Assembly (NCBI GenBank): GCA_029931975.1
Contig: JAOZQY010000002.1
Coordinates: 91,799-138,866, forward strand
Direction of reading: 5' to 3'
DNA from: Bacteroidales bacterium
GTDB lineage: Bacteria; Bacteroidota; Bacteroidia; Bacteroidales; GCA-2748055
DNA: 47,068 bases
Under the pieces are notes generated by a model. The model ran no database searches, was not told where the DNA came from, and saw nothing but the letters and a program-made list of their open reading frames with translations. How positions within the stretch are numbered: the first letter of the stretch is position 1; each line of letters begins with the position of its first letter. The position numbers and the translations under genes are program-made. Positions 1 through 47,068 of the stretch are shown one piece after another.

Positions 1-196
1 AGTGATCTATAAGGAGAACAGCCCGGAGGCGCTGGCGCATTCGCTGGAGAAATTACTTGCGGATCCGAAGGAGATGGATCGACTGAGCAAAGCCGGGAAA
101 GAAGGAGTGGAGAATCATTTCCATATCAATATGCAGGCCAAAAGAATGGTGGAGGTTTATGAGAGTGCTATTCAAACCAATAAGCAAAAGGATTAA
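1..196 (+). CDS. Glycosyltransferase, C-terminal end (partial)
   Basis: The window opens inside an open frame that ends at a TAA at 194-196. The visible 64 residues (SPEALAHSLEKLLADP, then KAGKEGVENHFHINMQAKRMVEVYE) read like the last helices of a GT4-type glycosyltransferase: the 'ALA..L..LL.DP..R..M...GR..VE..F' helix and the terminal helix ending in 'YE.A'. The donor- and acceptor-binding parts lie upstream of the window, so substrate and start are unknown. It is followed after 12 bases by an ABC ATPase on the same strand and may share its transcript. Family call is from memory of the C-terminal pattern; another GT-B enzyme is possible. Confidence 0.6.
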   Translation, partial: VIYKENSPEALAHSLEKLLADPKEMDRLSKAGKEGVENHFHINMQAKRMVEVYESAIQTNKQKD

Positions 197-208
197 AACA
201 GGATTATC

Positions 209-892
209 ATGCTGCTGTCTCTTGAACATATTAACAAAGGTTTTGGCAAGCAGGGCGATTTGTCTTATCGCCCGGTGTTGAACGATCTTTCCCTGCAACT
301 TGAAGAGGGAGAGAGTATGGCCATTTTGGGACCTTCCGGTTCGGGCAAAACCACCCTGCTGAACCTGGTGGGCGGACTCGATACTCCCGATGAGGGGAGA
401 GTAAATTTTCGGGGGGAGGATATTACAGGTTACTCCCCTGAAGAGATCGATCTGTACAGAAACAGGCAGATTGGTTTCGTGTTCCAGTTTCACCATTTGC
501 TTCCACAGTGTACGCTGTTGGAAAATGTATTGATTCCCACACTTGTACAATCGGATAAATTGTCCCGGGAAAAGAGTGCCGAACGGGCAAAAACGCTGAT
601 GAAAAGGGTGGGCATCTGGGAATTCAAAAACAAACTGCCCGGGATCCTGTCGGGTGGAGAATGCCAGCGTGCGGCAGTGGTCAGGGCCATGATCAATGCT
701 CCTTCCATCCTGTTGGCCGACGAACCAACCGGGGCCCTTGACAGCGATAATGTGGAGGTGATGGCCGACTTGCTGCTGGAACTGAACAGGTCGGATGGCC
801 TGACCCTGATGGTGGTGACCCACTCCATCGAACTGGCCCGGAGAATGGGCAGAACCCTTGAGATACGGAGCGGTAAACTACAACAGATCTGA
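209..892 (+). CDS. ABC transporter ATP-binding protein (LolD/MacB-like)
   Basis: A 227-residue cytoplasmic ATPase that should power the membrane permease encoded just downstream. Visible motifs: Walker A GPSGSGKT at residues 41-48, Q-loop in VFQFHHLLP near 91-99, signature LSGGE at 147-151 (followed by C where many relatives have Q), Walker B ILLADE at 167-172 with the D-loop GALD, and the switch histidine in VVTHS near 205. Length is normal for the LolD/MacB ATPase group, which works with FtsX-fold permeases in lipoprotein release, efflux or cell-envelope mechanotransmission rather than solute import. The ATG at 209 gives the whole N-terminal strand. The permease starts 18 bases after the stop, so the two are almost certainly co-transcribed. 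The cargo cannot be told from sequence. Confidence 0.92.
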   Translation: MLLSLEHINKGFGKQGDLSYRPVLNDLSLQLEEGESMAILGPSGSGKTTLLNLVGGLDTPDEGRVNFRGEDITGYSPEEIDLYRNRQIGFVFQFHHLLPQCTLLENVLIPTLVQSDKLSREKSAERAKTLMKRVGIWEFKNKLPGILSGGECQRAAVVRAMINAPSILLADEPTGALDSDNVEVMADLLLELNRSDGLTLMVVTHSIELARRMGRTLEIRSGKLQQI

Positions 893-909
893 CCTTTCCT
901 GAGCGCCAC

Positions 910-3900
910 ATGACCATCCTTCGATTCATAAGAAACAACCTTATTTTTTATGCCAGGAAGAACCTGCTGCTTGCCTTTGGTGTGGCCATCAGTGGTGCTG
1001 TGCTTACCGGTGCCCTGGTGGTAGGCGACTCGGTGGAGTACAGTTTGAACCGTATTGTGGAACATCGCCTTGGAGAAATCACCCATGTGATGAAGGCAGG
1101 CGACCGTTATTTTACCCGGGAGTTTTCAGAGCGGATGGAGAAACAATTGCAGATCCCCGTGGCCTCCATTTTACTACAGGAGGGAAGTGCTGTAGCCGAT
1201 GGAGGAGAAAGACGTATCAATCATATCCGGGTACTGGGTGTGGAACCTGGTTTTGATGGGATGGCAGGAACCTCAGCTTACTACGGTAGCCTGTCGGGCG
1301 ATTCGATTATTATCAGCCGAAATCTGGCAAACAGGCTCAGTGTGGAAGCCGGTGATGAGCTGCTGCTCCGCATCGAAAAAGCAAGCCTGATCCCCCTGAA
1401 TGCCCCCTTTGTCTCCGATGCCGAGAGCGTGGTTACCATGCGGGCCACTGTCAGGGGAGTTGCAGATGACCGGGAGCTTGGACGTTTTAATCTGAAGGTT
1501 TCCCAGACCGCACCTTTTAACATTTTCATCTCCCTGGAACGACTGGAAGAACTGATGGATTTTTCTGGCAGGGTGAATGTTCTGCTATTCCAGGCAGATG
1601 AGCAGAGCGGAAGAGATGAGATCCGGGAAAAGATCCGGGGGGCTCTGGATGAGCAGTTTTCCGCTGCCGATGCAGGATTGAAACTGGAAGTGTTGGAGGA
1701 GGCCGGGCAATTGGAAGTTACCAGCGACCGGGTCTTTATCGATGATATTCTGGCAGAGGCCCTTTTTAATGTGAATGTTCCCGGTGAACTTGTATTTAGC
1801 AGTGATGAGATCCAGGCTCCTGAGGAAATTCAGGCTTCTGATAGGATCCAGGCTCCGGAGGGAATCCTGACCTACTTTGTGAACCGGATCGAATCGGCAT
1901 CCGGTGCCGCACCCTACTCATTTGTTTCCACGCTTCCTTCACAGCTTCTGAAGCCCGATCAGATGATCATTAATGAGTGGCTGGCAGAAGATCTTTCGGC
2001 CCATGTGGGGGACACCCTGCAACTCAGCTATTTTGTGGTAGGTCCCTTACGTGAACTTACCGATACTACAGTAAGCCTGCTGGTCCATTCCATCGTTTCC
2101 ATGGAGGGAAGGTATGGAGACCCAGAGCTGATGCCGGATTTGCCCGGACTCTCCGATGCAGGCAACTGTCGCGACTGGGAGACCGGGGTACCCATAGCCC
2201 TGGAGAGTATCAGGGACAAGGATGAAGATTACTGGGACCAGTACGGGGGAATTCCCAAGGCTTTTATCTCCGTGGATAGGGGCGAGGAGCTCTGGAAGAA
2301 CCGTTTTGGGACCTACACCTCATTTCGTTATACCCTTGACTTTGGTCGTGCCGATGCCGGGGAGGGAGTGTTCATGGCATCGTTTGAGAGTTCTCTGATG
2401 TCTCAGATCGATCCTTCCATGCTGGGATTTACCCTGGAGACTACCCGGGCCAAAGGCTATGAGGCAGCCCATGGAGGTGTAGATTTCAGCCAGTTGTTCG
2501 GGGGACTCAGTTTCTTCCTGCTGGTGGCCGGGATACTGCTGAGTGTCTTGCTTTTTCTTCTGAATTTGGAGAGCAGGGGAGAGCAGTTAAAAACGCTGGT
2601 GGTAATGGGGATACCACTGAAAATGATACGTCGCATTGTTCTGGGAGAGAGCATGCTTGTGGCCCTGGTGGGTTCTCTGGCGGGCGTGCTGCTCGCAGTT
2701 GTCTATAACAAACTGGTATTCATAGCCCTGAACGGAGTATGGAGCGGGGTGGTCCGAACAGAGATGATGCATATGGATATCCGGATTTCCACCCTGGTGA
2801 CAGGACTGCTATTTACCCTGCTGATCGCTTTTCTGGCAATCTGGTTCCCCTTGAACCGAAACCTGAACCGCCATATCAGTGCACATAAGAAGCAGGGGTC
2901 AGCCAGAGTGGAATTGGATCATAAGGGTTTGGGTTTAAAACGAGTTATTATTTCCCGCAGGATCGTTTCCTGGCTGTTTATTATTACCGGGGCAGCTGCC
3001 TTTGGATTGATTGCCTCGCAGCTGTTGGGGACGGAGATAGTTAATGTACGCCTGTTTTTTGCTGCCGGGGGACTCCTGCTGGTGTCGGCGGTGCTCTTTT
3101 TTCACTGGCTGCTCTCACGTTCCTCTTCAGAGAAGGAAGGCCTTTTGGACCTGCAAGTGTTGAGTATGAAAAATGCACGCAGGAACCTGAGCCGTAGCAT
3201 GAGCATTGTGATCCTTTTTGCCATAGGGGCCTTTCTGGTGATCTCCACCGGGAGCAATCGAAAGGACCTCTTTTCCAATGCGGAAGATGCCTCCAGCGGG
3301 ACCGGGGGATTCCTCTATTACGCAGAATCCACCGCACCGGTGCTCAGGCAGCTGAATGATCCTGATGTGCAGTATGAATATGGATTGAGCGAAGGCTACT
3401 CCTTTGTACAGCTCAGGAAGGCTGATGGTGATGATGCCAGCTGTCTGAACCTGAATAAAATAGTAAACCCCCAGGTTCTTGGCGTGGTACCCCGGATGCT
3501 GGATGGAAGATTTTCCTTTGTGACCCGCACTTCATACCTGGATGAGGCCCATCCCTGGCTCTCCCTCCAGCAGGACTTGCCGGGGGGACTGATCCCTGCC
3601 ATTGCCGATGAGACGGTTATTAAATGGGGACTGGGACTGGCCGTGGGCGATACGCTTCACTATACCAATTCCAACGGGGAGCAGATGAAGCTCCTGTTGA
3701 TCGGGGGACTGGCCCCTTCGATTTTCCAGGGCAATGTGCTGATTGCCGAAAAGCGCTTCCTGGAGCAGTTCCCGGAGAGCAGTGGCACCCATGTGATTCT
3801 GGTGGACGGGGCGATTGCTGATACCGCAATGATCCAATCGGAGCTTGGACGGGGAATGCGTGACCTGGGTTGGGATATGGAACTTACGGCCCTGCGGCTG

Positions 3901-4308
3901 GCAGAATTTAACTCGGTAACCAATGCCTATCTCTCCATCTTCATGGTGCTTGGTGCTCTTGGATTGCTGGTGGGGACCTTCGGACTGGTAGTGGTGCTTT
4001 GGAGAAGCGTAATGGAGCGCAGCCGGGAGATTGCCCTGTTAAAGGCAGTGGGATATGGTCGGAAAGAGATCCGTCGCCTGGTGGTACGTGAATACATGAT
4101 ACTACTGCTTATGGGTATTGGAACCGGATTTCTTAGCGCTGTTGTGGCTACTCTGCCCTCCATTCTTAATGCCCATACGGAAACCTCTTTCAGATCCATC
4201 CTGATCTGGCTGGTGGTCCTGGTGGCCAATGGATGGTTCTGGATCCACCTGGTAAGTCGCTCTGCTCTTCAAAACGAATCCATCTATACCGCGCTCAGGA
4301 GCGAGTAA
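910..4308 (+). CDS. FtsX-family ABC transporter permease, large duplicated form
   Basis: 1132 residues. An N-terminal membrane helix (about residues 15-38) is followed by a large periplasmic MacB_PCD-like region, a central FtsX block of three to four helices (about 540-660), two further helices (about 680-750), a second periplasmic region and a final FtsX block (about 1010-1120) carrying the typical 'SREIALLKAVGYGRKEIRRLV' type loop. This is the duplicated, roughly 10-helix architecture of long FtsX/MacB permeases, so one chain may replace a LolC/LolE pair. Partner of the ATPase immediately upstream. Oddity: residues about 299-316 are three tandem six-residue units (DEIQAP, EEIQAS, DRIQAP) encoded by 18-base repeats at 1804-1857, which look like a recent in-frame expansion in the periplasmic part. 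Substrate unknown; lipoprotein or lipid handling is a guess from family. Confidence 0.88.
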   Translation: MTILRFIRNNLIFYARKNLLLAFGVAISGAVLTGALVVGDSVEYSLNRIVEHRLGEITHVMKAGDRYFTREFSERMEKQLQIPVASILLQEGSAVADGGERRINHIRVLGVEPGFDGMAGTSAYYGSLSGDSIIISRNLANRLSVEAGDELLLRIEKASLIPLNAPFVSDAESVVTMRATVRGVADDRELGRFNLKVSQTAPFNIFISLERLEELMDFSGRVNVLLFQADEQSGRDEIREKIRGALDEQFSAADAGLKLEVLEEAGQLEVTSDRVFIDDILAEALFNVNVPGELVFSSDEIQAPEEIQASDRIQAPEGILTYFVNRIESASGAAPYSFVSTLPSQLLKPDQMIINEWLAEDLSAHVGDTLQLSYFVVGPLRELTDTTVSLLVHSIVSMEGRYGDPELMPDLPGLSDAGNCRDWETGVPIALESIRDKDEDYWDQYGGIPKAFISVDRGEELWKNRFGTYTSFRYTLDFGRADAGEGVFMASFESSLMSQIDPSMLGFTLETTRAKGYEAAHGGVDFSQLFGGLSFFLLVAGILLSVLLFLLNLESRGEQLKTLVVMGIPLKMIRRIVLGESMLVALVGSLAGVLLAVVYNKLVFIALNGVWSGVVRTEMMHMDIRISTLVTGLLFTLLIAFLAIWFPLNRNLNRHISAHKKQGSARVELDHKGLGLKRVIISRRIVSWLFIITGAAAFGLIASQLLGTEIVNVRLFFAAGGLLLVSAVLFFHWLLSRSSSEKEGLLDLQVLSMKNARRNLSRSMSIVILFAIGAFLVISTGSNRKDLFSNAEDASSGTGGFLYYAESTAPVLRQLNDPDVQYEYGLSEGYSFVQLRKADGDDASCLNLNKIVNPQVLGVVPRMLDGRFSFVTRTSYLDEAHPWLSLQQDLPGGLIPAIADETVIKWGLGLAVGDTLHYTNSNGEQMKLLLIGGLAPSIFQGNVLIAEKRFLEQFPESSGTHVILVDGAIADTAMIQSELGRGMRDLGWDMELTALRLAEFNSVTNAYLSIFMVLGALGLLVGTFGLVVVLWRSVMERSREIALLKAVGYGRKEIRRLVVREYMILLLMGIGTGFLSAVVATLPSILNAHTETSFRSILIWLVVLVANGWFWIHLVSRSALQNESIYTALRSE
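1804..1857 (+). repeat. Three tandem 18-base units inside the permease gene
   Basis: Three consecutive imperfect 18-base units encode DEIQAP, EEIQAS and DRIQAP, with a partial fourth (EGI). The reading frame is kept. Likely product of slippage or unequal exchange inside a flexible periplasmic segment. Confidence 0.7.
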
Positions 4309-4309
4309 A

Positions 4310-4727
4310 CCTAATTCCTTCTCTGCAGCGCCTGCACTCAGACTACTGAATCCATTGATCCGGTAGAAGGTGTTTCTGACATAGCTCTCACGGTTGCCCC
4401 GGTCCTTGTTGCTGCTGCGGGAAAAGGCCGCTTCTCAATGCTGAAAAGTACTGACCAGCCCAGGTCATTTACCTTTTCTGAGGCGATCTTCTGCCACTGT
4501 CCATCGTGTCGAAGCTCCAGCCTTACCGTACGCGTTTCATCCGGATAAAGGGGATACAACTGCGCACTTAACTTCAGCATACCTGAGGAGACGGTATAGA
4601 GCCCGAAAGCCACCACTTTGTCGCGCTCCACTTTCACATCATGAATGGGATTTGGGGCACGATTCCACCAGTCGTTTGTACAGATGGTGTCGAGATCCGT
4701 AAAAGGGGCCAGCACGGGAGGCTCCAT
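4310..4727 (-). pseudogene. Remnant of a PhoD-like alkaline phosphatase-family gene
   Basis: On the minus strand, residues from 4727 downward read MEPPVLAPFTDLDTICTNDW, continue through a conserved 'NPIHDVKVERDKVVAFGLYTV' block and reach 'GWSVLFSIEK' near 4420. This matches my memory of the N-terminal domain of PhoD-like/metallophosphatase proteins of Bacteroidota and Planctomycetes. Directly after FSIEK, a different frame continues with SRSSNKDRGNRESYVRN, which in the family lies some 40-50 residues later. An in-frame stop (TGA) stands immediately before the first ATG, so the 5' part with the signal peptide is gone, and everything past the NRESYVRN block, including all metal-binding motifs, is missing. 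So 5' deletion, internal frame-shifting deletion and 3' deletion in about 420 bases. Not expected to make an enzyme. Family assignment is from memory; remnant status follows from the frame break. Confidence 0.6.
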
Positions 4728-4829
4728 TCAAATGTAGCAGTTCGGAAAGAGAATCCCCAAAAATAATGAATGTGTTCATAACTGGGGAAGATGTGGATAA
4801 AGTGCTGACCAGTAAAGAGAAACTATTTC

Positions 4830-4837
4830 TATCTTTG
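4830..4837 (+). promoter_or_regulatory. Candidate Bacteroidota -7 box (TATCTTTG)
   Basis: TATCTTTG fits the TAnnTTTG -7 element and lies 56 bases before the ATG at 4894. No convincing TTTG -33 box is seen at the usual spacing, so this is a weak call. Confidence 0.35.
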
Positions 4838-4893
4838 AGCAAGAATTATATAAAAATATTATCTCATATTTCCAATCAACTAACACTGTACAA

Positions 4894-5874
4894 ATGAAAA
4901 AGCAATTATTTCCTCAAGTCCTGCTTATGGCAGTTGCAACAATGTTCCTGGTATCATGCAATACGGGTACAAAATCTTCGGCCGACAAAGAGGCGCCAGC
5001 CACCGAAGAAGTCACTCCTGATTTTCAGATTTCACTGGCCCAGTGGTCGCTGCATCGCAGCTATTTCGGGGGCGCGATTGAGGACTGGCAGGAGTTTGGC
5101 AGGCTGCTGATGGAAGAACCTGACTCATTGCTGCAGGGTGATATCGATCCCATGGATTTCCCAAAAGTGGCTGCCGGATATGGAATCAACTGCATTGAGC
5201 TGGTGAATACCTTCTATTTCAGCAAGGCCAATGATATGGATTACTGGACTGCATTTAAGAAGAATTGTGAAGAGGCAGGAGTGACCGTGGGACTGATTAT
5301 GTGCGATGCCCTGGGTAATTTCGGAGATGCCGATCCCGAGATGCGTATGGCCACTGTGGAGAATCATAAGCCATGGGTAGATGTGGCTGCCTTCCTGGGA
5401 GCCAAGACCGTTCGTGTAAATGCTGCGGGAGACGGGACTGCCGAAGAGGTGGCTGCCAATGCCGTGGACGGAATCTCTAAACTGGGAGAATATGCAGCTA
5501 CAAAAGGAATCAATATCGTTGTGGAGAATCATGGCGGTTATTCTTCCGATGGAAAATGGCTCTCCGGGGTAATGGAGAAGATAGGCATGGACAATGTGGG
5601 GACCCTTCCTGACTTTGGTAACTTCTACGACTATGACAGATATCTGGGCATTGAAGAGCTGATGCCCTATGCAAAGGGGGTAAGTGCCAAATCACATGTA
5701 TTTGATGCAGAAGGGAATGAGACCGAGTCTGATTTCCTGCGGATTATGAAGATCGTCAAGGCCTCTGGTTTCAAAGGGTATGTGGGCATCGAGTATGAAG
5801 GTCCTGAACTTTCAGAGGACGAAGGCATCAAGGCAACCAAAGCACTGCTCGAGAAGGTTATAGCCGAGCTGTAG
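4894..5874 (+). CDS. Sugar phosphate isomerase/epimerase-like lipoprotein (xylose-isomerase-like TIM barrel)
   Basis: 326 residues. A lipoprotein signal (MKKQLFPQVLLMAVATMFLV then SC, lipobox LVSC with the cysteine at 22) predicts an envelope-anchored protein. From about residue 45 it has the AP-endonuclease-2/xylose-isomerase-like barrel: 'FQISLAQWSLHRSYFGG' strand 1, 'GINCIELVNTFYF', 'GAKTVRVNAAGDG', 'INIVVENHGG' with the likely metal-binding glutamate, 'GTLPDFGNF' and 'GYVGIEYEG' with the final metal glutamate. In Bacteroidota such lipoproteins often sit with Gfo/Idh/MocA oxidoreductases and DUF6807 proteins and act on oxidised (keto) sugars as lyases or epimerases; here the neighbouring minus-strand cluster has exactly those families. 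The exact reaction cannot be named. Full length and apparently intact, unlike its neighbours. Confidence 0.85.
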   Translation: MKKQLFPQVLLMAVATMFLVSCNTGTKSSADKEAPATEEVTPDFQISLAQWSLHRSYFGGAIEDWQEFGRLLMEEPDSLLQGDIDPMDFPKVAAGYGINCIELVNTFYFSKANDMDYWTAFKKNCEEAGVTVGLIMCDALGNFGDADPEMRMATVENHKPWVDVAAFLGAKTVRVNAAGDGTAEEVAANAVDGISKLGEYAATKGINIVVENHGGYSSDGKWLSGVMEKIGMDNVGTLPDFGNFYDYDRYLGIEELMPYAKGVSAKSHVFDAEGNETESDFLRIMKIVKASGFKGYVGIEYEGPELSEDEGIKATKALLEKVIAEL

Positions 5875-5888
5875 GTGAATCTGATGGA

Positions 5889-6806
5889 TCAAAATGAGTC
5901 CATCGCCTTTTTCATGCCTTCGGTGGTGGTGTAATATTTTACGATCATATTGGGAATTTCCCACAGGGGAAGGGTGCCACTGGATAAGTAGTCCAGAAAC
6001 TTTTCAGTGACCTGTCCGAAGTGTGCCTCATGACCCACTTTGTACTGCTCAGGAATCTCCAGGAGCCAGGTGTGCTTATCTGAGGACATAGTTAATCTCC
6101 CCGTTGCTGTAGACCCTCAGTGTATCATTTTGTACATCCTTGCCAAGATAATCGGGGTAAGTTTCGAGCCCGGTTACCTCTTTAAACATATCGGGCGAAA
6201 GGTCAGTGGTCCACCGTTTCGCAGAATGGATCTGAACATCTTCCTTTTTCAGCACCACTTCGGGGAAGGCTTGCCACTGAACCAGGTCCACCAGGTGTGT
6301 GGTCACATCCACAATCCCTTCTCCCGGGCGGTGGCAAAAGCCTCCTCCAGCATGGAGAATTTTTCGGGCGAGATTACCATGGGTTTGTCAGCCAGTACAT
6401 GAATGCCTGCCTGGATGCTTCTCAGGATGTATTCGGTTTTTTTTGAATTGTTGCCTGAAACCACCATCACATTGCCCCTGCGTTCCGATAGCATCTTCTC
6501 CAGGAAATCCGCTCCTGTATAGACTTGCTCTTCCCAGGCTGTTGGATCAGCTTCCCTGCCATTGTAATCGCTGATGCGCTTCAGGTAACTTTTTACCTCG
6601 GGCCCATCGGGGGCATATACATATACATTCCGGTCGACTTTTTCATACATGGACTGCTGCACCAGGGAGGCATGAAAATGTCCCGGATCCAGGTTTATCA
6701 GTTTTATTTTTCCTTCAAGAGGTGTAAACATGGGTGCTTGATTTTGCGTACAGGAAGAAAGCAAGAGCAGGAGCAGGCCTGCTGAAAATAGCCGGAATTT
6801 TAGCAT
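5889..6806 (-). pseudogene. Gfo/Idh/MocA oxidoreductase lipoprotein, broken by two internal deletions
   Basis: Three frames on the minus strand are pieces of one gene. Piece 1 (6303-6806) starts with a lipoprotein signal (lipobox LLSSC), then the Rossmann part (KIKLINLDPGHFHASLVQ, 'VMVVSGNNSKKTEYI', GIHVLADKPMVI). At about 6316-6328 it jumps from AREKG to GIVDVTTHLVDLVQW, which in this oxidoreductase family lies roughly 70 residues further on; the joint sits in a shared GGAGAAGGG and changes frame. Piece 2 runs to NGEINYVLR (about 6076), then a second jump and frame change leads to EIPEQYKVGHEAHFGQVTEK, skipping perhaps 80-100 residues. Family members oxidise sugar hydroxyls with NAD(P). The conserved catalytic EKP-type lysine (DKPM) is kept, but the substrate domain is gutted. 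Deletion sizes are from memory of relatives. Confidence 0.75.
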
Positions 6807-6808
6807 GG

Positions 6809-7509
6809 ATGTTTTTTTGAATCAGATTACAATACATGGTTGGTGCCATGTAAGCGGGTACCGGCATGGGAATTTCATCGTTCCCACCCGGATCGCCTGG
6901 CAGTCCGATCTCAATTTTTTCCAGCTCGCCGATGCGGCCGTTGCGTACCAGTTCGCAAGCATTATGGAATTGTGGCCAGGGCCTTGTACCGCGCTGCTGG
7001 CTCCCCTGCTGGAAGATCCTGCCGGTGCGGTGGACGATGTCGCTCATCTGACGCCCTTCAGCGATGGTAAGCGAAGCCGGCTTTTGAAGGTAGATATCCT
7101 TGCCTGCAAGTGCAGCCTCAATGGCCGCCCGGGCATGCCAGTGGTCCGGGGTAGAGATAATTACCGCATCGATGCTCTTGTCCTGCAGCATCTCCCGGTA
7201 GTCCTGGTAGACCGCCACATTCACATAATCTTTTTTCCCATTATTGGCATAAAACTCCTCGATCCATTGTTTACCCATACGCGCACGGTTCAGATCCACA
7301 TCGGCCACTGCCACACCAAGGGTCACATCGTGACGCAGGGTCTCAGGAAGGTCGTGTGTTTTCGCAATGCGCCCGAAACCAATCTGCCCGACCCGGATCT
7401 TGTTGGAAGGGGCATTTTTCCCCAGGACGTGCGAGGGGATGATGGTGGGAACCACGATGATTCCGGCGGTGGCAGCAGTGCTGCTCTTAAGGAAGTCTCT
7501 TCTTTGCAT
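6809..7509 (-). pseudogene. Gfo/Idh/MocA oxidoreductase with Tat signal, 3' half missing
   Basis: Starts with a twin-arginine signal (MQRRDFLKSSTAATAGIIVV), then a Rossmann fold (KIRVGQIGFGRIAKTHDLPE), 'SIDAVIISTPDHWHARAAIEA' and the family's GKDIYLQKPASLTIAEGRQM block with the catalytic lysine in QKP. Conserved sequence stops at 'GNDEIPMPVPA' near 6840, where relatives would continue for another 200 or so residues of C-terminal substrate domain. The frame then runs on as non-conserved residues over the start of the next oxidoreductase remnant and stops at 6715. It shares the strand and probably the operon with the DUF6807 gene before it and the broken oxidoreductase after it. Expected to be inactive, although an exported Rossmann half could still fold. 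Exact break point is approximate. Confidence 0.7.
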
Positions 7510-7521
7510 ATTATATAAATC

Positions 7522-8499
7522 TTATTGAAAGTTAAGCCAGTATTGTTCTGCAGTTTCAGTGGAGAGGGGGCCATCAAAAACCACCATCCTGTATCTCAGT
7601 GTGTAGGTCTTTCCGTGTTCCAATAGCCACTCATGGTGGCGGATTGGGCAGAATTCAAAAAAAGCGTTCTCTTTTCCATTGTTGCTGTCGGGAGGCCACA
7701 TCCGCATGGGTTCGGGGTGGGCCTGGTTTTCGGGGTGACTTAGGAAGAGGATGCCGGATCTTCCTTCGGGGACCGACGATTCGCCCTCGATAATCACCCA
7801 CCGGGCATGTGTTGCATCTGCATTGGACCAGTTCTTTCCTTCGGAGGTGAGTACGGAGCAGTTAGAGGGGTTCCACCTTTCGGTAGCCCTATAGCCAAGT
7901 CCTCCACCATAGCGGTATGCTTCCAGCGTAATCCCACTCTCCAGGGGAGTGCTCAGGGTGGTAAGCAGGTCGACCATGTAGGCTGCGCCCTCCAGGTTCT
8001 GGACGGTGATCTTCCAGTTTTCATCCATAGCCACCCCTTCGCTTCCGTCCTTCTTATAATAGATATGCTCCTGTCTTACACTGAATCCTGCCAGATTCTT
8101 TTCCTCTATCTTTTCGAGATACTCTGCAAAACGAACGGTTCCCTGCCGGTCTGCCAGGTTCCAGAAATCAACCTTATAATCCCCAAAACGGGTCCTGGTC
8201 CACGGATTCCAGATGCCATAGTGGTGCCAGTGATCGGGTGGCTGAATCCGGGTGAGTCGCTCCCCGCCCGGAGACCAGAGCGGGTGGATGTAGGCGGACC
8301 GTTTGTAGACCGAATCCACCCCTTCCGGGGGGTAGGTCTCTTTGTTAACATAAGTAAGCACCGGCTGATCGCCTATGAAGATGGTGGTTTCGTGATCGTT
8401 GGCTGACAGCCTGGGGCCTTTCAGGTCGGGCTGATGCTGGTTCGCATTGGGAATAGCGAACTGGGTGGTGAGCAGCAGGAGGGTGAGTTGCAGGATCAT
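7522..8499 (-). CDS. DUF6807 (PmoA-like) family secreted protein
   Basis: 325 residues with an N-terminal signal-like segment (MILQLTLLLLTTQFAIPNAN). The body carries the conserved 'YPPEGVDSVYKRSAYIHPLW' and PPDHWHHYGIWNPWT blocks typical of the DUF6807 family (annotated by some pipelines as methane oxygenase PmoA; that name is misleading, since these are beta-sandwich proteins of sugar clusters). The histidine-rich PDHWHHYGIWN segment around residue 105 is the family's likely active or metal site. It appears complete to the terminal 'YWLNFQ'. It lies 12 bases upstream of the truncated oxidoreductase and 3 bases downstream of the URO-D-like gene, so a minus-strand operon. Biochemical role is not established; context points to keto-sugar or glycoside oxidation. 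Confidence 0.75.
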   Translation of the reverse strand: MILQLTLLLLTTQFAIPNANQHQPDLKGPRLSANDHETTIFIGDQPVLTYVNKETYPPEGVDSVYKRSAYIHPLWSPGGERLTRIQPPDHWHHYGIWNPWTRTRFGDYKVDFWNLADRQGTVRFAEYLEKIEEKNLAGFSVRQEHIYYKKDGSEGVAMDENWKITVQNLEGAAYMVDLLTTLSTPLESGITLEAYRYGGGLGYRATERWNPSNCSVLTSEGKNWSNADATHARWVIIEGESSVPEGRSGILFLSHPENQAHPEPMRMWPPDSNNGKENAFFEFCPIRHHEWLLEHGKTYTLRYRMVVFDGPLSTETAEQYWLNFQ

Positions 8500-8502
8500 T
8501 GC

Positions 8503-9322
8503 TTAGGCCTGAGGGGTGAATGTTTGAACAGTTTCAATAAATGTAGCTATATTTTCAGAAGGGACACCAGGGGGCATGCCGCCGCCGCAGGAGAAGATTA
8601 CCCGGGAGAGATCGTCCATTCCATTCAGCAGGTCCAGGGTGGCCGCCTTCACTTCTTCGGCCGATCCCCGGGCCAGCACATCCCTGGGAGGAATGTCCCC
8701 CAGCATGGTGACCTGGTTATGGGTCAGCTGCTTCAACTGGTTCAGGTCGGTATCAAAGCCCATGTTAAAGAGGTTGATCCCCATCTCGGGCAGGTAGTGC
8801 ACCGACTCCATGCAGTTGGCATCGTTGTGGAGGAACTTCACCGACAGATCGCGGTCGTAGAGTTTTTTAAAATAGGGGAGCCCAAACTCCACAAACTGCT
8901 CCTCGCTGATAAAGCCTATGATATCATCCAGCATCAGGATCCCGTCGATGGAGGGAAAAAGTTTTGCCTGGTGGTCGTGAAAGCCGACCAGGTAGTCGGT
9001 GATCTTCCGGATCAGCAGGTGGCTCTCTTCCGGGTGGGTCATCAGGGCCATCATAAATTCGGTGGCGCCCATGAGATAGGAGGCGATGTTCAGGGGTCCG
9101 CGCGATACGGAGAAGCGGATCTGGTGGCCTGCCTGCTCCATAAGAGGCTGAGTCAGTCTGAGCCGGTTTAGCATCAGGGGGCCCAGTCCGTCCTTCACAG
9201 GGTTCGGGGCCTCCAGGGAGGCAATCTCTTCGGGCGATTTAATGTTGGCAAAGGCATGGGGAAACTCGTTTTGCGGAAAGGTCGATCACGGCTTTCAGTT
9301 CGGCCCATTGTTTATCTGTCAT
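8503..9322 (-). pseudogene. Uroporphyrinogen-decarboxylase-like protein with N-terminal internal deletion
   Basis: From an ATG at 9320-9322 the minus strand reads MTDKQWAELKAVID, then near 9278-9283 it changes frame straight into FPQNEFPHAFANIKSPEEIA and runs on as an otherwise normal URO-D-superfamily protein (QIRFSVSRGPLNIASYLMG, 'DGILMLDDIIGFISEEQF', VKFLHNDANCMES, 'INLFNMGFDTDLNQLK', 'VIFSCGGGMPPGVPSENI'). In relatives some 70-80 residues, including the first barrel strands, separate the two blocks. An internal start near 9198 could still give a 231-residue fragment. The superfamily includes corrinoid methyltransferases as well as haem enzymes; this subgroup is usually found beside sugar-oxidation genes and its reaction is unknown. 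It ends 3 bases before the DUF6807 start. Loss of strand one makes activity unlikely. Confidence 0.65.
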
Positions 9323-9375
9323 CTTCTGGGTAGTTGAAATAAGGATTAAATAAGCTTTTTTTGGTTTTTAGTTGA

Positions 9376-9516
9376 TTAAAAAGCAATACCCAGTTCCAGG
9401 AAACGCTTGTTTCTTCCGAAAATGCAGGTAAGATGTTGAGGGACTATGAAAAAAGATTCAGTGGGTGTATCTGAAGCCAGGCATGAAAGGAATAATAGCA
9501 AGAAGGCCTTCTTCAT
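9376..9516 (-). pseudogene. Signal peptide joined to a beta-barrel-like C-terminus (46 codons)
   Basis: A short in-frame ORF reads MKKAFLLLFLSCLAS, a bridge of about 17 residues, then FGRNKRFLELGIAF and TAA. The start is a good signal peptide and the end has the alternating pattern and terminal phenylalanine of an outer-membrane beta-barrel's last strand. The simplest reading is an outer-membrane protein gene whose middle has been deleted in frame. It could also be a chance ORF, but signal peptide plus terminal F in 46 codons, placed between other eroded genes, is suggestive. No function is expected. The rest of 9322-9527 holds nothing else that I can recognise. Confidence 0.4.
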
Positions 9517-9526
9517 CAGGTGAGTT

Positions 9527-10099
9527 TTACTGGATTTCGATCTGGTATTTGTTCAGTAGTCCCACCACCGAAGGCAGCGAGAATTTAGCTCCCCTGATCC
9601 GGTTCGATTCAGGATCGAAGGAGTAGTTAAGGGCAGAGGTGAAATCGGCCCGCTCCAGGTTGCTGTGATCGAAGGCAGCATTGAGCAGGTCGCACTCATC
9701 AAAAATGGTGTTTCTCAGATCGGTCTCGGTGAAATCCACCTCCCGAAGTGAGTTGTGGAGAAATACGGTGTGATTCAATTTCACCTGGTAGAAGGACGAG
9801 TGATCGAGCTGACAGTTTTCAAAACGTACCGTCAATCCAAGCTGGTCACAATTTTCAAAATGTAGTCCCAGCATTTTGCATTCCTTGAAGGCGGTCTCGT
9901 GGAAGGAGCTATTTAAAACCTTAACATTGCTCAGATCGCAGCCGATAAAGGTGCAATCCATAAAGCGGATTCCCGAAAGATCGGAGCCTGCAAAATTGCA
10001 GTCCCTGAAGTTACAAGTATCGTATTCGCCCTTTGACAGGAGCGTTTCCGTATAATCCTGCTTGTTAAAAAGTTGTTGCTCTATATAGTCTGGATTCAT
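9527..10099 (-). CDS. Pentapeptide-repeat protein
   Basis: 190 residues made largely of A(D/N)LXX-type pentapeptide units: for example CNFRDCNFAGSDLSGIRFMD, CTFIGCDLSNVKVLNSSF and 'EVDFTETDLRNTIFDECDLL'. Such repeats build a right-handed quadrilateral beta-helix. No signal peptide, so cytoplasmic. Length and layout match the small pentapeptide proteins that include quinolone-protection (Qnr-like) proteins and many of unknown role; nothing here proves gyrase binding. The ATG at 10097-10099 is the only good start. It appears intact and stands alone between two eroded stretches, 49 bases downstream of the membrane protein gene on the same strand. Confidence 0.85.
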   Translation of the reverse strand: MNPDYIEQQLFNKQDYTETLLSKGEYDTCNFRDCNFAGSDLSGIRFMDCTFIGCDLSNVKVLNSSFHETAFKECKMLGLHFENCDQLGLTVRFENCQLDHSSFYQVKLNHTVFLHNSLREVDFTETDLRNTIFDECDLLNAAFDHSNLERADFTSALNYSFDPESNRIRGAKFSLPSVVGLLNKYQIEIQ

Positions 10100-10147
10100 A
10101 AGATGTAAGATACGATCTGCCCCTGAGAATAGAAAATAACATCGTGA

Positions 10148-10849
10148 TTATCTACCAGGCCTGGCATACCAGGCTATGGATGTCAGGATAAGTGCTTCAC
10201 CAGTTCCGCAGATCCACCAGGGAAATCGGTGGGGAACATAAGAGGTGGCTTGCTCAAGCACTTCGGGGTTTTTCAACTGCAACATTTCAAAGAGGGAGAA
10301 GTGTGTAAGCATATGCTGAGAATAGTCAAAAATGAACCCAAAGATCAGAATCAGCGAGCCCAGGATCAGTCCCGCCCAGATCTTGCGCGGAATGCGGCTT
10401 TCCTTCCCGCGTTCAGCCCGAATCAGAATCACCATGGCCAGCAGAATCATGGTCAGCGATACCAGCACAGGTGAGAGCACCGGTCCTGTCCAGGTGGTAG
10501 GGATCAGAAAGAGCACATCCCAGGTCATCAGCGATTGGGGCCAGCCCAGCAGCAACCAGAGGAAAACATAGTAGAAGATATCCCAGATGGCAAAGCTGTA
10601 GATGAACCAGGCAAAACCGGTGCTGAATCGGCCGCGGGCGGACAGGATGCCGATTGTAACAAGCATGATCATGGTGGCCAGCTCCCGGAAGAGTTCGGTA
10701 AGGGCCAGCTTGGTGGGAATGGGGGAGAGGGGAAAGTTAAATCCGCCCGGGTAGAGAATCTCCCGCATATAGACCACCACTGCGCTTTCCAGGAAGCCCA
10801 TGGCGATGGCAAAGGCGGTGATGGTGATAAGAAGTCCGCGCAGTTTCAT
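10148..10849 (-). CDS. Multi-pass membrane protein of unknown function
   Basis: About 233 residues from the ATG at 10849 (a TTG six bases earlier is also in frame). Six hydrophobic segments are visible, roughly at 5-28, 50-68, 78-102, 118-143, 158-178 and 210-228. Between helices 1 and 2 there is a conserved-looking 'VVYMREILYPGGFNFPL' segment. I do not recognise a named family, although similar 'MRE.LYP.GF.FPL' membrane proteins occur in Bacteroidota and other environmental bacteria. No enzyme motif can be seen. Ends 48 bases upstream of the pentapeptide-repeat gene. Confidence 0.7.
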   Translation of the reverse strand: MKLRGLLITITAFAIAMGFLESAVVVYMREILYPGGFNFPLSPIPTKLALTELFRELATMIMLVTIGILSARGRFSTGFAWFIYSFAIWDIFYYVFLWLLLGWPQSLMTWDVLFLIPTTWTGPVLSPVLVSLTMILLAMVILIRAERGKESRIPRKIWAGLILGSLILIFGFIFDYSQHMLTHFSLFEMLQLKNPEVLEQATSYVPHRFPWWICGTGEALILTSIAWYARPGR

Positions 10850-10857
10850 GCTCAATA

Positions 10858-10962
10858 TTACATAAAACGGACACTTAAATCCAGTCCGGTGCGATCTTTT
10901 TCTTTGACTTCAAAGGGATTGATTGCATTTGGAATTGCATACGCCTCCCTTTGATTCGGAAA
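10858..10962 (-). pseudogene. C-terminal tail of a lost gene
   Basis: On the minus strand a frame opened by a stop reads QKLQLFPNQREAYAIPNAIN, continues with a charged 'KEKDRTGLDLSVRFM' segment, and stops at 10858, just before the membrane protein's start. The composition (proline/asparagine loop, then an alternating strand-like end) is protein-like rather than random, and there is no start codon or ribosome site. I read it as the surviving end of a deleted gene, perhaps an outer-membrane protein. Family unknown. Confidence 0.35.
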
Positions 10963-10965
10963 TAA

Positions 10966-11223
10966 CTGAAGTTTCTGTCAGAAACCGAGTGGAGGATATT
11001 GAAGAAGACTGCAGAAAAACATAGGGTTCAGGCGGCTGACTTCAAGAGTATATTACCGGGAAAATTACCACAGGAAATATCCCGACAGATTAGGAGACTT
11101 CGTGAGCGAAACCTATTGATGCCGGAGCTTCCAGGTTCCAGGAAATATGTCATAAATCTTAAGAGCAATTTGTTCCGACAGGCTGTTATGCAAGCCCTTG
11201 ATCGGGAAAGTTTCTTGCCCTAA
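10966..11223 (+). pseudogene. Possible C-terminal winged-helix fragment, Fic-protein-like
   Basis: A plus-strand frame opened by a stop at 10963-10965 encodes about 85 residues with no ATG (a TTG at 10999 is the only early start). The end, 'RRLRERNLLMPELPGSRKYV' followed by a conserved hydrophobic helix and 'LDRESFLP', resembles the winged-helix tail that closes many Fic-domain proteins of Bacteroidota. The Fic core motif is absent. A remnant is more likely than a gene. The assignment is tentative. Confidence 0.35.
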
Positions 11224-11231
11224 TCAATACA

Positions 11232-11357
11232 TCAGTCAGCCACTGCGATGATCTCCAGGGTGCCTGCGGACTGATTGTTGCTGAAGGTAAACGGAATCTC
11301 TCCTTTTAATTTTCCGATACTGAAATTCAAGACCGACTTCTCGCTGTTGAGGCTCTG
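11232..11357 (-). pseudogene. C-terminal tail of an unknown gene directly after the SLC13 stop
   Basis: Immediately after the SLC13 stop codon, in the same minus-strand frame, comes an open stretch of about 42 codons (starting NAQSLNSEKSVLNFSIGKLK and ending in an 'AGTLEIIAVAD' segment) that stops at 11232. It looks like the end of a beta-sandwich protein. It has no start codon. Either it is the tail of a gene whose body has been deleted, or the transporter once read through into it. Family unknown. Confidence 0.35.
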
Positions 11358-11363
11358 GGCATT

Positions 11364-12866
11364 TTATCGGGAGAGCCAGGCGGGCAAAACGCCCGGTTCA
11401 ATATCAAAAATCGAAGAGCCCAGCAGCCAGGTGACCAGGACCACCACCAGGATACCAAGCATGTTCAGAGCAAAACCCGTGCGCACCATGGTAGATATGT
11501 TGATACGATTGGTGCCAAAAATAATGGCATTGGGAGGCGTGGCTGTGGGTAGCATAAAGGCCAGTGAGGAAGCGAGGGTGGCAGGAATCATCAGGAGCAA
11601 GGGGTTGTTCCCGCTGCTGATGGCCAGACTGGCAAAGACCGGCAGGAGCATTTGTGTTGAGGCCACATTGGAAGTGAGTTCGGTAAGGAAGGACATCAGG
11701 GCCACTACCGCCAGCAGGATCAGGTAGGGATGTACCTCATGGGTCCATAGCAGCTGCTCCCCGAACCAGATGGCCAGTCCGCTCGACTGAAACCCCAGGG
11801 CCAGGGCAAAGCCTCCTCCAAACAGTAATACAATGTTCCAGGGGATCCGCTGGGCCGTCTTCCAGTCCATGATGCGTTCTTTCCGCTCCTTCCCTGCAGG
11901 AATCATAAAAAGGATGAGGGAAATAAATATGGCCACGGTGCCATCGTTGATATAGGCAGGTGTTTTAAACAGTTGAGCCCATCCGGGGATGGAGAAAGCG
12001 TTGAAGGTGATTCCTGTCCGGGTGATCCAGAGCAGCGCCAGGGTCAGGAAGAGCACCAGGACTATGCGCTCCTCACGGCTTGATTTCCCCAGCTCCCGGT
12101 AGGCCTTTTTGAAATGATCACGGTCGACCTCTTCCCACTTCTCTGAAGGCTTAAACTTCAGGTGAATGACCAACCAGACCATTATCAGCATCACCACTGA
12201 AATGGGAAGAGCAAAGACCATCCAACTTGTAAAGGAGATCTCCGGTGCTCCCGGGTAGAGGAGGGTGAGTATGCGCGGGCAGACCAGATTGGTGGGGGAG
12301 CCCACCAGCGTGGCCATACCCCCGATGGAGGCTGCGTATGCGATGGCCAGGAAGAGTCCGGTGGCGTAACGGCTAATGGATTTTCCGGAGAGGCTTTCCT
12401 CCAGGCTTACTACGATGGACATTACAATGGGGATCATCATCATGGTGGTGGCCGTGTTGGAGATCCACATGGAGAGGAAGGCCGATGTGGCCATAAATCC
12501 CAACAGGATCCGTCCTGGGCTTACACCAATCAGCAATAGCAATTTCAGGGCGATCCGGCGATGCAGGTTCCATCGCTCCATGGCCAGCGCCATCATAAAT
12601 CCTCCAACGTACACAAAGATAATGTGATTCATATAGACCTCCGAGACGGCCTTTCCATCCAGCACTCCCAAGGCGGGGAAAAGAACCAGGGGGACCAGCG
12701 CTGTTACAGCCAGGGGGATGGTTTCGGTGACCCACCAGATGGCCATCAGAGCAGCCACAGCCATGGTGGCTGTCACTTCCGGCTTGCCTGGTTCAAGTTC
12801 TGTAAAAAGAATAATAAGAAGAAAGGCTGTGATGCCCAGGAAAAATCCTATGTATTTTTTTTGCAT
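11364..12866 (-). CDS. SLC13 (DASS) family anion:sodium symporter
   Basis: About 500 residues from the ATG at 12866 (an upstream in-frame TTG would add seven). Roughly eleven to twelve hydrophobic segments, with the paired family signatures: 'SNTATTMMMIPIVMSIV' in the first half and 'ELTSNVASTQMLLPVFASLA' in the second, which carry the two SNT sodium/substrate motifs (here SNTA and SNVA), and 'PTATPPNAIIFGTNRI' near the end. Length is normal. Members carry dicarboxylates, citrate or sulfate with sodium across the inner membrane. The second motif reads SNVAST rather than SNTA; this occurs in many bacterial members. No adjacent catabolic gene fixes the substrate. Apparently intact. Confidence 0.88.
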   Translation of the reverse strand: MQKKYIGFFLGITAFLLIILFTELEPGKPEVTATMAVAALMAIWWVTETIPLAVTALVPLVLFPALGVLDGKAVSEVYMNHIIFVYVGGFMMALAMERWNLHRRIALKLLLLIGVSPGRILLGFMATSAFLSMWISNTATTMMMIPIVMSIVVSLEESLSGKSISRYATGLFLAIAYAASIGGMATLVGSPTNLVCPRILTLLYPGAPEISFTSWMVFALPISVVMLIMVWLVIHLKFKPSEKWEEVDRDHFKKAYRELGKSSREERIVLVLFLTLALLWITRTGITFNAFSIPGWAQLFKTPAYINDGTVAIFISLILFMIPAGKERKERIMDWKTAQRIPWNIVLLFGGGFALALGFQSSGLAIWFGEQLLWTHEVHPYLILLAVVALMSFLTELTSNVASTQMLLPVFASLAISSGNNPLLLMIPATLASSLAFMLPTATPPNAIIFGTNRINISTMVRTGFALNMLGILVVVLVTWLLGSSIFDIEPGVLPAWLSR

Positions 12867-13051
12867 TGCGGGGATATGCTTATACAATTATACTAAGATA
12901 TTGACGAAGTGCCTAGGTTTATTTGGAAAGCTTGCCAGGTACAATTATCCCGTGTGGGTGTATTTCATCCCTATGTTCTTTCATCCGTCCCCTTTTTTTT
13001 TAGTCTGAATAATTCTGAAATACTTTTATTTGAAATTCTAAATTACTCATC

Positions 13052-14530
13052 ATGAAGATTTTACTGGTAAGCCCGGCCTATCCTGATACCTACTGGAGTT
13101 TCAGACATGCCTTGAAGTTTGTTTCCAAAAAAGCCGCCAGCCCCCCCCTGGGGCTGCTTACTATTGCTTCCATGCTACCCGCCTCCTGGGAGCGCAAACT
13201 GGTGGATCTGAATATACGTACCCTGAAGGATTCGGAGATCCGTTGGGCCGATTATGTGTTTATCGGTGCCATGTCGGTTCAGTCAGCCTCGGCCCGGCAA
13301 GTGCTTGAAAAGTGCAAACAGCTGAATACAAAAATGGTAGCCGGCGGTCCACTCTTTACGGCCGATCCCGATTCATGGTCGGATATCGACTACCTGGTAC
13401 TCAACGAGGCGGAAATTACCCTGCCGCTCTTCCTGGATGATCTTGAGAGCGGTCGCCCGAAGAAATTATACCGGACCGACGAATTTGCGGATATTGGAAG
13501 TTCGCCTCCGCCCGATTATTCACTGATCAGGACCTCTAATTATGCCCAACTGAGCCTGCAGTACTCCAGGGGCTGTCCCCACGACTGTGATTTTTGTGAG
13601 ATCACCGCCCTGCTGGGACGGAAAGTCCGTTTGAAGTCGACCCTCCAGATTATCGAAGAGCTGGAGATCATCTATCAGACCGGTTTCCGTGGCAATGTTT
13701 TTTTTGTGGATGACAATTTCATCGGAAACAGAAAGCGGCTGAAGCAGGAACTTCTTCCGGCAATCACCGCCTGGAACCGTGCCCATAAAAATCCCTATAC
13801 CTATACTACCGAAGCCTCCATTGATCTTTCCGACGATGCTGAACTGATGAGTGCCATGGCCCTGGCAAGTTTCGAAAAGGTCTTTGTGGGGATTGAAACT
13901 CCCGACGAAGTTTGCCTGAAGGAGTGCAACAAGCGGCTGAATGTGGAGCGTAACCTGCTTGAGAGCGTGGGACTTATCCAATCGGCTGGCATCGAAGTTA
14001 CGGCAGGCTTTATTGTAGGATTTGACAACGATACCCCCACCATCTTCCAGCGCCAGATCGACTTTATCCAGCAGAGCGGCATCATTACTGCCATGGTGGG
14101 ATTGTTAAATGCACCCAGCCGTACCAGGCTATACAAGCGGCTAAAGGAGGAGGGAAGGATTCTGTGGACCCATGAAGGTGACAATACCAACTATTCCATG
14201 AATTTCATTCCCAGGATGAATAAGGAGGTATTGCTGGAGGGCTACCAAAAGATTGTAGGCAGCATCTATTCCAGCAAAGCCTACAATGAGCGACTGAAAT
14301 CATTCTTGAAAAATTTCAAACCACGCGTAGCAAGCCGAAAGCGAATCAATATGGAAAATATCATTGCGCTGCTTCGATCGGTTCTCTACTTAGGCATCCT
14401 GGACAAAAGCAGAAAGGATTACTGGAAACTGGTGTTCTGGAGCCTGGGCAAGAGACCTGATTTGCTGCCTCTGGCTGTTACCTACAGCATATACGGCTAC
14501 CACTTCAGGAAGGTGTACCGGATCAATTGA
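13052..14530 (+). CDS. B12-binding-domain radical SAM protein (DUF4070 type)
   Basis: 492 residues. Residues 1-135 form a cobalamin-binding-like Rossmann domain (MKILLVSPAYPDTYW start, 'ADYVFIGAMSVQSASARQVL', 'KMVAGGPLFTADPD', 'DYLVLNEAEITLPLFL'). The radical SAM core follows with the cluster motif C175-x3-C179-x2-C182 in SRGCPHDCDFCEI, then 'VFFVDDNFIGNR', a TEASIDLSDD strand and 'GIEVTAGFIVGFDND'. The C-terminal region (about 370-490) matches the DUF4070 extension found in this subgroup. Relatives include hopanoid C-2 methylase and other cobalamin-dependent methylases, but the substrate here is not known. No DxHxxG motif is seen, so any cobalamin may bind base-off without a histidine ligand. 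Stands alone; no hopanoid genes are nearby. Confidence 0.85.
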   Translation: MKILLVSPAYPDTYWSFRHALKFVSKKAASPPLGLLTIASMLPASWERKLVDLNIRTLKDSEIRWADYVFIGAMSVQSASARQVLEKCKQLNTKMVAGGPLFTADPDSWSDIDYLVLNEAEITLPLFLDDLESGRPKKLYRTDEFADIGSSPPPDYSLIRTSNYAQLSLQYSRGCPHDCDFCEITALLGRKVRLKSTLQIIEELEIIYQTGFRGNVFFVDDNFIGNRKRLKQELLPAITAWNRAHKNPYTYTTEASIDLSDDAELMSAMALASFEKVFVGIETPDEVCLKECNKRLNVERNLLESVGLIQSAGIEVTAGFIVGFDNDTPTIFQRQIDFIQQSGIITAMVGLLNAPSRTRLYKRLKEEGRILWTHEGDNTNYSMNFIPRMNKEVLLEGYQKIVGSIYSSKAYNERLKSFLKNFKPRVASRKRINMENIIALLRSVLYLGILDKSRKDYWKLVFWSLGKRPDLLPLAVTYSIYGYHFRKVYRIN

Positions 14531-14798
14531 GGGGGTTTGGGATGGCATAATAATTGTGGCCCAGAATAGTGCTATTCCAACTGCCAACCAAGCCGACCAT
14601 TGAGAACTTCTCTAGCAATTTCCCTGTTTTTACTGATCAACAAAGAGACTACGGAGAAGAAGTATGATGAACGAACAGTGGGTGATCATGGGTCTGCAAT
14701 GAATATTCTCTCGTACTTATTGCTGGATTCAGTACTAAAGGGAAATATAGAATTCCCTATCGAAGTATAATAACGATAGGTCTTTAACAGAGTAAATC
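14531..14798. other. Intergenic stretch with no recognisable gene
   Basis: About 270 bases after the radical SAM gene. Several short open stretches exist on the plus strand, none with both a start and a recognisable product. Given the remnants elsewhere this may be eroded coding DNA, but nothing supports a specific call. Confidence 0.4.
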
Positions 14799-14924
14799 AT
14801 GGAATCTGATTCGTTTTTTATTGAGGAGGTGGAAGTCGTCGCCAAGGAAGGCTTTCTGAGAATTCCCCGGTTTTTAGTACATGAAACTGTTTCTCCACCA
14901 AAGCAGGGTGATGCAATCATTTGA
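14799..14924 (+). CDS. Possible small protein of 41 residues
   Basis: ATG at 14799 opens a 41-codon frame (MESDSFFIEEVEVV, then KEGFLRIPRFLVHE, ending QGDAII) whose stop lies inside the hairpin repeat at 14908-14947. The acidic N-terminus followed by a basic/hydrophobic stretch is protein-like, but I know no family, and no clear ribosome site precedes it. It could be a remnant or a chance ORF. Confidence 0.25.
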   Translation: MESDSFFIEEVEVVAKEGFLRIPRFLVHETVSPPKQGDAII

Positions 14925-14947
14925 ATCTATGCAAATGATTGCATCAC
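14908..14947. repeat. Perfect 16-base inverted repeat with 8-base loop (copy 1)
   Basis: GTGATGCAATCATTTG, loop AATCTATG, then the exact reverse complement of the first arm. A run of five T follows shortly after (TGCTGTTTTT), so it could end transcription on the plus strand. A related hairpin lies at 39328-39365 with the outer nine bases in the opposite orientation. Confidence 0.8.
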
Positions 14948-15082
14948 TGCTGTTTTTGGAAAATAGCATGGTATTGAAATATTAATTTCGAGATCTATAA
15001 ATATTTCCACGACTCAATACTCTGCTTTCAAGAAAGAGCTATGCGGTCACGGAGATAAATCTGCCGAGTATCATTAAATCAA

Positions 15083-15114
15083 GAGACCCGTGTTTTTCAC
15101 CGGGGTCTTTTTTT
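15083..15114 (+). terminator. Rho-independent terminator ahead of the fucosidase gene
   Basis: Stem AGACCC-GTG pairing with CAC-CG-GGGTCT around a TTTTT loop, followed by seven T. It insulates the fucosidase gene from whatever is transcribed upstream. Its T-run merges with the next gene's promoter. Confidence 0.7.
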
Positions 15115-15121
15115 ATATTTG
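15114..15121 (+). promoter_or_regulatory. -7 box TATATTTG before the GH29 gene
   Basis: TATATTTG is a perfect Bacteroidota -7 element 26 bases upstream of the ATG at 15147, directly after the terminator's T-run. The -33 region is T-rich but without a clear TTTG. Confidence 0.45.
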
Positions 15122-15146
15122 CTTAACCCAAGCTAACTCAAGCCTT

Positions 15147-16514
15147 ATGAAACGCATTTTTCCCATCCTCATCCTGGCGGCCTTCCTGGCGGCCTTCCTG
15201 GCTGCCTGTACCAGTAATCCCAAACCCGCCGATACCGTGGCCACTGAAGAGGGCACCCAGGCCGATAAAATGGAATGGTGGCGCGATGCACGATTTGGCA
15301 TGTTTATCCACTGGGGCCTGTACGCCATCCCCGCCGGGGAGTACCAGGGGGAGCCTACACCCCATAATAATGCTGAGTGGATTATGGACCACATGGACAT
15401 TCCCATTGCCGAGTACGAGAAATTTGCCGGGCAGTTTAACCCGATCAGCTTTGATGCGGACCAGTGGGTCAGCATCGCAAAAGATGCCGGGATGAAGTAT
15501 ATCATAATCACCTCCAAGCACCATGATGGATTCTGTCTCTGGGATTCTGAGCTAAGTGATTATGATGTTATGGATGCTACGCCCTTTAAGCGGGATATCC
15601 TTGAAGAACTGGCTGAAGCCTGCGATAAACAGGGAATTACACTGGGATTCTATCATTCCATCATGGACTGGCACCACCCACAGGCCCAGTCCATCTGGGA
15701 ACCCAACTACAACAAGGGGCGGAAGGACACTGTAGGGAATCCTGAATTCCCGCTCTACTTTGAAAATTACCTGAAGCCTCAGGTAAAGGAGCTGATGGAA
15801 AAGTACCCGACGCGGGTGATCTGGTTCGATGGCGAATGGATTCCGGCCTATACCACAGAGATGGGCAAGGAAATGTATGATTTTATCACTGAGATGGATC
15901 CGGAGATGATTGTGAACAACCGGGTGGACAAGGGCCGCCAGGGCATGGCCGGGATGAATGCCAATGGCAATTTTGCAGGCGATTTCGGTACCCCGGAGCA
16001 GGAGATTCCCGATACAGGTCTGGAAGGGGAGGACTGGGAGTCCTGCATGACCATGAACGATACCTGGGGTTTCAAGAAAAGCGACCTGAACTGGAAATCG
16101 GATACCGTATTGATCCGGAACCTGGTGGATATCGCATCCAAGGGCGGCAACTTTCTGCTGAATGTGGGTCCCACCGCCGAGGGACTGATTCCTGCTGCCA
16201 GTATAGAACGCCTGATGGTCATGGGCAACTGGATGAAGTTAAACGGCGAGGCCATTTACGGAACTCAGGCAAGTCCCTATGCCAAACCGGACTGGGGCCG
16301 TTATACCCGAAAAGCAGGGAAGGTTTATGTTCATGTCTTCCACTGGCCGGCCGATGGAAAGCTGCTGGTGGAAAGCGGTGAGCAATCCTTTGAGACAGCC
16401 CACCTGCTGGATGGTAAAGAGGAACTGGCTATGGAGCGTGTCACAAACGGCATGCTAATTGATGTGCCTGCCGCTGCCCCTGACGGGATTGCCTCTGTGC
16501 TGGTGCTGGAATAG
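15147..16514 (+). CDS. Alpha-L-fucosidase, GH29 lipoprotein
   Basis: 455 residues from the ATG at 15147; an upstream frame extension reaching 15090 lies in the terminator and is not used. Lipoprotein signal with cysteine 21. GH29 blocks: WWRDARFGMFIHWGLYA near 44-60, 'ITSKHHDGFCLWDSE' near 121-135, 'GFYHSIMDWHHP' near 167, the nucleophile aspartate D228 in VIWFDGEW, and the late 'SKGGNFLLNVGPTAEGLIP' block near 332. The enzyme releases alpha-L-fucose with retention of configuration, here from the cell surface or periplasm. Length and blocks are complete. Oddity: the signal peptide contains a perfect 12-base tandem repeat (LAAF-LAAF-LAAC). Convergent with the esterase remnant, 7 bases apart. 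Confidence 0.92.
   Translation: MKRIFPILILAAFLAAFLAACTSNPKPADTVATEEGTQADKMEWWRDARFGMFIHWGLYAIPAGEYQGEPTPHNNAEWIMDHMDIPIAEYEKFAGQFNPISFDADQWVSIAKDAGMKYIIITSKHHDGFCLWDSELSDYDVMDATPFKRDILEELAEACDKQGITLGFYHSIMDWHHPQAQSIWEPNYNKGRKDTVGNPEFPLYFENYLKPQVKELMEKYPTRVIWFDGEWIPAYTTEMGKEMYDFITEMDPEMIVNNRVDKGRQGMAGMNANGNFAGDFGTPEQEIPDTGLEGEDWESCMTMNDTWGFKKSDLNWKSDTVLIRNLVDIASKGGNFLLNVGPTAEGLIPAASIERLMVMGNWMKLNGEAIYGTQASPYAKPDWGRYTRKAGKVYVHVFHWPADGKLLVESGEQSFETAHLLDGKEELAMERVTNGMLIDVPAAAPDGIASVLVLE
15174..15206 (+). repeat. 12-base tandem repeat in the fucosidase signal peptide
   Basis: CTGGCGGCCTTC occurs twice in direct succession, followed by a third partial unit CTGGCTGCC. It encodes LAAF-LAAF-LAA in the hydrophobic core, so copy number would alter core length without changing frame. 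Confidence 0.75.
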
Positions 16515-16521
16515 GAAGTGC

Positions 16522-17193
16522 TCAATGAATGTCCAGGTAGTCCATCACGGCCCTGTCGCCCTTTAGCGCATGGGCGGGCAGGGGATAGCCTGCATCAAAT
16601 ACCTTTAACTGCTCAGGCTCCAGGATGGTGACAAAGTCCTCCTGATATCCATTGTCATAGGGCATGGCACCCATATTCAGTTGCAGGTGGTGGCCCAGGA
16701 AGTTGTATACAGCCGCGCGTTTGGAGGGGCCATAGTCGTGTTTCTCCAGGGGCAGGTGCACATTTTCCACCCGGTTTTCAGCATTGTAAAGAGCGTAGAC
16801 ATCCTGGATGTAAGGAAACTCTACGCGCGGCGTATTGCGGGTCCAGTCAGCTCCGTTTGAAACCAGCAACAGGGGGCGAGGTGCGCAGAGCGCTGCAATC
16901 TCCACATCGGGTCTGGAGAGCAGGTATTCCAGCACCCGTCCACTGTTGTAGGTCTGCAATACCAGGGCAATGTTCTCCACCATATAGCCATCCATTTCCC
17001 GGCGGTGATGGATAACTGCATGGAACTGTCCTTCAATTTCGGGCATTTTCTTCAGTTGCATTCCATGGATGATTCCCTGTCTTATAATGTCGGCACGGGA
17101 TTCCCACGATTCCAGGTCGTGCCAGGTTGAACGGAACTCCTTCATCATCAGGTTGGCCTCAGGTTTATATAAAGTGAAGTTAAAGACATGCAT
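16522..17193 (-). pseudogene. Acetylxylan-esterase-like alpha/beta hydrolase with two in-frame internal deletions
   Basis: The 223-residue frame carries three blocks that I know as separate parts of one esterase family. The N-terminal cap ([20 protein letters not shown] to [11 protein letters not shown]) is joined directly to [19 protein letters not shown], which in relatives lies about 100 residues later, after the oxyanion region. That block is joined directly to [20 protein letters not shown], skipping a further stretch that normally holds the GxSGGG nucleophile elbow. The final part with the acid/histidine region ([20 protein letters not shown]) is intact. Both joints keep the frame, so a protein could be made, but without catalytic serine it should be inactive. 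There is no signal peptide, so the 5' end is probably lost as well. Deletion extents are from memory of the family. Confidence 0.65.
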
Positions 17194-17254
17194 TCAAGAT
17201 AGCAAAAATGTCAACGTCTTGATCCCTGTGAGCTCATGAAGCTTTGAAGAAAAG

Positions 17255-17268
17255 TGTGTACGTACACA
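17255..17268. promoter_or_regulatory. LacI-type operator palindrome before the deaminase gene
   Basis: TGTGTACGTACACA is a perfect 14-base palindrome with the central CG typical of LacI-family operators. It lies just upstream of the likely -33 region of the deaminase gene (about 98 bases before the ATG). It matches 12 of 14 positions of the site at 19209-19222 beside the lacI-type gene. Confidence 0.65.
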
Positions 17269-17299
17269 TGTTTTACTTGGAGGGAAAAGGATTTTGTTC

Positions 17300-17307
17300 T
17301 ACTTTTG
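17300..17307 (+). promoter_or_regulatory. -7 box TACTTTTG of the deaminase promoter
   Basis: TACTTTTG fits TAnnTTTG, 58 bases before the ATG at 17366. A TTGG about 21 bases upstream could serve as the -33 element. The operator at 17255-17268 lies immediately upstream. Confidence 0.45.
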
Positions 17308-17365
17308 CAACATAGCAAGATCAAGAGATAAGTCTAAAACGCAGAATATCAAATAGTAACAGGTA

Positions 17366-18100
17366 ATGGAGATCAATGTCTTTAAAACAAAAGAACAACT
17401 GGGTTCGGTAGCTGCAGCTAAGGGGGCCGGATTTATCAGGGACGCCATAAGGAAAAAGGGCCATGCAAGTATTATTGTTGCCACCGGGGCCTCTCAGTTC
17501 GAAATGTTAGGTGCATTGATCAAAGAGGAGATTGACTGGAGCCGGGTTAGCGCGTTTCACCTGGACGAGTATGTGGGGATCCCCCTGACTCACCCGGCAT
17601 CGTTTCGGAAATACCTGAAAGAGCGTTTTGTGGATCTGGTGTCTCTTAAAGAATTTCACTACATCGACGGAGAGACTGATCCTTCTGAAGAAATTGAGCG
17701 ATTAAACACTTTGATTGCTCAGCATGATATTGATGTGGCATTCATCGGAATTGGCGAGAATGGCCACCTGGCCTTTAACGATCCACCTGCCGATCTTGAA
17801 ACAGAAGAGCCCTATTTGGAAGTTCATCTGGACCAGGCATGCCGTCAGCAACAATGTAACGAGGGGTGGTTCCCAACTCCTGGGGAGGTGCCCGAAAGGG
17901 CCATCAGCATGTCGGTGAACCATATTTTGAAATCAAATGCCATTATCTGTACCGTTCCTGGTGAGCGGAAGGCAGAGGCCATTAAAAGGACCCTGGAGAA
18001 AGGCATCCGGGCGGAAGTTCCGGCATCAGCACTAAGATCGCACGATGCGGTTTATTTGTACCTGGACCATTACTCATCGTCCATGCTTCCCAAGCTATAA
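17366..18100 (+). CDS. nagB: Glucosamine-6-phosphate deaminase family protein
   Basis: 244 residues, normal length. Converts glucosamine-6-phosphate to fructose-6-phosphate and ammonia in the cytoplasm, the last step of amino-sugar use. Visible motifs: IIVATGASQFEMLGAL phosphate loop near 36-51, 'SAFHLDEYVGIP' with the family aspartate near residue 67, and FIGIGENGHLAFNDPP near 128-143 carrying the active-site histidine and acid. The late 'ICTVPGERKAEAIKRTLE' segment also fits. The upstream LacI-type palindrome suggests control by the adjacent regulator. Convergent with that regulator; the two genes overlap by 6 bases at their 3' ends. A different phosphosugar isomerase of the same fold (6-phosphogluconolactonase-like) is less likely because of the GENGHLAFNDP motif. 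Confidence 0.85.
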   Translation: MEINVFKTKEQLGSVAAAKGAGFIRDAIRKKGHASIIVATGASQFEMLGALIKEEIDWSRVSAFHLDEYVGIPLTHPASFRKYLKERFVDLVSLKEFHYIDGETDPSEEIERLNTLIAQHDIDVAFIGIGENGHLAFNDPPADLETEEPYLEVHLDQACRQQQCNEGWFPTPGEVPERAISMSVNHILKSNAIICTVPGERKAEAIKRTLEKGIRAEVPASALRSHDAVYLYLDHYSSSMLPKL

Positions 18101-19159
18101 GGGAAGGTTCTCCCTGGTATAGATCATCAGGTTCATCATCTGTTTCTTCTGGATGGCCTCTTTGTAGGTGAGGCTCCTGATCATGGACTCCACAGCCAGG
18201 TAACCCTGCCTGCGGGCCTCCTCTTCAATCAGGAAATCGATGGTTTCATCCCTGACACAATTAATATTCCTGGGGATCAGGTCATGGCCGATTAGCAGGG
18301 GTTTGGGTTCCGGCCTGAACTTCTTCAGGCTGCCTGCAATCTTATATACCCTGGAGCCGGTCACATAGATGGCATGCGGATTTTCTTTGCCAAGCAAGGC
18401 TTCAATCTGCTCGTCCACCGCCTTCTGAGTGCCGGCATCATTCATATCAATGGTCCGGAATGAATAATTTTCTTGCAGCTGTTTATCGGCAAAGTAATTC
18501 ATAAAGCCAATCTCCCTGGCCAGCAGGGCATAGCTCTGGTTGGGTGAGCTGGCAAGATTGATGGTCCAGACCTTTTTCCTTCCGGTGATATACCTGGTCA
18601 TCTGGTGAATCAGCTTGGCTACGGTGAGTCCCGACTGAACCGGATCCTTCCCGATAAAAGAGAGGGATGGAGTTCCATGGATATCCGAATCGATGAGAAT
18701 GAAAGGTTTGTTGTTCTGGAAGAAGGAGCGCACCAAACGGACGCTCTCTTTATAGGTGGCCGGGTTCAGTATGATTCCATCGATTTCCTCTGAAATCATT
18801 TTCATTCCTTCCCTGTAATATTTTTCCGCGCTGTTGTATGTGAACCAGCGCGCCTCGATGTTGTAACCTTGTTCGTTATAGCGCTCAATGGCCTCATCAA
18901 TGCCCAGGCGGGGTAATTCCCAGTACTCACCTTTTTTGTATGAGGGCAGGAGAATGCCCAGGATAAGGGTATGCTTACTGGCCAGCACCCTGGCATTCAC
19001 ATTGGGTTTGTAGTCCAGCTCCTTTATAATCTGAAGGATTCGTTCCCTCACAGGCTCTGAGACCTTTCCGCGATTATGAATGACACGATCCACTGTTCCG
19101 ATGGAGCAGCCTGCCTTCTCGGCTATATCCTTGATCCTGATGTGTGTTCCGTTTGCCAT
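18095..19159 (-). CDS. LacI-family transcriptional regulator
   Basis: 354 residues from the ATG at 19159 (a GTG just before it is also possible). N-terminal helix-turn-helix: IRIKDIAEKAGCSIGTVDRV, followed by the hinge segment ending in YKPNVNARVLAS. The rest is a periplasmic-binding-protein-like effector domain ('LILGILLPSYKKGEYWELPR', 'DGIILNPATYKES', 'HAIYVTGSRVYKIAG', 'PLLIGHDLIPRNI'). The C-terminal part resembles the group that binds sugars or sugar phosphates. It is divergent from the TonB receptor with a LacI-type palindrome between them, and convergent with the deaminase, which has the same palindrome upstream. It most likely represses both until a glycan breakdown product is present, and probably itself. 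The effector is not predictable. Confidence 0.9.
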   Translation of the reverse strand: MANGTHIRIKDIAEKAGCSIGTVDRVIHNRGKVSEPVRERILQIIKELDYKPNVNARVLASKHTLILGILLPSYKKGEYWELPRLGIDEAIERYNEQGYNIEARWFTYNSAEKYYREGMKMISEEIDGIILNPATYKESVRLVRSFFQNNKPFILIDSDIHGTPSLSFIGKDPVQSGLTVAKLIHQMTRYITGRKKVWTINLASSPNQSYALLAREIGFMNYFADKQLQENYSFRTIDMNDAGTQKAVDEQIEALLGKENPHAIYVTGSRVYKIAGSLKKFRPEPKPLLIGHDLIPRNINCVRDETIDFLIEEEARRQGYLAVESMIRSLTYKEAIQKKQMMNLMIYTRENLPL

Positions 19160-19208
19160 CACAATTCAACTCTTCAAAAGTATGCAAAAAATCAGATTTT
19201 ACAAATAG

Positions 19209-19222
19209 TGTGTCCGCACACA
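19209..19222. promoter_or_regulatory. LacI-type operator between regulator and TonB receptor genes
   Basis: TGTGTCCGCACACA, flanked by a further G/C pair, forms a near-perfect palindrome (only the central CCGC breaks symmetry). It lies 7 bases upstream of the receptor's TTTG -33 box and about 50 bases before the regulator's start, so a bound repressor could control both directions. It shares 12 of 14 bases with the site at 17255-17268. Confidence 0.65.
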
Positions 19223-19229
19223 CGTTTCT

Positions 19230-19260
19230 TTTGCCCGATGTGAAAAATATCATATATTTG
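19230..19260 (+). promoter_or_regulatory. Bacteroidota promoter of the TonB receptor gene
   Basis: TTTG (19230-19233), a 19-base spacer, then TATATTTG (19253-19260): both elements match the TTTG/TAnnTTTG consensus at ideal spacing. The ATG follows 46 bases later. Confidence 0.65.
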
Positions 19261-19306
19261 TCCCTGTTGAGTTTCTATATCAAGCATTTTTTGTAATTTA
19301 TTTTAT

Positions 19307-22234
19307 ATGTCCAGAGTAAGAGTCAGAGCTGTTGTAGCTAAAGTGTTGTTGGTCCTGCTGATGTTTTGTATCCCGGCAGAACTTGCTGCACAAACGAGGG
19401 GAAGTTTGAAAGGACACCTGACGGACGCACAGAGCGGGGAACCCCTGATGTTTGCCAACGTGGCATTAAAAGGAACCACCACGGGTACAGTGACTGATAC
19501 CGAAGGAAACTATCAGATGAATAACATCAAACCGGGAACCTACACCCTTATATTTAGCTATATCTCATATGCCACAATTGAGCAGGAATTTACTATAGGG
19601 GCAGGAGAAACTAAGGTGATTGATGGCATCCTGTTGGTGGAGTCGATCATGGGTGAGGAGGCAGTGGTGACTGCCATGATGCGTGGACAAACTGCAGCCA
19701 TATCTCAGCAGGTGAACTCCAATACCATTGTGAATGTGGTTTCCAAGGAAAAGATTATGGAGTTGCCCGATCAGAATGCCGCAGAGACTGTGGCCCGGCT
19801 TCCGGGAGTTTCCCTGGTGCGTGATGGGGGTGAAGGAACCAAAGTGACCCTGCGGGGGATGGCGCCACGCTTCAATTCCATTACAATCGACGGGGAAAGG
19901 ATTCCTTCCACCTCGGACCAGGACCGCTCGGTGGATCTGAGTATGTTCTCCACCGATGCCCTGGCGGGGATCGAATTTTATAAGGCCCTGCTTCCCGATA
20001 TGGATGGGGATGCCATCGGGGGACAAATTAATTTTACCTCCCGGACCGCTTCAGGTGGGTTCCATGGCAATGCCAGGGCCCAGACCGGATACAATATGCT
20101 ATCCAAAAACTTTGGTCAGTACAAAGGAAGCGTCTTCTTTGAAAACAGGTTCTTTGACAATAAGCTGGGCATCATTGTGGGCGGTGGAATGCAGCGGGCC
20201 GACCGGAGTGCAGAAGGGTACACCGGGGGCTTTGCAACAGAATCGGGCAAGGACGCTGATGGCAATACCATCTTTACTGTAAGTAAATTTAATCTGACCG
20301 ATAAACAGGAGACACGTTACCGCTACAATGCCAATACTACGATCGACCTGAGATTGAAAAACGGATCGATCATGTTCAGCAGTAACTTCGGACAGACCAA
20401 CCGGGAAGAGATTCGGCGCAGGCGCCGTTACCGGGTCGATGCCTCATACCAGGAGCATGATTTCAGGGAACGGCACTCCGATAACCTGGTGGTCTCTAAC
20501 CGTCTCAGCGGAAAACACCTGCTCTTTGAGCGGCTGGAGGTGGACTGGGCGGGATCTTATTCCCTTTCAAAGAACAAGAAGCCCTTTGTCAGCACCATGC
20601 GTTTCAGGGAACTGGGAGCCTTCAACCTGAGTCCCGAGTTTACCTATCAGGATATTGTGAGTTCAGCAAAAAATAATCTGGATGCCACCTGGCTGAAGGA
20701 CGCCTATTTTGACACTTACGATGTAAAGGATGATAACTATGCCGTTCAACTCAATACAAAGCTTCCTTTTACAGCAGGGAACTGGATGAAGGGATATGTG
20801 AAAGCGGGCGGGAAATACCGTCATAATTACAGGGTTAATGATATCAACAGGATCTGGACACAGCATTTCGTGGGGCAGGAAATCCTTGCCGATGGAAGGG
20901 AAAATCCTGACTGGGATATTGATTATTCGAATAATTACATCCTGATGAGTAGTTTCCAGGACGATTATTATGCAGATAATTTTGGAAGATTCTTTGATCA
21001 GACCTATTATATGGGACCAGGTCAGGAACAGGTAAACGGTCCCCTTATCAGTGCAGGAAGGGTGGAAACTTTCCGGAACGACTATGCAGATTACTATGTG
21101 GTGGATGCCACTAAGGACCTGAGCGATTATGAGGCCGGAGAGGATATTACTGCAGGATACGGAATGACCGGTTTAACGCTGTTCGACAGGCTTGATATTA
21201 TTGCCGGTGTCCGCTACGAGAGAACACAGAACTCCTACAAGAGTATTTTTGGATCCCCCAAAGTGGATGAAGACGGAAATGTTCAGAATGTGACTGGTCT
21301 GGTCGACACTGTGGGAAACCGTGTTACCGAACACTGGCTGCCTATGGTACACCTGAAGGTGGACATGACAGAATGGGCCAATCTGCGCCTGGCTGTGACA
21401 AAAACACTGAGCCGACCCAATTTTTTCAGTCTGGTTCCCTGGGAACTTATCAATTGGGGTGAAGGATTTGCAGAGCGCGGGGAGCCAAACCTTCAGAGCA
21501 TGAGTGCCTGGAATTACGATGCCATTCTCTCCATGTACGGGAAATTCGGACTCTTCACGCTGGGTGGTTTTTACAAGGAGGTGGAGAACATCGATTACAC
21601 CCTGACTTCCAGAATATTTGATCCGGCCGATCCCATCTACGGGCTGAATCTGACCAGGCCTGTCAATGGGGAGGGAGTCTCTACCATAATTGGCTTTGAG
21701 ATCGATTTGCAGTCCAACTTACGGTTTTTACCCTCACCATTTAATGGCATTGTGGTATCGGCCAATTACACCCACCTGCAATCGGAAACCCTTTTTCCCA
21801 TTTCGATTGTTGAGGAGATGGATGAATTCCCCTTTACTTCTACTGTGATCGATACTGTACGGACTGGGAGTATGCCGGGACAGGTGGACAATCTCATCAA
21901 CCTTTCTCTTGGGTATGAACGGGGTGGTTTTAGTGCCCGTCTCTCTATGATATACCAGGGAGTGAGTCTTTTTGTGGATGAAGAGGCCGAAATGGGCCAC
22001 CTGGCCCCCAGTGTGGGAATCACCGCTGAGAAAGATAATTTTGTGGCTGCAACAACCCGCTGGGACCTGGTAGTAAAGCAGAAAATCAAGGATCACTTCC
22101 AGATCTTTCTGTATGTGAACAATATAAGCAATGTGAAAGAGAATACTTTCCTTGCCGGATCGGTCCAGAACCTGGTGACCAGCAGTTTTGTGTACGGGAC
22201 AAGGGTGGACCTTGGTTTGACTTACAAATTTTGA
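19307..22234 (+). CDS. TonB-dependent outer-membrane receptor (TonB-Xanth-Caul type)
   Basis: 975 residues. Signal peptide up to about 28 (ends PAELAAQ), then a carboxypeptidase-regulatory-like domain (GSLKGHLTDAQSGEPLMFAN to YTLIFSYISYATIEQEF, about 32-95). The plug domain follows with AAETVARLPGVSLVRDGGEG and the characteristic 'RFNSITIDGERIPSTS.DRSVDLSMFS' and 'IEFYKALLPDMDGDAIGGQIN' blocks of the TonB-Xanth-Caul receptor subfamily rather than the SusC type. The rest is a 22-strand barrel ending in the aromatic terminus DLGLTYKF. It imports an oligosaccharide or similar ligand using TonB energy. No SusD-like gene follows; instead a T9SS beta-helix protein does. LacI-type control is indicated by the upstream operator. 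Confidence 0.9.
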   Translation: MSRVRVRAVVAKVLLVLLMFCIPAELAAQTRGSLKGHLTDAQSGEPLMFANVALKGTTTGTVTDTEGNYQMNNIKPGTYTLIFSYISYATIEQEFTIGAGETKVIDGILLVESIMGEEAVVTAMMRGQTAAISQQVNSNTIVNVVSKEKIMELPDQNAAETVARLPGVSLVRDGGEGTKVTLRGMAPRFNSITIDGERIPSTSDQDRSVDLSMFSTDALAGIEFYKALLPDMDGDAIGGQINFTSRTASGGFHGNARAQTGYNMLSKNFGQYKGSVFFENRFFDNKLGIIVGGGMQRADRSAEGYTGGFATESGKDADGNTIFTVSKFNLTDKQETRYRYNANTTIDLRLKNGSIMFSSNFGQTNREEIRRRRRYRVDASYQEHDFRERHSDNLVVSNRLSGKHLLFERLEVDWAGSYSLSKNKKPFVSTMRFRELGAFNLSPEFTYQDIVSSAKNNLDATWLKDAYFDTYDVKDDNYAVQLNTKLPFTAGNWMKGYVKAGGKYRHNYRVNDINRIWTQHFVGQEILADGRENPDWDIDYSNNYILMSSFQDDYYADNFGRFFDQTYYMGPGQEQVNGPLISAGRVETFRNDYADYYVVDATKDLSDYEAGEDITAGYGMTGLTLFDRLDIIAGVRYERTQNSYKSIFGSPKVDEDGNVQNVTGLVDTVGNRVTEHWLPMVHLKVDMTEWANLRLAVTKTLSRPNFFSLVPWELINWGEGFAERGEPNLQSMSAWNYDAILSMYGKFGLFTLGGFYKEVENIDYTLTSRIFDPADPIYGLNLTRPVNGEGVSTIIGFEIDLQSNLRFLPSPFNGIVVSANYTHLQSETLFPISIVEEMDEFPFTSTVIDTVRTGSMPGQVDNLINLSLGYERGGFSARLSMIYQGVSLFVDEEAEMGHLAPSVGITAEKDNFVAATTRWDLVVKQKIKDHFQIFLYVNNISNVKENTFLAGSVQNLVTSSFVYGTRVDLGLTYKF

Positions 22235-22285
22235 AATGATAATAACTACTACTAACTTTATTTTTAACCAAAAACACAATTTATT

Positions 22286-23809
22286 ATGAAGAAAATCTAC
22301 AATGCATTTGGATTTATCTTTCTGTTGTTGGCTTTTATGGCCATGAATCTCAACGGACAGACTCGTTATGTGGACGTCCTCCCAGGTCTCGGCACACTGA
22401 CCGACACCATCAAGGGTGATACCACCGCTCTGGGAGAGCGGATCGATCCTGAAAATACCATTTACCGCCTTCAGCGTGGCGACCAGGCCTATTACGGACT
22501 TTACGGTTCAATTTCAAACAAGGGCTATCCCCTTACCATTGTGGCTGCGGATGGCGATGGTGCCAGGCCCTTCCTTCAGCCCAGGGTGGAGGATGGTGAA
22601 TCCTCAAGGGCCTTCCGTCCAAAAGGGGATATTACCCTGAAAGGACTTCATGTGACCAATCTGGATAACCTGGGTGGACTGAACGACCGGATACTCCGCT
22701 GTGATGATGATGGTATTCGTGTTACACTGGACGAATGCTGGTTCGATCAAACCAGCCAGTCATTCATCCGTGTGGATGATCCTGATATGAGCTTTTTCAT
22801 CACCAACTGCGTGGTGAGTAACATTGGAGAGCCTGTAAGTCCTGACAATGGCCGGGGGATTGACGACCGTGGCAATGACATTGATACTATTGTGATCGAG
22901 AATTGCACCTTCTTTAACCTGACCAGCCGGGTGATCAGGGATGATGGCGGTATCATTAAGTATGCCAAGTTTAACAACAATACCATGGTCAACGTGGCCC
23001 AGATGGGTATTACTTTTGGTCCCATCGACTCCCTGATTGTGACCAATAACATTTCCATGAATGCCGGTTTCCTGCCAAAGGATGATGACAATACCGAATG
23101 GTATGTCTTTGGTGCTGACTCCATTGATGGTGTTGCACCTTACGTGCTTTTCACCAACAACAGCGCCTACCTGGATACCAGCATGATTGTTAATTATCTG
23201 AACGATACCCTCACCGTTACACCAATCTTTAATCCCACTCTGGCAGCGGCAGTTGCTGCAGCAGGTAACGAGGATGACAATGAAAACTGGATTTTCAAGT
23301 TTATAGACGGTCCCCCCTTCAATGATTCAATTCTTATGTATGAATACGATCCCGCCTATGCACTTGGTACCGCTCCGGGATGGGTGGTTCCAGAACTTCC
23401 TGCCGATGGGAACGGACTCTATCATACCGATGTTTATTACGACTTTGGATGGGCCCATACACTGGCTCTGACCGGTGCTACAGATGGAGGTCAGCTGGGC
23501 GACCGTAACTGGACCGCTTCCAGTACTGTTGGTGTGAAGCCTTTCCTGAAAGAAGGAGTTGAGCTATCCGTATATCCCATGCCAGTTCAGAACCAGGTCA
23601 CCATCAGCTTCGAGCTGAAGGCCGCTGCCCAGGTTCAGATGGAGGTGTACAGCCTCACCGGACAGCGTGTTGCTCAGGTGATCAATACACAGTATCCTGC
23701 TGGCGTTCACCAGTACAGCTGGAATGCAGAGATGCTTGAGACTGGAATGTATTTGCTTCGCATGAAAGCCGGAACAAATGCTTCTACTGTTAAAATGATT
23801 GTACAATAA
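22286..23809 (+). CDS. Secreted parallel beta-helix protein with T9SS sorting domain
   Basis: 507 residues. Signal peptide MKKIYNAFGFIFLLLAFMAM to about NLNGQ, then repeated rungs typical of a right-handed parallel beta-helix ('ITLKGLHVTNLDNLGG', 'IRVTLDECWFDQTS', 'FFITNCVVSNIGE', 'IVIENCTFFNL', 'AKFNNNTMVNV', 'LIVTNNISMNAG'). The last 75 residues form a type IX secretion C-terminal domain: 'VELSVYPMPVQNQVTISFEL', 'VQMEVYSLTGQRV', 'AGVHQYSWNAEMLETGMYLL'. So it is exported to the surface and processed there. The helix resembles DUF4957/DUF5123-type pectin-associated proteins; whether it cuts or only binds pectin is unknown. It starts 51 bases after the receptor and ends at a strong terminator, so the two form one unit. 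Confidence 0.8.
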   Translation: MKKIYNAFGFIFLLLAFMAMNLNGQTRYVDVLPGLGTLTDTIKGDTTALGERIDPENTIYRLQRGDQAYYGLYGSISNKGYPLTIVAADGDGARPFLQPRVEDGESSRAFRPKGDITLKGLHVTNLDNLGGLNDRILRCDDDGIRVTLDECWFDQTSQSFIRVDDPDMSFFITNCVVSNIGEPVSPDNGRGIDDRGNDIDTIVIENCTFFNLTSRVIRDDGGIIKYAKFNNNTMVNVAQMGITFGPIDSLIVTNNISMNAGFLPKDDDNTEWYVFGADSIDGVAPYVLFTNNSAYLDTSMIVNYLNDTLTVTPIFNPTLAAAVAAAGNEDDNENWIFKFIDGPPFNDSILMYEYDPAYALGTAPGWVVPELPADGNGLYHTDVYYDFGWAHTLALTGATDGGQLGDRNWTASSTVGVKPFLKEGVELSVYPMPVQNQVTISFELKAAAQVQMEVYSLTGQRVAQVINTQYPAGVHQYSWNAEMLETGMYLLRMKAGTNASTVKMIVQ

Positions 23810-23825
23810 GGGTTATGTAAATAAG

Positions 23826-23864
23826 AAAAGACCGCTCCGGAATTTTTCCTGGGCGGTCTTTTTT
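23826..23864 (+). terminator. Strong rho-independent terminator
   Basis: Ten-base perfect stem AAAAGACCGC / GCGGTCTTTT around a partly paired loop, followed by further T. Ends the receptor/beta-helix unit. Confidence 0.85.
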
Positions 23865-23897
23865 AATGAAATCCCCAACTAGAAACATCGTGTATTT

Positions 23898-25265
23898 ATG
23901 ATCCGTCTTTCTATTGTATGGCTTACAGGACTAATATTGCTATTACAGGCAGGCTGCAAAAGTTCCATCAGTGAATCAACAGCTGACCCATGGGTCAGGG
24001 CGGATGAAATCCTAAAGCAAATCCAGGAGCCTGTGATCCCACAGGCGCAATTTAAGCTCTCAGATTATGGTGGAGCGGGTGATGGCATAGCCGATAATAA
24101 AGCGGCCTTTGATAGTGTCATTGAAGCCTGTGAAGCGGCAGGCGGAGGAAGCATCATTGTGGAAGCGGGCCACTACCTGGTGAAGGGACCCATTCATCTG
24201 AAGAGTTCTATGAACCTCCACCTGGAGGAAGGGGCAAAGCTGCTCTTTGGCAATGATCCGGAGGATTACCTTCCGGTGGTACTTACCAGCTGGGAAGGGA
24301 CCCGCTGTTATAACTTCTCGCCCTTTATATATGCCTTTCGGGCTAGAGATGTGGCCATCACCGGCAAAGGGGAAATTGATGGAAACGCTTCGGAGAGCTG
24401 GAATAGCTGGAAGCAACTTCAGGATCCTGATAAGAAGCTGATTCGAAAGATGAATAATCAGGAGGTCCCGCTGGAAGCACGGATCTTTGGGGATGGTCAC
24501 TACCTGCGCCCACAACTGGTGCAGTTCTACGAATGTGAGCATATTCTGGTGGAGGATGTGAAGGTTACAGACTCGCCTTTCTGGTGCCTGCACTTTGTTT
24601 ATTCAAAAGATATTACGGTTCGGGGACTCACTTACGAGGCCTTTAACTTCAACAATGATGGCATCGACCCCGAATCCAGTTCCAACATACTGATTGAGGG
24701 AGTCACCTTCAACAATGCCGACGACAACATTGCCATCAAGGCAGGACGCGACCTGGAGGCCCGCACCCTGGGTATTCCCTCCAGAAATATCGTGATACGC
24801 GATTGTAAATTTAAGGGCTACAATGCCATCGCCGTGGGCAGCGAAATGTCAGGAGGCGTGCATGAAGTGTTTGTTGAAAATTGTTCGTATGCAGGAAAGG
24901 TGATCTATGGCATCTACCTGAAGGGGAACCGGGACCGGGGCGGTATGGTTCATGATATTTACGCCAGGAATATTCTCTTTGATACTACCCGGGCGACAAT
25001 AATTATCGATTCCAACTACAAAAACCAGGGGAGCTGTTGTCCCCCTTTATTTAAGAACATATTCATCGAAAATATCACCGCTACCCATGCCACCGATTAT
25101 GGCATCTTTTTAAAGGGATCACCACAAAAACATCTCGACTCCATCTTTATCAGCGATGTGGAAATCGGATCGGCAACTGTAGCGATCGACACAAGTTATA
25201 CAGACTACCTGGAAATGAAGAATGTGAGGATTGGTACTGAGTTATATGATCAGATAAAAAAGTAA
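23898..25265 (+). CDS. GH28 family polygalacturonase-like lipoprotein
   Basis: 455 residues with a lipoprotein signal (ILLLLQAGC, cysteine 20). The GH28 beta-helix begins with FKLSDYGGAGDGIADNKAAF. Catalytic-site blocks: FNNDGIDPESSSNILIEG with the N-x-D aspartate at 254, NADDNIAIKAG with the DD pair at 275-276, and AVGSEMSGGV near 309-318 in the place of the usual GHG histidine segment. The canonical histidine is replaced by a GSE motif, as in the exo-acting rhamnogalacturonan/glucurono subgroups of GH28. Probably hydrolyses galacturonate-type linkages at the cell surface or periplasm. First gene of an apparent operon: the Nramp-like gene starts 4 bases after its stop. Confidence 0.88.
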   Translation: MIRLSIVWLTGLILLLQAGCKSSISESTADPWVRADEILKQIQEPVIPQAQFKLSDYGGAGDGIADNKAAFDSVIEACEAAGGGSIIVEAGHYLVKGPIHLKSSMNLHLEEGAKLLFGNDPEDYLPVVLTSWEGTRCYNFSPFIYAFRARDVAITGKGEIDGNASESWNSWKQLQDPDKKLIRKMNNQEVPLEARIFGDGHYLRPQLVQFYECEHILVEDVKVTDSPFWCLHFVYSKDITVRGLTYEAFNFNNDGIDPESSSNILIEGVTFNNADDNIAIKAGRDLEARTLGIPSRNIVIRDCKFKGYNAIAVGSEMSGGVHEVFVENCSYAGKVIYGIYLKGNRDRGGMVHDIYARNILFDTTRATIIIDSNYKNQGSCCPPLFKNIFIENITATHATDYGIFLKGSPQKHLDSIFISDVEIGSATVAIDTSYTDYLEMKNVRIGTELYDQIKK

Positions 25266-25269
25266 TTGA

Positions 25270-26514
25270 ATGAATATCTACAAGAAAATAGGTCTGTTTC
25301 TGACCTCCATTGCACCCGGACTCTTTCTGATCGGCTATAACATCGGAACCGGTAGTATTACCACCATGGCCTCTTCGGGAGCTGCCTACGGACTCACCAT
25401 GATCTGGCCCCTGCTGCTATCCTGCATATTCACCTATTTTCTGATTATGCTATTCGGGCGCTATACCTCCATTACCGGGCTTACCATACTAACCACCTTC
25501 CGAAAGTATTTCGGGGTGGGGATTACTGTCTTTGTATTGATCTCCCTGCTTATCAGCGAGTGGGTCAGCTGCATGGGAGTGATGGGCGTGGTGACCCAGG
25601 TGGTGCAGGAATGGTCGAGGCCCCTGACCAAATCGGGAAATGGCTTCAGTCCCATCATCACCGCTCTGATCTTCGGTGCTCTGCTCTACTATCTCTTCTG
25701 GAACGGTCAGCACAAAGTATTCGAAAAAGTACTTGCGGTTTTTGTGGGCATCATGGGCCTTTCCTTTGTGCTTACCATGTTTATGGTAATTCCCGAACCT
25801 GAGGAGGTGTTGCGCGGACTCGTTCCCCGTATTCCCGGGGACTCCGATGCCATGCTGATTATGGCCGGAATGGTGGGTACCACCATGGGAGCCATCCTCT
25901 ACGTAGTACGCTCGATCCTGGTACAGGAGAAAGGTTGGGAAGCCAGTGACCTGAAAGCCGAGCGACGCGATGCCATCGTTTCGGTCTCCATGATGTTCAT
26001 TCTGAGTGTGGCGGTCATGGCCGCTGCCGCGGGAACCCTGCATCCGGCTGGACTCAAGGTTAATAATGCCATTGATATGGTAAAGCTGATGGAACCCCTG
26101 GCGGGACGTTTTGCCATCTCCATTTTTGTGGGAGGTATTGTGGCAGCCGGACTCTCCTCACTGTTCCCCATTGTATTACTGGCCCCCTGGCTCTTTGCCG
26201 ATTTTAGTAACAAACCCCGCAACATGAAATCCACCAGCAGTCGCCTGCTGGTACTCTTCGGGGTGTTGCTGGGACTGGTAGTTCCTGTTTTCGGGGGCAG
26301 ACCGGTAATGGTGATGATTATGTCCCAGGCCATGGCAGCCATCGTGACCCCGCTGGTACTGACGCTGATGCTCTATATCTATAATAAGAAATCGATTATG
26401 GGGGAGATGCGGCTGGGGCTTATCTCAAATATCTCCTTTGCTCTGGTGCTGCTCTTTACCATTGCCATGGCAGTGGCCGGACTCATAGGGATTGCGGGAC
26501 AGTTTAGTGGATAG
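25270..26514 (+). CDS. Nramp-like (SLC11-related) membrane transporter without canonical metal-site motifs
   Basis: 414 residues with about eleven membrane helices. The fold-type signature is clear: TM1 region LTSIAPGLFLIGYNIGTGSI and TM6 region AGMVGTTMGAILYVVRSILV align with the Nramp helix 1 and helix 6. In metal-carrying Nramp proteins these hold DPGN and (A/M)PH; here they read NIGT (residues 24-27) and GTTMGA (203-208), so the aspartate, asparagine and methionine that bind the metal ion are absent. It lies inside a pectin-type operon between GH28 and a sugar-isomerase-like gene, and relatives of this kind are found in carbohydrate loci. A sugar or sugar-acid substrate, or a different ion, is more likely than Mn or Fe; this is inference only. 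Confidence 0.8.
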   Translation: MNIYKKIGLFLTSIAPGLFLIGYNIGTGSITTMASSGAAYGLTMIWPLLLSCIFTYFLIMLFGRYTSITGLTILTTFRKYFGVGITVFVLISLLISEWVSCMGVMGVVTQVVQEWSRPLTKSGNGFSPIITALIFGALLYYLFWNGQHKVFEKVLAVFVGIMGLSFVLTMFMVIPEPEEVLRGLVPRIPGDSDAMLIMAGMVGTTMGAILYVVRSILVQEKGWEASDLKAERRDAIVSVSMMFILSVAVMAAAAGTLHPAGLKVNNAIDMVKLMEPLAGRFAISIFVGGIVAAGLSSLFPIVLLAPWLFADFSNKPRNMKSTSSRLLVLFGVLLGLVVPVFGGRPVMVMIMSQAMAAIVTPLVLTLMLYIYNKKSIMGEMRLGLISNISFALVLLFTIAMAVAGLIGIAGQFSG

Positions 26515-26580
26515 GAAATAGTGCATAGGGAACCGTAGTTCATGAGGCGATAGCCGAGTAAATTCTAAAAAGTGAGAGAG

Positions 26581-27501
26581 ATGGAACGTTTTCATATAGA
26601 TATTGTAGCCAGCTACCTCTATACGATTACCAAGCATGGTTATCCGCCCGTGGCGGGGGATTCGCCGAAACACCTGGATGAGTTCAGCAAGCTGGGATTT
26701 AAAAGTATTGAACTGGAGGGAATCCGGGAAGAGCACCTCCAGGGCATGTACCAGCAGTGGCAAACCTTAAAAAGCAGGGTTGATGCCCTTGATTTGGAGG
26801 TGCCTGTATTTTGTATTGTGTTGCCCGGACTCTGTGCGCCCGGGGCGGCAGAGCGGGAGCTTAACCTGGAGCGTTTTCAGAAGGGTTGCGAGGTGGCCCA
26901 TGCCCTTGGGTCAAAGGTGGTGCTGGATAATGCTCCGCTGCCTCCCTGGCAGTTCCCCGGAGATATTCCCATCACCCGTCACTATGACGAAGATGTACTG
27001 GCTGCTGCCACGATCCCGGCCGATCTGAAATGGGAAACTTACTGGGAGGGGCTCACCGAGACCTTCCGTCAGGCCTGTGATATCGCGGCAGCCCATCATC
27101 TAAGCTATCACCTGCACCCCTGCTACGGTGCCCTGGTGAACTCCACCGATGCCTACCTGCTCTTTGCAGAGGCGGTGAAGCGCGACAACCTGAAATTTAA
27201 CCTCGATACAGCTAACCAGTATTATATGAAAGATAACCTCTTTCTCTCTCTGCTGCGACTGAAGGAGCAGATTGACTATATCCATATCTCCGACAATCGG
27301 GGATCGAAGGTGGAGCACCTGGCCGTGGGACAGGGGAACATTCATTGGGAACCTTTCTTTGAGATGCTGGATCGCATTGACTACAAGGGAATGTTTGGGA
27401 TTGATGTGGGTGGTGATGAATCGGATGTAAGTGACCTGGACGGGGCCTACAGGGATGCTGCCACCTGGATAGAGGATCAATGGTTTAATAAGAGAAACTG
27501 A
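26581..27501 (+). CDS. Sugar phosphate isomerase/epimerase-like TIM-barrel protein
   Basis: About 306 residues from the ATG at 26581 (a GTG at 26572 is the alternative start). No signal peptide, so cytoplasmic. The AP-endonuclease-2/xylose-isomerase barrel is visible: 'GFKSIELEGIREEHL' strand 2 with the first metal glutamate, 'VPVFCIVLPGLCAP', 'GSKVVLDNAPLPP', 'HLSYHLHPCYG', LKFNLDTANQYYMKD, 'IDYIHISDNRGSKVEH' with the metal-binding DxxG/H region, and 'GMFGIDVGGDES'. Likely isomerises or epimerises a sugar or sugar acid released by the operon's glycosidases. Its stop codon overlaps the next gene's start (TGATG), so the two are translationally coupled. Confidence 0.8.
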   Translation: MERFHIDIVASYLYTITKHGYPPVAGDSPKHLDEFSKLGFKSIELEGIREEHLQGMYQQWQTLKSRVDALDLEVPVFCIVLPGLCAPGAAERELNLERFQKGCEVAHALGSKVVLDNAPLPPWQFPGDIPITRHYDEDVLAAATIPADLKWETYWEGLTETFRQACDIAAAHHLSYHLHPCYGALVNSTDAYLLFAEAVKRDNLKFNLDTANQYYMKDNLFLSLLRLKEQIDYIHISDNRGSKVEHLAVGQGNIHWEPFFEMLDRIDYKGMFGIDVGGDESDVSDLDGAYRDAATWIEDQWFNKRN

Positions 27502-30248
27502 TGCGAAAAACACTCATCATCGCCCTGTTGCTGGTACTGAGCATGCCACTCCGGGCCACCGATTTTCCGGTGAGTTCTTATGGAGTGGTGGGTTATGGAG
27601 TGACTCTGAATACAGCATCCATCCAACAGGCCATTGATGCCTGCAGTGCTGCGGGAGGTGGACGAGTGGTGATTGATGGGCGTACTTTCCTTTCTGGCAC
27701 CCTGGCAATCTGGATCACAGGGAGTACCTTTTGCCTGAACGGACAGGAGCGTGTTACCGTGGTACCCTACCCACAGGAGCTAAGTTCATCGGACGGGGAC
27801 TATGTGCCTGTAGGCGAGACCCTCACTTTACGTATTTCGGGTATGGAAGGCGCCACGCTTGCCATTATGGAAAAGCAGCTCCGGGAGGCTTACCAGGAAC
27901 GCTACTCTTTGCAGCTGATCACCGCCAAGGAGGGTAAAGCGGATATATGGATCGGGATCCCTTCGGAAGACGGAGAGCTGATGGAGCTGGCACAAAAAAA
28001 GGGCATGGTACCGGGAGAAGAGCTTGGCCGGGAAGGCTACCTGCTGAAGATTGAAAAGAAGCGCATCTATATCACGGCCAATGCTCCGGCCGGCGCTTTC
28101 TACGGTGTGCAATCGCTTCGGCAATTGCTTCGTGGAAATCCCGAACCATTTAAGGTGCCTGTGCTTGACATTCGTGACTGGCCATCCATGGCCTTTCGTT
28201 GTGTGATGGATGATATAAGCCGGGGACCCATTCCTGACAATGAGTTCCTGAAGAAGCAGATCCGCAGGTATGCGGAGATGAAGATCAACAACATGTCCTT
28301 CTATATCGAGCATGTGGTGGAGACCGGGAAATATCCTGATATGGCACCGGCCGAAGGAGGGATATCCATCCAGGAGTTCAAGGAGCTTTCCGCCTATGCA
28401 GCTAATTACCAGATGGAACTGGTGGGCAATTTCCAGAGTCTGGGCCACTATAGCAAGATTCTTAGTCTGCCCCAGTTCAGGCACCTGGGTGCCACCGAGC
28501 GCATGCTCGATCCCCTGAATCCTGAAGCCATCGATTTCCTGGGAGATATCTACAGGGAGATGGCGCCCGCCTTCAGCTCGAAATACTTTACACCCAACCT
28601 GGATGAGGCCTGGGACCTAAGCCGTGGTGGACTCACCGGGGCTGCAGGGAAACTGGGTCCGGCACGTATCTATGCCGATCATGTAATCAAGGTGGACTCC
28701 ATGCTATCGGCCCTGGGGAAAAGGACCATCGTTTGGGGCGATATAGTACTGGAGCATCCCGAGGTGCTGCAGATGATCCCCGGGCACATCATCATGGGCG
28801 CCTGGAATTACAGTCCATCCGAATCCTTTGCCGAATACATCGATCCCATTGTGGAAGCGGGGTTTGATTTTGTCATTGCACCAGGGGTGCTGAATTCGGG
28901 GCGACTGATCCCCGATTTCAGGATGACTACCACCAACATCCGGAACTTTATTAACGAGGGTTTTGAAAAAGGAGCCCTTGGGGTCTATTTTACCGCCTGG
29001 GACGATGGCGGATTGCATCTTTTTTCGCACGACTGGTACGGGGTGGCTTACAATGCCGAGCAGAGCTGGAGGCCCAACCGCGATCCGCTGGAGGACTTCG
29101 ATCAGCGTTTTAGCAAGGGCATCTATGGGGATCAGAAGAACCTGATACCAGAGGCGCTGCATACCCTGAACCATCTGACCGACCTGGGACCTACCTTCGA
29201 GATGAACTCCAATGTCTTTTACAAAAGCCTGGTTCCCGAACGGGGTAGCAAGCTTACCTTCGATGCAGCCGCATGGCCCGAAGTGAAGCAATGGGCCGGG
29301 GCTTCGGGAGCAATCCTGAATGGAAAGGGGACCAACAGATACAACAGCGATCTGGATTTTATCCGCTATACCATCAGACAATATGCCTTTATGGCCGACA
29401 GCCGCAGGGAGTTGCTTGAAGCCGCCGCAGCCTATAATCGTGCCTGTGTCCTGCAGCGCCATGACCATCCGGGTACCCTGAAAGAACTCCGTAAAGCACG
29501 TGCAATCAGCAGTGAGCTTAAGCAGCGAATGGATCAACTGGCAGCGGGTTTCCTGGTTCTGTGGGACAAGGAAAACCGACTATACTGGCGAGATCATGCG
29601 GCACTGGATTTTGGAAAGCACCAGGATGCCTTTACCAATCAGCTGGAGCTGCTGGATGCAGCCATCAATGCCTTTGAGGCGGGGGCCTACCTGCCCCCAC
29701 CCACCGAGCTCAGACTGGATATCCGGCGCCAGGAGGGACAATTTTTCCAGTACTGGCTGCTGGCAGGGAGCTTTCATCTCGATAGCTTTGACGAATATCC
29801 ACCTGACTTCCTGACCCCCATGGGGGGAGAGGCCCATGCCAGGCCCTTCCCGGGAAAAACCTTTACCGATACCACCGGCACGGAGCGTATGTGGATGAAA
29901 TACGATTCACCCAAGCTGGGAGAGCTGGATTTCCTGACCATATTTGAGCCCAAAATAACAGCAGTGGCCTATGCCTACTGTACCATTGAGAGTCCGGACA
30001 AAAGGAAAGTGACCGCCTTGCTGGGCAGCAACGACGGAGTCACCGTTTACTGCAACGGCAAGGAAGTGCACCATGTACATGGCAAGCGCAGCCTGATTGC
30101 CGATGAAGATGAAATTCCCCTCTCCCTTGAAGAAGGAAAAAACCATATCATGATCAAGGTAGAACAATGGAAGGGGGGCTGGGGCCTGGCCTTCAGACTG
30201 AAGGATGTGGAAGTACGCAGCCATAAACAGAAATATTACATACAGTAA
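27501..30248 (+). CDS. Chimeric ORF: GH28 N-terminus fused in frame to a complete GH20 beta-N-acetylhexosaminidase-like protein
   Basis: 915 residues. Residues 1-19 are a signal peptide; 20-68 are the opening of a GH28 polygalacturonase (FPVSSYGVVGYGVTLNTASI to GRTFLSGTL). At about residue 69 (near base 27705) the sequence switches to IWITGSTFCLNGQERVTVVP, which looks like the end of another signal peptide plus the start of a GH20 N-terminal domain. The GH20 part is complete: GH20b-type domain (about 84-215), barrel from VLDIRDWPSMAFR, the catalytic D368-E369 pair in FTPNLDEAWDL, then 'AWDDGGLHLFSHDWYG' and a C-terminal beta-sandwich ('CTIESPDKRKVTALLGSNDG'). GH20 enzymes remove terminal beta-GlcNAc or GalNAc through substrate assistance. 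The fusion looks like a deletion joining two genes. Both parts keep one frame, so product is possible. Coupled to the upstream gene by TGATG. Confidence 0.8.
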   Translation: MRKTLIIALLLVLSMPLRATDFPVSSYGVVGYGVTLNTASIQQAIDACSAAGGGRVVIDGRTFLSGTLAIWITGSTFCLNGQERVTVVPYPQELSSSDGDYVPVGETLTLRISGMEGATLAIMEKQLREAYQERYSLQLITAKEGKADIWIGIPSEDGELMELAQKKGMVPGEELGREGYLLKIEKKRIYITANAPAGAFYGVQSLRQLLRGNPEPFKVPVLDIRDWPSMAFRCVMDDISRGPIPDNEFLKKQIRRYAEMKINNMSFYIEHVVETGKYPDMAPAEGGISIQEFKELSAYAANYQMELVGNFQSLGHYSKILSLPQFRHLGATERMLDPLNPEAIDFLGDIYREMAPAFSSKYFTPNLDEAWDLSRGGLTGAAGKLGPARIYADHVIKVDSMLSALGKRTIVWGDIVLEHPEVLQMIPGHIIMGAWNYSPSESFAEYIDPIVEAGFDFVIAPGVLNSGRLIPDFRMTTTNIRNFINEGFEKGALGVYFTAWDDGGLHLFSHDWYGVAYNAEQSWRPNRDPLEDFDQRFSKGIYGDQKNLIPEALHTLNHLTDLGPTFEMNSNVFYKSLVPERGSKLTFDAAAWPEVKQWAGASGAILNGKGTNRYNSDLDFIRYTIRQYAFMADSRRELLEAAAAYNRACVLQRHDHPGTLKELRKARAISSELKQRMDQLAAGFLVLWDKENRLYWRDHAALDFGKHQDAFTNQLELLDAAINAFEAGAYLPPPTELRLDIRRQEGQFFQYWLLAGSFHLDSFDEYPPDFLTPMGGEAHARPFPGKTFTDTTGTERMWMKYDSPKLGELDFLTIFEPKITAVAYAYCTIESPDKRKVTALLGSNDGVTVYCNGKEVHHVHGKRSLIADEDEIPLSLEEGKNHIMIKVEQWKGGWGLAFRLKDVEVRSHKQKYYIQ

Positions 30249-30260
30249 ACATATAAAAGC

Positions 30261-31517
30261 ATGAAAAAAGCCATTCGAACCATCGCCATCCTGGCAATGA
30301 TCCCTGTCCTCACGCTGTGCGCAGAGGATGGGGAAAAGGAGAAAGAGCAGCAGGTGCTGCAGGCTCTGCAGGAGACCGCCGACTATGTGGCGGATGTACT
30401 GATCAACGAGAAGGGTTTCTCCCGCTGCGATTATAATATTCCTGAGGGGAAGTGGTACGACTACGAACCACCCTGGCACACCGGTCAGGCCATCTACGCC
30501 CTGCTGGAAGCGAACCGGATTACCGGCAGCAAGAAGTATCTGGACAAGGCCATTGAAGCTGGAAACTGGTGGCTGACATTGGAGATCAAGGACCATCCGA
30601 AGCTGAAAGGGATGGTTCGCTCTGCCCATGGCGACTATGCCGGGCAGACCATCGTTTTTGCAACCATGTCGGACGGGTCGGCCGGACTCTACAAGCTTTT
30701 TGATGTGACGGGCGACAAGCGCTATGGCGATGTGACAACTGCAGCGGGCGACTGGATGCTCCGGAATATGTGTCTGCTCGATGAAGGTGTCTGCTACGAC
30801 AATGTGGACCCCGAAACGGGCGAGGTAATGACCGAAAACAGTCCCTTCTGGCCCGACAAGGAGAACCAGATCCTCTGGGATGTGGCGCGCCCCAACAACG
30901 AGGGCTCCCTCTTCAAGGATATGTATGAGTATACCGGCAATGAGGAATACAAGGCAGCCTTCATCACCCTTTGCAACAGTCTGGTCGACAAACAGGGTCC
31001 CGAAGGACTCTGGATGCATTTTATGCCCAACGACCTGGAGTCGGGCAGTGTGCATCCCCGCTTTAATCTCTGGTATGCCGAGTCGCTGATTGATGGCTAC
31101 GAGCTTACAGGCGATCGGCGATACCTGGATGCAGCTACTCTTACACTGGAAATTTATACGACGTTCCAGACCGGGAGCGGAACCATTTTCTACCAGAACT
31201 TTGTGGATGGATCGCGCGATCGTAGTTCGATTTGCGGATCGGCGGTGGCCTTTTCAGGCATCCTCTGGCTTCGCTTGCAGGAACATGGAGTGCCGGGCTT
31301 TGAAGAGAACATCGAGCTATCGCTGGACTGGATACTGAAGAACCGTTATGCCTCCGACCATCCCGATCCAAACCTGGCCGGGGCAGTGATCAACACCAGG
31401 CTGCGCCATAAAAAGGGCAAGCTGTGGATCACCCAACGGGATGTGGGAAGCACCTTTGGAGTACGCTTCTTATCGGCCTACTACGATTATAACTACGGAG
31501 AGAAGAGTAAGAAATAG
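30261..31517 (+). CDS. Secreted (alpha/alpha)6-barrel protein of a pectin/uronate locus
   Basis: 418 residues starting with a signal peptide (MKKAIRTIAILAMIPVLTLC, cysteine at 20 could be lipidated although the preceding LTL is only a fair lipobox). The rest is helical with paired aromatic/acidic loops: PPWHTGQAIYALLEANRITG, AGNWWLTLEIKDHPKL, 'VRSAHGDYAGQTIVFATMSDGS', 'VARPNNEGSLFKDMYEYTG', 'VHPRFNLWYAESLIDGYELTG'. This is the (alpha/alpha)6 toroid of unsaturated uronyl hydrolases, PL lyases and similar enzymes. I cannot name the family; the gene order (12 bases after the GH20 chimera) suggests action on glycan fragments. Last gene of the operon, convergent with GH105. Confidence 0.65.
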   Translation: MKKAIRTIAILAMIPVLTLCAEDGEKEKEQQVLQALQETADYVADVLINEKGFSRCDYNIPEGKWYDYEPPWHTGQAIYALLEANRITGSKKYLDKAIEAGNWWLTLEIKDHPKLKGMVRSAHGDYAGQTIVFATMSDGSAGLYKLFDVTGDKRYGDVTTAAGDWMLRNMCLLDEGVCYDNVDPETGEVMTENSPFWPDKENQILWDVARPNNEGSLFKDMYEYTGNEEYKAAFITLCNSLVDKQGPEGLWMHFMPNDLESGSVHPRFNLWYAESLIDGYELTGDRRYLDAATLTLEIYTTFQTGSGTIFYQNFVDGSRDRSSICGSAVAFSGILWLRLQEHGVPGFEENIELSLDWILKNRYASDHPDPNLAGAVINTRLRHKKGKLWITQRDVGSTFGVRFLSAYYDYNYGEKSKK

Positions 31518-31529
31518 AAGGTAGAGACC

Positions 31530-33368
31530 CTACTCCTGGTTTTTCAGCAGGTGAATCTCACAGCCGGCCGTGATCATAGCACCCAGTCCCCTTGGGTCAT
31601 GATCGAAGCGCTTGCGGTTTTCGTAGAAATCCACATCGTCGCCTATGCCGGTGCCCCGGCAGATATCGATGACCGTTCCATCTGCCCTGATCTTGCCCTG
31701 CAGTGCTTCCCAGGCCCGTAAAGCCTTCGGACCATAGCTTTTTGGGAGCCATCCCAGACGTACCCCACGGGCCATCCCCAGAGTGAACATGGCGGTGCAG
31801 GAGCTTTCTTCGAAGGTCTCACTATGGTCCAGCACCTGATGCCACATGCCCGACTCGCCCTGCACTGCTGCCAGGGCCTTCATATGCCTGCGGTAGATCT
31901 TCAGGATCTTCTTGTAGTCGGGGTGTTTTTTGGGCAGCTCCATGAGCGCCTCACTGGTGGCCCATATGATCCAGCCATTGGCACGTCCCCAGCGCACCGG
32001 GGTATTCTCGCCCCGCTCATTGTACCAGCCATGGAAATAGAGTCCGCTCGACTCGTCAAGCAAATAGCTGTTAAACTGTATCACCTGTCGCGCCACCTCA
32101 TCATAAAGTAAGGGATCCTTATAGATCTTTCCCATTCGAAGCAGGAAGGGCACCGACATAAAGAGATCATCGGCCCATACGGTGGCCGGCTCCGGCTCGG
32201 GCCGACTAAAGGTATGGTCGTCCAGTCGCTCCTGCCGGTTCATCACATAATCATAGTTCCGGTCCAGCAGCTCTTTGTATATCTCTGTCTCCGGCTCCAG
32301 CACCTGCAGCTCTGCATAAGGCAGGGCCGGTCCGCCCGAATCATCCAGCATGGTCATCCGGTTAATGCGGTAAAAACTCCCCCGCACGGCATGCAGCTTA
32401 AAATACTGCCAGCGGAACCACTCATCATTCTCCAGCATATTTGCGGCAAATTTCTGTACAAACTCCAGGTAAACCGGGTCGCCCGTGGTCCTGTACAGCG
32501 AAAGAATCGCCAGCATGGTGCCCCCATTTGCATAGTGCCAGTCGGCATAGGAATCGCGGGTATAAGAGTTGCTTTCAGAAATCACCAGTTCGCGTAGCAG
32601 GGGTACTGCTTCATACTCCCAGGGCATTATAGCTCCTTTGTATGTATAGTAATCGCTAAACCCTTCTTCGGGAGGAAGCACCAGCTCCAGGGCTCCAATC
32701 GCACTGGTCGCACCGGTCATACCCGTCCGCCAGGGACCGCTCGTCAGCCAGTAACAATTGGGCATGGCCTCCGATACCGGCAGGGCATTTACATCCGCAG
32801 CCTTTGCATCCAGCTGATCCACCGGAAGCATCAGGAATTCTCCGGGAACCCCGGTTTCCCGTTCACAGCTTACCCACTTGACCAGTAAAGCATTCTCTCC
32901 TGCTTTCCAGTTTACATTAATCACCTGCTGGAACTGATAGCGGTTGTAAGTGTACTCCTTCAGCAATACACGCTCTGAGGATCCTTCAAAAACCTCCTCC
33001 CCATTCAGAAAAACCTTGATATGTCCGGAGAAGGAAAAACCCAGCAATCCCCGGGCTCCGGCATCCGAAATTAATTTCCCGTAAGCGTAGTAGATATCAC
33101 CTTCCGCCGCAGGAGAGCTTCCTTCAAGGGCAAAGCGGGTGATCCCCGCATTGTATGTCAGGGGCACCATCTGGTAATCGAAGGAGGTTTCCCGTACCAC
33201 CTTGTCGGCAATGCGTCGACTTACATCCAGGGGGGAAGGCTTATCCTGCGCCTTCAATCCGGCCGTGAGAAACAGGGCCAGAGTGAATAAAAATAGTTTG
33301 AATAGCGGCAGTGTGAATAGCGGCAGTGTGGATAACGGTAGTTTGGGTTTGAGGGACTCTTTTTTCAT
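31530..33368 (-). CDS. GH105/GH88-type unsaturated uronyl hydrolase, secreted
   Basis: 612 residues. The signal peptide is unusual: after MKKESLKPK comes a five-fold (T/K)L(P/F/A)L(F/S) repeat, then TAGLKAQ. Residues about 50-215 form a beta-sandwich domain ('LLGFSFSGHIKVFLNGEEVF'). The (alpha/alpha)6 catalytic part follows with DSYADWHYANGGTMLAILSL, FRWQYFKLHAVRGSFYRINR, 'TVWADDLFMSVPFLLRMGKI' (the WADD with the catalytic aspartate), GWYNERGENTPVRWGRANGW and 'GIGDDVDFYENRKRFDHDP'. Family members hydrolyse unsaturated galacturonyl or glucuronyl ends left by pectin lyases. Convergent with the preceding operon and likely co-transcribed with the upstream beta-helix gene (9-base gap). Confidence 0.82.
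   Translation of the reverse strand: MKKESLKPKLPLSTLPLFTLPLFKLFLFTLALFLTAGLKAQDKPSPLDVSRRIADKVVRETSFDYQMVPLTYNAGITRFALEGSSPAAEGDIYYAYGKLISDAGARGLLGFSFSGHIKVFLNGEEVFEGSSERVLLKEYTYNRYQFQQVINVNWKAGENALLVKWVSCERETGVPGEFLMLPVDQLDAKAADVNALPVSEAMPNCYWLTSGPWRTGMTGATSAIGALELVLPPEEGFSDYYTYKGAIMPWEYEAVPLLRELVISESNSYTRDSYADWHYANGGTMLAILSLYRTTGDPVYLEFVQKFAANMLENDEWFRWQYFKLHAVRGSFYRINRMTMLDDSGGPALPYAELQVLEPETEIYKELLDRNYDYVMNRQERLDDHTFSRPEPEPATVWADDLFMSVPFLLRMGKIYKDPLLYDEVARQVIQFNSYLLDESSGLYFHGWYNERGENTPVRWGRANGWIIWATSEALMELPKKHPDYKKILKIYRRHMKALAAVQGESGMWHQVLDHSETFEESSCTAMFTLGMARGVRLGWLPKSYGPKALRAWEALQGKIRADGTVIDICRGTGIGDDVDFYENRKRFDHDPRGLGAMITAGCEIHLLKNQE
33285..33345 (-). repeat. 15-base tandem repeats in the GH105 signal peptide
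   Basis: Read on the minus strand, four successive 15-base units, two of them identical (ACACTGCCGCTATTC), encode KLPLS-TLPLF-TLPLF-KLFLF, with a degenerate fifth TLALF. They enlarge the hydrophobic core. Another coding tandem repeat in a signal peptide occurs in the fucosidase gene. Confidence 0.7.
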
Positions 33369-33377
33369 TTTGAAAGG

Positions 33378-35087
33378 CTAGTAAAGTGAAACCTTAATTT
33401 CGGAGGCCCAGGAAGTCAGCTTTTTTCCCTGCAAAGCCTGGGGCCATTTGGATAGTTTCAATTCCATATCGAGTAGATCGGCAGGCTCAGTCACCAGAGG
33501 CAGATTCTCAGCTGTGAGCGTCAGACAGTAGCCATCGTCCGACAGCTCCAGGTAATTTAGCGGATAGCGCTCTCCCCCAAATAGGAGTGCTCTGGCCGTC
33601 GCTTTCAGGGAGAAGTCATCCATGGGCAGCGAAAACCAGATCCGTAGCTCATCACCCAGTATTTTCATGCGGGTGATCCGGGGAAGTTCCCTGTAGGGCA
33701 GGATGGCATTGGGAGTGGCATACCTGAAGGGAATCCCTTCAATGAGCTTCCCTGCGTCGTAGGCCCCGATGTCGGGTCGTCTGCCTTTGTAATCCAGGAT
33801 CAGCTCCTTAGTTTTTTTCCCCTTGTCCACACAGGGGGATCCCTCCTGCAGCCTGAAATCGTTGTGGTAGGGATCGCGGAACAGGGGGTCGGCCACCATG
33901 CCCTTTTTTTCAAAGCCCCTGGAAGTGAGCAGGGCCGGGAAAGGCACATTGGAACAGTCGTAATCGAAGTAATTAAAATTCCCCAGATTGTAAATCCCAA
34001 AAGTATCTGAACCCTCCGAAACACAGGCGTTGTTGAAGTGGTTTACATGGCTGTTCTCCCAGATATTCCTGGGACTTCCGATCATATCAAAATCCACCTG
34101 CCAGCTGTTATTAAAAATATGAAGGGGCCGGCTCAGTGAGTCACCTTCGCTGGCGATCTTAAAGATGGTCCACCCGTCCTCCGAATCGGGCAGACTCACA
34201 GCGGTGTTGCCATAGATGTAGATATCCCCGCCCTGCACCTCGGTGATGGACACAAAGGCATGGCCATTGATCATATGGTTATGGTAGAAATGCAGGTTCA
34301 GGGCATGCACCTCCGGTTCCAGCACATTATCGGAAGTGTTGATGATGGTGTTCCGGTAGATCTCCCCGTTGGTGCAGGCCAGCGCATCATAGGCTCCATT
34401 GTTTATCTGCGACAGCCTGAAAGCATTGAATGTATTTCGGATCTGGTTGTCGCGCAGCACAAAGACCCCGCTGATCTCGCTCCCCTGGAAGAGGCTGCCA
34501 TTGTAATGCTTGTGAATGCCGTGATGAATCTCATCCCATGAGTAGCCTTCGGCATGGCTCCATACCCGCTCATCCTGCTCCCAGCTGCACTGCTCCACCA
34601 GGAAGTGATGACTATTGCGACCCGTGGCAAAGAGCGCTCGCTTTCCGCCATAGAGATCACAATCCCGCAGGGAGAGATAAGAAGTATTGTCGGCCCGTAC
34701 CAGGTCGGTCCAGCACTTACGTATGGTAAATTGTCCGATTACAATCCAGGAGCAGTTTTTCAGGCTGAAAGCCTGGTGCTGAAGGTTCATGCCCGGCTGT
34801 GTGGCGCCATCAATAATGCTTGGTTTCCGTCCGCTTCCAGAAATCACCACCGGCGAATTTGGCGCACCATGCAGGTTCTCCAGGGTGTAACCTCCGGAAT
34901 AAATACCCGGAGCAAAGAGCACTGTATCGCCCGGCTGCGCTGCGTTTATTATTGTCACGATCTTTTCATGTTTCATCTCCGGCTCCACCCTTGTAGTTTC
35001 TGCAATGGTCTGCGTATGCAAAATCACCAGTCCCAACATGGTTGTTAACACCAACCTCCAACTTCTCCAAATGCTCAATAATCTCAT
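33378..35087 (-). CDS. Secreted right-handed beta-helix protein
   Basis: 569 residues with a signal segment (residues about 8-28, ending QTIAETT). The body opens with 'IVTIINAAQPGDTVLFAPGI' and 'PVVISGSGRKPSIIDGA', typical of PL6/DUF-type parallel beta-helix polysaccharide lyases and pectate-binding proteins, followed by rungs such as 'SYLSLRDCDLYGGKRALFAT', 'VFVLRDNQIRNTFNAFRLSQ' and 'LHFYHNHMINGHAFVSI'. Near 400-430 is the 'DPLFRDPYHNDFRLQEGSPC' and 'DYKGRRPDIGAYD' ending common to these helices, then a C-terminal beta domain of about 110 residues. No catalytic set can be assigned with confidence. Placed 9 bases upstream of GH105 on the same strand, so probably acts on the same polymer. Confidence 0.72.
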   Translation of the reverse strand: MRLLSIWRSWRLVLTTMLGLVILHTQTIAETTRVEPEMKHEKIVTIINAAQPGDTVLFAPGIYSGGYTLENLHGAPNSPVVISGSGRKPSIIDGATQPGMNLQHQAFSLKNCSWIVIGQFTIRKCWTDLVRADNTSYLSLRDCDLYGGKRALFATGRNSHHFLVEQCSWEQDERVWSHAEGYSWDEIHHGIHKHYNGSLFQGSEISGVFVLRDNQIRNTFNAFRLSQINNGAYDALACTNGEIYRNTIINTSDNVLEPEVHALNLHFYHNHMINGHAFVSITEVQGGDIYIYGNTAVSLPDSEDGWTIFKIASEGDSLSRPLHIFNNSWQVDFDMIGSPRNIWENSHVNHFNNACVSEGSDTFGIYNLGNFNYFDYDCSNVPFPALLTSRGFEKKGMVADPLFRDPYHNDFRLQEGSPCVDKGKKTKELILDYKGRRPDIGAYDAGKLIEGIPFRYATPNAILPYRELPRITRMKILGDELRIWFSLPMDDFSLKATARALLFGGERYPLNYLELSDDGYCLTLTAENLPLVTEPADLLDMELKLSKWPQALQGKKLTSWASEIKVSLY

Positions 35088-35338
35088 TATTTTTTCAGTA
35101 GTTCATTATTCTTTTTGATCAGATTCATAAATATACTTTAAACCGTCGTATAAACTGTGAAAAGGCACATATTCTCTATTTTCACAGGTCAAATACTTAT
35201 ATCCCATCTTTGAAGCTTAACTGTTAGCCTTTGATCCCTTAATAGATCATTAATATATTTTCTGGCTACACTAAAAAGCCTTCACTTTTATTAATTTGAC
35301 AATGACTGGTATATAGCTTACATTTAGTGTTCATACTC
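35088..35338. other. Intergenic region with a 9-base inverted repeat
   Basis: About 250 AT-rich bases upstream of the beta-helix gene. They hold an inverted repeat at 35155-35187 (CTGTGAAAA, 15-base spacer, TTTTCACAG) that could be an operator or a hairpin. No gene recognised. The stretch must contain the promoter of the minus-strand beta-helix/GH105 unit, but no clear TTTG/TAnnTTTG pair was found. Confidence 0.4.
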
Positions 35339-35356
35339 TCATGGAATCCTATTTGT

Positions 35357-35512
35357 ATGAACTTAAACATTCACTACAGGCTGGCCAGGGTCGTCTTCTG
35401 GGTTGCTCAGATTTTAGGCATCATAATCAGCTTATTCCTGGTCTTAAGGGAAGATCAGAGTCTCGTGATGAACGCTGATTCTGCTTTTTTCTTCGCTTGC
35501 GATAGTTGTTAA
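35357..35512 (+). pseudogene. Truncated small membrane protein
   Basis: From the ATG at 35357 the frame reads MNLNIHYRLARVVFWVAQIL then GIIISLFLVL, a convincing first membrane helix like those of small Bacteroidota membrane proteins ('ARI.FW.A.I.G...SLF'). It then turns into non-conserved residues that are the antisense of the DUF3592 gene's end and stops. It probably is the 5' stub of a gene whose remainder was lost where the two genes now meet. Confidence 0.35.
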
Positions 35513-35903
35513 AGGAAAGGTAAAAGGCATACCATACCGTTAAAAGGATAATGGGAAGCACTATGTAGCCCTTCAGGTAGAACCAGGTAAAGGTGGCCAC
35601 ACAGTTTACAGTCGGATCGCTGGGCTTATAGAAGATGGTGAGGGTGCGGCCCGGAGCGTATTCGTAGTTGGCAGGTCCATAGGTCTTGTACATGATTTCC
35701 CCGGCCTCAAAGCTAATCTCACTGGCTTCCTCCAGCTCCCGTTTGCCCATGATATCCTCCACGATCCGCACGGTATATTGCTTTACGGTTCCTGTGGCAC
35801 GCTTGCCGGTAGTGAGCAATTGCCAGTGTCGTGACAGGGGGAGGATCAGAATCAGGAGGCTGATTCCAATGAAGGTCCATTTGCTGATACTGTATACTTT
35901 CAT
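35427..35903 (-). CDS. DUF3592-type membrane protein
   Basis: About 158 residues from the ATG at 35903 (an upstream TTG would add five). Two membrane helices (about 5-25 and 108-130) flank a small extracytoplasmic beta domain with 'GTVKQYTVRIVEDIMGKREL', 'YKTYGPANYEYAPGRTLTIF' and YKPSDPTVNCVATF, matching the DUF3592 layout in which a helix-beta-helix protein has a 'G..V.V.Y.P.NP' loop. Function unknown. The last dozen residues (after KKQNQRSSRDS) overlap the antisense of a truncated gene and may not be original, so the C-terminus could have been changed by a deletion. Confidence 0.65.
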   Translation of the reverse strand: MKVYSISKWTFIGISLLILILPLSRHWQLLTTGKRATGTVKQYTVRIVEDIMGKRELEEASEISFEAGEIMYKTYGPANYEYAPGRTLTIFYKPSDPTVNCVATFTWFYLKGYIVLPIILLTVWYAFYLSFNNYRKRRKKQNQRSSRDSDLPLRPGIS

Positions 35904-35993
35904 GGCCGGGAGCTGCAATATAGCATACCCGCTGTGTTAAAACAAATCCTTAAATTGGGTTTCAAATACACCCAAACCAATCAACACAGAAAT

Positions 35994-38900
35994 ATGAAAA
36001 GAATAGGAATGAGTTGCGCACTTTCTCTGGTACTCGGGTTCACATCCATGATGCTGTCAGGGATCGACCCCAACGATACCAGGCTGATGGAACAGGCAGC
36101 TATCAGTCAGGATCACATCGCTTTTATATATGCCAACGACCTCTGGGTGGCAAACCTGGACGGATCGCAGCCCAGGCGGCTAACGGTGGATGAAGGTCTT
36201 GAATCGAGTCCCCACTTTTCGCCCGATGGAAAGCATATTGCATTCAGTGCCGAATATGACGGCAATACAGATGTTTTCCTGCTCCCGGTGGAAGGGGGTA
36301 TTCCAAAGAGGCTCACCTGGCATCCCTTTGCCGACCGGGTGGCCGGCTTTACGCCCGATGGAGAAAAAGTGCTTTTTCTTTCCATGCGGACCGTTCATAC
36401 CGGCCGGTTTCTGCAATTGCATACCGTTCCCCTGGAAGGCGGCTTCCCCGAAAAACTGGAGATCCCCAATGCCTTCCATACCTCCTACTCGCCCGATGGT
36501 AATTCCATGGTCTATACGCCCATCAGTGATAAATTCAGGGAGTGGAAAAACTACCGGGGAGGCACCATGTCCACCCTGTGGATCTACTCTTTTACGGATC
36601 GCTCCAAGGTGGAGGTCCCCAAACCCGAGGGAGGCAGCAATGATATCGAACCCATGTGGATCGGCGATCTGATCTACTTCCTCAGCGACCGGAACGGAGA
36701 GTTTAATCTATACACCTACCATACGGTTAGCAAAGAGATCAAGCAGCTCACCGATTACAAGGACTTCCCCATTGTAGGTGCTTCAAGTCATCAGGACAAG
36801 ATTATCTACGAACAGGAGGGCTACCTCCATATCTTCGATACCGAAAGTGCCACTTCGAAAAAACTCACCATTGGCATCGCGGCAGATCTGCTGGAACTTC
36901 GTCCCCGTTTTGTGAAGGGCGATCGCTACATACGCTGGGCCCAGATCTCTCCCAGCGGTGCACGTGCGGTATTCGATTTCCGTGGCGATATAGTAAGCGT
37001 GCCCGCCGACAAGGGCGATGCCCGGAACCTGACAACAAGCACCGGGGCCCATGAAAAATATCCGGCCTGGTCGCCCGACGGCAAGCTGGTGGCCTGTTTT
37101 TCCGATGCTTCGGGCGAATACAAATTGCATTTACTTCCCCAGGATGGCAGGGGAGAGGCAAGGGTCCTCCCGCTGCAAGGCACCGGCTTTTATGCTTTTA
37201 TAAACTGGTCGCCCGACAGCAAGAGCCTTAGCTATGTGGACAATGGCAGGAATTTATATATCATGGACATTGTTTCGGGATTGGTAAATATGATTGATTC
37301 GGACGAGCTATACCAGCCCGGTCCCTTCAGAGCGATCCATGGCGACTGGTCGGCCGATTCCAAATGGATTGCCTATACCAAACTGACCAGCACCAACTTC
37401 AAACAGGTCTTTCTCTATTCGGTGGATCAGAAGCAGTCCTATGCTGTTTCGGACGGACTAAGCGATGTCGCCGAGCCGGTATTTGACCGCGGGGGCAAGT
37501 ATCTGTACTTTTTTGCGTCGACCGATGCGGGACCGGTGGTAAACTGGTTCGATCAGAGCAATGAGGATATGGAAATGACTCGCAATATCTACCTGACTAC
37601 CCTGCAGAAAGAAACCCTTTCGCCCTTTGCCAAAGAGAGTGACGAAGAGAAGGTAGAAGCGGAGAACGGGGAGAAGGAGAAGGGGGAAAAAGGCAGTGAC
37701 CCTGCAGAGAAAAAAGACAGGAAGAAAAAGAAGAAGGCCGAAGAGGAGCCCAAAGATGAGGTAACTCCGGTGAAGATCGACCTGGAAGGTATTCAGAACA
37801 GGATCATTGCTATTCCCGTAGATGCGGGCGATTTGTCCGGACTGGGCTCGGCCAAAGAGAATCAAGTGATCTACCTGGTCCGAAGCGAAGGAAAGCAGAT
37901 GATGCATGTATACGATCTGGAGGAGCGTGAAGACAAGGATATCGCTGAAGTTGATTCTTACGAGCTTTCAGCCGATGGTAAGAAGATGCTCTACAGCAAA
38001 GGTCGCAAATGGGGCATCGCCGATGCTGGTGCCAGACCCGATCCCGAGAAGGGAAACCTGAATACGGGCAGCATAGAGGTGAAAATCGATCCCCTGGCCG
38101 AATGGCCCCAGATATTTGATGAAGCCTGGCGCATCAACCGCGATTATTTTTACGATCCGGGCATGCATGGTGCCGACTGGCCTGCCATGAAAGAGAAGTA
38201 TGCCCAATTCCTGCCCCACCTGAGCTGCCGGGCCGACCTGAACAGGGTGATTATGTGGATGTGCAGCGAGCTGTCGGTGGGACATCACCGTGTGGGCGGC
38301 GGCGATTGGATGGCGGAGGCCGACCGGGTGAATGGTGGATTGCTGGGAGCGGACTTCGTAATTGAGCAAAACCGCTACCGGATCGCAAAGGTCTTCGAGG
38401 GATTGAACTGGAACCCGGAGCTGCGTTCGCCCCTTACCGAACCGGGATTGAATGTGAAGACCGGAGAATTTCTTCTGAAGGTGAATGGGGTGGAACTGAC
38501 CGCCGCTACGAACCTCTACAAACCTTTCGAAAACACCGCAGGAAAGATTGTCTACCTGGAAGTGGGTCCCCATGCAGATGGCAGCGGATCGCGGGAGATC
38601 CAGGTTGTTCCTGTGGATAGTGAATATTCGCTAAGGAACCGCGACTGGGTGGAGGGCAACCTGAAGAAGGTACACAAAGCCACGGACGGACAGGTGGCCT
38701 ATGTGTATGTGCCCAACACGGCGGGAGCGGGACACGAATATTTCAAACGCTACTTCTTTCCCCAGGCCAACAAGAAGGCCATCATTATTGATGAACGCTA
38801 CAACGGGGGAGGTTCCCTGGCGGATTATTATATCGACATCCTGCTCAGGCCCTACCAGTCGCACTGGAACATGCGTTACGGTCAGGATCTGAAATCGCCC

Positions 38901-39290
38901 TCTGCTTCCATCCAGGGCCCCAAGGTGATGATCATCGATGAGAATGCCGGTTCGGGGGGCGATATGCTGCCCTTTATGTTCCGCAAGTTCAATGTGGGAA
39001 CCATGGTGGGCAAGACCACCTGGGGTGGACTGGTGGGAGTGCTTGGCTTCCCCGAATTGCTGGATGGCGGGTATGTTACAGCGCCCAATGTGGCCATTTG
39101 GACCGAGGATGGATTTATCATTGAGAACGTTGGTGTGGCGCCGGATATCGATGTGGAGCAAAGTCCATCGGCAGTCATCGACGGACGCGATCCTCAGCTG
39201 GAAAAGGCCATCGAGGTGGCCCTGGAACAGCTGAAGCAAAATCCGCCCCGTGAGCCGGTCAGACCAGCTTACCCCAAAAGAGTTAGATAG
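35994..39290 (+). CDS. Tricorn-like S41 family protease, exported
   Basis: About 1098 residues from the ATG at 35994, which begins a signal peptide (MKRIGMSCALSLVLGFTSMM); an upstream in-frame start would only add a leader. Two beta-propeller-like sections follow with WD40/PD40-type 'FSPDGKHIAFSAEYDGN', 'WSPDGKLVACFSDASGEYKL' repeats. A lysine/glutamate-rich linker (about 560-600) precedes the tricorn C1 region, a PDZ-like segment (FLLKVNGVELTAATNLYKPF), then the S41 core with the catalytic serine in NAGSGGDMLPFMF (about residue 987) and GKTTWGGLVGVLG. The tricorn-type histidine is likely in ELSVGHHRVGGGD. It degrades peptides in the periplasm. Complete and similar in length to family members of 1050-1100 residues. 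Confidence 0.88.
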   Translation: MKRIGMSCALSLVLGFTSMMLSGIDPNDTRLMEQAAISQDHIAFIYANDLWVANLDGSQPRRLTVDEGLESSPHFSPDGKHIAFSAEYDGNTDVFLLPVEGGIPKRLTWHPFADRVAGFTPDGEKVLFLSMRTVHTGRFLQLHTVPLEGGFPEKLEIPNAFHTSYSPDGNSMVYTPISDKFREWKNYRGGTMSTLWIYSFTDRSKVEVPKPEGGSNDIEPMWIGDLIYFLSDRNGEFNLYTYHTVSKEIKQLTDYKDFPIVGASSHQDKIIYEQEGYLHIFDTESATSKKLTIGIAADLLELRPRFVKGDRYIRWAQISPSGARAVFDFRGDIVSVPADKGDARNLTTSTGAHEKYPAWSPDGKLVACFSDASGEYKLHLLPQDGRGEARVLPLQGTGFYAFINWSPDSKSLSYVDNGRNLYIMDIVSGLVNMIDSDELYQPGPFRAIHGDWSADSKWIAYTKLTSTNFKQVFLYSVDQKQSYAVSDGLSDVAEPVFDRGGKYLYFFASTDAGPVVNWFDQSNEDMEMTRNIYLTTLQKETLSPFAKESDEEKVEAENGEKEKGEKGSDPAEKKDRKKKKKAEEEPKDEVTPVKIDLEGIQNRIIAIPVDAGDLSGLGSAKENQVIYLVRSEGKQMMHVYDLEEREDKDIAEVDSYELSADGKKMLYSKGRKWGIADAGARPDPEKGNLNTGSIEVKIDPLAEWPQIFDEAWRINRDYFYDPGMHGADWPAMKEKYAQFLPHLSCRADLNRVIMWMCSELSVGHHRVGGGDWMAEADRVNGGLLGADFVIEQNRYRIAKVFEGLNWNPELRSPLTEPGLNVKTGEFLLKVNGVELTAATNLYKPFENTAGKIVYLEVGPHADGSGSREIQVVPVDSEYSLRNRDWVEGNLKKVHKATDGQVAYVYVPNTAGAGHEYFKRYFFPQANKKAIIIDERYNGGGSLADYYIDILLRPYQSHWNMRYGQDLKSPSASIQGPKVMIIDENAGSGGDMLPFMFRKFNVGTMVGKTTWGGLVGVLGFPELLDGGYVTAPNVAIWTEDGFIIENVGVAPDIDVEQSPSAVIDGRDPQLEKAIEVALEQLKQNPPREPVRPAYPKRVR

Positions 39291-39327
39291 TGCCTAGTTA
39301 GTGCCTGGTGCCCTGCGCTATTTTTTT

Positions 39328-39365
39328 TGATTGCATCATTTGATCGTATGCAAATGATGCAATCA
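39328..39365. repeat. 15-base inverted repeat with 8-base loop (copy 2)
   Basis: TGATTGCATCATTTG, loop ATCGTATG, then the reverse complement of the first arm. Related to the hairpin at 14908-14947: both have ATTTG/CAAAT inner arms and an 8-base loop ending in TATG, but the outer nine bases (GATTGCATC here, GATGCAATC there) are in opposite orientation. A run of eight T precedes it. Confidence 0.8.
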
Positions 39366-39456
39366 CCATGGTTTCGTGGGAAAACATACCTTGGACATCC
39401 CTCAATAATTCAACAGGACCAAGTTTAAAACCTGTAAGCCCGTTTCGCAATTTCCG

Positions 39457-39478
39457 GATGTCACATGGTTGTGACATC
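39457..39478. promoter_or_regulatory. Palindrome GATGTCACA-N4-TGTGACATC
   Basis: Nine-base perfect arms around TGGT, well placed as an operator about 300 bases upstream of the secreted protein gene. The half site TCACA/TGTGA resembles CRP/FNR-family sites but in the opposite arrangement and with a 4-base spacer. Confidence 0.5.
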
Positions 39479-39610
39479 GGTGCAAAATAGCATTGATCTT
39501 TGAGTTTTCTTTTCTGGAAGCATTATCTCTGTAACCCTTGTCATTCAAGGATTCTTAAGAAATAGTCAGTAAGCTATGATTGTATCGCTGTTATTCATAG
39601 GGCTGAAAAA

Positions 39611-39626
39611 GTCACAGTGCCGTGAC
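39611..39626. promoter_or_regulatory. Second, weaker GTCAC-N6-GTGAC site
   Basis: GTCACAGTGCCGTGAC, flanked by AAA and ATTT, repeats the GTCAC/GTGAC half sites of the palindrome at 39457 with a 6-base spacer. It lies closer to the gene start at 39779. Confidence 0.35.
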
Positions 39627-39778
39627 ATTTGACTTTGCCCGTAAGAGCTTACCGGATATGCAAAGGCTTGTAGGGAACACTGATAATCCGTTGATGTTTG
39701 GGATATGTCCAAAAAACATACCCGGTTGACTCGTGTCCTTTTGCGTGTTAACTTGCTATAGACTAAAATTACCGGACC

Positions 39779-40195
39779 ATGAAGAGATTTACGATTTTTG
39801 CAGCTGTGTTGCTGTTGACAGGTATGGCCTTCGGACAATGCCTGCAGAAAGGGAACCTGGTGGGCGTGCACCACCTCGTGCTAACGCCCAATGAAGGATA
39901 TACCCTGAATCAGGTAGCCAAATTCTATGCGAATGAGTACTGTCCGGCCTACGAAAAGGCTTTTCCCGGTTTTGATGTGTATTTCAGCATGGCCAACCGG
40001 GGAGAGTTTGTGGGAGAGTGTGGCCTGATCTTCATCTGCGAATCTAAGGAAATCAGGGATAAGTATTGGCCGGCGAAGGATGAACCTTCCCTGGAGGCTG
40101 AAGCAGGTTACAAGAAGATGGAGAAGGTTTGGGATAAACTTGGTAAAATGGCGGTTGTGAGTTCTGATGGCCACACAGATTTCGTCATCTACTGA
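39779..40195 (+). CDS. Small secreted protein of unknown function
   Basis: 138 residues, signal peptide MKRFTIFAAVLLLTGMAFGQ, then a globular domain of about 118 residues with 'GNLVGVHHLVLTPNEGYTLN' and FYANEYCPAYEKAFPGFDVY segments and two or three cysteines. The alternating strand/helix pattern and 'VGVHHL.L.P' start recall dimeric alpha-beta barrel (NIPSNAP-like) folds, but I cannot assign it. Preceded by a long region with two palindromes, suggesting regulated expression. Confidence 0.6.
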   Translation: MKRFTIFAAVLLLTGMAFGQCLQKGNLVGVHHLVLTPNEGYTLNQVAKFYANEYCPAYEKAFPGFDVYFSMANRGEFVGECGLIFICESKEIRDKYWPAKDEPSLEAEAGYKKMEKVWDKLGKMAVVSSDGHTDFVIY

Positions 40196-40234
40196 GCATT
40201 ACATGCCCGGCTCCCGATCTACCCGGCTCCTGTG

Positions 40235-41347
40235 CTATTTGGAGCGGATCCACTGAGCGAAAAACTTATCCTGTACGCTGAGCCGGCCTGCATCATCGTG
40301 GATAAATTCCTTGCCCCTCAGACTTAAAACAGCCTGCGATACGGAGCTGGCCGCACCGAGATTATGTGCGGAGAGGAACTCACCCGAGGTGTGTTTTTCC
40401 ACCATACCTTCCAGAGCAATGGCTCTCAGCGTCCGGTATTGATTTGTTGTAAGCAGGTTGAGGTAGTTGGCATAGATGGGCTCGTTTTCATGAAGAATGG
40501 TACGCATGGTCGCATGTACCTCCTTTTCTGTGACCTTTTTAAAGGAACTGTATAAGCGATTGCATAAGAACTGCACATAGAAGGTATGGAGACCTGTGTA
40601 GCCTTCGATACATTTCAGAGCTTCATCATCAATGCTTTTCCCCTTATTAGAAAAGTGCATGCGGATGAAGGGGAAATAGGAATCCCGTTCAATAAGGTCA
40701 AGAAACATGAGTTCTGTGGAGTTGAAAAAGGGACGTGAGGGCTGTGAGAACATCTCTGCTAACATATGCTTTTTGCTTCCAGAGAAAATATAGCTGATGT
40801 TACTAAATCTTTGAACATAGGACCTCAGGCGAGCTTCAACATTTTTTTCCGGGTAGGAGGCAATCTGCTGGAATTCATCAATGGCAAGCACAAAGGATTG
40901 CTTCTTTCTCGAAAGAAGATCAAAAATCAAATCCATTGTCAGTACAGTGTCCTGCTCATTTCGGATATCCAGTGAGATCCTCGGTTCGCCAGTCAGCTGA
41001 TCAAAGCTAAGGCCGGGACGAAGGGCGCTCAGCTTCTTGAGGAAGCCTTTCCATGCACTTTCAGTATTGGATAAGGATCTGAGTACGGCATTGCTGAAAA
41101 CTTCTGCAAACTCATCCAGAGCTGTGGTAGCCAGGATATCAAAATAGATTGGGATTTGTGTGAAATTCTTTGGTAATTGGCCAAATGTATGCATAATTAA
41201 ACCTGTTTTACCCATTCTTCTGGCAGATATCAAGGTTATATTCCGCTGATTCTCTATAGCATTCAAAAGCCTTTCTGCCTCTAATGACCTGTTACAGAAG
41301 TATTCACTGGATCTATACCCTGTTGTTGGGAAGGGGTTGTATTTCAT
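40235..41347 (-). CDS. AAA ATPase, archaeal-ATPase (STAND-like) type
   Basis: About 370 residues from the ATG at 41347. Begins MKYNPFPTTGYRSSEYFCNR, the family's entry motif for a nucleotide-binding ATPase that starts near a 'F..R..E...L' segment. P-loop: LISARRMGKTGLI (R-M-G-K-T), Walker B: FVLAIDEFQQIASY, sensor region 'YIFSGSKKHMLAEMFSQPSR'. The C-terminal 70 residues form a winged-helix-like domain ('LLTTNQYRTLRAIALEGM', 'GAASSVSQAVLSLRGKEFIH'). Homologous to archaeal ATPase-family (PF01637) proteins of Bacteroidota with no settled role, sometimes mobile or defence-linked. No partner gene is adjacent. Confidence 0.8.
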   Translation of the reverse strand: MKYNPFPTTGYRSSEYFCNRSLEAERLLNAIENQRNITLISARRMGKTGLIMHTFGQLPKNFTQIPIYFDILATTALDEFAEVFSNAVLRSLSNTESAWKGFLKKLSALRPGLSFDQLTGEPRISLDIRNEQDTVLTMDLIFDLLSRKKQSFVLAIDEFQQIASYPEKNVEARLRSYVQRFSNISYIFSGSKKHMLAEMFSQPSRPFFNSTELMFLDLIERDSYFPFIRMHFSNKGKSIDDEALKCIEGYTGLHTFYVQFLCNRLYSSFKKVTEKEVHATMRTILHENEPIYANYLNLLTTNQYRTLRAIALEGMVEKHTSGEFLSAHNLGAASSVSQAVLSLRGKEFIHDDAGRLSVQDKFFAQWIRSK

Positions 41348-41479
41348 AATATATGTTACGTAAAATATGTAACGCAAATTATGGAATATTCTGTACTTTT
41401 CAAAATTTGAGGAAGGTGGGAAGATGTCAGTGTCGCTCTTTGGCTCAAATCAAGAAAATGTGCTAAATTGTACTTGCTA

Positions 41480-42073
41480 ATGAAGTTTATCACTGCCTAT
41501 AGCTTATTGCTGATTTGTATTGCAGGCACCGCCCAGGAATTTGATGTTTATCTGGATGCCCGCGACGGAAAGGCCTACAAAACAGTGGAGATCGGCAGCC
41601 AGGTATGGATGGCCGAAAATCTGAACTATGAATCTGAAAGCTCCAATGCTATATTCTCAAGAAATACGGGCCTGGCAGATATATTTGGCCGTCTGTATTG
41701 CTGGGAAGTAGCAAAGGAGGTTTGTCCGGATGGCTGGCATCTTCCCTCGGACGCAGATTGGACCCTGTTGGCAGATCATCTTGGAGGAGAAGCAGTTGCC
41801 GGGGGTATCATGAAAGAAATGAGTACTTATTGGGTTTCGCTCCATGAAGAAGCAAGCAATAAAAGCGGTTTTTCTGCTTTGCCTGGCGGCTTACTGGAAA
41901 AGCCCACAGATGGTTCATATCCCTATATGGGCGAAATGGGTTTTTTCTGGTCCACCCAGGAAAAATCTCGTTCCGATGCGTGGTTCCGCTATGTGAAATA
42001 CGATGGCACGCTGCTGAAAGCCGGCAGTGGCGATAAAGAAAATGGGATGTCGGTTCGCTGCCTGAAAAATTAG
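41480..42073 (+). CDS. FISUMP-domain secreted protein
   Basis: About 197 residues from the ATG at 41480 (a start four codons earlier is less likely). Signal peptide MKFITAYSLLLICIAGTAQ, then the FISUMP (Fibrobacter succinogenes major paralogous) domain: 'DGKAYKTVEIGSQVWMAENL', 'GRLYCWEVAKEVCPDGWHLP' and 'WTLLADHLGG', 'SGFSALPGG', 'FFWSTQEKSRSDAWFRYV' and 'GMSVRCLKN' at the end. Such domains are C-type-lectin-like and usually face outward. Function unknown. Complete, convergent with the GH78 gene, 18 bases apart. Confidence 0.85.
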   Translation: MKFITAYSLLLICIAGTAQEFDVYLDARDGKAYKTVEIGSQVWMAENLNYESESSNAIFSRNTGLADIFGRLYCWEVAKEVCPDGWHLPSDADWTLLADHLGGEAVAGGIMKEMSTYWVSLHEEASNKSGFSALPGGLLEKPTDGSYPYMGEMGFFWSTQEKSRSDAWFRYVKYDGTLLKAGSGDKENGMSVRCLKN

Positions 42074-42091
42074 GCATTTTCAGGAGTGTAT

Positions 42092-44578
42092 TTAATACTT
42101 AATCTCCTGGACTCCGGGAAGTAGCGGATACGAGTAGTTGTCCCAGGTGAAAGTCCCTTCGATACCTTTTGGCAGGGTGATGCTGCCTTTGATTCCCTTT
42201 TTCCCATGTCGTTCCAGGTGTACCTCGATGACTCCGGCCGGGTGGGGCATGGTAGCATCGATGTGGTTCAGCGAACCCAGGGCAGGAGCTATCTCCACGG
42301 TCTGAAAACCCGGTGAGCCAGGAGTGATGCCAGCCACCAGGGTGAGGAAGTGGTAGAGCGGACTGGCCGACCAGGCATGACAGTCCGACCGCTCCTTGTA
42401 GTCCCCCTCCTGGAAAGTGGTGAGTCCCATCGAAAGCATTCGCTCCCAGGGTTCGAGCATCTCCGTATAGCCATCGGCCAAACCCGCCTTCTTCATTGCT
42501 TCAAAGAGATAGAAGCGGAAGTAGATGGTGGCGGGGATCAGGGTAGTATCGGCCAGCACCCGCTCCATCAGCGGAGCTTGATCCTCTTCCGGGACCACAT
42601 CGCACAGAATGGCCCAGATATTGGTATGCTGGGAGTAGATACCGTTTTTATAGACCGCCTTATGGGGATCGTCGAGCGGCACATCGGCAAGCATATCCCT
42701 TGAGAAATCGTAGCAGAGATTATACACCGCCCTGCGGGTGCGGTCTGCCCGCAAGCTGAATTCCCGTGCCCGCATAAACGGTCGCCCGGTGGGATCGCTA
42801 TCCCCGAACCAGTTAAAAATCTCCGCCGCCCGTTCCAGGGCATAGACATAATTCAGGCTGATCAGTGCCGAGTGCCCCAGGTCGGCTCCCGGAGGAGTCC
42901 CCACCATAAACCCATCGCTCCAATCGGCAAAATTAAACCACTCCAATGGTCCCAGCATCCCCGTATAATCGATGTGCCGTTCGAACCAGTTCAGCACCGC
43001 CTCGATTCCCGGCAGAAACTGGCTCAGGAACTCATCATCCTGGCGATAGAGATAGTAGTCATACACCATATCCACCCAGTAAAGAGAGAAAGCTGGTATT
43101 ACCTGCGAAATGGCCGATGGTCCCCTCGATAGTGTTAGTCCCTCCGGCAAACGACTATGGTCGGCCTGCTCCAGGGCATTCCGCATAAGCCGGTCGTCGC
43201 CCGAAACATTCAATGAAATCAGGGCCTGGATGCGAGTATCGCCCAGGTATTGCAATTGCTCATAGTAGGGACAATCCATGTAGGTCTCCCCGGCACAGAG
43301 TCGGGCCGTGTGCCAGCCCACATCCCAGATATGGGAATATATGGGATCGTTGCTTTCAAAGGTGGCATTGGCCTGGAAGGGATAAGCAGAGAAATCGCCG
43401 TAAAAATCATTGATAAAGAGCGAATCTTCACCCGTTACCACATCCAGCTGCACATAGCGCCAGGTGCGCAGCCACAGGGGCTGAAACTCCCGCTCGCTCC
43501 CCCCGTCGGGCAGTACCAGGTCGTGGTAGCCCAGTATCTCTTTGCCCTCAATGGCATCGCGGTTCCCCTTGGAACCATCCGGGTTTCGAAGCGACTCTGC
43601 ATAAGTAATCTTCAGCTGGCTTCCCGATCCCCCGTTAAAATGAAGTACCGGATAGCCCACCGTAAGGGCTCCCTGGTCCAGCAGAATCGACACCGTATCG
43701 CCGGGAGGGATTTCCAGTGCTTGCTTCCCGCTAATAAATCCGTCAAGAGATCCCGCAGGCACTTCCAGTCCCGAGCTTCGGGCCACATGGTCGAAGCGCA
43801 TCATGCCCGATTCCAGAAGTGGAATCTCGCGGGGCACCAGTAACCAGTTGACGCCATGCATATAACCCCGGCCCACACCTTTGCCCAGTCGCCGTGGATC
43901 GGCCCAGGAGCCCATATCATAGGCTGCTGCTTTCCAGCCCCAGGGATAAGCCGCTGCATTGAAGCGATCGGTGGGACCGGCAACATAATAGCCTCCCACA
44001 TCATTGCCCGAAACTGCGATGGGAGAAGGGGCCGTGTTCTCCATGACCCTCCAGGTGCCGGGTGTATTTAGCTTCGCATCGCCCATCAGCGCTCCGTGGC
44101 CTGCAAGCCCTGCAGAGCCCATCAGCTCCTTATCCGATTGGAAAATAAAGGCCGTCTGCCTCGAAAACAGGGCCGCCGGGCGGTGTTCGCCCAGATTAAA
44201 TACCTCCACGGCCAGCACATTATCGCCTTCCGTCAGCCAGGGAGCCAGGTCGATGCTCTCATAGCGCCAGTAGTTAAAACTCCCCTTGGCAGGTCCGCAC
44301 GTTACCATCTCTCCGTTCACCCAGAGCTTATACCGATTGTCGGCCGACAGGTGCACCATAAGCGATTCGGGCACCCGCTCCAGATAAAAGGCATTGCGGA
44401 AGAGAAAGACCCCGTAGTCGAGTACCGAAGCCCTGGGGTGGGTGATCCAGTCGGCCTTCCATGAAAAACGTTCATGGTCCCAGTCGCTGTTCACAGTTAT
44501 ACCGGTCTCCTGTGCCACTGTCGGAACAGCTGCAGTGAAGACAATAAACAATAGGCAGGCGAAGCGTAGCTTTTTCAT
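42092..44578 (-). CDS. Alpha-L-rhamnosidase, GH78 family
   Basis: About 828 residues from the ATG at 44578, which begins a signal peptide (MKKLRFACLLFIVFTAAVPT then VAQ). N-terminal beta-sandwich domains ('VHLSADNRYKLWVNGEMVTC') come first, then a Bac_rhamnosid_N-like region, then the catalytic (alpha/alpha)6 barrel containing YMDCPYYEQLQYLGDTRIQ, the equivalent of the GH78 'CPxREQ...GD' motif with the general-acid glutamate, and 'DYTGMLGPLEWFNFADWSDG'. The late SDCHAWSASPLYHFL and 'GFQTVEIAPALGSLNHIDA' blocks close the family. Removes alpha-L-rhamnose, as in rhamnogalacturonan or glycosides. The motif has YYE instead of the usual (R/D)RE, so substrate may differ. Complete. Confidence 0.85.
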   Translation of the reverse strand: MKKLRFACLLFIVFTAAVPTVAQETGITVNSDWDHERFSWKADWITHPRASVLDYGVFLFRNAFYLERVPESLMVHLSADNRYKLWVNGEMVTCGPAKGSFNYWRYESIDLAPWLTEGDNVLAVEVFNLGEHRPAALFSRQTAFIFQSDKELMGSAGLAGHGALMGDAKLNTPGTWRVMENTAPSPIAVSGNDVGGYYVAGPTDRFNAAAYPWGWKAAAYDMGSWADPRRLGKGVGRGYMHGVNWLLVPREIPLLESGMMRFDHVARSSGLEVPAGSLDGFISGKQALEIPPGDTVSILLDQGALTVGYPVLHFNGGSGSQLKITYAESLRNPDGSKGNRDAIEGKEILGYHDLVLPDGGSEREFQPLWLRTWRYVQLDVVTGEDSLFINDFYGDFSAYPFQANATFESNDPIYSHIWDVGWHTARLCAGETYMDCPYYEQLQYLGDTRIQALISLNVSGDDRLMRNALEQADHSRLPEGLTLSRGPSAISQVIPAFSLYWVDMVYDYYLYRQDDEFLSQFLPGIEAVLNWFERHIDYTGMLGPLEWFNFADWSDGFMVGTPPGADLGHSALISLNYVYALERAAEIFNWFGDSDPTGRPFMRAREFSLRADRTRRAVYNLCYDFSRDMLADVPLDDPHKAVYKNGIYSQHTNIWAILCDVVPEEDQAPLMERVLADTTLIPATIYFRFYLFEAMKKAGLADGYTEMLEPWERMLSMGLTTFQEGDYKERSDCHAWSASPLYHFLTLVAGITPGSPGFQTVEIAPALGSLNHIDATMPHPAGVIEVHLERHGKKGIKGSITLPKGIEGTFTWDNYSYPLLPGVQEIKY

Positions 44579-44595
44579 ATTGCTTGGTTTTACTT

Positions 44596-45741
44596 TCAAG
44601 TTTGCCATTGGGAACGGAATTCAACTTCCATATCTCCAAAACTAAGTTTATAGGGTGTTTTAATGTGTGGTGAAAGGCAAAAGTTTTCACCCTCAGGATA
44701 ATGTGTCCTGAATCTATGAATTGCTTTGCGTGAATATTTATCCGGATTAATCATACATTCTATGGTATCAACCCTGTTTCCCTTTCCGGGTAGAATGAAA
44801 TCGATCTCAGCCTTCTCTTTATTACGCCAGTATTTAACTGCTTTGTGATTTACACTGAGCATATCAAGCACCAGGTGCTCCCAGAGCAAGCATCTGTCTG
44901 TATCCCTGATCTCATTCCAACCCTGCACATGGGTCACAAAACCAGTGTCAAAAGCATAGACTTTGGGGCGCTTTACAATTTCATGCTGTCTTCTGCTTGA
45001 GAAAGGCTCTACCAGCCTGATGGCGTGAGCTGCCGACAATGCTTCAATGTGTGCCATCACTGTTGGTCTGCTCAGTGCACAGTCTTTTGAAAGGGAAGTA
45101 ATCTCAAGAACTCCTCCGCTCTGTATGAAGAGCAGTTCCATCAGTTTCAGGAATCCGCTTCGGTTCCGAACCCCGAATAGTTCCTGAATATCTCTGGCAT
45201 AGAAACTGTCTATCCACTCAGAAAAGAGATCTGCATCTTTGTCCTTCTTCAAAAGGAATTCCGGCAAGCCGCCATGAAGCATTCTCCGGTCCAGATCACT
45301 TAAATTAAACGTATCCAAACATTCGTTCCATAGCACAGGTGGCAAATGAATTTGGATTTTTCTGCCTGTAAGGGTATCCCGGAATTTTTTTGTTGCTGCC
45401 AGTGTGGACGATCCTGTGGCCAGAATTTTCATCCCCGGAACCCCATCGGGACTTGTTTCAGTATATTCATCTATCCCAATTTTCAGGACCAGACTGGGAT
45501 CATTAATTCTGTGGATTTCATCAAGTATAAGGGTCGTTCCCGGAGTCAGGTTCCGGAAAAAGTATTCCGGATTCTCCAATTGTCTGCGTACCGAAGGCAG
45601 ATCACAATTCAGGTAAACAGCATCGGGCAACATTTTACACAGGGTGGTTTTCCCGCTTCTACGAACTCCGGATAACCAGATCAGGGGCCTTTTTTCCCAC
45701 GCCCTTTCAAATTGTTTGAGCCATATTGGACGAACGATCAT
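44596..45741 (-). CDS. AAA-14/DUF4143 ATPase
   Basis: About 381 residues from the ATG at 45741; an upstream extension reaching 45771 is less likely. P-loop WLSGVRRSGKTTLCK near 24-38, Walker B TLILDEIHRINDPSL, sensor region MKILATGSSTLAATKKFRD followed by LTGRKIQIHLPPVLWNE, then the DUF4143 C-terminal part with winged-helix features and the nuclease-like 'LLWEHLVLDMLSVNHKAVKY' and 'RNKEKAEIDFILPGKGN' segments. This is the common AAA_14 plus DUF4143 arrangement of unknown role, sometimes considered mobile or selfish. It differs in family from the ATPase at 40235-41347. Ends 18 bases before the rhamnosidase start. Confidence 0.85.
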   Translation of the reverse strand: MIVRPIWLKQFERAWEKRPLIWLSGVRRSGKTTLCKMLPDAVYLNCDLPSVRRQLENPEYFFRNLTPGTTLILDEIHRINDPSLVLKIGIDEYTETSPDGVPGMKILATGSSTLAATKKFRDTLTGRKIQIHLPPVLWNECLDTFNLSDLDRRMLHGGLPEFLLKKDKDADLFSEWIDSFYARDIQELFGVRNRSGFLKLMELLFIQSGGVLEITSLSKDCALSRPTVMAHIEALSAAHAIRLVEPFSSRRQHEIVKRPKVYAFDTGFVTHVQGWNEIRDTDRCLLWEHLVLDMLSVNHKAVKYWRNKEKAEIDFILPGKGNRVDTIECMINPDKYSRKAIHRFRTHYPEGENFCLSPHIKTPYKLSFGDMEVEFRSQWQT

Positions 45742-45876
45742 GCAAGTATATTTTACAGAAATATACACCAAATGTAAAGTATGATATACAAAAACGCAAA
45801 TAATTTGGAGGATTCGAATGCATTTAAAATATTGTTACCGCTCATTCGTCTACAATAACAAAGGGAATAATAAAAG

Positions 45877-46440
45877 ATGACCGTTGCAGATAAAATACAG
45901 ATTGAAGAACTGGTAAAAGAGGAGCAGGGCCGATTGCTGGGTTTTATCCGCAGACGGGTGGAGAACGAGGACGATGTCCGCGACATTGCCCAGGATGTGT
46001 ACTACCAGCTTACGGTGGGTTTCAATGACATACGAAAGGTGGCATCGCTCACCTCCTGGCTGTTTTCAGTGGCCCGCAACAGGATCACCGATCACTACCG
46101 CAAAAAGCGACCAGAGCGCCTTTCGGAGAAGGTAGTCGCAGGAAGCGAGGGGGAAGAAGGGCCCCTGAAACTCGAAGATATCCTGCCATCGCTGAGCCAT
46201 TCTCCCGAGGATGAGTATATGCGTGGAGTGATATGGGAGACTATCGAGGCCTGCCTGGAGCGTTTGCCCGAAGTCCAACGGGAGGTGTTTGTAATGAACG
46301 AATTTGAAGATTTGAGCTATAAAGAGATCGCTGAACTCACCGGTGAAGGGATCAATACACTGCTGTCGAGAAAGAGGTATGCGGTGACATACCTGAGAGA
46401 ACAGCTACAGGATTTGTATACACAGATGAAAGAAGAATAA
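45877..46440 (+). CDS. ECF-type RNA polymerase sigma factor
   Basis: 187 residues. Sigma-70 region 2: 'LLGFIRRRVENEDDVRDIAQ', then 'VASLTSWLFSVARNRITDHY'. Region 4: 'ACLERLPEVQREVFVMNEFE' and 'LSYKEIAELTGEGINTLLSR', ending in the recognition helix and YLREQL tail. A linker of about 40 residues with GSEGEEGPLK joins them. Length is normal for extracytoplasmic-function sigma factors. No anti-sigma receptor of the FecR type follows; instead a small two-helix membrane protein starts 17 bases later and may serve as partner. Regulon unknown. Confidence 0.9.
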   Translation: MTVADKIQIEELVKEEQGRLLGFIRRRVENEDDVRDIAQDVYYQLTVGFNDIRKVASLTSWLFSVARNRITDHYRKKRPERLSEKVVAGSEGEEGPLKLEDILPSLSHSPEDEYMRGVIWETIEACLERLPEVQREVFVMNEFEDLSYKEIAELTGEGINTLLSRKRYAVTYLREQLQDLYTQMKEE

Positions 46441-46457
46441 CATAAAAACAAAATATC

Positions 46458-46811
46458 ATGAAAGCAAAAACAGGTTTTAAATACGCAGGATTTGGTGTGC
46501 TGGGCGTAGCCGCCGTATTCGGATTCACTTATGTGGTGATGTTACTCTGGAACGCTCTGGTTCCTGAACTATTCAACGGTCCCATCGTAAGCTACTGGCA
46601 AACCATGGGTCTGCTGGTCCTTTCGAAGATCATCTTCTCCGGCATAGGCGGAGGCAAGGGCGATAAATCGTGCCATCCCGGGAGTCAGCGTTGCGAGGAC
46701 GATTTTCCCAGAAGCAAGTGGAGGCAGAAGTTCGAGGCCAAGATGAATGGCAAGGTGGAAAAGGAAGAGCCGAAGGGGAGCGTTGAAGGCGATCCGATCG
46801 TAAGCGAATAA
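46458..46811 (+). CDS. Small membrane protein co-transcribed with the sigma factor
   Basis: 117 residues. Two hydrophobic segments (about 8-31 and 45-62) are followed by a hydrophilic tail with 'GGGKGDKSCHPGSQRCEDDF' and a lysine/glutamate-rich end. Similar small proteins with a 'YWQ..GLLVLSKI.F' second helix are commonly found after sigma-70 genes in Bacteroidota. A role in controlling the sigma factor is plausible but not shown. Followed by a terminator. Confidence 0.7.
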   Translation: MKAKTGFKYAGFGVLGVAAVFGFTYVVMLLWNALVPELFNGPIVSYWQTMGLLVLSKIIFSGIGGGKGDKSCHPGSQRCEDDFPRSKWRQKFEAKMNGKVEKEEPKGSVEGDPIVSE

Positions 46812-46856
46812 TCGGGAGTCACACCGATAATCGCGAATCGCACACCCGTAAATAAT

Positions 46857-46884
46857 AAGCCCCCGGCAGCTGTCGGGGGCTTTT
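46857..46884 (+). terminator. Rho-independent terminator, probably bidirectional
   Basis: Nine-base stem AAGCCCCCG / CGGGGGCTT around GCAGCTGT, then TT. It ends the sigma operon and, read from the other side, lies just after the stop of the partial minus-strand gene. Confidence 0.85.
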
Positions 46885-46906
46885 CAGTTCCGGCTCCGGC
46901 TCCGGC

Positions 46907-47068
46907 TTATTCAGTCATAATCAGCCAGTCGCCCGGTACCTGTGAATAGGTGCCCAGCTTATTCATTTCTTCCAGAAGCGGTTGCAGCTTGGCCATGGCT
47001 GCTGCTCCTTTTTCGGTGGGGGTTCCTCCATCGTTCCAATAGACGTGGAAGGCTTCGAGGGTCTCCCA
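46907..47068 (-). CDS. Unidentified protein, C-terminal end (partial)
   Basis: A minus-strand frame entering from beyond the window ends at 46907. Its last 53 residues begin WETLEAFHVYWNDGGTPTEK, then 'AKLQPLLEEMNKLGTYSQVP' and end GDWLIMTE. This is clearly coding (no stop, protein-like composition), but the family cannot be named from the tail. The start lies outside the window. Confidence 0.6.
   Translation of the reverse strand, partial: WETLEAFHVYWNDGGTPTEKGAAAMAKLQPLLEEMNKLGTYSQVPGDWLIMTE

Follow-up and report, generated by a model that had tools for sequence, protein, structure and literature searches.

The gene at positions 27501-30248 on the + strand of the window (the whole stretch of 47,068 nucleotides analysed here, from an uncultured bacterium) is very probably a GH28::GH20 fusion that arose by deletion, with the GH20 protein now using the start and signal peptide of a lost GH28 gene. 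The fused open reading frame encodes 915 amino acids with an ATG start and no internal stops; an earlier note made from the sequence alone had the coordinates and the single frame right. Among related genomes the two genes are found separately, side by side, in three families, and one relative, of the same genus, carries a second, different in-frame fusion at this gene boundary.

Structure of the fused gene

Four parts can be distinguished in the fusion protein. Residues 1-19 (27501-27557) are the signal peptide of the lost GH28 gene, recognized in the sequence by a 19-residue hydropathy maximum of 1.71 that starts at residue 4 (cleavage after A19 was placed by inspection). Residues 20-69 (27558-27707) are a remnant of the GH28 mature domain, and residues 69-81, AIWITGSTFCLNG (27705-27743), form a junction segment, now internal, that probably derives from the C-terminal half of GH20's own signal peptide, as judged from the position of its GQ relative to homologues. 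Residues 82-915 and the stop codon (27744-30248) are a GH20-type protein. The breakpoint lies somewhere in about 27700-27745.

The earlier note took residues 1-68 to be the opening of a GH28 protein with its signal peptide, and the profile searches agree. Residues 20-69 match positions 49-98 of the 454 in NCBIfam NF049892 (alpha-D-galacturonidase BT4155, GH28) with an E value of 1.5e-8, which identifies them as GH28 N-terminal sequence, and NF049899 (E 1.4e-6) and NF049898 (E 8.5e-4) match the same stretch, ending at residues 68-69. Compared with the intact GH28 of a relative, genome G017, they are 62% identical over 50 residues in an ungapped alignment, and the similarity stops at about residue 70. 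In Pfam the first 80 residues gave a single sub-threshold pectate-lyase-like match (E 0.039), and it is NCBIfam and direct comparison with the relatives' GH28 proteins that support the GH28 origin. A complete GH28 catalytic domain is absent from the fusion: Glyco_hydro_28 was not matched in Pfam at E <= 1, and only about 50 residues align to intact GH28.

The remainder belongs to GH20 by its sequence. Glyco_hydro_20b at residues 86-227 (72.6 bits, cut-off 26.1) and the catalytic domain Glyco_hydro_20 at residues 232-461 (32.1 bits, cut-off 22.3) both pass their Pfam cut-offs, and the protein is 68.6% identical to the G017 GH20 over 834 residues. The pair Asp368-Glu369 in the motif LDEAWD, the putative GH20 catalytic pair, is invariant in a four-sequence alignment. 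Differences from G017 at codon positions 1, 2 and 3 amount to 0.25, 0.19 and 0.57 of the 834 codons; the GH20 body is under codon constraint.

All the neighbours are on the + strand. The gene immediately upstream (26572-27501) encodes a xylose-isomerase-like TIM-barrel protein (Pfam AP_endonuc_2, 117.9 bits) and overlaps the fusion by one base in TGATG, an overlap noticed earlier and real in the sequence. It is preceded by an Nramp-type transporter gene (25270-26514; Pfam Nramp, 199.7 bits), by synteny a conserved part of the operon, and by GH28a (23898-25265), a second GH28 gene, for 455 amino acids, whose stop lies four bases before the Nramp gene and whose product, according to Pfam and a genus-wide domain search, is without the PL22-like C-terminal domain of its relatives. 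Downstream, the gene at 30261-31517 gave weak Pfam matches to GH127, GH88 and C5-epimerase and zero matches in an NCBIfam search; it is conserved beside GH20, with counterparts of 70-80% identity in G017, G012, G011, G010 and G004.

Gene order in related genomes

GH20 was found in seven of 18 genomes of the genus (E <= 1e-60), seven of 28 of the family (E <= 1e-100), 20 of 393 sampled from the order (E <= 1e-60) and 12 of 395 sampled from the phylum (E <= 1e-120), the window's own genome (G000) being counted in each case. The earlier note attributed the fusion to a deletion between neighbouring genes, and there are relatives in which GH28 and GH20 are separate, adjacent genes. G017 has the TIM-barrel gene, a complete GH28 gene (a 490-codon frame) and then a GH20 gene with its own signal peptide, in the order and orientation of the window; G390 and G198, from two other families of the order, have Nramp, TIM-barrel, GH28 (460 and 526 amino acids, respectively) and GH20 genes. 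These three genomes represent three families, so separate genes look ancestral, and with the locus tree (below) and the outgroup gene order the fused form looks derived.

Elsewhere the GH28 slot is empty or altered. The TIM-barrel gene directly adjoins GH20, without GH28, in G153, G012, G011 and G014, and a beta-helix type gene lies ahead of GH20 in G010. Counted by hand on the locus tree, as losses only and with G010 undecided, GH28 has left this slot about five times (in G153, in G011/G014, in G012, in G004 and in the window). Extra in-frame residues stand ahead of the GH20 signal peptide in G011 (L005:1254-3926) and G014 (L004:50-2842). In G012 the bases around the TIM-barrel stop and GH20 start (L032:7280-7340) resemble the 3' end of the G017 GH28 gene at 14 of 15 positions, a stretch that takes in the stop and start codons; this boundary is perhaps the footprint of a third deletion, a resemblance too short to claim. 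The G017 cluster is followed, at L031:147-2748, by a nagA-like gene, which with 195 bits falls short of the TIGR00221 cut-off of 225.65, and by a gene for a sodium/solute symporter; the pair would fit an N-acetylhexosamine product of GH20.

The deletion would have removed roughly 1.2 kb of a pectin-type operon (a size judged from the intact G017 gene), joining about codon 69 of the lost gene, GH28b, in frame to GH20, the next gene downstream, at its 5' end. Some 400 residues of GH28 would have been lost, together with the stop codon of that gene, the start codon of GH20 and probably the first half of the GH20 signal peptide. GH20 would then be translated from the GH28 start beside the TIM-barrel stop, as GH28 was, and the fused enzyme would be exported by the GH28 signal peptide; cleavage near residue 19 would leave an N-terminal leader of about 62 residues without GH28 activity. 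Counted against the deletion account, the in-frame state is by itself a one-in-three chance. The suggestion that the chimera occupies a new operon position was mistaken, since this is the old GH28 slot: an overlap with the TIM-barrel gene already precedes intact GH28, by four bases in G390 and, from the second ATG, in G017 (the two genes of G198 lie 15 bases apart).

A second fusion

The GH20 frame of G004, another genome of the genus, also begins with GH28 sequence. It reads signal peptide, then ...TTDYLVTDFGAVGD, then RIPVVPYPQEV of GH20, and the G017 GH28 at the corresponding place reads DYMVTDYGAVGD (the two were matched by eye, automatic alignment having left this short leader unplaced). 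The junction in G004 falls some 37 residues earlier in GH28 than that of the window, and the G004 leader retains about 12 mature GH28 residues. On a different contig G004 carries another GH28 gene, of full length, whose product is 53% identical to that of G017.

A locus tree was made from the GH20, TIM-barrel, Nramp and downstream genes of 10 genomes (not all four genes are in each). It groups the window with G017 (support 95/96), and these two with G004 (93/94). On this tree G000 and G004 forced as sisters were rejected (p-AU 0.0095), and G004 and G017 forced as sisters were not (p 0.069). Since the sisterhood of the two fused forms is rejected and the unfused G017 stands beside the window, two separate deletions are the better reading, and the window and G004 probably represent two separate fusion events, an independence that draws on the 10-genome locus tree. 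The G004 junction could formally come from further trimming of a window-like fusion inherited from a common ancestor of G000 and G004, but G017 would then have had to regain a GH28 gene in the ancestral slot, and with the tree against it as well we consider such a single origin unlikely.

The junction

The internal signal-like segment described in the earlier note is present but occupies residues 70-82 (IWITGSTFCLNGQ), a small difference from the note. It is more likely what remains of a shortened GH20 signal peptide, its tail, than a second signal that still works. Among 34 homologue N-termini, 28 have [AGS]Q 2-14 residues ahead of the PxP motif and six do not (the background is 3% of 15-residue stretches in the GH20 body); the window has GQ, which places the start of the GH20 proper at Q82. 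The best 19-residue hydropathy mean here is 1.11, around residues 63-81, as against 1.71 in the N-terminal signal peptide; the GH28 signal peptide is the only strong one in the fusion, and residues 69-81 are too weakly hydrophobic for the membrane anchor once proposed to be likely.

Direct comparisons gave nothing firm on the parentage of residues 69-81. Of 13 protein comparisons the best were with a C-terminal stretch of the G390 GH28 (p 0.033) and with the G010 signal peptide (p 0.086), and of 10 DNA comparisons the best were with the G010 5' region (p 0.069) and the G017 GH28 gene (p 0.115). A GH28 strand with an I-ITG pattern was considered and is not preferred, though the single best score favours GH28; we keep the signal-peptide reading because of the segment's position and the GQ before ERV. 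The ancestral junction sequence is gone, so that breakpoints and microhomology are unreadable and 13 residues lack a clear parent, which we count against the deletion account.

The GH28 remnant

The remnant reads GVVGYG, Tyr32 replacing the conserved Asp of GxxGDG. In a comparison of 25 distinct N-terminal stretches of GH28, counting that of the window, Asp occupies this position in 24, and A or G stands in 24 where the window has V. Because an aspartate kept in 24 of 25 GH28 N-termini has been lost, the remnant is probably a passive leader. Based on only 50 residues, its identity is 52% to G390 and 41% to G198; for the G017 GH28 the values are 60% and 49%, about 8 points higher. The same contrast is 0-1 points for the TIM-barrel protein (62/56 for the window, 63/56 for G017) and 0-3 points for GH20 (52/45 and 55/45). 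Relaxed constraint would show such a pattern of divergence, though the remnant offers only 50 residues on which to see it. At codon positions 1, 2 and 3 the remnant differs from G017 in 12, 15 and 32 of 50 codons. Its low third-position GC (0.42, GH20 0.63) was dropped as a signal, as nearby 50-codon stretches span 0.40-0.74, and an AlphaFold model of residues 20-915 built with four sequences (mean pLDDT 40.0, pTM 0.29) was discarded.

The leader might instead have been kept because it serves the fused enzyme, for instance as a cap that binds glycans or aids folding. It is still open and recognizable in its identity to G017, though most of this may predate the fusion; the lost aspartate, the greater divergence from G390 and G198 and the 12 or so mature residues that G004 retains make such a role improbable, and we favour a passive leader.

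Assembly and age of the fusion

A misjoined contig in an organism that has intact GH28 and GH20 genes is harder still to credit. The genome is a draft of 366 contigs, and all the compared genomes are draft assemblies. The 301 bases around the junction (27560-27860) match only themselves in the genome; with no repeat seen on which a misjoin could have formed, a misassembly driven by repeats is disfavoured. The reading frame continues across the junction, synteny holds on both sides of it, and the contig is 145,637 bases long. The remainder of GH28b was not found elsewhere in a genome rated 96% complete, in which at E <= 1e-5 the G017 GH28 otherwise matches only GH28a, on the same contig. In a different genome, G004, an event of this kind is seen at another position.

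Among 36 homologous loci read, 34 have their own signal-type start (judged by eye) and no GH28-like leader, one (L058) is unreadable and one is G004, whose leader has a different junction; the many homologues sharing the full extension that the earlier note thought would speak for a normal architecture were thus not found. That the long N-terminus is an old architecture later split in G017 can be dismissed as very improbable: the G004 N-terminus is GH28-derived too, but the two junctions differ, complete GH28 genes occupy the same slot in three families, and nearly all homologous loci are without the leader.

Linked loss of the PL22-like domain

In G017 and G012 the product of GH28a, which lies three genes upstream of GH20 in the window, has a PL22-like domain at its C-terminus (PF14583, 40.3 and 37.2 bits, respectively; cut-off 30). 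A search of the genus for this domain matched eight of 18 genomes, six of them at >=72% identity (G017 included), the other two being a weak part-match in G010 and a 49-residue stub with stops in G004; in G000 it was not matched at E <= 1e-5. The corresponding loci are 23898-25265 in the window, L031:10274-12775 in G017 and L034:3707-3853, the broken stub, in G004. Both fusion lineages have thus also lost the PL22-like domain of GH28a, by different lesions. The link between the two losses is not strict, as G012 and G014 lost GH28b and have the PL22-like domain, and n is 2. One tentative reading is that the pectin-backbone modules of this operon have decayed in parallel: each lineage on its own may have deleted GH28b and half of GH28a, the PL22-like part, and in both GH20 may have survived by adopting the start and signal peptide of GH28, since translation there would begin in coupling with the preceding stop codon. 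If true, this "leader capture" would offer operons a recurrent way of discarding one gene while keeping the one after it.

Comparison with known systems

Gene fusion by deletion is usually inferred from its end products. Here the relatives include the unfused pair, two fused forms and several GH28-less lineages, which allows breakpoints, frame and after-effects to be compared and lets a normally invisible step of gene decay be seen twice. For annotators, an N-terminal GH28 match on such proteins would mark a borrowed export signal rather than pectinase activity. No report of this fusion was found in the titles and abstract openings covered by literature searches, which is not proof of absence.

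The fusion of adjacent operon genes is a general mechanism in bacteria, in which two neighbouring co-directional genes become one frame. The present case is like such fusions in that respect; the mechanism, a deletion fusing neighbours, is ordinary, and the case is unusually clear and apparently parallel. It is unlike them in that the upstream partner is almost wholly deleted, its start, signal peptide and some 50 residues being all that is left, so that the outcome is the capture of a start and signal and not a two-domain enzyme. The source of residues 1-69 is a GH28 of the BT4146/BT4153/BT4155 type (NF049898, NF049899 and NF049892; the intact G017 GH28 scores 285 bits to NF049898, below the curated cut-off of 500), and compared with those proteins the window retains only about 50 mature residues. 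The body resembles GH20 beta-N-acetylhexosaminidases (PDB 6jqf and 7ezt, E about 9e-14) in its GH20b and GH20 domains and its putative catalytic Asp-Glu pair, and differs from them in its score of only 32 bits to the catalytic Pfam domain and in a long C-terminal part beyond it; its hydrolysis of N-acetylhexosaminides is putative.
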